36,681 bases of DNA from a virus, in IMG/VR virus record IMGVR_UViG_3300048509_000049, positions 1-36,681 of that record. One strand, 5' to 3'. Below, in pieces: positions 1 through 36,681 of the stretch. The notes below the pieces were generated by a model. The model had not been told where the DNA came from. It did not search any database and saw only the letters and a list, made by a program, of their open reading frames with translations. The translations under genes were made by a program, and so were the position numbers. Every line of letters begins with the position of its first letter. Within the stretch, counting starts at the first letter, position 1.

Positions 1-1030
1 AACCTTCTTGAGAAGCTGATTCAGTGATACCACCGGCAGAGCCTGTAGTTGTGTCTTCAGTTTTTTTAGGCATTGTTTCTTCTCCGGGCATGAGGTCAGG
101 TCTGTTCTGTTCTGGATACCCTATTTGCCCCGAGAATGTGCCATCTTCATTTTCACGTCGACTCGTTTCTCCTCCGGGAACTGGGCTGGTTACTGGAAGC
201 GCTCTAGGGGGGCTGTCATTTGCATCACTTTCAGGTGGAGTAGGTGTTGTTCCTCCAGAAGGCGCACCGGCAGTTTGTTCTGGAAGTCCAGTAACCGGAT
301 TAATAAATGCTGCAGCTTCAGCTTCTTTAGCAGCTTTAAAGTCTGCTGCTTTTTTTGCTTTAGCTGCTTCTGCTGCCGCTTTACGGTCTGCTACTTCTTT
401 ATCACGAACTACTTTTTGAGCTGCTGCCTCTTCTGCTTTTTTAGCATCAGCGTCTACTGTTACTTGACGGTCTGCAAAAAGTTGTTTTTGCTTTTCTACG
501 CCAAGCCTGTTAGCTTCTTTTCGTGCCTCATACTTTCTCATGGCTGTGTGTGTAGCGTGTCGTCCGCTCGGTTTATTAACACTATATGGGCTTACTTCTT
601 CACCAACAGAAAGCGCATACATGCGGTCAGCAAAGTTTCTTCGATTCGCTTCATCGTACTCTGGGATTTTTCTGGATGAACCGGGGCCGCTGTCCCTCCT
701 ACCTCTGTCATTCCACTCAAGTCCATATTTAGCAAAATAAGCTTTTATATCGTTTACATGGGTTTCTTTTTTTTCAGGAAGAGGTAGCTTGTTTCTTCGA
801 GCATAGTCGATAAGCTTTTCTTTTTTGTGGTCAAATATAAAAGGTTCAGCTTTTTTACGTCTTTCTGCATAATCGGCTAGTTCTTTTTCTGAGTGAGGCT
901 CATGAGGAGTATATACTTTTTTCACGCTGTTCCCCACCTTTTTGTGTTGCGAAGTATGGCCGCCATCGTGAAACTTAGCCCGTGAAGACTTTAAAGAATC
1001 TAAAACTTTTCCAGTTTTTTTATTATCCAT
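1..1030 (-). CDS. Charged, coiled-coil protein, 3' end outside window
   Basis: The frame is open on the minus strand from the ATG at 1028-1030 to the window edge (343 codons, no stop), so this is the N-terminal part of a longer gene. The first 150 residues are rich in Lys, Arg, Tyr and His. Residues of about 170-240 form an Ala/Lys/Glu-rich stretch likely to be a long helix or coiled coil. The tail is rich in Pro, Gly, Thr and Glu and looks disordered. The ATG overlaps the stop of the upstream 56-residue membrane protein (TAATG on the minus strand), which indicates translational coupling. It is the last gene seen in the leftward virion operon. I do not recognise the family; a minor virion or internal protein is only a guess from position. 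Confidence 0.75.
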   Translation of the reverse strand, partial: MDNKKTGKVLDSLKSSRAKFHDGGHTSQHKKVGNSVKKVYTPHEPHSEKELADYAERRKKAEPFIFDHKKEKLIDYARRNKLPLPEKKETHVNDIKAYFAKYGLEWNDRGRRDSGPGSSRKIPEYDEANRRNFADRMYALSVGEEVSPYSVNKPSGRHATHTAMRKYEARKEANRLGVEKQKQLFADRQVTVDADAKKAEEAAAQKVVRDKEVADRKAAAEAAKAKKAADFKAAKEAEAAAFINPVTGLPEQTAGAPSGGTTPTPPESDANDSPPRALPVTSPVPGGETSRRENEDGTFSGQIGYPEQNRPDLMPGEETMPKKTEDTTTGSAGGITESASQEG

Positions 1031-1200
1031 TACTTATCCTTACCTACAATTTTTTGAATTGTTTCTGATTCATAAATACGAATGCCTAGCCATATAATAG
1101 TAAACAGACTAGCTATCGGAGGCAACCAAGCCGCCAAAGACATCACTCCTGTTGATGCTGCAAATACGTCTACAGCTTGTTTGGTTTCCTCAGTCATCAT
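1030..1200 (-). CDS. Small membrane protein, candidate holin
   Basis: This 56-residue protein has a short N-terminal segment (MMTEETKQAVDVFAAS), one hydrophobic segment of about residues 17-42 that includes WLPPIASLFTIIWLGI, and a basic C-terminus ending KIVGKDK. The size, single long hydrophobic segment and charged tail fit a small phage holin or similar inner-membrane protein, and I recall similar sequences among marine phages. A GGGG-containing ribosome site lies six bases before the first of two adjacent ATGs. Its stop overlaps the start of the next gene. A separate 3TM holin exists at 33737-34141, so the holin role is uncertain. Confidence 0.7.
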   Translation of the reverse strand: MMTEETKQAVDVFAASTGVMSLAAWLPPIASLFTIIWLGIRIYESETIQKIVGKDK

Positions 1201-1221
1201 ACTAGTCCCCTTTTATTATTA

Positions 1222-1449
1222 TTAGTTCCAAACAGTAGCCGCAATATCCTGAACAAGCTGAGGATATGCAGTAAGGTCTGTGCCGTTCTTTAAGTTTTCT
1301 TTACGAGCTTTAGTCAAAGGAAGCTGACTGTCGTCTGGGTCATCGTAAGTGTCTACAAGCGTTAAACATAATACACTCTTTGAATAATCACTAGCGTCCA
1401 ATACTGCCACATGTACGCTTTTAACTTTAGTTGTTTTTGTAATTGCCAT
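1222..1449 (-). CDS. Small hypothetical protein after the fibre gene
   Basis: A 75-residue protein beginning MAITKTTKVKSVHVAVLDAS and ending QLVQDIAATVWN. It has no signal peptide or membrane segment, and its beta-prone N-terminal half (KSVHVAVLDAS, SVLCLTLVDTYDDP) precedes a more helical tail. An AGGAGA ribosome site stands about seven bases before the ATG on the minus strand. It lies 21 bases after the large fibre gene, in the same leftward operon, so a fibre-associated or minor virion role is possible. I do not recognise the family. Confidence 0.75.
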   Translation of the reverse strand: MAITKTTKVKSVHVAVLDASDYSKSVLCLTLVDTYDDPDDSQLPLTKARKENLKNGTDLTAYPQLVQDIAATVWN

Positions 1450-1470
1450 TTGTTTTAATCTCCTGTTAAT

Positions 1471-4400
1471 TTATAGTACGACTTTTACTACGCCATTTGT
1501 GTGATATAAGCCGCCTACAGGTACACCCGCTAGTTTAGCAGCTGCATCGTTTGTGTGTGAAGTGCTTGCCGCTAGTGCAGGCATTATGACTCCTGAGAAA
1601 TCGCTTGTAGGTACTGCAACAATAAATCCGTTATCCTTTGAGAATGCACTTGTGCCTGTGCCTACTACGAATCTATGGTCGTCTACCCATGTAGAGTTAT
1701 CAGCTGCCGTATAGTATTTTTCTACTGGGTCGTTATAGCCGCCTACTACAACTGAGTAGTTATCCCATTCATAGTTAAACGAACTAGTTAAAAACAGCGG
1801 AGTTTTAAGTCCTTTACCTAAACACACACCGGCTACGCCTAATGTATTGTTATCTTGACCCATAGCTACAGAAAAGTCACCTTCTACTGTGTTGCTTTTA
1901 CCTACGGCAATTCCAGTATCTACATTAGTTACTGAATTGTTTAGCCCTGCAACAAAAGAATTAGAACTTAAAGTAGAGTTATTGTTGCCCGCAACCAGAG
2001 AGTTAGGGGCTGTATCTGCACTATTGAAACTTCCGCATACGACAGCCCCATTAGAACCATCAACTACGTTGCCGAAGCCCCATGAAAAAGCATAGCTGCT
2101 ATCTATTAAAGAAGGCTCTACCCAACCTGCACCGGGGTCATTTCCTATTTTACCGCCAAGTAAACTATACTCAGAGTCTGAATCTATCTGACCTTGTTTC
2201 GCAAAGAGTACAGAGCCTGTGCCGTTATTATTTGCAGCATATATTGTACTGCCATCTAAAACTCCTTCTGCCCATGTAAAGGTGTTATTAGCGTTAGTTT
2301 TTGCGTATAAACCACCTATAAATGAGTTTTTAATTCCTACAGTAGTAGAAGCACTGGTGCCAATTTCTAAATTACCACCAAAGGCTACACAGTTTTCAGC
2401 GCCTCCATGTAGCTTAAGTACACTTCCTTGAGCAAAGTTAGAAGCGGTAAAGCTATCAAAAAACAATTCAAAACCAATACCTACGTTGTTACTTCCGAGG
2501 TTATCAGACTCACGACCTACAAGGAATCCGTAGTCTATGTCTTGGTTTTCTTGTAAATCACCCGCAGTATATGTACCAGTTACATCATCACCAACATGAA
2601 CACCAGTATCAGTTATGTGGAAGCGTTTGGTTTGTTCGCCATCTGCGGCCACTGTGGTTCCGGTTGTCTGTGCCCACCAGTGCATTTCGATTCCATTAGC
2701 ATCTCCGGCTCGCATTTCAATGCCGTTTGTCGGAGTCAAGTTCAAACCCAAATCTGAAGTAATGTTGCCACTTACACTAATATCGCCTATAACATCTAAA
2801 GCTGATGCAGGAGTTTCTGTATTAATACCTACCTTAGCAGGAGCTATTAAGTAATCGTAATCGCCTCTTTGAATATCTTGAACTATAGTAGATTGATACA
2901 CATAAGGACTAGTATTTATATAAGTGTTATAGTCAGACCGTTCGATAGCATCATAGTTGTTATTAGAGTCATTAATAAATGTACTTATAGCCGAACCATC
3001 TGCAGCGAGTATATCACCATCTCCATCAAAGTCTACTAAAGATTTTTGATAGTCTTTCAAAAGGGGCATACCTACTACAACTCCAAGAGCAGTAATAGTT
3101 AAATCAGCAAGTTCTTCAACAGTCCTATCAGTAGTCAAAAGCGGACTAACTGCTGCGGCTTGAAATTCGTAGACTATGATGTCTTGTGTTTTAACGGTAT
3201 CTGCATCAACAGTAGTTGCATCAACAGTAGTTGCATCAACAGTAGTTGCATTTGCGCTAGTAGCAGTTAAAACAGAAAAATCCCCTTGACTAAATGTTGC
3301 AGTAGCTCCATCTACCTCACTTGCTGTTAAAGAAAGTGCTTGTACATCACCTTCTATAGTTACAAGATTAGCAGCTTCTTTATCTATAATAACTCCTTTT
3401 TTATTACGGTAATCGTAAGAGCCGTTAAAAACATCCTGTATAAATGTAGAATTATTTGTAAGGGTTCCATCTATATAATCATCATACTCATCTTTTTCAG
3501 CTTGAGTAAACATGAGGTCGGTGTCGATAAATTTACTAATAAATAATACATCGGAACTATCTATATCTCCATCTCTATATATATCAAAAATATTGAAGTA
3601 TTTGTCAGGAACGGTTAAAGTGCCGGTTGACGCTAGTACTGCGTTAGTTACGTAGTTGTGTAGGTCTGCTACACTTAAACTAGAAGTTAAAAGTTCACTG
3701 TGACTAAGTTTCTTATTTACCACTAATCCATCTGAAGATATATTTCCTTTTGCTATTATTGAACCAGAAGAAGGCGCATTTAAAATAACATCTTTTACGC
3801 TATAATCATATTCTCCATTTAAAACGTCTTCAATAAACGTAGAGGTGTTTGTAAGGGTTCCATCTAAATAATCCTCATACTCTTGTTGGTCAGCGTCTGT
3901 CCAGTGGGTTTTAGCAGAGTTAAGTATAGGTGTCACTGCATCGGCAGAGCCTACAGTGTTGTTATTATCTAAATCAAAAATATCAAAATAAGGATGAAAC
4001 GCATTTATAAAAGTTCCCGCTACTGTTTCATAGTGCTGATTTATATGCATTATTTCAGCTACCCAATTAGCTACTTGGGCAGGAGTTAATCTAAGAGACA
4101 CAAGACTTTCGGGCGTTGCTATGCCAGTAGATGTCCCCACCGCCATTTTACCAACAACATCTAACTCTGCAGAAGGAGTATTAGTATTTACGCCTACTTT
4201 TTTACCTTTTGTTATATTTAATGTAGTTACGTCTTTTTTATCGTATATACTCCAAAGGTTTGTCATGGTAGAACTATCATACTCTTCCCATACACTTAAA
4301 CCTAAATAAATATTTTTATCATCAGTTGCGCTATCATTATAAACGATACCGGCATTTATTGGGTTTTCTTGGAATACTTGTGTGTCGTCATTATCATAGA

Positions 4401-6756
4401 ATAATATTGAGGGATGATTAATAGCGGAAGAAGTAGAAACTACAATGTCTCCTCCGTCTACATTTAACTTAGAATCAGAAAAAGGGTCAGTAGTACCAAT
4501 GCCTACTTTACCGTCATTTTTAAAAGTTACTTTAGGTGCAGAGCCTGTAGGACCACCCAAGAACCAGTAATCATGTTTAGACCTGAACTCAAATCTAGGG
4601 TCAACAGCATCGACTCCTTCGCTTGCTTCAATGCCCATGTAATGTCCAAGCTGTGATTCCATTACGCCATCGACTTTAAAACGATGCTCTATCATTCGTG
4701 CTGTACTGTCTGAAGACATTTCTTGGTCGATATCACAATCAGGAGCCATCAAGTGTAGTTTAGCTGACGGTTCGGTAGTACCTATACCAACCTTACCATC
4801 TCTTGTAATATTTAAATCAGTAAGAAGTTTTGCTTCGGCTAAAGTATCTTCAGTGGCTGTAAATTGATTAAATACGCCAAAGCCTAAGTAGTTAGCCTCG
4901 TTTGTTACGTCTGAGCCATGATATGAAATAACTGCATGTGCAGCATCAGCGCTGTAAGTAGCGTGGTCGTCATTAAATTCAGTAAATATTATAGAAGGTA
5001 TACCGTCAGAACTAGAGTTAGAATCTCCGTCACTAGTAATTTTAATATCACCGCCCTGCACATGGAGTTTAGCATCAGGGCTATCAGTACCTATACCTAC
5101 GTTGCCTGATGTGTCAATACGCATTGAGGATACTGCTGTAGTTCCATCATATCTTTGAAACTGAATACTTCCGTTAGTGGTATTATTTCTTGCTGATATA
5201 GCTGTTGTGCCATTTGAATGATAAAACTCTCCATACTGATTAGTTCCATCAATATCTTGCATTAGTATTTTAGGAAATGCGTCGGCTATATGTAGCGAAT
5301 CATTAGGACTATCAGTACCTATGCCTACTCTGGATTCGCTTGCATCCCAGAATAGGCCGGCAGTTGTGCCATCGTCTTCATAAAAAGTAATGTCACCGTC
5401 TTTATCAATTTCTAATCTATCTACGGTGGAAGCATTGTTTGGGTTTGTACCTAATGTAAGTCCTGTGCCATTTCCATCTGCATCTGAAGAGTAACTGCTA
5501 CGAATCTCTGAGTATCTATTGGCGCCCGTTTTATTTGTAAAAAATATAGCTTGACTGCCTGCATCATCTGAATCATGATGAAAATTAAGAGTTCCCGAAA
5601 GGTAGGCATTATTAAAAGTTTTAGTAGGCCCTCCAAGATTTATTTCTCCAGAACTGGCTATACTCGGAGAAAATACAGCTCCGTCATACTCTAGTGTTTC
5701 ACCTAATCCACCTGCCCCTAAAATTAACGTATCCGTAGCCTTCAAATGAAGGTCAGTATTCGTAGAAATAGAAAGCCCATCATTATTATATCTTTGAACT
5801 TGACCTATTGTTTGATGAGTATCGGTTGCTTGCAGGTACTGTTGAAATTTAATCCAATCATCTGCTCCTTGAGTTGGGTCTACTCTAGTCACTACTACTG
5901 CTGCAGAGTTGTCTGTATTGTCTTTTGTAAAATGTGCAACTCCAGATGACGCTAGGGATGCCCCACTTTCAGTTTCTATTGTGCCATTAGCTGTATGTCC
6001 TACAAGAACTGTGTCAGTAGTCGTTGTCCCATTAACAGTAAGCCCATCCATCGTGGCTGTGCCAGTAACGTCTATACCACCACTAACAGTCTCAAAAGTT
6101 TTATCATTATCATAGTATAACTCTACTCCAGAATTTAAATTAGCTGAAAGATAATTTTCATTTATTCCACCAGTCAATCGTACTTCGTCACCGTTAAGTT
6201 GAAGATTACCTTCGCCAGAGCCAACTGAAATAATTCCCGAACTAACACTTTCAGCGTAACCCAGCACTAGCTCTTCAGAGCCAGAAGTTCCGAATTTTAA
6301 AAGCGCCTCGTCCTCAAGGATAATAGCTGTGGTCGCAGTCAAGTTACTGGCGTTAACATCTGTTGAGTTTACAGTTTCTGCTGTTAGTGTAGTAATATTA
6401 GCTGTAGAAAACGGGCTAGATACAGTTCCTAAACTTGTACCCGCAGCAACAGGAACTAGTCCGTCTGCAGAAACATTTAAAATCTCAGTAGATGTAGTGC
6501 CACCTACTTCAATAAAAAGTTTAATAAGATTATTAGTACCATCAATTTCAATTTTATTATTGAAATCTATATCTCCAATCTTAGGAATTGCGCCACCGTT
6601 TTCCGCAGAGCCGTCATGTATATGACCTGTATTACTAGGGTCAGTGCTGCTATATGTGAACGCTGCCGTAAGTTTATTAAAATCGTTATTAAACAAAGAC
6701 GCAGAAATAACATTTCCTGTTTCGTAGCTGCTGAATTTACTATATCCTCTAGCCAT
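1471..6756 (-). CDS. Giant tail fibre with dockerin-like and YadA-head-like repeats
   Basis: A 1761-residue structural protein, much the largest in the window. The start (MARGYSKFSSYETGN) has an AGGAGA ribosome site. Its middle carries at least six copies of a motif of the type GKVGIGTTxPSAKLHV, common in phage fibres. Three modules each hold one 12-residue EF-hand loop of dockerin type: near residue 925 (DLDNNNTVGSAD), near 1057 (DIYRDGDIDSSD) and near 1242 (DFDGDGDILAAD). Each module ends in a repeat such as STFIEDVLNGEYDY. A VDATT triplet repeat lies near residue 1175. Residues of about 1480-1700 contain SFVAGLNNSV- and IAVGKSNTV-type repeats that resemble the left-handed beta-roll of the YadA head. 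No Peptidase S74 chaperone motif is visible at the end. The likely role is host recognition; the calcium binding is inferred. Confidence 0.88.
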   Translation of the reverse strand: MARGYSKFSSYETGNVISASLFNNDFNKLTAAFTYSSTDPSNTGHIHDGSAENGGAIPKIGDIDFNNKIEIDGTNNLIKLFIEVGGTTSTEILNVSADGLVPVAAGTSLGTVSSPFSTANITTLTAETVNSTDVNASNLTATTAIILEDEALLKFGTSGSEELVLGYAESVSSGIISVGSGEGNLQLNGDEVRLTGGINENYLSANLNSGVELYYDNDKTFETVSGGIDVTGTATMDGLTVNGTTTTDTVLVGHTANGTIETESGASLASSGVAHFTKDNTDNSAAVVVTRVDPTQGADDWIKFQQYLQATDTHQTIGQVQRYNNDGLSISTNTDLHLKATDTLILGAGGLGETLEYDGAVFSPSIASSGEINLGGPTKTFNNAYLSGTLNFHHDSDDAGSQAIFFTNKTGANRYSEIRSSYSSDADGNGTGLTLGTNPNNASTVDRLEIDKDGDITFYEDDGTTAGLFWDASESRVGIGTDSPNDSLHIADAFPKILMQDIDGTNQYGEFYHSNGTTAISARNNTTNGSIQFQRYDGTTAVSSMRIDTSGNVGIGTDSPDAKLHVQGGDIKITSDGDSNSSSDGIPSIIFTEFNDDHATYSADAAHAVISYHGSDVTNEANYLGFGVFNQFTATEDTLAEAKLLTDLNITRDGKVGIGTTEPSAKLHLMAPDCDIDQEMSSDSTARMIEHRFKVDGVMESQLGHYMGIEASEGVDAVDPRFEFRSKHDYWFLGGPTGSAPKVTFKNDGKVGIGTTDPFSDSKLNVDGGDIVVSTSSAINHPSILFYDNDDTQVFQENPINAGIVYNDSATDDKNIYLGLSVWEEYDSSTMTNLWSIYDKKDVTTLNITKGKKVGVNTNTPSAELDVVGKMAVGTSTGIATPESLVSLRLTPAQVANWVAEIMHINQHYETVAGTFINAFHPYFDIFDLDNNNTVGSADAVTPILNSAKTHWTDADQQEYEDYLDGTLTNTSTFIEDVLNGEYDYSVKDVILNAPSSGSIIAKGNISSDGLVVNKKLSHSELLTSSLSVADLHNYVTNAVLASTGTLTVPDKYFNIFDIYRDGDIDSSDVLFISKFIDTDLMFTQAEKDEYDDYIDGTLTNNSTFIQDVFNGSYDYRNKKGVIIDKEAANLVTIEGDVQALSLTASEVDGATATFSQGDFSVLTATSANATTVDATTVDATTVDADTVKTQDIIVYEFQAAAVSPLLTTDRTVEELADLTITALGVVVGMPLLKDYQKSLVDFDGDGDILAADGSAISTFINDSNNNYDAIERSDYNTYINTSPYVYQSTIVQDIQRGDYDYLIAPAKVGINTETPASALDVIGDISVSGNITSDLGLNLTPTNGIEMRAGDANGIEMHWWAQTTGTTVAADGEQTKRFHITDTGVHVGDDVTGTYTAGDLQENQDIDYGFLVGRESDNLGSNNVGIGFELFFDSFTASNFAQGSVLKLHGGAENCVAFGGNLEIGTSASTTVGIKNSFIGGLYAKTNANNTFTWAEGVLDGSTIYAANNNGTGSVLFAKQGQIDSDSEYSLLGGKIGNDPGAGWVEPSLIDSSYAFSWGFGNVVDGSNGAVVCGSFNSADTAPNSLVAGNNNSTLSSNSFVAGLNNSVTNVDTGIAVGKSNTVEGDFSVAMGQDNNTLGVAGVCLGKGLKTPLFLTSSFNYEWDNYSVVVGGYNDPVEKYYTAADNSTWVDDHRFVVGTGTSAFSKDNGFIVAVPTSDFSGVIMPALAASTSHTNDAAAKLAGVPVGGLYHTNGVVKVVL
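3190..3250 (-). repeat. 15-bp tandem repeat in the fibre gene
   Basis: GCATCAACAGTAGTT occurs as consecutive copies on the plus strand, coding VDATT units in the fibre (near residue 1175). Flanking ATTA and VDADT units are decayed copies. It marks a slippage-prone linker between fibre modules. Confidence 0.8.
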
Positions 6757-6759
6757 TTA

Positions 6760-8478
6760 CTATCTCCTAGTTGAAGGGGCGTAATTTATATATAGACCAT
6801 TAATTGAATATGGGCTATCTTGATTTCTTGTTAGTATTTGGAAGCTTGCTGTATAGCCGCTACCCTGTAAAAATGTTTTCATTATATTAGATTCTCCAGT
6901 TCCAAAAAGAGCAGAACCAAACTTAGATAGTCCGAACACCCCTGCTTTGTATGTAGTAGGAAAATTATAGGTTAAGGGTTGTGGAGTATTTTCATCATTA
7001 GAATTATAAACTACATTCATGCTAACTGTAGCTGAAGCTTCTGGAGTTATTGAAAGCTTAACATAATCTAAAGTTTTTCTAGTTCCTAGCTCACCAAAAT
7101 CAAAATGTGGTGTCTCATAAATAGCATCAATATTTTGTGGCTGAAGAACGTCTTGGTCATCTAGCTGATGAAAAAAATTACCCTTGTCGTGTCTGTAAAC
7201 ATAACCTTTGTCGTCTCCGTGATAATGACGTTCAATTCCTTCTCTATCAAAATCAGAAGTCAAAGCATTAGCTTTAATCCCTATTGTTTCAGACCACTCA
7301 AAACCATTAGGGGTCAGGGTTCCGATTAGCCCTCTAGAGTCTAACGGGGTTTCTGAACCTCTAGAATAAAACAGTCTATATTGTGACTTACTTCGGATTA
7401 CACAACTAGTTACTACATATTCATTAATTTCTTCTGCAAGAAGAGCTACTAGTGCCTGTACTTGACGACTGACGGAGCTTAGCTCAACGTCACCAATTCT
7501 TGCTGTACCTGCAATAGTACGTATCCCATCAGGCGATAAGAATACTAAGTCACCACCAATTTCTTGAATACTATAAGCACTCAAGCAACCTACGTTTCGA
7601 GTAATAGGAACAATAGCTCCGGTAGAGGCTGTTTCAGCACTCACATCTTCTATGTTTATTAATTTGTGTATGCTATTTCTACAGAAAATAATTAAGTCAT
7701 CACGGAAGCTTTTAATTCCAACAACTTGGTCGGCTAATTGTATGCTTTCTCCACCTGCGAAATTTGTAGGTTCTAAGACCGTACTAATATAAATTGTATT
7801 TTTATTACCGGCATCTCCCGCCATTACTAAGTAGTTTTCATGTGAAGTAACTACAGTAGGTTTTACTGAAACGTGATTTTGGTTAGTGCTATGACTGCTG
7901 TCTGTATGAATTTCACCAATGACAAAAGTTCTAGTGTCTAAAGCGCCACTTCCAATCATTTTAAAATAAAACGGCACGTTAGAGCTTTCAGTAATAATTA
8001 ACTCACCATAGTCTGTATTTCCTTCAAATATTGTAAATGTACATTGTTTTTGATTAGTTCTAGCTTCTACAGGATAATTATATGTTCCGGGCGTTGTCTG
8101 AGCTATTAACGCTGTATATGCTACAGGAGCTTCAGCCGTAGCTAATAAATTTCCTCGGTTTATCTGTAGCCAATCTATGCCATTATTACTAAAAAATATT
8201 CCATCATTTACACAAGCTACAACGCCATCAGCGTAGACTTGTAATCCTTTTAGGTCGTGGTTGTTTGCTCCTCCGGGACGGTGGTACGTAAATCCTTGGT
8301 CTGGTACGTCTTCACCAAATGCTACATAGCCATTAATTCTACGATAGCCGCCATCGGGGTCTACTTCATAGTTTTGTAGCTTTGTAGCTAGTCCGGGATT
8401 AGAAAGAATTTCAAACTCATTAAGATTAGTATTTAAACCACCTTTACATGAAATCCCAAAAGGTTGTGTGCTAGGCAT
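6760..8478 (-). CDS. Beta-rich tail or head-tail connector protein
   Basis: A 572-residue soluble protein beginning MPSTQPFGISCKGGLNTN, with a conserved-looking N-terminal part around YEVDPDGGYRRINGY. The rest is dominated by short beta strands and turns, including SHENYLVMAGDAGNKNTIYI and DLVFLSPDGIRTIAGTA, which suggests a beta-propeller-like fold. The order capsid, adaptor, this protein, fibre matches the place of tail-tube or plug proteins (T7 gp12 or P22 gp10 position) in short-tailed phages. The start codon overlaps the stop of the upstream adaptor gene (TAATG). The function is inferred from order and composition, because I cannot name the family with certainty. Confidence 0.75.
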   Translation of the reverse strand: MPSTQPFGISCKGGLNTNLNEFEILSNPGLATKLQNYEVDPDGGYRRINGYVAFGEDVPDQGFTYHRPGGANNHDLKGLQVYADGVVACVNDGIFFSNNGIDWLQINRGNLLATAEAPVAYTALIAQTTPGTYNYPVEARTNQKQCTFTIFEGNTDYGELIITESSNVPFYFKMIGSGALDTRTFVIGEIHTDSSHSTNQNHVSVKPTVVTSHENYLVMAGDAGNKNTIYISTVLEPTNFAGGESIQLADQVVGIKSFRDDLIIFCRNSIHKLINIEDVSAETASTGAIVPITRNVGCLSAYSIQEIGGDLVFLSPDGIRTIAGTARIGDVELSSVSRQVQALVALLAEEINEYVVTSCVIRSKSQYRLFYSRGSETPLDSRGLIGTLTPNGFEWSETIGIKANALTSDFDREGIERHYHGDDKGYVYRHDKGNFFHQLDDQDVLQPQNIDAIYETPHFDFGELGTRKTLDYVKLSITPEASATVSMNVVYNSNDENTPQPLTYNFPTTYKAGVFGLSKFGSALFGTGESNIMKTFLQGSGYTASFQILTRNQDSPYSINGLYINYAPSTRR

Positions 8479-9263
8479 TAAATATATCTCACTCTATCGT
8501 CTTTGAAATATGTAGGCGCAGGTTCCATTAAATTTGAACGCATACGTTTTAAACCTTTTTTATAATCATCTAATGCAAATGCTGCAGCTTGTGCGCTGTC
8601 TTTAAATTGCCATACATAGTATCTTGCTCGTGCTGAAAGTACAGAAGCGTACATGTCAGGAAATACTAATGTATCATTGTGTAAGTTTAGTTTTGTTGGT
8701 TGAACATAGGCAAAAAACCAAACTTTATATTCTTTATCCGGTATTGGGCTAAGTCCGAACTGCAGACTATCTGCACTTCTAATAACCCGTGAAGGCTGAC
8801 CATATACTTTATTACCGGCATTATCTAAGTTTTCTGAAACTCTAGCAAAGTCTTTCCACTCTTCAAGAGTTGTATAACGTAAGTTAGAGCCCATATATGG
8901 AGTATCAGCGCCTGTTACGCCTTCAGTGGTAATATAAAAATTATCCCAATCTACTGAAAGGTAGGCAGCTTGTATTCCTGTATGTGGCTGTTTAAGGTAG
9001 TGCCAACGCTCACCTTTATTTACAGTTACGTTAATGTTTCCGTACATGTCGTCTTGTGGGCTATAGATAGAGCTTCCAGAAACAGTTACTGATAAAAAAG
9101 GCCATTGAGTTTCAGAATTAACTATGTCCATGTATGCACGATTAATAGAATTTTTAACGTGTACTTGAATACCACGAGCGTCTTCAAAGCTATCCAAATT
9201 TAATGGGACTTCATTAATCTCTCGAAGTATTTCGTTTGTTAATTCTAAATACGTTGTAGCCAT
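8478..9263 (-). CDS. Head-tail adaptor / tail tubular protein A-like
   Basis: A 261-residue protein starting MATTYLELTNEILREINEV. The helical N-terminus followed by a conserved-looking FEDARGIQVHVKNSINRAY and ETQWPFL is the pattern I associate with adaptor proteins (T7 gp11/P22 gp4-like role) of marine short-tailed phages. The middle is beta-rich, and the C-terminus returns to helix (YVWQFKDSAQAAAFALDDYKKGL). An AGGAT ribosome site precedes the ATG. It is the first gene after the terminator that follows the capsid gene, and is coupled to the next gene through a TAATG overlap. The assignment rests on motif memory and gene order. Confidence 0.75.
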   Translation of the reverse strand: MATTYLELTNEILREINEVPLNLDSFEDARGIQVHVKNSINRAYMDIVNSETQWPFLSVTVSGSSIYSPQDDMYGNINVTVNKGERWHYLKQPHTGIQAAYLSVDWDNFYITTEGVTGADTPYMGSNLRYTTLEEWKDFARVSENLDNAGNKVYGQPSRVIRSADSLQFGLSPIPDKEYKVWFFAYVQPTKLNLHNDTLVFPDMYASVLSARARYYVWQFKDSAQAAAFALDDYKKGLKRMRSNLMEPAPTYFKDDRVRYI

Positions 9264-9301
9264 AATTCTTTATCCTGTTATTGGATTGCTTGTAAAAGAT
9301 T

Positions 9302-9321
9302 GGGGGCTAATTAAAGCCCCC
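9302..9321 (-). terminator. Hairpin terminator after the capsid gene
   Basis: GGGGGCT and AGCCCCC form a perfect 7-bp GC-rich stem with a six-base loop. On the minus strand it begins 13 bases after the capsid stop and is followed by AATCTTTT. The T tract is interrupted, so termination is probably partial, which would leave capsid messages more abundant than those of the tail genes downstream. Confidence 0.7.
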
Positions 9322-9334
9322 GCACTAGTTTTAC

Positions 9335-10342
9335 TTATACTGAGTAGTAAGCTGTTACAAGAGCTTCAGGTCGTAGAACCTTAGCACCGTAAACATGCAA
9401 ACCACGACAGATGTCACCAAAGCTATCTGGGTCACGAATAACCTCAGTGCTTGTGATAGTCTGTGCTGTCGCACATGCTGACATGTGACCGCCTACGATA
9501 GCGCCAGTAGCACCAGTAGTAGGGGTTACAGGCATGTTGTTAGAACGATACATGCTGAAACCACGTAGCTTGCCAGAAGTTACAAGACCGTTACGGATTG
9601 AACCTTGACCGGCATTGAAGTCTACGTTAAGTAGCTTAGAGCTAGACTGAGACAGTTGCTCGTAGAACGCAGGACCTGCTACCACATAACGACCTTCTTC
9701 AGGCACGTTAGCTTCGTCAAGTAGACGAGCCATACGAGCTAGTACATCTAGAGGGTCGATAGTGCCAGTTGTACCGTCACCTAGTGCTAAAGACTTATCA
9801 GTAGCGGCATAATCAACGCCACTAGTAGTTAAGTCTGCACCTAGAACATGGTCTGCGTCTGTGTGAAGCGCAGCACCGGCAACTAGAGTTTTAAGTACGC
9901 CTGCATCAAACGCATCTTTCAAAGCGTATGCAGCAGAAGATGCTGCTACTTCTTTGAAGTTTACGTGAGACATTTTGCTTTCGATGTCATCTACGATGAA
10001 TTTGAAAGCGTTAGCAGTGTCAACAACCAATGTAGTTTCGTCATCGGTTAGTTTAGTAGCTGTTACGTCTGAGCCACGAGTGTACTCACTTACAGAGATT
10101 GTAGGCTCTTTGATGATTTTTACTGAGTCACCGAAAGAACTGATTTCACCTGTGTAGTCAGTGTTAGTTACTGCTTCAATTACCGAAGACTTACGGAAGA
10201 AGTTAAGAACTTTCTTCGAGTAAATCGCAGGTAGGAAGTTAGTGCTTCCGGGGAAGTTATCACTACCATATACATAAGGGGATAATTCAGTTCCTTCGCC
10301 AGTTACTGCTTGGTTGAAGCTTTGGTTTGATACATTTGACAT
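9335..10342 (-). CDS. Major capsid protein
   Basis: A 335-residue protein with the composition and segments of an HK97-fold coat protein of short-tailed phages: an N-terminal arm, then YSKKVLNFFRKSSVIEAVT, IKEPTISVSEYTRGSDV, a long helix around FKEVAASSAAYALKDAFDAGVL, and a C-terminal part with RYVVAGPAFYEQLSQSSSK and GKLRGFSMYRSNNMP. It follows a scaffold-like gene and is directly followed by a terminator, as expected for the most abundant virion protein. The start has a strong AGGAGA ribosome site. Assembly into the icosahedral head around the portal is the established role of this family. Confidence 0.9.
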   Translation of the reverse strand: MSNVSNQSFNQAVTGEGTELSPYVYGSDNFPGSTNFLPAIYSKKVLNFFRKSSVIEAVTNTDYTGEISSFGDSVKIIKEPTISVSEYTRGSDVTATKLTDDETTLVVDTANAFKFIVDDIESKMSHVNFKEVAASSAAYALKDAFDAGVLKTLVAGAALHTDADHVLGADLTTSGVDYAATDKSLALGDGTTGTIDPLDVLARMARLLDEANVPEEGRYVVAGPAFYEQLSQSSSKLLNVDFNAGQGSIRNGLVTSGKLRGFSMYRSNNMPVTPTTGATGAIVGGHMSACATAQTITSTEVIRDPDSFGDICRGLHVYGAKVLRPEALVTAYYSV

Positions 10343-10377
10343 AATGTGTTTCTCCTAAAAATAGACAATAAAAAAGT

Positions 10378-11226
10378 TTATTGCACTACTCTGCCTTCCA
10401 TTAAAGCTTGGTCAATTTCTTGTTCAAACTTTTCATATTGTTGCATAGACAAAGCGGCAATTTCCCGTTGTGTCCAGATTTTCGGCTCATTGGTATCTAC
10501 AGTTTTGGTTTTGGTAGATACTAAATCTGCTGCCGAACCTGAACTAGATTGCGACTGAGCCCTTTTAGTTTTAGTCGGTGTAGCAATACCGGCTTCCATC
10601 TTATAAAGGTCGATAGCTTTAACTGCAAGACCTACGTTATCAGGGTTATTATAAATCCAATCTTGTATTTGCTCAGGCTGAGCTTCTGCCCAAACATGAA
10701 ACTCTTCACTTTCTCTAAGCTCAAGGAAGTCAGGATGTGAGGTACGAAGCGTTTCTTCGGCTTCTCTGCGTACAATCTGAGCTTCACGTTGTTCTAATAC
10801 TGAAAGTTTTTGACGGAGTTCATTTGTTTGGTTAGCAGTTACTGCCTCTACTGCATCATACAAATCTGGATTTTCTTCTTTAAAACTTTCGAGCTGTTCT
10901 TCGTAAGCTGACTCTTGTTCGACCTGTTGGGTCATTCGAGCTTCGGCTTCGAGTTCTTGCTCTTTCTGTTTAAATTCGTTAACCTTGGTATCGTAATGTT
11001 TCTTTAGGTCATCGTATCTTTTTTTATAATTGGAATCTTGAGAATCGGATTCAGGGGCCGCTTTGCGGGTAGCCTTCTTCTTCTTGGGTTGCTCTGGTTC
11101 ATGATAAAGTCCTTGAGCACTAGCGAAAGGTGCGTCTTCTTGTCCTTCGTGCCAGTCTTTTCGGGCGTTATATGGGTTAGCAACTTCTTCTTCTCGTTCT
11201 ACGTTTTCTTCTACTAAATTGGTCAT
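10378..11226 (-). CDS. Scaffolding protein
   Basis: A 282-residue, highly charged, helix-rich protein. About residues 65-160 form a long coiled coil rich in Glu, Gln, Lys and Arg (for example KEQELEAEARMTQQVEQESA), and the last 30 residues form another helix, as in scaffolds whose C-terminus binds the coat. It sits immediately upstream of the capsid gene, the classical scaffold position. The start MTNLVEENVEREEE at 11226 is chosen because AAAGGAG lies just before it. A longer reading from 11271 lacks a comparable ribosome site. The 131 bases upstream (11227-11357) hold a short AT hairpin and a repeated TATCAAGCCC. Confidence 0.75.
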   Translation of the reverse strand: MTNLVEENVEREEEVANPYNARKDWHEGQEDAPFASAQGLYHEPEQPKKKKATRKAAPESDSQDSNYKKRYDDLKKHYDTKVNEFKQKEQELEAEARMTQQVEQESAYEEQLESFKEENPDLYDAVEAVTANQTNELRQKLSVLEQREAQIVRREAEETLRTSHPDFLELRESEEFHVWAEAQPEQIQDWIYNNPDNVGLAVKAIDLYKMEAGIATPTKTKRAQSQSSSGSAADLVSTKTKTVDTNEPKIWTQREIAALSMQQYEKFEQEIDQALMEGRVVQ

Positions 11227-11357
11227 GTCACACTCCTTTTGGGGCTTGATAGTCTCTTTCAAGGTAGCCAAAATACTAGCTAAGTATTTTAGGGCTTGAT
11301 ACTACAAGGTGGCCTCTAGGTTAAAATAATATAATAAGGGGTTCTTTCGAAGTAGCC
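11227..11357 (-). other. Intergenic region before the scaffold gene
   Basis: No gene is seen. On the minus strand TATCAAGCCC occurs twice, each time followed by a C or T and then AAAA, and AAAATACT/AGTATTTT form an 8-bp AT stem with a five-base loop near 11270-11290. An AT-rich stretch (TTATTATATTATTTTAACC) could hold a weak -10 element, but no good -35 partner is seen. Confidence 0.4.
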
Positions 11358-12476
11358 TTATCGCTGTGAAAATAAGCTTGGAGTTCGATTAGCTTGAAGC
11401 ATTTGCTTCTTAATCTCTTCCTCTGAAGTAGTGTCGTACATAACTCCGTCTTTTTTCTTTTCTGTTTCAAGAGGGTTGTTTACGATTCCACCAAAAGCTT
11501 TTTTCATTTTGTCGCCACCGTCAGCTTCACGTTCAGCATCATCCATCATAGTCTGAAGCTTTTCTACGCCAATCTGGTCGGTAGCTTTTCTGGTGAAAAC
11601 AAATTCACCATCCGATAACCTTGCAGGTATCGAATCTGATGTTCCAGTTCCGGGACCTTTAACTTCCCCTTCGCCAGAAAATTCTCCTGCAACATCCATA
11701 ATTTTATCAAGGATGCCGCTAAGCTCTGAATCACTTTCCAAAGCTTCTTTTAAATGTTCTTGTTCGTCTTTGTCTAAAGCCTTTTCCATGATGAAGCCTG
11801 TGTAGTCTTTTTCCATCTCACCGTCTGGTTTTTGAGATGCTTTAACTGCAGCTTTTTCTTCATCTGGAATATTATCATAAGTATCGAGAGGCTTCTTAAC
11901 TATCAGTAGTGAACCTCCGTGAGCCATGTCTTCACGCTCATGGTCATGTATTTCGCCACCCATTGCTTTTTCTTGACGCTCTTCAGATTCCATAGCTTCT
12001 ACATCTTCTACGGGCTCTTCAGCTGCTACAGGCTCGTCCTTAGCAAAAGATGATAATTTTTTAAAATCGTCTGGCGCAAGCAAGGGTTTTTTTTCTTCTG
12101 CTACATGTTGGCGATGCAAAGAAGTAATAAAATTAGCTATGCCTTCTTTAGTTGAGGCTTCTGGAGATTCTGCAATTTGTGAAAGATTTTCCATGACAAA
12201 TTGTTTGTTAAGTTTAGAATCACCGGCAAATGAAAAGGAGTCAACTAGCTCTGAAACTTCTTGTAAGTTTATTTCAGCGTCTTCCATGTCTATCGAATCA
12301 GCTGCGTCTACTTTAGATACAGCTTCTGCCATTTCGGTAGTTGCTTCATCCACTGCAGGTTCAGGGCTACGTGCAGCTACTACGTCTTTACGTGCTTCAG
12401 ACAATAAGGAATCAGCGCCTTCTGCTGCTTTTTGCGCTACTGAGCCTACTGCATATTTTAACTTAGGTACTTTCAT
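11358..12476 (-). CDS. Acidic head-region protein with GPGTGTSDSIPA motif
   Basis: A 372-residue, very acidic, mostly helical protein. It contains GEVKGPGTGTSDSIPARLSD followed by GEFVFTRKATDQIG (about residues 268-300), a motif I recall from many virion or tape-measure-like proteins of environmental phages. Two Gly/His patches precede it (EKAMGGEIHDHERED, MAHGGSLLIVKKPLDTYDN). The N-terminal 150 residues are rich in Ala, Glu, Ser and Asp and probably form flexible helices. It lies between portal and scaffold. Its ATG overlaps the stop of the upstream 77-residue gene and has a GAGGAAA ribosome site. A virion or head-maturation role is likely but unproven. Confidence 0.75.
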   Translation of the reverse strand: MKVPKLKYAVGSVAQKAAEGADSLLSEARKDVVAARSPEPAVDEATTEMAEAVSKVDAADSIDMEDAEINLQEVSELVDSFSFAGDSKLNKQFVMENLSQIAESPEASTKEGIANFITSLHRQHVAEEKKPLLAPDDFKKLSSFAKDEPVAAEEPVEDVEAMESEERQEKAMGGEIHDHEREDMAHGGSLLIVKKPLDTYDNIPDEEKAAVKASQKPDGEMEKDYTGFIMEKALDKDEQEHLKEALESDSELSGILDKIMDVAGEFSGEGEVKGPGTGTSDSIPARLSDGEFVFTRKATDQIGVEKLQTMMDDAEREADGGDKMKKAFGGIVNNPLETEKKKDGVMYDTTSEEEIKKQMLQANRTPSLFSQR

Positions 12477-12709
12477 TACTTTTCCTCAATTCGATTACGA
12501 GCTTCACCTACTTGCTCTTTTAAGTTCATCAGACTAGCCAGTGAACTCGCTCTCCCCTGCTTGCGGTACAGCTCCAGTTCCGATGTTGCCACCGCCAGTC
12601 CCTGTAGCTCCAAGTTCCGGAGATTGGTCAGGTGCTCCTTCAGCGCCTCCCATAGCTCCTTGTTGTTCGTCAGCGGACTGAGCCTCGCTGCCAGTTCCTT
12701 GTCCAACAT
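12476..12709 (-). CDS. Small helical protein overprinted on the portal gene end
   Basis: A 77-residue protein (MLDKELAARLSPLTNNKELW and onward) predicted to be almost fully helical. It lies in a different frame from the portal gene and shares 176 bases with it. A strong ribosome site, AGGAGCACAAA, sits directly before its ATG inside the portal gene, and its stop overlaps the ATG of the next gene, so both ends look functional. The portal residues encoded by the same bases are Gly/Ala/Gln-rich and disordered-looking, which would tolerate overprinting. The pattern of a helical protein just after the portal suggests a virion accessory role. The family is not recognised. Confidence 0.75.
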   Translation of the reverse strand: MLDKELAARLSPLTNNKELWEALKEHLTNLRNLELQGLAVATSELELYRKQGRASSLASLMNLKEQVGEARNRIEEK

Positions 12710-14711
12710 TTTGTGCTCCTATAATTTGTGCCATGATTGCAGCTTCTTCAGGGTCGTTAAGAATCTCATCAGGGTCGAGGTCAAGGCTGTAAGCCAACTC
12801 ACTAACAATCTTAGAGATTTTAACAAACGGTGCAATGGCAGGATTCTGTGCAGTCTGCAAGAACATAGTCAATCGCTGACTACGTACTTCTTTTTGCATT
12901 AGGCTGTTAGTACCCATAGCTCTGATTTCTAAATCGCCTTGGATGTCTAAATCGCCTTCGAAGAACTGCATGTTCCATTGGTAGTAAGACTCTCCTAGCG
13001 GACGTAGCAGGAAGTCATCAATGTTTTTAATTACTGTTTTAATGTTAAGTGACGCAGCACCTAACAGCATAGACATACCAGACGCAGTACGTGTCATGCT
13101 CTGTACGCCTGTCTGTCCGTGCGAGTAGCTTGGAATACCTGTCTGTTCGTCAGCAAGCTGTCGGAAACGGTCAAACATCATCATATTTTCGTTAGATGTG
13201 TTAGGAAACTTCATTCCGTAAATAGCTTGGCCGGGCATTCCGGCTTGTCGTCTGAATACTTTTCCGGGATATATTTCCATTGACTGTCCACCTACAAGGG
13301 CAGACTCATCTACGTCAAACACCAAAGACCCTGCAAGTGCAAGGTTGTCAATAGCCATACGTGCGTGGCCATTCATTATTTGCTGAGAGTCGTCCATATT
13401 TTCTGCAACGCCAATACCGAAGAAGCTATAAGGGTTACGCTCGTAAGGAAAGGCATTGTATGGAATCCGGTAAGGAGTAAATGGATTGACAACGCTACGC
13501 AGCAGCTTCCCATTACTAATCCAAGCGTTGACTTGTACTTCATCTAGGTCATCTACCTCATCTGGAAGCTCCATTCCGGCTTCTCGTGCGTATTCGGCAT
13601 CCATAATGCCCCAGTATTCCAAAACTTCGTATTGACCTGAACCGTAATCATCTCCAGTCTGAGCGTCTTGTAATTCGTTTTCGTAGCCTTTTTCTTCGTA
13701 ATTTGGTCCCATTTGTAAGCATTCACGTATAGCATCCTTATCGAAATAAGGCATTTTAGCTAATGAACGCAGCTGAGACTTATTCATTTTGTGTCTGTGG
13801 AATGCGTACTCACAATCTTCAATAGATGTTGCTGCAGGGTCAGGGAAAAAGTCCCAGATGCTTACAAACTCAATGCGTGGCACTCGTACATCAATAGGTG
13901 AATACTTGCGTTCACCTTCTTCGTTTTTTGTCCAACGGTTAAGAGTCTTGTTAAAGTTAAATGGTCCTTTTACAATTCCTGTACCAAACAACGCAGACTC
14001 AAACAATGCATTACGTAACTCACTAGAGCCATTAGACTCGTCAATCTGGTCGTGAATTAATGTCTGCATGTTTCGAGCCGCTTCCTTAGCAGGAGAGCGT
14101 TCTAAGACTTGTGGGTCTGGGTGAGCTCCATCTTCAAAGTTTGCATCGTTTTCTTCGATTGCATCCTCTACAACATCAGCTGTAGTCAGTGTTGAACCTG
14201 CACCTAATACTTTATCATCACCTTCGTAACCTACGTCATACGGGTCTTGCTCTTTCTCTTCTTCTGGAGTCTCTGGTTCTTTATAGTCGGGTAAGCTCGT
14301 TTCGATTCCGGGAGTAGAGGTATTTAAATGTGTTTGTTTTGCAACGCCTTCAGGTATCTCTGTTTCACGTACACCAATAGGGAATTGACCAGTACCAAAG
14401 ATAACATCTACTAGCTGACCAAAGGCTGCTAGTACTTTTGTCTTTGTTACTTTAATGAATACTTTAGATTTTTCTGACTCACGGAAGCGCACGTTGTTAC
14501 CATACTTGCCTCGGAAGTTGTGGTAAGCTGTTAACCAACGCCTTTCATCAAAATCACGGGCTTGTTCTGCTCCTGCGAATCTGTCTTCGATTAGCCCTAC
14601 AAAACGGTTACGAACGTCTTCTTCTAGTTCAAGCTCTAAACCACCTTCGGTTTCTTCATCGCTGAAATAGATTTCGTTAGCTGTTCCGTAGTTTTCGTCT
14701 TCGTTCATCAT
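12534..14711 (-). CDS. Portal protein
   Basis: A 725-residue protein with segments typical of podovirus portals: RDFDERRWLTAYHNFRGKYG, a long helix KVFIKVTKTKVLAAFGQLVDV, the wing segment FVSIWDFFPDPAATSIEDC, YRIPYNAFPYERNPYSFFGI and GQTGVQSMTRTASGMSMLLG. It forms the dodecameric DNA channel at the head vertex and binds the terminase during packaging. It begins three bases after the large terminase stop; the second of two ATGs (14708) is an equally possible start. The last 60 residues are Gly/Gln/Ala-rich and probably disordered, and are encoded by bases shared with the overprinted gene at 12476-12709. Confidence 0.9.
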   Translation of the reverse strand: MMNEDENYGTANEIYFSDEETEGGLELELEEDVRNRFVGLIEDRFAGAEQARDFDERRWLTAYHNFRGKYGNNVRFRESEKSKVFIKVTKTKVLAAFGQLVDVIFGTGQFPIGVRETEIPEGVAKQTHLNTSTPGIETSLPDYKEPETPEEEKEQDPYDVGYEGDDKVLGAGSTLTTADVVEDAIEENDANFEDGAHPDPQVLERSPAKEAARNMQTLIHDQIDESNGSSELRNALFESALFGTGIVKGPFNFNKTLNRWTKNEEGERKYSPIDVRVPRIEFVSIWDFFPDPAATSIEDCEYAFHRHKMNKSQLRSLAKMPYFDKDAIRECLQMGPNYEEKGYENELQDAQTGDDYGSGQYEVLEYWGIMDAEYAREAGMELPDEVDDLDEVQVNAWISNGKLLRSVVNPFTPYRIPYNAFPYERNPYSFFGIGVAENMDDSQQIMNGHARMAIDNLALAGSLVFDVDESALVGGQSMEIYPGKVFRRQAGMPGQAIYGMKFPNTSNENMMMFDRFRQLADEQTGIPSYSHGQTGVQSMTRTASGMSMLLGAASLNIKTVIKNIDDFLLRPLGESYYQWNMQFFEGDLDIQGDLEIRAMGTNSLMQKEVRSQRLTMFLQTAQNPAIAPFVKISKIVSELAYSLDLDPDEILNDPEEAAIMAQIIGAQNVGQGTGSEAQSADEQQGAMGGAEGAPDQSPELGATGTGGGNIGTGAVPQAGESEFTG

Positions 14712-14714
14712 ATA

Positions 14715-16400
14715 TTAATATCCAAAGGTTGAATCAGAAGGAGCAAAGTTAGCCTCTCTTTTGAACTGTCGTAACTGAGAAAGCGTGTCGTTTATTCTCG
14801 GTCTTGACATGATTAAGTAACGTAGTGCATCGTATGCGTGGTCTTGTGCATGTGTATCTACGTCTTCAGGCTTAGACTTATCCAGAGGAATACTTTGAAG
14901 CTCTCGTATCAGGTGAGGGCATGTATTAAATATTTGAATTCGTGGCCTACCGCTTTGAGTCACTTTCAAGTATTCGTGGATTTGTATTTTACCTTGTATT
15001 CTATTCTTGTCAGCTCTTCTGAGCTTATGTCCTGCTCTTAGGAGGGTTTCTCCTACAGTTGGACCTGATGTACCAGTACGGTTCCAACAGGCTGTATCAA
15101 GCACTCCGGGGACTGAGAAGGGGTCTTCGTATTCCATCTCGGTCAACATTCCTGCTAGTTCTGTGCCCAGTAAACCTTTTCGGTACAACTCTCTGTATAT
15201 AATCAGTGTGCCGTCACTGGGGTCAACTGCACCCCATACACATGCACTTTCTGATGCATACCCATAGTCAATACCCTTAATTCGTTCCCAACCAATTGGA
15301 ATCTCAAAAGGTGTAATAACATGGTCAAGAGGATTAAACTCTGTAAATGCTGCGCCTTCTGCAACATCCCAGTTACCTTCTAGCAGTTGCTGTCGCTGTG
15401 TGGGCGGCAACGCTGCAAGCATTTGTTCGTATCTTCCGTCTGCTGCTAGGTAGGGGTTATCATCTAGCCTAGCAGGTATAAACTTTCTTGTTAGCCCGTC
15501 ATGGCCTCTAAAGCTTTCGTTAGGCGGGGACGGGTCTATGTACCGCTTCTTCACCCAATGCGCTCCTGAGCCACCGGGGTTTGCTGTACAACGCATATAG
15601 GTTTCTATCTCTGGGTCTGTAGTACGAAGCCGTGAGGCTAGGTAGTTCCAACTAAACTCAGTGGGTAGGTGTGTAATCTCATCAAACCCTATCCAACTAT
15701 ATGCTTGTCCTTGGTAGCGATAAACGTCTGCGTCACGCTCCAAGAATCCAAATTCTATTTTAGCTCCGCTTGGGAATATCCAGAGCTTTTCTACTTCTTT
15801 GTACTTAGCCCCCGGAAATGCCTTGGGGTACAACTCTCGACTCTTGTCGATTAGTTCTCTTAGTTCTGGCATAGAACGTCTAATGATTAGACCTCTATGG
15901 GCTGCTCGGTGTGCAAAGCGTAGGGGGTCAATAAGCATAGCGTATGACTTACCACCCCCTGCTGCACCACCATACAGTACATCAGTCTCGCCTGAAGCGA
16001 GGAAGTCCTCTTGCGGGCCTTCGTTAGCTTGGAAAATAACATCCTCTGTAGCTTCTTGCTTTAGAGAATCAGGGATGTTATCTAGCTCGGTTTCTTCGAT
16101 TAGCTTTGCGCTATTCTCATTTTCGAGCTGCTTGAGAGTCTTTTTAGTTGATTTAATAGACTTCTTGTAATTATCAATTTTGTTCTGGGCTGCTTTTAGT
16201 TTCTTTTCTTTTTGCTTTACGTTTCTTTTTGCAGCCATCTTAGCTTTGGTTTTGGAGTGGAAGTTGTAACCTCTGCTCTTTGAACCCTTAGCTCTTCCGC
16301 TCTTTTTGCGGGGAGTACCATCTACTTTGAGTATGAAGTTTCCTTCAGCATCTGTTGCGTAGTTTTCTGGGTTAACATCCCAATCATTTTCTTTCTGCAA
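14715..16400 (-). CDS. Large terminase subunit, packaging ATPase and nuclease
   Basis: A 561-residue protein with Walker A GGAAGGGKS (about residues 142-150), a Walker B-type segment YSWIGFDEITHLP, and the coupling motif MRCTANPGG. The C-terminal RNase H-like nuclease begins at GIDYGYASESACVWGAVDP, with further acidic positions in VLDTACWNR and HAQDHAYDALRYL. It drives DNA into the prohead through the portal and cuts concatemers. The first 110 residues are unusual: a Lys-rich coiled coil (TKAKMAAKRNVKQKEKKLKA) before the ATPase core. The gene overlaps the small upstream gene by 17 bases and is followed at three bases by the portal. Confidence 0.93.
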   Translation of the reverse strand: MQKENDWDVNPENYATDAEGNFILKVDGTPRKKSGRAKGSKSRGYNFHSKTKAKMAAKRNVKQKEKKLKAAQNKIDNYKKSIKSTKKTLKQLENENSAKLIEETELDNIPDSLKQEATEDVIFQANEGPQEDFLASGETDVLYGGAAGGGKSYAMLIDPLRFAHRAAHRGLIIRRSMPELRELIDKSRELYPKAFPGAKYKEVEKLWIFPSGAKIEFGFLERDADVYRYQGQAYSWIGFDEITHLPTEFSWNYLASRLRTTDPEIETYMRCTANPGGSGAHWVKKRYIDPSPPNESFRGHDGLTRKFIPARLDDNPYLAADGRYEQMLAALPPTQRQQLLEGNWDVAEGAAFTEFNPLDHVITPFEIPIGWERIKGIDYGYASESACVWGAVDPSDGTLIIYRELYRKGLLGTELAGMLTEMEYEDPFSVPGVLDTACWNRTGTSGPTVGETLLRAGHKLRRADKNRIQGKIQIHEYLKVTQSGRPRIQIFNTCPHLIRELQSIPLDKSKPEDVDTHAQDHAYDALRYLIMSRPRINDTLSQLRQFKREANFAPSDSTFGY

Positions 16401-16620
16401 TTTTCTTCAACCCCATGTGTGATATAGACCTTCCTGTTTCGTGGGTTAACCACAAGCTGCCTTCTCTTAGGCTTAGGGTCTTATCTTGGATAAGTGGAAC
16501 TACTTTGTCTAGCATTTCAAGTTCAGATTCTATTGGTTCTAACATTTCGCTATTAGATTCACTGAGCTTATAACCAAACGGTATAGTGCTACTCGTCCTC
16601 CTCATAGTAGTATTCGTCAT
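16384..16620 (-). CDS. Small HTH-like protein between terminase genes
   Basis: A 78-residue protein containing IPFGYKLSESNSEMLEPIES followed by LSLREGSLWLTHETGRSISHMG. This resembles the region after the catalytic domain of serine recombinases, where a similar IPYGY segment leads into a helix-turn-helix. No recombinase catalytic domain is present, so only a small DNA-binding module is suggested. It overlaps the small terminase gene by 32 bases and the large terminase gene by 17, so it is embedded in the packaging operon and may help DNA recognition. The ATG at 16605 is an alternative start. The function is inferred. Confidence 0.7.
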   Translation of the reverse strand: MTNTTMRRTSSTIPFGYKLSESNSEMLEPIESELEMLDKVVPLIQDKTLSLREGSLWLTHETGRSISHMGLKKIAERK

Positions 16621-17020
16621 CGTCCTCGTACTCCTCGTAGTCTCCGTCTATTACCACTTCCTTTTTAGCGGGTATTACAAATAGACCACCTCCTGTATTA
16701 ACATTTACATCCAGTCTTTCAGTTTTACCTAAACCTACACGGTCTAGAATCTGTTGTGCTGCTTGTATTCTCATGTTAGCTTGAGGTATAGGCTCATTAC
16801 TGTCCATTATCTGAACAAGCTTAGAGGCTGCTTTAGGGGCACTCTGAGCCATTATTTGTGTGGCTATGTCAAGTATTTCTGTCTTGAGGCTTTTTACGAC
16901 CATCGGATACGAATTATCTGCGTAACCGGCCAGTGTAGCGGCTTCTTTAACGTCCCCACCACAGGTAACTAAGTGGTCTAAGAAAGCTTCCTGCTTTGTG
17001 GTGAGTTGTTTGCTTGACAT
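16589..17020 (-). CDS. Small terminase subunit
   Basis: A 143-residue protein. The N-terminal region LTTKQEAFLDHLVTCGGDVK followed by EAATLAGYAD is the helix-turn-helix pattern of small terminases that recognise the packaging site. A central helical region (APKAASKLVQIMDSN, MRIQAAQQILDRVGLG) fits the oligomerisation part. The last 15 residues are nearly all Asp, Glu and Tyr, an acidic tail. The start at 17020 is preferred because AAAGGA stands nine bases before it; an in-frame start at 17089 lies upstream of the mapped promoter. It is the first gene of the leftward operon, about 35 bases after the predicted transcription start. Confidence 0.85.
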   Translation of the reverse strand: MSSKQLTTKQEAFLDHLVTCGGDVKEAATLAGYADNSYPMVVKSLKTEILDIATQIMAQSAPKAASKLVQIMDSNEPIPQANMRIQAAQQILDRVGLGKTERLDVNVNTGGGLFVIPAKKEVVIDGDYEEYEDDDEYYYEEDE

Positions 17021-17060
17021 TCTTGTAAGTCCTTTGCGAATATATATACTATATAGTTCT

Positions 17061-17089
17061 ATTATACCCGTAATTTGGAGGTTTGTCAA
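17061..17089 (-). promoter_or_regulatory. Leftward consensus sigma-70 promoter
   Basis: On the minus strand TTGACA (17084-17089) and TATAAT (17061-17066) are separated by exactly 17 bases, a perfect consensus. It would drive the terminase and virion operon. ACGGG stands directly before the -10, as in the rightward promoter. Confidence 0.85.
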
Positions 17090-17127
17090 GTCTTTTTATA
17101 ACTTTTTTGCATATAAGAAGAAAAAAC

Positions 17128-17156
17128 TTGACAAGTGGTGTATCTACGGGTATAAT
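17128..17156 (+). promoter_or_regulatory. Rightward consensus sigma-70 promoter
   Basis: TTGACA (17128-17133) and TATAAT (17151-17156) are separated by exactly 17 bases. The -10 is preceded by TACGGG, mirroring the leftward promoter. It would drive the hairpin leader and the early genes, with a leader of about 610 bases before the first ATG at 17777. Confidence 0.85.
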
Positions 17157-17160
17157 ATAC

Positions 17161-17703
17161 TTATAGCCCCCCGGGTTATATATATAGATTATAGAGCATG
17201 TGTACATGTGCTAATCTACGTACCCGCTTTCTCGTCCCTTTAAAGCACTTAAAAGCTGCGGCACTATCTGGTTTACATCCATTTCCTTCTAAAAATGTAT
17301 AAGAATGTATATATATCCGTAGTACCCCCCATGGCACCTTGCCCACCCCCTAAAGCTCTATAGCTTTAGAGGGGTGGTTAGAACTTCAAAGTCTAATAAG
17401 ACTTTGAAGACTCCCAAGATTCTTTAGAATCTATCAGGTGCGTGTAGAAGACTTCTAAGTCTTCCAAGTTTTTCTAGTTTACAAAACTAGAAGAAGTTTA
17501 AAACCCTTCAAAACCTTTAGGTTTAATCCAAAAACTCCACAATCTTCAACGACTTACAAACTTATTAGTCTTCGACTAACTTCCCTCCCCAAAGACTTTA
17601 AAAGTCTTCTAGTTCTATCGTGCACACGGAAATCTTCAAAGAAGATTTTAAAGGGATTTTTAGTAGTTATATAACCTATAAAAGGTTATATAACTACTAA
17701 TAA
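17161..17703 (+). other. Leader with dense array of short hairpins
   Basis: No convincing gene is seen in this stretch. Perfect or near-perfect inverted repeats follow one another at 17161-17179, 17343-17377 (CCACCCCC/GGGGTGG outer stem), 17384-17409 (11-bp stem), 17417-17432, 17447-17464 (8 bp), 17472-17492 (9 bp), 17512-17525, 17565-17579, 17592-17608, 17630-17648 (8 bp) and 17660-17700 (18 bp, five-base loop). The arms reuse GAAGA/TCTTC and AGTCTT-like words. The part from 17180 to 17340 is AT-rich with no clear structure. It may be a structured RNA leader, a replication origin, or both. Confidence 0.7.
17660..17700 (+). repeat. Perfect 18-bp inverted repeat
   Basis: TTAGTAGTTATATAACCT and its exact reverse complement enclose ATAAA. 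This is the strongest simple stem in the leader. No T tract follows, so it is not a typical terminator. A role as an RNA-processing site or protein-binding palindrome is possible. Confidence 0.85.
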
Positions 17704-17773
17704 AGTATTCCTTATATTAAAAGTTAAAAAGAAGTTCAGAATGAACTTTTTAACTTTTAATATAAGGAATACT
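17704..17773 (+). promoter_or_regulatory. Long hairpin covering the ribosome site of the first early gene
   Basis: The arms 17704-17731 and 17746-17773 pair over 28 bases without mismatch; the loop is AAGTTCAGAATGAA. The 3' arm contains AAGGAAT, the ribosome site of the gene starting at 17777. The hairpin would therefore hide the start unless it is melted or cut. An almost identical loop occurs in the hairpin at 21196-21268. Confidence 0.8.
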
Positions 17774-17776
17774 AAA

Positions 17777-18172
17777 ATGGCAACTTCAACTTTCAATCAA
17801 ATCGACTCAAATCAAATTGCATCGAATCGTCAAGTTTATGCTGTAGCCTGTCACTTCGCTAATATCCACTCCAAGTCTCCTTCGGAGAGATATGGATTGA
17901 CCAAAGTGTTCAACGCAGTCATCAATAAATCCTACAAGGATTCAGATAGCTATATGACTCATGGCGAAGCCACTGAGTTCTTTGAATGGGATTGTGTCCC
18001 TCCTCAGTTCCTTCACATGGTTTCTAAGCCAAAGGCTAAGAAGCCTGTAAAGACTTCTAAGACTCAGAAGAAAGCTATCCCGAAGGGAAAGGCGAAATTG
18101 ACTAACACTCAGCGAATTGATTCTTTAGAATCTAAGATGGATAAAATCCTTGAGATTCTATCTGCTAAATAA
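17777..18172 (+). CDS. First early protein, basic linker and coiled-coil end
   Basis: A 131-residue protein. Residues 1-80 form an unrecognised domain (NRQVYAVACHFANIHSKSP, YGLTKVFNAVINKSYKD). Residues 83-110 are a Lys-rich linker (KPKAKKPVKTSKTQKKA), and the end (NTQRIDSLESKMDKILEIL) is a short coiled coil, suggesting a DNA- or RNA-binding oligomer. The start at 17777 is preferred over an in-frame ATG at 17741, which lies inside the hairpin loop. The coding sequence itself carries several short hairpins, such as TGGC-GAA-GCCA, AATCCT-ACA-AGGATT and GATTCTTTAGAATC. It stands alone between the leader and a terminator. Function unknown. Confidence 0.8.
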   Translation: MATSTFNQIDSNQIASNRQVYAVACHFANIHSKSPSERYGLTKVFNAVINKSYKDSDSYMTHGEATEFFEWDCVPPQFLHMVSKPKAKKPVKTSKTQKKAIPKGKAKLTNTQRIDSLESKMDKILEILSAK

Positions 18173-18181
18173 ATCTATCAG

Positions 18182-18203
18182 GGGCAAAGGATTGCCCTTT
18201 AAT
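18182..18203 (+). terminator. Terminator after the first early gene
   Basis: GGGCAA and TTGCCC form a 6-bp stem with an AGGA loop, followed by TTTAATTTCTATTTT. It begins ten bases after the stop of the gene at 17777-18172. It probably ends or attenuates the leader transcript before the next promoter. Confidence 0.7.
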
Positions 18204-18217
18204 TTCTATTTTAACTA

Positions 18218-18226
18218 TGGTATAAT
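18218..18226 (+). promoter_or_regulatory. Extended -10 promoter for the small early genes
   Basis: TGGTATAAT is a perfect extended -10 element (TGnTATAAT). The base run 17 upstream (TTTAAT) is only a weak -35. It lies just after the terminator and before the cluster beginning at 18324. Confidence 0.6.
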
Positions 18227-18323
18227 CCTATGCGACAAATTGATAAAACTATGATAACTGTTAATTTTGTGTTTGGTGTTTCAGTAATTCTATTAACTTT
18301 AATAGAGCTAGGAGTATAGATAT

Positions 18324-18488
18324 ATGTTCTTTGTTATGTTCGATGATAATGCAGTAGTTTGTGAGACTCAGCTAGAAGCTGTAGAGCTTGTAGATTCTTT
18401 AACCCAAGATGGATATAGATATATTAGTGTTGGTCATAACCAACCACTAAATGTAGATGAGATGGAGGAAATAGAATATGACGTATAG
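18324..18488 (+). CDS. Small early protein, 54 residues
   Basis: The ORF encodes MFFVMFDDNAVVCETQLEAV and so on, ending MEEIEYDV. A short beta-strand, helix, beta-strand pattern (VMFDDNAVV, EAVELVDSL, YRYISVG) fits a small soluble alpha/beta domain. Ribosome site GGAG stands 11 bases before the ATG. It is the first gene after the 18218 promoter and overlaps the next small ORF by 11 bases. Family not recognised. Confidence 0.6.
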   Translation: MFFVMFDDNAVVCETQLEAVELVDSLTQDGYRYISVGHNQPLNVDEMEEIEYDV

Positions 18489-18564
18489 TTTTATTCAGGG
18501 ATTCGTTTATGGATTTGTGATAGTGGTTTCGTATAGATATATTGATTCACTTTTAGGAGTATAG
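18478..18564 (+). CDS. Tiny hydrophobic peptide, 28 residues
   Basis: MTYSFIQGFVYGFVIVVSYR followed by YIDSLLGV: a single likely membrane helix. GGAGGAA lies 9-15 bases before the ATG, inside the previous gene. The size makes the call uncertain, but its packing between two small genes fits the style of the region. Confidence 0.4.
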   Translation: MTYSFIQGFVYGFVIVVSYRYIDSLLGV

Positions 18565-18568
18565 AGTT

Positions 18569-18745
18569 ATGAGAGATTATATGATAGGCTTTAACTATTG
18601 CGAGTTTGCTAAAATACAAGTAAAAGCGAACAGCCAAACAGAGGCTGAAGAAATAGTTTATAAAATGCTAGAGGAATATGGAATGCCTGATAATGCAAAA
18701 GTATTTGATAGAGATTATTCAGTAGATTATGGTGAGGAGCAATAG
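18569..18745 (+). CDS. DpnD/PcfM-like small early protein, copy 1
   Basis: A 58-residue protein with FNYCEFAKIQVKANSQTEAE in the first half and an acidic end (DRDYSVDYGEEQ). The layout of beta strand, beta strand, then a helix beginning with an acidic Ala-Glu-rich segment is that of DpnD/PcfM-like proteins. It resembles the neighbour at 18750 and the one at 19993, and the three look like diverged paralogs. A GGAG ribosome site stands eight bases before the ATG. The molecular function of this family is unknown to me. Confidence 0.6.
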   Translation: MRDYMIGFNYCEFAKIQVKANSQTEAEEIVYKMLEEYGMPDNAKVFDRDYSVDYGEEQ

Positions 18746-18749
18746 AGTT

Positions 18750-18926
18750 ATGAAAAAGTATAAAGTATATTATTCAGTTTGTCATCATGGCTCAATAATC
18801 GTTGATGCTGATAGTAATATGGAAGCTGAAGATATAGTATGGGATATGCTACATGATGAAGAAATAGAAGAAAGTAGCTTTATAGATTCAGATTATCAAG
18901 TAGACTTTAGTGCGGAGATAGACTAA
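18750..18926 (+). CDS. DpnD/PcfM-like small early protein, copy 2
   Basis: A 58-residue protein starting MKKYKVYYSVCHHGSIIVDA, followed by an acidic helix (NMEAEDIVWDML) and ending DYQVDFSAEID. It shares the strand-strand-helix-strand layout with copy 1, and both end in a DYxVD segment. The start at 18750 is used because GAGGAGC precedes it; an in-frame upstream start at 18729 has no site. The next gene begins at the last base of its stop (TAATG). Confidence 0.7.
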   Translation: MKKYKVYYSVCHHGSIIVDADSNMEAEDIVWDMLHDEEIEESSFIDSDYQVDFSAEID

Positions 18927-19171
18927 TGAATAGACTTATGCAAATTTCAAACCACATGGATATAGCTTTAGATGCTAAGGTAGTTAGATATTGTGACGAA
19001 ACTCAGGTAGTGTTGTCAATTATTAATAATCCTAGAAAAGCTCTGGAAGAAGATAGAGTTTATATTGTACACAATGTTAGCTTTATTGATGGAGTTTCTG
19101 TATTCTGGGGTCATTACGATTTAACCTTTGAACAAGCAGTAAATAGTTTTAACTACAAAGCAAGTTATTAA
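18926..19171 (+). CDS. Small hypothetical early protein, 81 residues
   Basis: MNRLMQISNHMDIALDAKVV and onward, ending FEQAVNSFNYKASY. It has a beta-rich middle (TQVVLSIINN, DRVYIVHNVSFIDGVSVFWG) and no membrane segment. It is coupled to the upstream gene by a TAATG overlap and followed by a long hairpin starting eight bases after its stop. Family not recognised. Confidence 0.65.
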   Translation: MNRLMQISNHMDIALDAKVVRYCDETQVVLSIINNPRKALEEDRVYIVHNVSFIDGVSVFWGHYDLTFEQAVNSFNYKASY

Positions 19172-19179
19172 ATTAAAAT

Positions 19180-19235
19180 GAAGATAAATAATTAGTAAGT
19201 AAGTTTCTTACGAACTTACTAATTATTTATTCTTC
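19180..19235 (+). promoter_or_regulatory. Long hairpin between early gene blocks
   Basis: The arms 19180-19200 and 19214-19235 pair over 21 bp with a single bulged base. The loop, AAGTTTCTTACGA, has an AAGTT...GAACTT-like inner element like those of the 17704 and 21196 hairpins but more diverged. No T tract follows. It separates the 18926 and 19252 genes and fits an RNA-processing site. Confidence 0.75.
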
Positions 19236-19251
19236 ACAAAAGGAGACGGCA

Positions 19252-19866
19252 ATGTTCAATGTTCACTGTAAATCGGTTCAAGAATATTCTCAACGTAATG
19301 CTGATAACATGGCAGATACTGTACTCATGGTGGTGTTATCTATTCAGCAAAACTGGTTAAGTGTCGGCAACCAAATGGCTGATGTTAGGAATAACAAAAT
19401 AGATTCTAAGTTTCTTTGGGGCAACAAGCTAAAGACTTATCAATATCTAATGGCTAACAAGCACAAGATGTTTGCTCAAGTCAAAGCAGTGCTAATAAGT
19501 AATAAAAACTATGATGACAGAGCTATGTCGTTGATGAAGATATTCCTTAGAGTTGACGGCTTAGGTTTACCTAAAGCAGGGTTCTGCTGTCAGTTAATAG
19601 CAGGAATGGTTGGTTGTATGGACGTTCACAACATTAAGATGTATGACTTAGACCCTAAGACTTTAAAGCTCAACCCTAAACCTAAGACTGAGAAGGCTAA
19701 GCAAGCCAATGAAGACAAGACAAAAACCTATATAGCTTTATGTCATGCTTATGGTTGTGAGAATCTTTGGAACTCATGGTGTGAGAATCTAGCTACTAAA
19801 TCTAAGCGGTGGCAAGATGCTAACCATGTAAGTGAAGTACATTACACTTATCTTATTGGAGAATAG
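19252..19866 (+). CDS. Helix-hairpin-helix protein of unknown function
   Basis: A 204-residue soluble protein. The centre (LRVDGLGLPKAGFCCQLIAG, about residues 103-122), followed by GCMDVHNIKMYDL, matches the helix-hairpin-helix and following segment of base-excision glycosylase-type DNA-binding proteins, and I recall close relatives in other marine phages. No catalytic Asp or Lys can be assigned, so sequence-nonspecific DNA binding is the safest reading. A Lys-rich linker (NPKPKTEKAKQANEDKTKT) follows. AAAGGAG gives a strong ribosome site just after the 19180 hairpin. Confidence 0.65.
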   Translation: MFNVHCKSVQEYSQRNADNMADTVLMVVLSIQQNWLSVGNQMADVRNNKIDSKFLWGNKLKTYQYLMANKHKMFAQVKAVLISNKNYDDRAMSLMKIFLRVDGLGLPKAGFCCQLIAGMVGCMDVHNIKMYDLDPKTLKLNPKPKTEKAKQANEDKTKTYIALCHAYGCENLWNSWCENLATKSKRWQDANHVSEVHYTYLIGE

Positions 19867-19868
19867 TT

Positions 19869-20000
19869 ATGAGTCTTAAACTTTTAGAATTATTACACGT
19901 TGAAATTCAAGAACTACAAAATGAATTGGCGATTCCTGATAGCTATCTTATAGATATTTATAAGATGGTAGAGGAACTGAGAGGTGAATATTATGAATAA
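19869..20000 (+). CDS. Small helical early protein, 43 residues
   Basis: MSLKLLELLHVEIQELQNEL and so on, ending MVEELRGEYYE: almost entirely helix with heptad-like Leu spacing. It starts two bases after the previous stop and shares eight bases with the next gene, whose GAGGTG ribosome site lies inside it. Short, so moderately uncertain. Confidence 0.5.
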   Translation: MSLKLLELLHVEIQELQNELAIPDSYLIDIYKMVEELRGEYYE

Positions 20001-20175
20001 GTTTAAAGTTTATGTGATTGAAGAAATGGAAAGTAGCTATATTGTAGAGGCTGAAAGCATAGCTGATGCTGAAAGAAAAATGTTTGAAGGAGACTTTGAC
20101 GAAAGCACTCAAGAGATTGTAGACGTATATAACTCTAGAATAGTAGACGTAGACGAGGTTATAGAAGATGAATGA
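19993..20175 (+). CDS. DpnD/PcfM-like small early protein, copy 3
   Basis: A 60-residue protein, MNKFKVYVIEEMESSYIVEA then ESIADAERKMFEGDFDE. It shows the DpnD/PcfM pattern more clearly than the two other copies: KFKVYVIEE, a second strand, then a helix starting with an AxxxAE segment. The ATG at 19993 follows GAGAGGTG at a good distance; the GTG at 19984 lies within the ribosome site. Its stop overlaps the start of the next gene. Role unknown. Confidence 0.7.
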   Translation: MNKFKVYVIEEMESSYIVEAESIADAERKMFEGDFDESTQEIVDVYNSRIVDVDEVIEDE

Positions 20176-20305
20176 AACCTATACAGTTTGGGTCGGTGGT
20201 GTTGAAGCCAACCCCTATCCAGTAGCTTTAGATGTAGCCCACGATATAGCTGATGAGTACATTGGTCAGGGCTATGAAGATGTTGAAATCGAGGAGATAA
20301 AATAA
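20168..20305 (+). CDS. Small early protein, 45 residues
   Basis: MNETYTVWVGGVEANPYPVA and onward, ending YEDVEIEEIK. Strand-helix-strand layout, acidic. It overlaps the preceding gene by eight bases and ends in a TAATG overlap with the next one. It could be a shortened relative of the nearby DpnD/PcfM-like proteins, but the similarity is weak. Confidence 0.55.
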   Translation: MNETYTVWVGGVEANPYPVALDVAHDIADEYIGQGYEDVEIEEIK

Positions 20306-20631
20306 TGAACTTACAAGATATGTTAGACGAATATATAAACTATAAAATACAAGATGTCCTTGATGTAGCTTTAGCCAACAAGGAAAAAACTGTAACTAAA
20401 GACTTAGAATCTGTTCGAGAATGGTTTACAGACTACGAAAGTCAGCTAGATGAGATTAGAGCATTGGCTGATGAGAATGAATATAATCTAGAGCGACAGG
20501 AAGAAAGGCTCAACAAGCTTGAAGAAGACGGAGTGCAGTTAAACGAGGGTGTTATTAAAGCTAAGATTAAAGAAGCTTTAAGTACAATAAAATTAACTAT
20601 GGGAGTAAACTATGGAACTTCCAACTCTTGA
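20305..20631 (+). CDS. Coiled-coil early protein
   Basis: A 108-residue, acidic, nearly all-helical protein. The region from TVTKDLESVREWFTDYESQL through LERQEERLNKLEEDGVQL forms a long coiled coil. AGGAG precedes the start by several bases within the previous gene. It overlaps the next gene by 20 bases. No known domain is recognised; a structural or inhibitory small protein is possible. Confidence 0.65.
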   Translation: MNLQDMLDEYINYKIQDVLDVALANKEKTVTKDLESVREWFTDYESQLDEIRALADENEYNLERQEERLNKLEEDGVQLNEGVIKAKIKEALSTIKLTMGVNYGTSNS

Positions 20632-20851
20632 AGAGTTTGAAAAGACTTGTGCCAAACACCTATGGCTGTTCACCTTAGAGCCAGACTTGAATAGAGCTAT
20701 GGAAGGCTTAAAGACGTACCATTATATCCAAGATGTTATCAAGAAAGGTGGCGGTAAATATAAACAGGTACACCGCAAAGCATACGAAAATTTTATTGAC
20801 GATACAAAGGAGAATGCCGATGACTACGGATTCCAAAGAAGCTCTAATTGA
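20612..20851 (+). CDS. Small hypothetical early protein, 79 residues
   Basis: MELPTLEEFEKTCAKHLWLF and onward, helical, with a basic patch (KKGGGKYKQVHRKAYENF). The start has GGGAG eight bases upstream inside the preceding gene. It overlaps both neighbours in different frames (20 and 32 bases). Family not recognised. Confidence 0.6.
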   Translation: MELPTLEEFEKTCAKHLWLFTLEPDLNRAMEGLKTYHYIQDVIKKGGGKYKQVHRKAYENFIDDTKENADDYGFQRSSN

Positions 20852-21008
20852 AAAGGTCTTTGTGCAAATGATTGAAGACTTTAGAGATAAAGAATATGCA
20901 CCGATTTACGAACTGTTAAATCATATACCAAGCTCTGTGCTTGAAGGCTTTCTAACTGAGGTAGAATTTTATGAGAAGTTTTTTTCCAGAGACAATGTGG
21001 AGGATTGA
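20820..21008 (+). CDS. Small helical early protein, 62 residues
   Basis: MTTDSKEALIEKVFVQMIED then YAPIYELLNHIPSSVLEGFL. It is helical and soluble, and resembles small phage proteins I recall with an MIEDF...ELL..IP pattern. AAGGAG lies seven bases before the ATG at 20820; the ATG at 20814 is too close to it, and the longer in-frame reading from 20733 has no site. Confidence 0.65.
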   Translation: MTTDSKEALIEKVFVQMIEDFRDKEYAPIYELLNHIPSSVLEGFLTEVEFYEKFFSRDNVED

Positions 21009-21156
21009 TAAGCTAAACATATCAAGCACTAAGCCTAGCTACACAACAGACATTGAAGATGCTAAGAAGCTAGGCGAAGCTTATGGCGGTGCTTATATTA
21101 TTACACAGCTAAAGGGTGACAGACTTAAAGAAGAGATGAGGGGATTACATGACTAG
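20995..21156 (+). CDS. Small early protein, start uncertain
   Basis: About 53 residues, MWRIDKLNISSTKPSYTTDI then KKLGEAYGGAYIITQLKGDR. The central AKKLGEAYGGAYII looks like a genuine small alpha/beta domain. The ribosome site is weak for the ATG at 20995, and an upstream in-frame ATG at 20971 is possible. It is the last gene before the long hairpin at 21196. Confidence 0.5.
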   Translation: MWRIDKLNISSTKPSYTTDIEDAKKLGEAYGGAYIITQLKGDRLKEEMRGLHD

Positions 21157-21195
21157 TAAATGTATATTCAAATGTATATTATAATATATAAATTA

Positions 21196-21268
21196 ACTTA
21201 CTTAATAATCTTATAAGTTAATAAGAAGTTCAGTATGAACTTATTAACTTATAAGATATTAAGTTAGT
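21196..21268 (+). promoter_or_regulatory. Long hairpin sharing its loop with the 17704 hairpin
   Basis: Arms 21201-21225 and 21240-21263 pair over 24 bp with one bulge, with partial pairing outside. The loop AAGTTCAGTATGAA differs in one base from the loop at 17732-17745, and the flanking arm sequences are also similar. The lack of a T tract argues against a plain terminator. It separates the small early genes from the 21324 block. Confidence 0.8.
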
Positions 21269-21294
21269 ATACCACAAGTCGAGGCACTTGTCAA
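21266..21294 (-). promoter_or_regulatory. Apparent minus-strand promoter inside the early region
   Basis: On the minus strand TTGACA (21289-21294) and TATACT (21266-21271) are 17 bases apart, with TGTGG just before the -10. ACTTGTGGTATA is also found in the promoter at 22648-22676. It points against the early genes and would produce an antisense RNA starting with the 21196-21268 hairpin. Confidence 0.6.
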
Positions 21295-21323
21295 GCATTT
21301 TTTAAACTAAAGGTAAAAAAACT

Positions 21324-21578
21324 ATGGAAACTTTATTTAACTTAGTAGCATCAGCAGTACAGAAACTTGTTTTTAGCGGTAAGAAAAACGGCAAAGTATT
21401 TGGAAGGTCTTTTATTATTAGACGTAGAACATCTAAGAACCGATTCCAAATGAGTAGAGGTGAATGCTTTAACATCTTACACTGTTACAAATGGGCTTTC
21501 TATTTACAACACAAACGCTCAAGAGCTATTAGCTTCAACAACATTAAAGACATCAACGGCTCTGAAGGAGTAAGCTAA
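21324..21578 (+). CDS. Basic hypothetical protein, 84 residues
   Basis: METLFNLVASAVQKLVFSGK followed by a basic stretch (RSFIIRRRTSKNRFQMSRGE) and a C-terminal region with ILHCYKWAFYLQHKRSRAIS. The charge suggests nucleic-acid binding. AAAGGT is a usable ribosome site. Its stop overlaps the start of the DUF932-like gene. Family not recognised. Confidence 0.6.
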   Translation: METLFNLVASAVQKLVFSGKKNGKVFGRSFIIRRRTSKNRFQMSRGECFNILHCYKWAFYLQHKRSRAISFNNIKDINGSEGVS

Positions 21579-22519
21579 TGTCTAACATCACACCTATGTT
21601 TCAAAACTATGGTGCTACCCAGTCCCTTAGAGATAAGGGATATGGGTCAGCAGATTTTAATATACATACAACCCCACTATCTTATACCTGTTGGATTAAT
21701 GACGGAGCAGGTACAAATACATTACAAAGTTCTAAGTCTGTAATCTATCGTACTGATACTGGTGAAGAGCTAGGTGTTCATGGTCATGGCTATCAGGCTG
21801 TATCCCCTAAGCAAATGATAGATGCTACAAGGGCTATACTGGAACGCTCCGACTTAGACATAACAGATATTGAAGAACGTATAAGGACTTCTCACAATGG
21901 CTCTAGGTGCTTTGTACAATATACTCTACCTGCCCATGACTATAAGACTCCAGACGGAGACACTGCATCTCTTAGTCTACTTGCCACCAGTTCTATTGAC
22001 GGGACGTTTCCCTTCATGATTAGTGCGGCAGCTATACAGTCTGCTTGTACAAACCTACAAGTGTTTATTGGTGGTGAGGTTGCAGTATATAAATCTAAAC
22101 ACACCAAGAGTTTAAACATTGACCACGGTGCTAACATAATTGTTAAGGCTCTCGATGTCTTTGAGAATCAACGAGACTTGTGGCAACAGTTTCAGAATCA
22201 GCATGTTAGTTCTAACGAAGCCTTTATAGAAATATGTAAGGGTGTAGGTTCAGAAAAACTTATTGACGAACTGGTAGATTCAACGCCTGATTATGTTATA
22301 GCTAATAATAAAAACAAAGCTAAGAATGCTCATTACATTTGGACTAAGTATCAGATGTACAAGATGAGACTAGGCGACAATCGTTGGGCTTTATATAATG
22401 CTTTCACCGATTGGTCTACACACTCTCAAGGCTACACCAAAGCTTCACAATCTAATATAGCTTCTGTGTTAGCCAACCGACAAGACATGGTGCGTAAAGC
22501 ATTTGCTAAGGCGGCATAA
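21578..22519 (+). CDS. DUF932 phage/plasmid-like protein
   Basis: A 313-residue protein with the pattern of the DUF932 family: an N-terminal part with VIYRTDTGEELGVHGHGYQA, the central CFVQYTLPAHDYKTPDGDTA and SLLATSSIDGTFPFMISAAA, then HTKSLNIDHGA and a helical C-terminus (WALYNAFTDWSTHSQGYTKA). Members are common on phages and plasmids near replication genes; their biochemical role is not settled. GAAGGAG precedes the ATG. It sits directly upstream of the SSB and primase-helicase block, suggesting a part in DNA replication or in blocking host functions. Confidence 0.8.
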   Translation: MSNITPMFQNYGATQSLRDKGYGSADFNIHTTPLSYTCWINDGAGTNTLQSSKSVIYRTDTGEELGVHGHGYQAVSPKQMIDATRAILERSDLDITDIEERIRTSHNGSRCFVQYTLPAHDYKTPDGDTASLSLLATSSIDGTFPFMISAAAIQSACTNLQVFIGGEVAVYKSKHTKSLNIDHGANIIVKALDVFENQRDLWQQFQNQHVSSNEAFIEICKGVGSEKLIDELVDSTPDYVIANNKNKAKNAHYIWTKYQMYKMRLGDNRWALYNAFTDWSTHSQGYTKASQSNIASVLANRQDMVRKAFAKAA

Positions 22520-22662
22520 TGACAACAGCAGTAATATCATTGAGTCTGTTGGCACTAAGCGCCCCGCTGTGGTTAGTATTAACTGTAGCTGTAGCGGGGA
22601 CTGCATTAGAAATAACAAACCCATACGAAAATATATTGAAAAAAAACTTAACAAAGAAGTAA
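22519..22662 (+). CDS. Small membrane protein, 47 residues
   Basis: MTTAVISLSLLALSAPLWLV then LTVAVAGTALEITNPYENIL and a basic end (KKNLTKK). One long hydrophobic segment of about 30 residues, then a positively charged tail, fits an inner-membrane protein. It starts at the last base of the previous stop. The next promoter overlaps its 3' end. Function unknown. Confidence 0.6.
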   Translation: MTTAVISLSLLALSAPLWLVLTVAVAGTALEITNPYENILKKNLTKK

Positions 22663-22676
22663 ACTTGTGGTATAAT
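22648..22676 (+). promoter_or_regulatory. Promoter for the replication module
   Basis: TTAACA (22648-22653) and TATAAT (22671-22676) are separated by 17 bases, and TGG just before the -10 gives an extended -10. It lies 38 bases before the SSB-like gene and overlaps the end of the small membrane gene. Confidence 0.75.
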
Positions 22677-22714
22677 CACACTTCAATTTTCAACCAACAA
22701 AAGGAAATAGTAAC

Positions 22715-23140
22715 ATGGCAATAGTATCAGGAACAGCTTATTGGGCAAGTGTAACAACACCGAATACAACTTATGAACCAGTGTATACAGTAAACCTAGT
22801 AGTCGATGACGATACAGCAGAGTCTTTTAAATCTAAAGGCTTCACTGTTAAAGACATGGACGAAGGTCAAGCACTAGTAATCAAGCGTAAAGTTAATGGT
22901 CCAAATGGTATGGTACGTCAGCCACCTAAGCTAGTAGACTCTGCAAAGAATCCACTGGATGAGCGAGTAGGTAATGGCTCAAAGGTTAAGGTGCAGTACA
23001 AAGAATGGGAATCTGTTTGGAAAGGTAAGACTTTCAAAGGCTTAGACTTTCAAGCCATGCAGGTTCTAGATTTAGTAACAGTCGGAGACGTTGATGGTGG
23101 CGAGTTCGACATTGAAGATGAAATGGGAGATGAGTTATAA
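22715..23140 (+). CDS. Single-stranded DNA-binding protein, T7 gp2.5-like
   Basis: A 141-residue protein starting MAIVSGTAYWASVTTPNTTY. A beta-rich, OB-fold-like body (PVYTVNLVVDDDTAESFKSK, ALVIKRKVNGPNG, VGNGSKVKVQYKEW) is followed by a strongly acidic tail (GGEFDIEDEMGDEL). An acidic C-terminus that contacts polymerase and helicase is the hallmark of gp2.5-type SSBs. It follows its own promoter with an AAAGGAAA ribosome site and precedes the primase-helicase and polymerase genes, as expected for the replisome module. The family assignment is by pattern and context. Confidence 0.8.
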   Translation: MAIVSGTAYWASVTTPNTTYEPVYTVNLVVDDDTAESFKSKGFTVKDMDEGQALVIKRKVNGPNGMVRQPPKLVDSAKNPLDERVGNGSKVKVQYKEWESVWKGKTFKGLDFQAMQVLDLVTVGDVDGGEFDIEDEMGDEL

Positions 23141-23370
23141 TGAATACATATCGTACAGATGAAGGTACGTATGATGTCAGTAAGATTAGCCCCGAAGGAC
23201 AGGGGCTTTTCAACTTACTACAACATACATTAGTAGAACAATCGAGAGCACAAAACGATGCTCAAGCTTATCAAGCCGCAGGTGCAAAGCTAAAAGAATT
23301 GTTTGAAGAAGAGCTTACGGATGAGGCTCTTGTAGAAGCAGAAGCAGAGGAAGAAAACTCAACCGACTAA
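23140..23370 (+). CDS. Small DUF6447-like protein
   Basis: A 76-residue protein, MNTYRTDEGTYDVSKISPEG then QGLFNLLQHTLVEQSRAQND, a helix and an acidic tail (EALVEAEAEEENSTD). The short strand pair followed by Leu-Ser-Glu-Glu-Gly-like turn and helix recalls DUF6447 proteins. It overlaps the SSB stop (TAATG) and lies 12 bases before the primase-helicase. Function unknown. Confidence 0.6.
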   Translation: MNTYRTDEGTYDVSKISPEGQGLFNLLQHTLVEQSRAQNDAQAYQAAGAKLKELFEEELTDEALVEAEAEEENSTD

Positions 23371-23382
23371 CCGAGGTGTAAC

Positions 23383-25038
23383 ATGCCGTTTGTTAAATAT
23401 CACCTGCCATGCTCAGAGTGTGGCGGTAGCGACCCAGTATCACAGAACGATGATGGGTCTGCGTACTGCTTTAGTTGCAGTACCTATTTTAAAGACTACG
23501 GCACAGCGGAAGTGCAACAAGATAACATAACGGACTTTGAAAGTTATCAACCAAGACAGGACGGTGCAAGTTTCAATGCCCTTACTGACCGTGGTATTAG
23601 TATAGAGACAGCCAAAAAGTATGGCGTTAAATCTACTACCACAGTCGGTGGGCAAGTTACCAGTCACCTATATCCTTTCTACAGCAACGGAGAACAAGTT
23701 GCCACCAAGATTCGCAAACAGAACAAACAGTTTGCATGGCAAGGAGACTCCAAAGAAACAGGGTTGTTCGGAGAACAGCTTTTCAAATCAGGCGGTAAGT
23801 TTATTACAATCGTAGAGGGAGAGTGTGACGCTATGGCGGCATACGAACTACTCGGAAGTAAGTGGCCTGTAGTATCTATAAAGTCGGGAGCACAAGGAGG
23901 TGCTCGTGATGTTAAGAATAGCTTAGAGTTTCTAGAATCTTTTGAGACTGTAGTTATTTGTTTCGACTCAGACGATGTTGGTAAGCAGGGAGCTAAGGCT
24001 ATTGCCAAGCTACTCAAGCCAAACAAAGCTAAGTTGATGACATTGCCAGAGGGTTTCAAAGACCCTAACGATATGCTCAAGTCTCGGAAGCACACAGCTT
24101 TTGTCAGTGCTTTCTGGGATGCTAAGACATATACTCCATCTGGTATTCTTAATCTATCTACTCAGCTTGAGGCTTATCGCAAGCTTCAGACTGAGAAGAA
24201 AGACTCTATCCCATATCCTTGGCATGGTCTCAACGCCAAGCTAGAGGGCATGAGGTCAGGAGAACTAGTAACTCTTACTGGTGGTACTGGTCTAGGTAAG
24301 TCTAGTGTGACTCGTGAAATTGAGCACTGGCTTATCAACAACACAAAAGATAACGTAGGCATCGTAGCTCTTGAAGAGAACTGGGCTAGGACTGCTGAGG
24401 GTATCATGTCTATCGAAGCCAATGCTAAGCTACACCTCAACAGTGTTAAGGAGGAGGTGGGCGAAGATGAACTGCTCGATGTTTACCGCAAGGTATTTAT
24501 GGGTGAGAACGAGGGTCGTGTTTGGATTCATGCTCACCTTGGTGTCAACCACCTAGACGATATATTCAGCAAGCTTCGCTACCTAATCGTAGGCTTAGAT
24601 TGTAAATGGGTAGTTGTTGACCACCTTCACATGCTTGTACTCCAAGCACTAGATGGTGACGAACGTAAAGCTATTGACAGTATCATGCACCGACTTCGCT
24701 CTCTTGTAGAAGAGACAGGTGTAGGTATGATACTAGTGTCTCACCTCCGTAGGGTTGACGGCAACCGAGGACATGAGAATGGAATAGAAACAGGACTATC
24801 ACACTTACGTGGCAGTCAGTCCATTGCTCAGCTTAGCGATGCAGTTATATCTCTTGAGCGTAACCAACAGTCGGACGATGATGTAGAAGCTTCAACGACC
24901 AAGGTGAGAGTGCTCAAGTCTAGATATACTGGTGACGTTGGAGTAGCCTGCAGCTTAATGTATAACGGAGACACAGGTAGACTAGATGAGATACCTAGCG
25001 AAGATGACTACAGTGCATTTGATGGAGATGAGTTATGA
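23383..25038 (+). CDS. Primase-helicase, T7 gp4-like
   Basis: A 551-residue protein with both replication domains of T7 gp4. An N-terminal zinc finger uses Cys10, Cys13, Cys29 and Cys32. The TOPRIM primase core shows ITIVEGECDAMAAYELLGS (about residues 140-158) and the acidic CFDSDDVG (about 192). The DnaB-type helicase has Walker A LTGGTGLGKSS (about 298-308), the H1a Glu in VALEENWART, the H2 segment VVVDHLHML, ILVSHLRRVDG and LRGSQSIAQLSDAVISLERN. It unwinds DNA and makes primers at the fork. Its stop overlaps the polymerase start (ATGA). Confidence 0.93.
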   Translation: MPFVKYHLPCSECGGSDPVSQNDDGSAYCFSCSTYFKDYGTAEVQQDNITDFESYQPRQDGASFNALTDRGISIETAKKYGVKSTTTVGGQVTSHLYPFYSNGEQVATKIRKQNKQFAWQGDSKETGLFGEQLFKSGGKFITIVEGECDAMAAYELLGSKWPVVSIKSGAQGGARDVKNSLEFLESFETVVICFDSDDVGKQGAKAIAKLLKPNKAKLMTLPEGFKDPNDMLKSRKHTAFVSAFWDAKTYTPSGILNLSTQLEAYRKLQTEKKDSIPYPWHGLNAKLEGMRSGELVTLTGGTGLGKSSVTREIEHWLINNTKDNVGIVALEENWARTAEGIMSIEANAKLHLNSVKEEVGEDELLDVYRKVFMGENEGRVWIHAHLGVNHLDDIFSKLRYLIVGLDCKWVVVDHLHMLVLQALDGDERKAIDSIMHRLRSLVEETGVGMILVSHLRRVDGNRGHENGIETGLSHLRGSQSIAQLSDAVISLERNQQSDDDVEASTTKVRVLKSRYTGDVGVACSLMYNGDTGRLDEIPSEDDYSAFDGDEL

Positions 25039-26795
25039 ACATAGTGTTTGACATTGAGGCAGATGGTCTCAACCCCAGTAAGATATTCTGTATTGTAGCA
25101 CAGGACGTAGACACTGAAGAAGTGTTTACGTTCGACAATACACAACTCGAAGCAGGTTATGGTTTCTTAAAGTCTGCTACTAAATTAATCGGACACAACC
25201 TATTAGGTTATGACCTCCCTGCACTTAAAGATGTAGAGGGTATTGACCTCAGCGACAAGAAGATTGTAGATACATTAGTCCTATCTAGATTATTTAAACC
25301 AACCCGTGAGGGTGGGCATGGTCTAGAGTCTTGGGGTTATCGCCTCAAGTTTAACAAGGGTGACTATGGTGACAACCAAGATGCTTGGGATGCTTACACA
25401 CCAGAGATGCTTGAGTATTGTAAGCGTGATGTAGAACTAAATACCAAAGTGTATATGGCTTTGCGGAAAGAGAGCCGTGGCTTCACACCTCAGTCAGTTA
25501 GACTTGAGCATTCAGTCGCTAAGATTATTGACCAACAAAGACGCAATGGTTTTGAGTTGGACACAAAGAAAGCTATGATGCTAGTTGCAATGTTTCAAGA
25601 CAAGCTTACTCAAGTAGAAGCTACAGTGCATGAAACATTCAAGCCTAAAGTTATAGTACAAGAACTATATCCTAAGTACACAAAATCTGGTGCGCTGTCT
25701 AAACTTGGACAGGACTTTGACAACAGAGGCGTTCGGCTTACCGATGATGAGTGGGCTGAGATGAATAAAACAAAGACGTATGTAACTCGTAGAACACCTA
25801 TACCCTTTAACCTCGGCTCAAGAAAACAAATCGGTGAGTATCTGGTTGATGCGGGTTGGAAGCCTAAGAACTTTACACCTACTGGTCAACCTATTGTTGA
25901 TGAGGGTACGCTGTCAAGAGTTAAAGGCATCCCTGAAGCTGCTTTGATTGCTGAGTATCTTATGCTTCAAAAGCGATTGGCTCAAGTAAACAGTTGGCTT
26001 AAAGCTCTTGAACCTGACAACAGGATACGAGGATACGTTAATCACAACGGTGCAGTAACAGGACGTATGACACACAGCCATCCCAACACTGCTCAAATAC
26101 CGAGCACCAACTCACCCTATGGTAAAGAGTGCAGAGAATGTTGGACTGTAAAAGACGGTAATCAACTGGTAGGCATTGATGCTTCTGGACTAGAACTAAG
26201 AATGCTTGCACACTATATGAACGATGAGGGATACACAAATGAAATTCTCAACGGAGACATCCACACTACAAATCAAAAGCTTGCAGGACTTGAATCTAGA
26301 AATCAGGCAAAGACTTTCATCTATGCCCTTTTATACGGAGCAGGAGATGCAAAGCTTGGGTCAGTGGCTAAGCAAGGTAAGGCAAGAGGTAGAGAACTAC
26401 GAAACGCATTTCTTGATAGTCTCCCATCATTTAAATCTCTTGTCCAACGAGTACAACGAGAAAGCAAAAAGGGTTTCCTCAAAGGGTTAGATGGTCGTAA
26501 GGTTGCAGTGCGCTCTGAACATGCCGCACTCAACACATTACTCCAGTCAGCCGGTGCTATAGTTATGAAAGAAGCTTTGGTTATTCTGGACAACAGCATA
26601 AAAGAAAGGCGGTTAGATGCTAAGTTTGTGGCTAATGTACATGATGAATGGCAGATTGAGTGTCGAGCATCAGTCGCAGATAAAGTAGGTAAGCTTGGCG
26701 TAGAAGCTATTATACAAGCAGGTAAGAACTTAAACTTAAACTGTCCTCTTGATGGGGACTACAACATCGGAGATGGTTGGCATGAAACCCACTAA
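25035..26795 (+). CDS. Family A DNA polymerase with 3'-5' exonuclease
   Basis: A 586-residue polymerase. Exonuclease motifs are FDIEADGL (residue 4 onward), IGHNLLGYDLP and LEYCKRDVELN. Polymerase motif A is GIDASGLELRMLAHYM (about residue 380), motif B RNQAKTFIYALLYGAG (about 422) and motif C VHDE (about 535). In motif B the place of E. coli Pol I Phe762 is Tyr, as in T7 DNA polymerase. It is shorter than T7 gp5 (704 residues), and no thioredoxin-binding loop is obvious. All catalytic residues appear intact, and it is coupled to the primase-helicase by an ATGA overlap. Confidence 0.94.
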   Translation: MNIVFDIEADGLNPSKIFCIVAQDVDTEEVFTFDNTQLEAGYGFLKSATKLIGHNLLGYDLPALKDVEGIDLSDKKIVDTLVLSRLFKPTREGGHGLESWGYRLKFNKGDYGDNQDAWDAYTPEMLEYCKRDVELNTKVYMALRKESRGFTPQSVRLEHSVAKIIDQQRRNGFELDTKKAMMLVAMFQDKLTQVEATVHETFKPKVIVQELYPKYTKSGALSKLGQDFDNRGVRLTDDEWAEMNKTKTYVTRRTPIPFNLGSRKQIGEYLVDAGWKPKNFTPTGQPIVDEGTLSRVKGIPEAALIAEYLMLQKRLAQVNSWLKALEPDNRIRGYVNHNGAVTGRMTHSHPNTAQIPSTNSPYGKECRECWTVKDGNQLVGIDASGLELRMLAHYMNDEGYTNEILNGDIHTTNQKLAGLESRNQAKTFIYALLYGAGDAKLGSVAKQGKARGRELRNAFLDSLPSFKSLVQRVQRESKKGFLKGLDGRKVAVRSEHAALNTLLQSAGAIVMKEALVILDNSIKERRLDAKFVANVHDEWQIECRASVADKVGKLGVEAIIQAGKNLNLNCPLDGDYNIGDGWHETH

Positions 26796-27201
26796 AGCAG
26801 ACAGAAAGAAATTCGACCTAGACTTACAGTACGGTGAAGTGCGTGAAGATAAGATTGCAGACATGCTCACCAACAAAAAGATAGAAGTTAAATCAGAGCG
26901 TGACCTATGGCAGAAGACTGGTAACATTTGTATTGAGTATAAGTCTTGGGGTAAGCCGTCAGGTATTGACGCAACTGAATCAGACTACTGGTTCCATAAC
27001 TTATGTATCGGTGACGATGAGTATTGTACACTGGTGTTTAATACTAAGACCCTCAAGAAGATTGTTAAAGGTCTAGACAGTTTCAAAACAGTTTCAGGTG
27101 GCGACAACAGAGCAAGTCAAATGTATTTGCTGAACTTGCAAAAACTGTTTTCAAGTGATGTAATCAAAGCCTTTAAGGAGTTAGATTATGAGCAAGCTTA
27201 A
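26782..27201 (+). CDS. Putative PD-(D/E)XK endonuclease
   Basis: A 139-residue protein starting MKPTKADRKKFDLDLQYGEV. The core IEVKSERDLWQKTGNICIEY carries an E-x-K motif, with a possible partner acidic residue in REDKIADML, and is followed by KPSGIDATESDYWFHNL. This pattern occurs in small phage nucleases of the restriction-endonuclease fold. The start at 26782, inside the polymerase 3' end, is preferred over one 11 codons earlier. It overlaps the following RecB-like gene by 14 bases. It probably degrades or trims DNA during replication or host takeover; the substrate is unknown. Confidence 0.7.
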   Translation: MKPTKADRKKFDLDLQYGEVREDKIADMLTNKKIEVKSERDLWQKTGNICIEYKSWGKPSGIDATESDYWFHNLCIGDDEYCTLVFNTKTLKKIVKGLDSFKTVSGGDNRASQMYLLNLQKLFSSDVIKAFKELDYEQA

Positions 27202-28045
27202 CACTATAGTACCTGACATATACAGTATCCTTGAGAAACTTTCAGATGGCGAGCCTCTTCCAATAACGGAGGAGGCGCTTGATGAAACCATGGCATCTAT
27301 GAAAGAAGCTATACTTCACTGGGCTACTCCACGAAAGCGTGACACCGACTTCACTGTTAGAATGTCTAACGTAGGTAAGCCATCTCGTCAGATGTGGTTT
27401 GAGAAACGAGACCCTAATGGTCGTGGCTCTATTGATGGAGCAACACAGATTAAGTTCTTGTATGGTCATGTGCTTGAAGAGATTGTGTTGATGCTTGTAC
27501 GTATGGCAGGACACAATGTAACCGATGAGCAAAAAGAAGTTAAAGTTAATGGCATTGTCGGACACATGGACTGTAAGATTAATGGCGAAGTAGTTGACGT
27601 TAAGTCTGCATCTAAGTTTGCATTCAATAAGTTTCAGAACGGAACACTAGCTGCTGATGACCCCTTCGGTTATCTAGGACAGCTTGCAGGGTATGAAGAA
27701 GCAGAGGGCACAGATGAGGGTGGCTTCCTTGTTATCAACAAAGAAAGTGGTGAGCTGTGTATGTACACTCCTGATGACTTAGATAAACCTAACATCAACA
27801 CAAAAATAAATACTCTATTAGGTGAATTAAAACTTGACAAACCACCTGAACTATGTTATACTCCCATACCTGATGGAAAGAAAGGTAATATGAAATTACC
27901 AAAAGGTTGTTCGTGGTGTAAGTATAAACACGAATGTCACAAGGACGCTAACGATGGTGATGGTCTTAGAACTTTTAAATATTCTACAGGCTATACATAT
28001 CTCACTGAAGTCGTAGCAGAACCCAAGGTGGATGAGGTACTATGA
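27188..28045 (+). CDS. RecB/Cas4-like PD-(D/E)XK exonuclease
   Basis: A 285-residue protein with the RecB-family nuclease signature: FLYGHVLEEIVLML (His-Glu helix), then GIVGHMDCKINGEVVDVKSA (about residues 122-141), giving the Asp and the D-x-K catalytic motif, and GYLGQLAGYEEA (QxxxY-type motif). A C-terminal cluster of Cys (ELCYTP, CSWCKYKHECH) could bind an iron-sulphur cluster, as in Cas4-like enzymes. In T7-like phages an exonuclease in this place recycles host DNA and supports recombination. A promoter-like element lies inside the gene at 27834-27862. Confidence 0.85.
   Translation: MSKLNTIVPDIYSILEKLSDGEPLPITEEALDETMASMKEAILHWATPRKRDTDFTVRMSNVGKPSRQMWFEKRDPNGRGSIDGATQIKFLYGHVLEEIVLMLVRMAGHNVTDEQKEVKVNGIVGHMDCKINGEVVDVKSASKFAFNKFQNGTLAADDPFGYLGQLAGYEEAEGTDEGGFLVINKESGELCMYTPDDLDKPNINTKINTLLGELKLDKPPELCYTPIPDGKKGNMKLPKGCSWCKYKHECHKDANDGDGLRTFKYSTGYTYLTEVVAEPKVDEVL
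27834..27862 (+). promoter_or_regulatory. Internal promoter-like element
   Basis: TTGACA (27834-27839) and TATACT (27857-27862) stand 17 bases apart inside the exonuclease gene. ACTTGACAA is shared exactly with the two promoters of the divergent pair. It would drive the endonuclease I, DUF3310 and ribonucleotide reductase genes. Confidence 0.6.
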
Positions 28046-28329
28046 ATCGTAGGAAAAGCAAAAGAATCTACAAGCAAACTAAAAGACTTCAGCTCGAGTG
28101 GCTGAGGTCTTTGGTTGACGAAGTAGAAGCAGAAAAAATTAACGAAGATAATATGGAAGAGCTTCTTCCTGACCAAAGACATATTCTTGGTCAAGGTCAA
28201 ATGCGACTAAGCTTCTATACCGATAAGTGGCTGAACAAAAAAATAAAGCAGCTGCTTAAAATATTCCCAGATAAAGAAGTAGAGGATATTACAAGCGAGG
28301 ACATAGTATGGAAGATGTCGAGACGTTAG
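28042..28329 (+). CDS. Basic helical hypothetical protein
   Basis: A 95-residue protein. It begins with a basic helix (MNRRKSKRIYKQTKRLQLEW), then an acidic segment and a second helical part (FYTDKWLNKKIKQLLKIFPD). Overlap with the preceding gene (ATGA) and the following small gene suggests coupled translation. No known domain is recognised. Confidence 0.65.
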   Translation: MNRRKSKRIYKQTKRLQLEWLRSLVDEVEAEKINEDNMEELLPDQRHILGQGQMRLSFYTDKWLNKKIKQLLKIFPDKEVEDITSEDIVWKMSRR

Positions 28330-28472
28330 GAATAGAAGACGCTATAATAGCAATAGGAAGCTACTTATATAATTCAAACAAGACAATCGCTGATGTTGAT
28401 GAGAGTTTTTTAGAAGCGCTACTGCTTCTAGTCAGTGTTGAGCTTGAACGCAGGGAGGCAACACTACATTGA
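28308..28472 (+). CDS. Small acidic helical protein, 54 residues
   Basis: MEDVETLGIEDAIIAIGSYL followed by DESFLEALLLLVSVELERRE. All helix and strongly acidic. It starts inside the previous gene and ends in a TGA overlapping the TTG start of the endonuclease I gene. Family not recognised. Confidence 0.55.
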   Translation: MEDVETLGIEDAIIAIGSYLYNSNKTIADVDESFLEALLLLVSVELERREATLH

Positions 28473-28945
28473 AAAAAGTTAGGAAGGGCTTTAGAAAGCC
28501 ACGAGTCAAACGACCAGTAGACAAAGACTTAGTTAAAGGCTATGACTCTAACTGGGAATATGAACTCCACTCAGGTATCCTAGATGCTTGGGAGCATCAT
28601 GTTGATAAAGTTGAGTACACTGTTGACCACAAGTATGAGCCAGACTTTGTTAAAGTTATTGACGGCAAGAAGATACTGCTTGAAGCAAAGGGTAGATTCT
28701 GGGACAGCGCTGAATACAGTAAGTACATCTGGATTAACAAAGCCCTTCCTGATGATATTGAGTTAGTGTTTTTGTTTGCTAACCCAAGCGCACCTATGCC
28801 ACAGGCTAAGGTACGTAAGGATGGAACAAGGCGTTCACACTCAGAGTGGGCAGACAAGAATAACTTTAGATGGTTTAGTGAAGATAGTATACCTGACACT
28901 TGGATTAACACAAAGAAAAGAGAGGACTTTAAGGATGAGCATTAA
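28469..28945 (+). CDS. Endonuclease I, Holliday-junction resolvase (T7 gp3-like)
   Basis: A 158-residue protein of the T7 endonuclease I type. A Lys/Arg-rich N-terminus leads to YDSNWEYELHSGILDAW (catalytic Glu candidate at 30 or 32), then KYEPDF (Asp59) and ILLEAKGRFW (Glu72 and Lys74), corresponding in order to Glu20, Asp55, Glu65 and Lys67 of T7. The enzyme resolves branched DNA and breaks down host DNA. The start is a TTG at 28469, supported by AGGGAGG ten bases upstream and by overlap with the preceding stop; no suitable ATG exists nearby. Confidence 0.9.
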   Translation: MKKVRKGFRKPRVKRPVDKDLVKGYDSNWEYELHSGILDAWEHHVDKVEYTVDHKYEPDFVKVIDGKKILLEAKGRFWDSAEYSKYIWINKALPDDIELVFLFANPSAPMPQAKVRKDGTRRSHSEWADKNNFRWFSEDSIPDTWINTKKREDFKDEH

Positions 28946-29351
28946 TGACGCAACCCCTGCTGATTGGGACAAGACAACTTTTAAAAGAAACAGAATGGGT
29001 GAGCCTACATTCGATGAGTACATGAAAAGGCTTAACTCTAGTTGGGTGTTTGACAATACCTCAGCCGCTGATTCTAGAGCTACTGAAGATGCAGTACAGT
29101 TCAAAGACTGTTGGGACGAAGCAGAGATTGATGATGTTAACAACCCATCGCATTATAACTATGGCAAGGTAGAGTGCATCGAAGCTATTGAGGAGAGCAT
29201 GACACCCGAAGCTTTTAAAGGCTACCTAAAAGGAAACGCTATTAAGTATCTGTGGCGCTACGAAAGAAAGTCTAATGCACTACAAGATTTACAGAAAGCT
29301 ACGTGGTATTTGAACAGACTTACCCAAACAAATTTATTTGACGATGAGTAA
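28935..29351 (+). CDS. DUF3310 protein, T7 gp1.7-like nucleotide kinase
   Basis: A 138-residue protein whose C-terminal half is a clear DUF3310 domain: DDVNNPSHYNYGKVECIEAI (about residue 67), then FKGYLKGNAIKYLWRYERKS and LQDLQKATWYLNRL. The T7 relative gp1.7 has been reported as a nucleotide kinase acting on dTMP and dGMP. The N-terminal half (DWDKTTFKRNRMGEPTFDEY) is variable. The ATG at 28935 is within the endonuclease I gene, with AGAGGA upstream. Its position near the ribonucleotide reductase supports a role in nucleotide supply. Confidence 0.85.
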   Translation: MSINDATPADWDKTTFKRNRMGEPTFDEYMKRLNSSWVFDNTSAADSRATEDAVQFKDCWDEAEIDDVNNPSHYNYGKVECIEAIEESMTPEAFKGYLKGNAIKYLWRYERKSNALQDLQKATWYLNRLTQTNLFDDE

Positions 29352-29511
29352 GTGGTGGCGTATCTGGGCTAAGTCTCTTGGAGAAAAAGTAGGAGAGACG
29401 GACAAGCAAGCAGATACAGTGGCGGCCATCAGAACTTTCTGGTGGTTAGTCCACATAGCTACATGCTTTATGATTATTATAAACAACGCTAAAAATTTAG
29501 GTTGGTGGTAA
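29344..29511 (+). CDS. Small membrane protein with Trp-rich ends, 55 residues
   Basis: MSKWWRIWAKSLGEKVGETD, then AAIRTFWWLVHIATCFMIII and an end of NNAKNLGWW. One clear membrane helix at about residues 31-48. Similar proteins occur beside DUF3310 genes in marine phages as far as I recall. It overlaps both neighbours by a few bases. Function unknown. Confidence 0.7.
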   Translation: MSKWWRIWAKSLGEKVGETDKQADTVAAIRTFWWLVHIATCFMIIINNAKNLGWW

Positions 29512-29684
29512 TGGACAGAAAAGAAGAAAGGCGCAATAGCTTTAAGCGCAAAAAAGAATTTAAAAAACTAACAAGGTCTTCTAAAGTTAAGACCGAAAAG
29601 AAAAAAACCAAAAGGAATCAAGATGACTTTTTATATATGGAAGAGATTGTTCAGTCTGGAACTGAGGAATGGGATAGGTATTGA
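29511..29684 (+). CDS. Very basic small protein, 57 residues
   Basis: MDRKEERRNSFKRKKEFKKL then TRSSKVKTEKKKTKRNQDDF. Lys and Arg dominate the first 40 residues, suggesting nucleic-acid binding. The start overlaps the previous stop (TAATG). Its 3' third is shared in another frame with the gene at 29623. It may be partly an overlap by-product, so confidence is moderate. Confidence 0.5.
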   Translation: MDRKEERRNSFKRKKEFKKLTRSSKVKTEKKKTKRNQDDFLYMEEIVQSGTEEWDRY

Positions 29685-29817
29685 CCTAGAATTTTGTGAT
29701 AGTCGTCCCGTGTGGACTGTCAAGGATGGCGAGCATGGCGTGATGCCGTTCGAGGGTGCTGTAATAATGCTACCTTTCTTAACTTTATCTATCGGCAATG
29801 TGTATCAGGAGGTTTAA
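29623..29817 (+). CDS. Small protein with C-terminal hydrophobic segment
   Basis: A 64-residue protein, MTFYIWKRLFSLELRNGIGI then DLEFCDSRPVWTVKDGEHGV and MPFEGAVIMLPFLTLSIGNV. The last 20 residues are hydrophobic and could span or touch the membrane. AAAAGGAATCAAG is a good ribosome site. It overlaps the basic protein gene by 62 bases in another frame. Family not named. Confidence 0.6.
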   Translation: MTFYIWKRLFSLELRNGIGIDLEFCDSRPVWTVKDGEHGVMPFEGAVIMLPFLTLSIGNVYQEV

Positions 29818-29818
29818 C

Positions 29819-29989
29819 ATGAGAGCAAGACATAAGTATTTTATTAAAGCAATCGCACTGTTTTTAATTTCACCAGTGTTTGTACCCGCAGTAATTCTAT
29901 GGGAAAATAAGAAAGATATATTTGCTTTCTACAAAGAGTTTTGGCAGGCAGTAACATTCACTCATTCTGAATATGATGGCATGGAGTAA
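29819..29989 (+). CDS. Small membrane protein, 56 residues
   Basis: MRARHKYFIKAIALFLISPV then FVPAVILWENKKD and an acidic end. A basic start and one membrane helix of about 22 residues, N-in by the positive-inside rule. The AGGAGG ribosome site is the strongest in the neighbourhood and fixes the start at 29819. It directly precedes the ribonucleotide reductase gene. Confidence 0.65.
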   Translation: MRARHKYFIKAIALFLISPVFVPAVILWENKKDIFAFYKEFWQAVTFTHSEYDGME

Positions 29990-29992
29990 TAG

Positions 29993-31876
29993 ATGGATAA
30001 GTATCAACAGTTTATACACAAATCAAGATACGCTCGATGGCTTTCAGAAGAAGGCAGGCGTGAGACTTGGGAAGAAACAGTACAGAGATATGTAGACTTC
30101 TGGGTTAACCGCAAACAAATAGACAAGAAAACAGCTGAGCGTTTGTATGATGGAATCGTAACACAAAAAGTAATGCCATCTATGCGCTGTATGATGACAG
30201 CGGGCGAAGCACTGGACAAAGATAACGTAGCAGGATTCAACTGTAGCTACCTAGCTATCGACTCGCCTCGAAGCTTTGATGAGCTGATGTATGTTCTTAT
30301 GTGCGGCACAGGTGTTGGCTTCAGTGTTGAGCGTAACTTCATCAACAAACTCCCTATTGTAGCAGAAGAGTTTCACCCTACAGATACTACGATTGTAGTG
30401 GCTGACAGTAAGATTGGTTGGGCTAGTGCATTCCGTGAGTTAATCGCTATGCTTTATGCAGGTAAGATACCTAAGTGGGACATGAGTAAGGTACGCCCAT
30501 CGGGTGCTAGGCTCAAGACCTTTGGTGGTCGTGCATCGGGTTCTGCTCCACTGGCTGACCTATTTAGATTCTGTGTAGAAGTATTTCAGAAAGCCGGTGG
30601 TCGTAAGCTAACAAGCATTGAGTGTCACGATGTTGTGTGTAAGGTTGCAGACATTGTAGTTGTTGGTGGTGTTAGACGTTCAGCACTTATAAGTCTATCA
30701 AACCTATCAGACATTCGTATGGCTAAGGCTAAGACAGGTGCATGGTGGGAAGCAGACGGACACAGACGATTGGCTAACAACAGTGTAGCGTACACAGAGA
30801 AGCCAGACTTCGAAGCCTTCATCAACGAAATGAAGACTCTATACGAAAGCCGTGCAGGTGAACGAGGATTGTTTAGTCGTGTAGCTGCTCAGAATATTGC
30901 AGCTCGTAACGGACGTAGAGATTCTGAGCAGGACTTTGGTACTAACCCTTGCTCTGAGATTATCTTACGCAGCAATCAGTTCTGTAATCTATCTGAGGTT
31001 GTTGTACGTGAAGATGATACAGCTGAAACACTGAAAGAAAAAGTAGAGTTAGCTGCTATCATTGGTACGCTTCAGGCTACTCTTACAGACTTTAGATACT
31101 TACGTAATGTCTGGCACAAGAATACAGCCGAAGAAGCATTGCTTGGTTTAAGCATGACTGGTATCATGGATAACAAACTATTGTCTGGTCAAGAAGACCA
31201 AGAAGAACTAGAGAAAACTTTGGAGAGCTTAAGAGATGTCGCTATTGCAACCAATAAGAAATGGGCTAAGAAGCTTGGCATTGAACAGTCTGCAGCTATT
31301 ACTTGTGTTAAGCCTAGCGGTACTGTGTCTCAGCTTGTCGATTCTGCTTCTGGGATTCACCCTCGTTTCTCTAAACATTACATTCGGAGAGTACGTTCAG
31401 ACAAGAAAGACCCGCTTGCAGTCTTTATGGAAGCAGCAGGATTCCCAGTAGAACAAGATGTAATGTCAGAGTCTTCTGTGGTATATAGCTTCCCTGTTAA
31501 AGCACCAGAAGCTAGTGTAGTGGTGAAAGAAGTAGGAGCTATGGAGCAGTTGAAACTATGGAAGACTTATCAGAACTCTTGGTGCGAGCACAAGCCAAGT
31601 ATCACTGTGTATTATACAGACGATGAGTACTTACAAGTAGCTCAGTGGATATGGGATAACTTTGATATATGTTCAGGTATTAGCTTACTGCCTGTTAGTG
31701 ACCATGTATATCAGCAAGCACCCTATGAAGATATAGATGCTGAGCAGTATACTAAGCTGCTTGAGTCAATGCCACAGAACGTGAACTGGAATGACTTAGT
31801 TTACTTTGAACAAGAAGATAACACCACCGGCTCACAGGAGTTAGCTTGTGTCGGTGGCGCTTGTGAAATAGTATAA
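29993..31876 (+). CDS. nrdJ: Class II (B12-dependent) ribonucleotide reductase
   Basis: A 627-residue enzyme of the monomeric adenosylcobalamin-dependent class. Evidence is FNCSYLAIDSPRSFDELMYV and MCGTGVGFSVERNF near the N-terminus, NPCSEIILRSNQFCNLSEV (about residue 318, active-site Cys region), ITCVKPSGTVSQLVDSASGI (about 440), and a C-terminal ACVGGACEIV with the redox Cys pair. It converts ribonucleotides to deoxyribonucleotides for phage DNA synthesis and needs B12 from the host or the sea. No small subunit or activase gene is present, as expected for class II. No intron or intein is seen. Confidence 0.93.
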   Translation: MDKYQQFIHKSRYARWLSEEGRRETWEETVQRYVDFWVNRKQIDKKTAERLYDGIVTQKVMPSMRCMMTAGEALDKDNVAGFNCSYLAIDSPRSFDELMYVLMCGTGVGFSVERNFINKLPIVAEEFHPTDTTIVVADSKIGWASAFRELIAMLYAGKIPKWDMSKVRPSGARLKTFGGRASGSAPLADLFRFCVEVFQKAGGRKLTSIECHDVVCKVADIVVVGGVRRSALISLSNLSDIRMAKAKTGAWWEADGHRRLANNSVAYTEKPDFEAFINEMKTLYESRAGERGLFSRVAAQNIAARNGRRDSEQDFGTNPCSEIILRSNQFCNLSEVVVREDDTAETLKEKVELAAIIGTLQATLTDFRYLRNVWHKNTAEEALLGLSMTGIMDNKLLSGQEDQEELEKTLESLRDVAIATNKKWAKKLGIEQSAAITCVKPSGTVSQLVDSASGIHPRFSKHYIRRVRSDKKDPLAVFMEAAGFPVEQDVMSESSVVYSFPVKAPEASVVVKEVGAMEQLKLWKTYQNSWCEHKPSITVYYTDDEYLQVAQWIWDNFDICSGISLLPVSDHVYQQAPYEDIDAEQYTKLLESMPQNVNWNDLVYFEQEDNTTGSQELACVGGACEIV

Positions 31877-31885
31877 GGAATGAAT

Positions 31886-32110
31886 ATGAAAGCAAAGGAA
31901 GCTAACATATTATCATTTAAGATTCTTGTCAATCATTCGGGAGCCATCCTAACGGAACTGGGTGGCTTACCCGAAGACAGACTTCACGAAATATTTAAGG
32001 GAGATGAACTGATTCTAATTCGGAAAATTATTAGGGAAACAAAACCCAAATTAGAACCAATCCATAACTACCTTGAAAAAGAATTGACAGCCTTTATGTC
32101 TACCACTTAA
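31886..32110 (+). CDS. Last rightward gene, small helical protein
   Basis: A 74-residue protein, MKAKEANILSFKILVNHSGA and onward, largely helical. AAGGA seven bases upstream favours 31886 over the ATG at 31880. Its last 11 bases overlap the end of the convergent minus-strand gene at 32100. No terminator is seen. Family not recognised. Confidence 0.65.
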   Translation: MKAKEANILSFKILVNHSGAILTELGGLPEDRLHEIFKGDELILIRKIIRETKPKLEPIHNYLEKELTAFMSTT

Positions 32111-32387
32111 CCTTATTAGCCCAAAATGCCGCAGACATCTTACCTTTCTTGATGTTCTTAGCATGGCGGGCTTTAAAGCTTTTACGCTTAGCCTTCATTC
32201 TTGCAGACTCTCCTGCTTTAGGCTTACCTGCAGTTGATGCACCCTTCTCACCAAAACGAATAGTCTTGATTTTATCACCTTCTTTTGCTACTACTATGTG
32301 TGATTTCTTAGGGTGGTTAGGTGTACGCTTAGGTTTATTAAACCCTGATACACCTGCTCTTGCTAATCGTGGGTCTTTCTTCTTCAT
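32100..32387 (-). CDS. Very basic conserved phage protein
   Basis: A 95-residue protein, MKKKDPRLARAGVSGFNKPK then RTPNHPKKSHIVVAKEGDK, ending SAAFWANKVKW. The mix of KTIRFGEKGA and RMKAKRKSFKARHAKNIKKG is one I recall from many environmental phages, where it is unnamed. The charge predicts DNA or RNA binding. It starts with an ATGA overlap with the previous gene. It ends tail-to-tail with the rightward operon. It is one of four consecutive basic proteins. Confidence 0.75.
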   Translation of the reverse strand: MKKKDPRLARAGVSGFNKPKRTPNHPKKSHIVVAKEGDKIKTIRFGEKGASTAGKPKAGESARMKAKRKSFKARHAKNIKKGKMSAAFWANKVKW

Positions 32388-32629
32388 CGTTTCTTCCCCT
32401 TATGTAAGCCATGTTTAGCATGTTGCTTGCCTTTCTTAGTGGCTGCTCTTTTTTTCTTATTGGCTGCTGCTAGTTTCTTTCTTCCTGCAGCAGTGGACTT
32501 AAGCTTAGCAATAGTTTTCTTAGGTGCATATACCTCACCAGTTTTTGAAGACTTCTTGCCGCTTGCTGTAGTCCACTTCTGAGCAGTCCACTTCTTTAAA
32601 GACCTTTGTGGTTTACGTAGTGCTGTCAT
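32384..32629 (-). CDS. Very basic small protein, DUF6321-like
   Basis: An 81-residue protein, MTALRKPQRSLKKWTAQKWT followed by SGKKSSKTGEVYAPKKTIAK and a Lys/Ala/His-rich end (HAKHGLHKGKKR). The WTxxKWTTxSGKKSSKTGExY pattern resembles DUF6321 proteins; the name is from memory. It overlaps the upstream gene (TAATG) and the downstream gene (ATGA). Probably binds nucleic acid. Confidence 0.7.
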   Translation of the reverse strand: MTALRKPQRSLKKWTAQKWTTASGKKSSKTGEVYAPKKTIAKLKSTAAGRKKLAAANKKKRAATKKGKQHAKHGLHKGKKR

Positions 32630-32808
32630 TACTTGTACCCTCCACCTGCTTTCTTATATTCTCTAGCTAACATCTGCGCTTTCCTAGCTGACCACTGTCC
32701 TGCATTACCGCCTCGACTACCCGCTTTAATTTTATTAAAGAGGTTCTTACGCATTGTTGGCTTAGTGTAGTTTCCTGCCTTGTTTACTGTAGATTTTTTG
32801 GTGGCCAT
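32629..32808 (-). CDS. Very basic small protein, DUF5872-like
   Basis: A 59-residue protein, MATKKSTVNKAGNYTKPTMR then KAGSRGGNAGQWSARKAQML and an end of KKAGGGYK. The GxxGQWSARKAQ core is one I associate with DUF5872, common in marine phages and giant viruses; the name is from memory. It begins six bases after the H1-like gene and overlaps the next start by three bases. Confidence 0.7.
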   Translation of the reverse strand: MATKKSTVNKAGNYTKPTMRKNLFNKIKAGSRGGNAGQWSARKAQMLAREYKKAGGGYK

Positions 32809-32814
32809 AATGTA

Positions 32815-33717
32815 CTACCGTCTACGCATTCTTCGCATTGGTCTACGTGAAGGTGCTCTACGTACAGGTGCTCTACGTGTAGGTGCTCTACGTGTAGGTG
32901 CTCTACGTGAAGGTGCTCTACGCTTACGTGCTTTACGCTTACGTGCTGCTATTGCTGCAGCTCGTCTACGTGCCATCATTACTGGGTCTCGGCTACTTAT
33001 AGGTGCTCTGCGTGAAGGTGCTCTACGCTTACGTGCTAACATTATAGCTTTTTTACGTGCTGCTGCTAATTGAGCAGGTGTCATACGGCTAAACGTCCGA
33101 GGAGTTGAGCCAACTGCAGGTCTACTTATACGGCCTCTACGTGCTGCTGCTACTGCTCTGCCTTGAGCCATTCTTGCCGCACGGCTACGATTTCCTGTAC
33201 CACTATTTTTTCTTTGTCTAGCTAAAGCTCGTCTACGTGCTGCTGCCATTTGTGCTCTGCGTTGAGCTGCTGTAGGCGCTCTGCGCTTAGCTGCAAGCTC
33301 TCTAGCCTTACGTGCACCAGTTACAGTAGACATAATACGAGGCGTTTTTCCTCCGGCTCTACGCTTAGCTGCCGCCATCTGTGCTCGTTTTTGAGCGAGT
33401 GTCATGCGACCTCTACGCTTAGCTGCTGCTAGTTGAGCTGCTGTAGGGGCTTTACGGCTTGGTGGTACTGCTAGTCCTGTTTGACGGCTTGGTGGTACTG
33501 CTAGTCCTCGACCTTTTGCTGCAGCTTTTCGTTGGTCTCCGTACTTACGGGTCATCCCTACTATTTTGTTTGTAATAGCTCCTGCGCCTTTCTTAACCGC
33601 ACCGGCTTGAGCGTTTCCTAATAGTTTCTTCTGTGCTGCACTTAAATGTGATGCAGTCAGGTTGCCGCCCACAGCCTTTTTGGTACGCTTGGCAGGGGCT
33701 TTCTTTTTATATGGCAT
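32815..33717 (-). CDS. Histone H1/protamine-like basic repeat protein
   Basis: A 300-residue protein made of Ala, Lys and Arg with few acidic residues. It has AVPPSRxxG/K repeats near residue 75, several copies of a module such as PTAAQLAAAKRRGRMTLAQK and QRRAQMAAARRRA, and a C-terminal tail of RRAPS/T/V units in which about half the residues are Arg or Lys. Compositionally it matches H1 tails and protamines, suggesting DNA condensation or charge neutralisation, perhaps in the virion. The tail is encoded by 15-bp tandem repeats. AGGAGAG precedes the ATG. Homology to eukaryotic H1 is not implied. Confidence 0.75.
   Translation of the reverse strand: MPYKKKAPAKRTKKAVGGNLTASHLSAAQKKLLGNAQAGAVKKGAGAITNKIVGMTRKYGDQRKAAAKGRGLAVPPSRQTGLAVPPSRKAPTAAQLAAAKRRGRMTLAQKRAQMAAAKRRAGGKTPRIMSTVTGARKARELAAKRRAPTAAQRRAQMAAARRRALARQRKNSGTGNRSRAARMAQGRAVAAARRGRISRPAVGSTPRTFSRMTPAQLAAARKKAIMLARKRRAPSRRAPISSRDPVMMARRRAAAIAARKRKARKRRAPSRRAPTRRAPTRRAPVRRAPSRRPMRRMRRR
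32850..32930 (-). repeat. 15-bp tandem repeats encoding RRAPx units
   Basis: Five consecutive copies of a 15-bp unit (plus-strand reading GGTGCTCTACGTGTA and variants) encode RRAPS, RRAPT, RRAPT, RRAPV and RRAPS. A sixth and seventh copy lie near 33000-33030. The two RRAPT units are identical at the DNA level, indicating recent slippage. Confidence 0.8.
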
Positions 33718-33736
33718 AATAATCTCTCCTAAAGTT

Positions 33737-34141
33737 TTATTGGTTTCGGCTTACGCCTTTGGCTTTCTCGACAGTTCTCATAGCACCTAATCCAAGCATA
33801 CCCATAAGCACTGGCATCATTGTTGATGTATCTAATACAGGGACCGTAATGGTAGAATCGGCAACAGCAAGCGCAAAATTTGCCATCGGGATAAGAATGT
33901 ACTGACCCGCAAGTCCAAGACAACAAGTCCAACCAACAGCCGGTCTCCAACCCGACACAAATAAGCTCTTATGTGCCGCTTCTGTCTTATTAACTTCAAG
34001 TTGCGCTTTCGCAAGCTCCTGTGCGTGTTTCTCAGCCATTGTTGATAGTTCAAACGCAATCGCATTCTTCTTGTCTTTATCCTCTATAAATTTGTCTAAT
34101 AATCCTGTAACAGGTCCCACTAATGAATTTAAATTTAACAT
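33737..34141 (-). CDS. 3TM-type holin (GTA holin-like)
   Basis: A 134-residue protein. Residues 1-60 form an amphipathic and coiled-coil region (KHAQELAKAQLEVNKTEAAH). The signature SGWRPAVGWTCCLGLAGQYI begins at residue 63 and starts the first membrane helix, followed by a second near 108-122. The WRP..GW pattern is typical of the GTA_holin_3TM family. It would make the inner-membrane lesion that releases the M15 endolysin encoded nearby. The ribosome site is GAGGAT. Seven bases separate it from the coiled-coil gene upstream. Confidence 0.8.
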   Translation of the reverse strand: MLNLNSLVGPVTGLLDKFIEDKDKKNAIAFELSTMAEKHAQELAKAQLEVNKTEAAHKSLFVSGWRPAVGWTCCLGLAGQYILIPMANFALAVADSTITVPVLDTSTMMPVLMGMLGLGAMRTVEKAKGVSRNQ

Positions 34142-34148
34142 AGTATCC

Positions 34149-34625
34149 TCACTTTAAAGGGTTTGAAAGATAGTCCATACCATCCCACAAGTCCTGAATT
34201 TCCCTATTAATTGTTTTAAGTTTAGAGTCTAGCTTCTCAGCTTCAGCGGCTAGTAGTTCTGCTTTAGCTACTGTAGCCTTCATAGTCTCTATGTCTTTTT
34301 CTAATTGATTTACTTTGTCATCTACCTTTAACAGACTAGCTTGCTGCTCTGCTATTGTTTTAAGGTTGACACCTAGTTCAGCTAGTTTACCTTGAAGCTT
34401 TGAAACATCATTAGCCTCTAGCTCCTGCTCAATCAAAAGAACTTTTTCTTCGAGGGGTGTAATGTTAGGTATGAATAAACTTTCGACACCTTCTAGTCTT
34501 GAATATAAACTAGAGGCTGTCCATACACCACCGCCTATAGTAGTAGCTAAAGAAAACACAACAGCAATATAAATACCTTTTAACTTAACGCCACCAATCG
34601 TTAGTTCTGCATCAGCTAAACTCAT
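34149..34625 (-). CDS. Membrane-anchored coiled coil, spanin-like
   Basis: A 158-residue protein with one membrane helix at about residues 17-40 (GIYIAVVFSLATTIGGGVW). A long periplasmic coiled coil follows (residues of about 57-145, including VDDKVNQLEKDIETMKATVA). This layout, next to a holin and endolysin, fits an inner-membrane spanin. No overlapping lipoprotein partner with a lipobox is visible, so the role is inferred. CAGGAGA precedes the ATG, which overlaps the upstream stop. Confidence 0.6.
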   Translation of the reverse strand: MSLADAELTIGGVKLKGIYIAVVFSLATTIGGGVWTASSLYSRLEGVESLFIPNITPLEEKVLLIEQELEANDVSKLQGKLAELGVNLKTIAEQQASLLKVDDKVNQLEKDIETMKATVAKAELLAAEAEKLDSKLKTINREIQDLWDGMDYLSNPLK

Positions 34626-35461
34626 TCACATTCTCCTGTCATAAAGCATTTGTATCCTTGAGCTGTAGGGCCAGTAAGATAATACTCTGAGTCGCTACCC
34701 GCAGCTAATATGTCCGCCTCGCTTAAATATAAGTCTAGCCCCATGTCCGTAGTGCCGTTTAAATAAACAGCTGTTAGGTTCCGTGTGGTGTTGTAGCCCA
34801 TTGTTACCCACTGCTGATTAGCATCATACATAATACTTGTCTGCTCTGCGGTAGTGTTTGCGTTCTCAATACCCTGCTCTAAAAAGGCTACTGCATCTTC
34901 AGAGTTTGCTACAGATAAATAAGCTGAGGCGTTATTAGCGTGAGTTTCAATATCATCTACTGACTGATTATACGTATCTACATCTTCTTGAGAGATAGAA
35001 AGAACTTCTTGATTTGAAGACACAAACTCTAACACTTCTGCTTCTTGTGCAGGTGTAGCCGCTTCTTCAACTCTTTCAGCTACCTCTACGACTTGAACCA
35101 TTTCAATAACAACGTCAGTAAATGTCTCAACAGCGTTGCTCATTAACTCTAGCTCGTCCATAGCTTTGTTTTCTAATACAGCTTTAATGTCTCCATAGGG
35201 CTGATAGGTAGTAGCAAAGTTATTTAAAGCAGCGTTGTAAGCATCAAGTTGTTCGGTACTGATGTGCGCTGTAGTTGAAAGAGTTCCATCGCTCAGTGCA
35301 TCACCGTGATGTGCATACTCAGTAGCAGCTCCAACAAGCATAGTTCCAGTATCAATTTGATTTACAATAGCAGTAGAAGTATTCAGTAAGTTATCTAGCT
35401 CACTTGATGCTGTTGCGGAACTTAGCACTAACAGAGATAATATCTTCAGCTTGTTCTTCAT
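34622..35461 (-). CDS. Exported helical protein, unknown
   Basis: A 279-residue protein with a signal peptide (MKNKLKILSLLVLSSATASS). The mature part is acidic and mostly helical, with long Ala/Glu/Asn-rich runs (VVEVAERVEEAATPAQEAEV). A C-terminal Tyr/Gly-rich part follows, including NTTRNLTAVYLNGTTDMGL and a final CFMTGECE with two Cys. The signal peptide is coded by bases that also encode the end of the upstream exported protein (62-base overlap, different frame). GGAGAA precedes the ATG. Function unknown; a periplasmic or envelope role during lysis or superinfection control is possible. Confidence 0.7.
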   Translation of the reverse strand: MKNKLKILSLLVLSSATASSELDNLLNTSTAIVNQIDTGTMLVGAATEYAHHGDALSDGTLSTTAHISTEQLDAYNAALNNFATTYQPYGDIKAVLENKAMDELELMSNAVETFTDVVIEMVQVVEVAERVEEAATPAQEAEVLEFVSSNQEVLSISQEDVDTYNQSVDDIETHANNASAYLSVANSEDAVAFLEQGIENANTTAEQTSIMYDANQQWVTMGYNTTRNLTAVYLNGTTDMGLDLYLSEADILAAGSDSEYYLTGPTAQGYKCFMTGECE

Positions 35462-36026
35462 TTACAGTTTCTCCAATGTTTAAAATAGTATCGTACCATT
35501 CTTTAGTTTTGCGGTTATAGTCTGGGATATAAATCTCAGGCTGCATTTTAAGAGCTAGGTATGCTCTCTTTCCTGCTACTAGTCTAGAGTTTTGCAGTAT
35601 GGGGCAAGGTGTGCCTGATGTTAACATAGCCTTCCAAACCTCTAAAGACTCACACATTCTAGATACTGCTGCAACTTTCATGCCTAAGTCAGATAACAAT
35701 TTAGCATCTCTACGTCTATCACAGTTAGGGTCGATGTCGTACGTGCCGCTACTAAACCCTACGCCTACTGTTTGCAACGAGCCGCCTGAACCTTTTAAGC
35801 AAGTGTCCATACCGTTAGACATGTAGCTTGGCGTGATTGCAGAACCTACTGGGATTTCAGAACTGCTTCCTGCACCGTTGTATGTATTACTAACTGAATC
35901 GTCTTGCGTGTTGTTGTTGCTATTGGTAGTTGAGTTCTCACCGTGAAAAGTATTTAAACTACCTTCCTGAGCATTATCCGCTAACACGGACACAGACATA
36001 AACAACATAAACAAAATACGAAACAT
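35400..36026 (-). CDS. Exported cysteine-containing protein, unknown
   Basis: A 208-residue protein with signal peptide MFRILFMLFMSVSVLADNAQ. A Ser/Asn/Thr-rich linker (residues of about 30-60) leads to a domain with five Cys: DTCLKGSGGS, DPNCDRRRDAKLLSDLG, RMCESLEVWKAM and GTPCPILQNSRLVAGKRAYL supply four, plus helices at the end. I recall similar unnamed proteins in marine phages. The start at 36026 has GGAAG seven bases upstream and overlaps the endolysin stop (TAATG). It has no lipobox. Being beside the endolysin suggests envelope action. Confidence 0.7.
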   Translation of the reverse strand: MFRILFMLFMSVSVLADNAQEGSLNTFHGENSTTNSNNNTQDDSVSNTYNGAGSSSEIPVGSAITPSYMSNGMDTCLKGSGGSLQTVGVGFSSGTYDIDPNCDRRRDAKLLSDLGMKVAAVSRMCESLEVWKAMLTSGTPCPILQNSRLVAGKRAYLALKMQPEIYIPDYNRKTKEWYDTILNIGETVNEEQAEDIISVSAKFRNSIK

Positions 36027-36376
36027 TAATACTTCCACATAACAGGAGTTGTCTTACGAATGTCTACGTGAATAAACCCACGAGCCACGCCTACGCCTGT
36101 GAACCCCATAGCCAAAGCATTCTTAACTACAGCCATGCGCTGAGCCCCACCATTAACTGCGATGTCAGCGGCAATACCCTGTGCATGGGTTCCGGGCTTT
36201 GATTTTTTAGATTCTATGCTGTGCTTTTCAGAGCGATAGCCGCTAGTAATGTAGAACGGAAACCCGCAAGCAGCTCGGAGCTCATCTAGCTTGTGGATAA
36301 ACTCTTCACTCATGTTGTTTTCGTTAGTCTCTTGGCAGTTAAAATCACTCAACTTAAAATATTTAAATGTGCTCAT
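36026..36376 (-). CDS. Endolysin, M15-family peptidase
   Basis: A 116-residue protein matching the small Peptidase_M15 type. It shows SGYRS at 45-49, GTHAQGIAADIAV with His64 and Asp71, and FIHVDI with His103, giving the three expected zinc ligands. It cuts peptide cross-links of peptidoglycan. No signal peptide is present, so release depends on a holin. The start overlaps the stop of the upstream gene (ATGA). Confidence 0.88.
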   Translation of the reverse strand: MSTFKYFKLSDFNCQETNENNMSEEFIHKLDELRAACGFPFYITSGYRSEKHSIESKKSKPGTHAQGIAADIAVNGGAQRMAVVKNALAMGFTGVGVARGFIHVDIRKTTPVMWKY

Positions 36377-36681
36377 GTTATTTTGTCAAACTCCTTTTTT
36401 ACTAAGGCTAAATCTTTTTCTGTTATCTTGCCTAAATTAATTTCAACTTCTGCTCCAGAGCCTTCAGGACTTCCTAACTCTTTTGCTACGTTACGCATTT
36501 GTTTGTATGGACTGAGCCCTGCGTTTTTCATACCCTTTAAAAATCTTACTAGTTTAAATTGACCGTCAGAGTCATTAAAGTTGTACTTATCTTTAATAAC
36601 TGTATTGCCTTTATCATCTAAAGTAATACGTGCTTGACCTAAAGTAGTCTTCATAGAATATGCGGGGTCAGCTAGTTTTTT
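36373..36681 (-). CDS. C-terminal end of a large protein, 5' end outside window
   Basis: The reading frame is open from the window edge (KKLADPAYSMKTTLGQARIT) to the stop at 36373. The internal Met at 36654 is therefore probably not the start. The visible 102 residues include TLGQARITLDDKGNTVIKDK then YNFNDSDGQFKLVRFLKGM. This TLGQ...DxYNF pattern I recall at the end of large virion or transglycosylase-bearing proteins of other phages. A big structural or internal virion protein upstream is likely. Confidence 0.7.
   Translation of the reverse strand, partial: KKLADPAYSMKTTLGQARITLDDKGNTVIKDKYNFNDSDGQFKLVRFLKGMKNAGLSPYKQMRNVAKELGSPEGSGAEVEINLGKITEKDLALVKKEFDKIT

Follow-up and report, generated by a model that had tools for sequence, protein, structure and literature searches.

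Calcium modules of the dockerin type are known above all from cellulosomes. The type I dockerin (PF00404; 1OHZ chain B, from C. thermocellum xylanase Y) is a helix-loop-helix with a loop of the form D-x-[DN]-x-[DN]-[GN]-x-hydrophobic-x-x-x-D, and it shares both features with the modules described here. Two other systems resemble the protein that carries these modules. The Bdellovibrio MAT fibres and the phage fibres with VGIGT repeats (8OND) are domain mosaics on trimeric beta-helix fibres, and the heads of YadA/UspA1-type trimeric autotransporters contain a beta-roll. In the Bdellovibrio MAT fibres, variety has been described at the C-termini (PMC10769870). A literature search gave no paper that describes dockerin domains in the fibres of marine phages. 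Here we show that one such fibre carries three modules of a kind that is new and mobile, has a single loop, and is either a relative of dockerins or a look-alike.

The window analysed is a whole virus record of 36,681 bases. It contains an ORF of 1,761 amino acids on the minus strand (1471-6756), which adjoins genes with terminase, portal, head and tail family matches. A tail protein encoded nearby shares 43-48% identity with its counterparts in the Pelagibacter phages HTVC115P, HTVC104P and HTVC103P, with HMO-2011 more distant, and the ORF is the tail fibre of a marine HMO-2011/HTVC115P-like phage. Its conserved, virion-proximal part (residues 1-125; 6382-6756, minus strand) is about 35-69% identical to the N-termini of related-phage fibres downstream of the tail protein, and matches the fibre gene at the same position in 60 related loci. 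A repetitive shaft with VGIGT..KLHV repeats follows (residues 126-883; 4108-6381, minus strand). These repeats match 8OND, the Bdellovibrio MAT fibre Bd2133 (E 4e-7), and fibres of cyanophages and pelagiphages match the shaft as well. The C-terminal part (residues 1331-1761; 1474-2766, minus strand) is a YadA/UspA1-like beta-roll with a tip, matching the UspA1 beta-roll (3ntn, E 1.8e-5) and, weakly, LbR_Ice_bind; it is common to viral contig L009, where it lies inside a stretch of 59% identity. Elsewhere in the window, a 627-aa product (29993-31876) matches B12-dependent ribonucleotide reductase domains.

All three modules lie in the same fibre, on the minus strand. Module 1 (residues 884-992; 3781-4107) has the loop DLDNNNTVGSAD at residue 928, module 2 (residues 1021-1120; 3397-3696) has DIYRDGDIDSSD at residue 1058 and module 3 (residues 1205-1306; 2839-3144) has DFDGDGDILAAD at residue 1242. 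A shaft linker of repeated ATTVDATTVDATT separates modules 2 and 3 (residues 1121-1204; 3145-3396, minus strand). There is one EF-hand-type loop in each of the three, and all share the end S-T-[FI]-x-x-D-[VI]-x-x-G-x-Y-D-Y (STFIEDVLNGEYDY, STFIQDVFNGSYDY and STIVQDIQRGDYDY). The loops are where the initial annotation had reported them, and the shared end is confirmed as well, but the modules proved to be about 98-105 residues long rather than 70-90, and to span about 2839-4107 of the window rather than 2845-4060. Local alignment scores among the modules were 160, 112 and 81, whereas shuffled sequences averaged about 30-33 and peaked at 63-66, indicating that the modules are clearly homologous copies of one small domain; the homologous stretches are residues 885-989, 1022-1119 and 1206-1304. 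A loop motif fitting all three was expected 0.14 times per shuffled protein and reached three occurrences in 4 of 5,000 shuffles; since this motif was fitted after the fact, and a strict EF-hand pattern found just the loop of module 3 while a more permissive pattern found two loops, the loops by themselves carry modest weight as evidence. Asp or Asn occupies loop positions 1, 3, 5 and 12 in modules 1 and 3. Module 2 has Tyr at calcium-ligand position 3, which corrects the canonical loop previously assigned to every module.

Structure prediction, which had been proposed as a check on the modules, supported a helix-loop-helix fold. AlphaFold gave a helix-loop-helix for module 2 (five alignment rows, pLDDT 67) and module 3 (eight alignment rows, pLDDT 81, pTM 0.78), and module 1 is assigned the same arrangement by homology only. 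In both models a long and a short helix precede the loop and three more helices follow it; the helices of module 3 span residues 14-28, 36-42, 52-63, 71-83 and 92-98, and the predicted calcium loop separates the second helix from the third. Among solved structures, type I dockerins matched best, namely 1ohz_B for module 2 (Z 5.2, 53 of 56 residues, 2.4 A) and 2ccl_B for module 3 (Z 4.2, 58 of 62 residues, 3.1 A), in the Z 4-5 range in which, as the tool warns, a match may reflect merely a common arrangement; Foldseek E values were above 0.5. The alignment covers only the first ~60-65 residues, so the segment standing where dockerins have their first loop seems degenerate, and the final ~40 residues are an addition. 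The models thus point to a module whose first ~60 residues probably resemble a dockerin, with one loop of EF-hand type and a degenerate segment in the place of the first, followed by two short helices ending in YDY.

Module 2 scored 23.5 bits against Dockerin_1 (PF00404; gathering cut-off 22.9), its best stretch corresponding to profile positions 23-56 of 57, the second half. For modules 1 and 3 PF00404 was not listed by Pfam at E 10, a Pfam scan of the whole fibre detected no dockerin, and the relatives of the module in other contigs scored 13.9 and 17.2 bits or gave nothing. When eight modules were aligned by hhalign with one dockerin of approximate sequence, the probability was 14% (E 0.0019) and the match covered the second half only; the same approximate dockerin, used as a search query, returned nine records only, from human faecal samples or Ruminococcus. 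PHROGs yielded nothing useful for the modules. The two-segment build of dockerins was not found: each module has a single loop, and the place of the first (for example LLTTSRSIQDL) is without ligands. The dockerin-like EF-hand reading of the initial annotation is partly borne out: the Pfam hit of module 2, the helix-loop-helix models of modules 2 and 3 and the dockerins as best solved matches speak for it. The modules are nevertheless not canonical dockerins, for they have a single calcium loop in place of two and an additional helical portion at the C-terminus, and they score weakly in structural comparison. The same Pfam hit and structural matches would also be expected of true dockerins, each docking on a domain of cohesin type that belongs to the host surface or to a different protein of the virion. 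This seems very improbable to us, as each module has one canonical F-hand, not two, and loop positions 10-11 differ among them (SA, SS and AA). Furthermore, a cohesin-like partner had been suggested as worth seeking in the rest of the genome, and no match to PF00963 was found at E 10 in this possibly incomplete record, which makes a cohesin partner unlikely.

Relatives of the module were found in four other viral contigs only. L009 has two copies (L009a and L009b), and a profile-guided search gave L118, L120 and L121, each with a single copy. Single-protein and three-row bait searches of the viral contigs gave no relatives, and the final scan of these contigs added none. Bait searches of bacterial genomes were likewise negative, and among isolated phages no module relative was detected at E 1, the lone hit falling in the linker after L009b. 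Among 31 complete fibres in related loci, only that of L009 contains the module. Matches to the pattern QD[VI]xxGxYDY were rejected, being unrelated proteins only. In a tree, module 3 grouped with L009b, module 1 with module 2, and the remaining four copies together. The pN/pS of the module was 0.4-0.7, which fits mild purifying selection.

Comparison of the loops in L009a, L118, L120 and L121 revealed that positions 1, 3, 5, 6, 8, 10 and 12 are invariant and that positions 2, 4, 7, 9 and 11 vary. Such spacing in four close copies is the EF-hand pattern, that of a calcium loop in use. Ligands at positions 1, 3, 5 and 12 are present in these four copies as in modules 1 and 3. In L009b, the counterpart of module 3, the loop is broken by an insertion (NFNGQTSSGDMITSMD), showing that the calcium site can be lost; together with the missing position-3 ligand of module 2, this indicates that the predicted calcium binding is not strictly conserved. 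The same two exceptions would suit acidic loops that arose in a helical domain by chance and do not bind calcium. We consider that unlikely, because ligand positions stay fixed in the four close relatives amid interleaved positions that vary, and because the models of modules 2 and 3 place the loop between two helices.

The fibres that carry the module have different anchors and tips. The L121 fibre has a T7-type N-terminus with collagen repeats and the L118 fibre an S74 chaperone end, the fibre in the window bears the YadA-like beta-roll, and the L118, L120 and L121 fibres differ from one another in both anchors and tips. In addition, the cassette (~450 bp, 74% identity) is the only DNA that L009 and L121 have in common; between L009 and L118 or L120 its DNA is 77-80% identical. 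The variety of anchors and tips, and the sole shared DNA in one pair, identify the module as a mobile shaft cassette, and these computations support its exchange between fibre genes of otherwise unrelated phages. L118 and L120 have the repeated linker ADLSGATFTG ahead of the module, and L009 has a close variant of it; this linker could be a recombination point.

Several other observations concern the surroundings of the fibre gene and dockerin-type loops in other proteins. Just downstream of it, a holin-like ORF of 56-57 residues (1033-1203, minus strand) is 100% identical in L002, 95% in L009 and 87% in L118. The last value, found despite a different head protein family (phrog_1328 in L118 and phrog_267 in the window), suggests that the fibre neighbourhood was exchanged as a block. 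The right end of the window (34788-35978) has 72% DNA identity to L118 10169-11356, the stretch that immediately follows the holin-like ORF there; in the genome, therefore, the two ends of the record probably adjoin each other. Single N-terminal dockerin-type loops, PDLNKDGE[VI]TQADVLMG, occur in L062 (6621-7364), L069 (2622-3833) and L071 (5464-7083), and the loop-bearing proteins of L062 and L069 match tape-measure/endolysin families. In L016 (5316-8153), L017 (9650-13396) and L034 (14334-20768), further large ORFs that lie downstream of the fibre have single dockerin-like loops.

What role might such a cassette play in the fibre? In our view it is probably a dockerin-like, one-loop helical cassette, exchanged among fibres, that is likely to act as a Ca2+-structured lateral binding or standoff domain of a trimeric fibre. 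The shaft, and what is established in fibre biology, lead us to infer a trimer, in which the cassette would be spliced between beta-repeat segments. Three modules per chain on three chains would then give nine domains projecting sideways along the shaft. Calcium in seawater is about 10 mM. At this level it would be expected to fill the single EF-hand-type site, so that the fold is fixed and the domain becomes rigid once outside the cell. The modules might then contact the host surface or a partner from the side, with primary recognition presumably left to the C-terminal tip. The main rival is that the modules are chiefly structural, serving as spacers, hinges or register elements, made rigid by calcium, that interrupt the long beta-repeat shaft, with no ligand of their own. 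Their place in mid-shaft rather than at the tip, their one to three copies per fibre and their strongly acidic character (net charge -11 to -14 in all three) are in keeping with such a role, to which we give a smaller yet real chance; however, exchange as discrete cassettes between unrelated fibres, and identities of 17-35% between copies within one fibre, are equally consistent with a domain that binds or diversifies. A bolder version of the lateral binding domain, quite unlikely in our estimate, is a calcium-gated mobile module that would stay unfolded within the host cytoplasm, where calcium is low, and fold only in seawater, arming the released fibre with nine lateral binding domains as an accessory adhesin traded among marine phages.

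The one-loop version of the dockerin type recurs in phage fibres as an exchangeable part, one that a whole-fibre Pfam scan overlooks. It offers a defined, expressible domain with which the effect of seawater calcium on phage adsorption can be tested, and it allows evolution by module exchange to be studied in fibre shafts, not in tips alone. Some phage proteins in BFVD are called 'Dockerin type 1' (A0A8S5M688 and A0A8S5NQH0) and have ~40-45 residues of fold in common with the modules; Foldseek of BFVD gave no significant match, these two being weak (E 4.7-7.5, probability 0.30) and alike in fold comparison only. Compared with type I dockerins, the modules have a degenerate first calcium loop and a ~40-residue C-terminal helical extension, and they sit mid-chain in a phage fibre, in a record without a detected cohesin. 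Having one loop in place of two, they fall outside that family, but they may still work similarly. The likeness to the YadA/UspA1-type head is confined to the C-terminal part of a protein that is here a phage fibre, with calcium-loop modules upstream. In contrast to the Bdellovibrio MAT fibres, whose Bd2133 repeats its shaft resembles, this fibre has an all-helical calcium-loop domain inserted within the shaft itself, up to three times.
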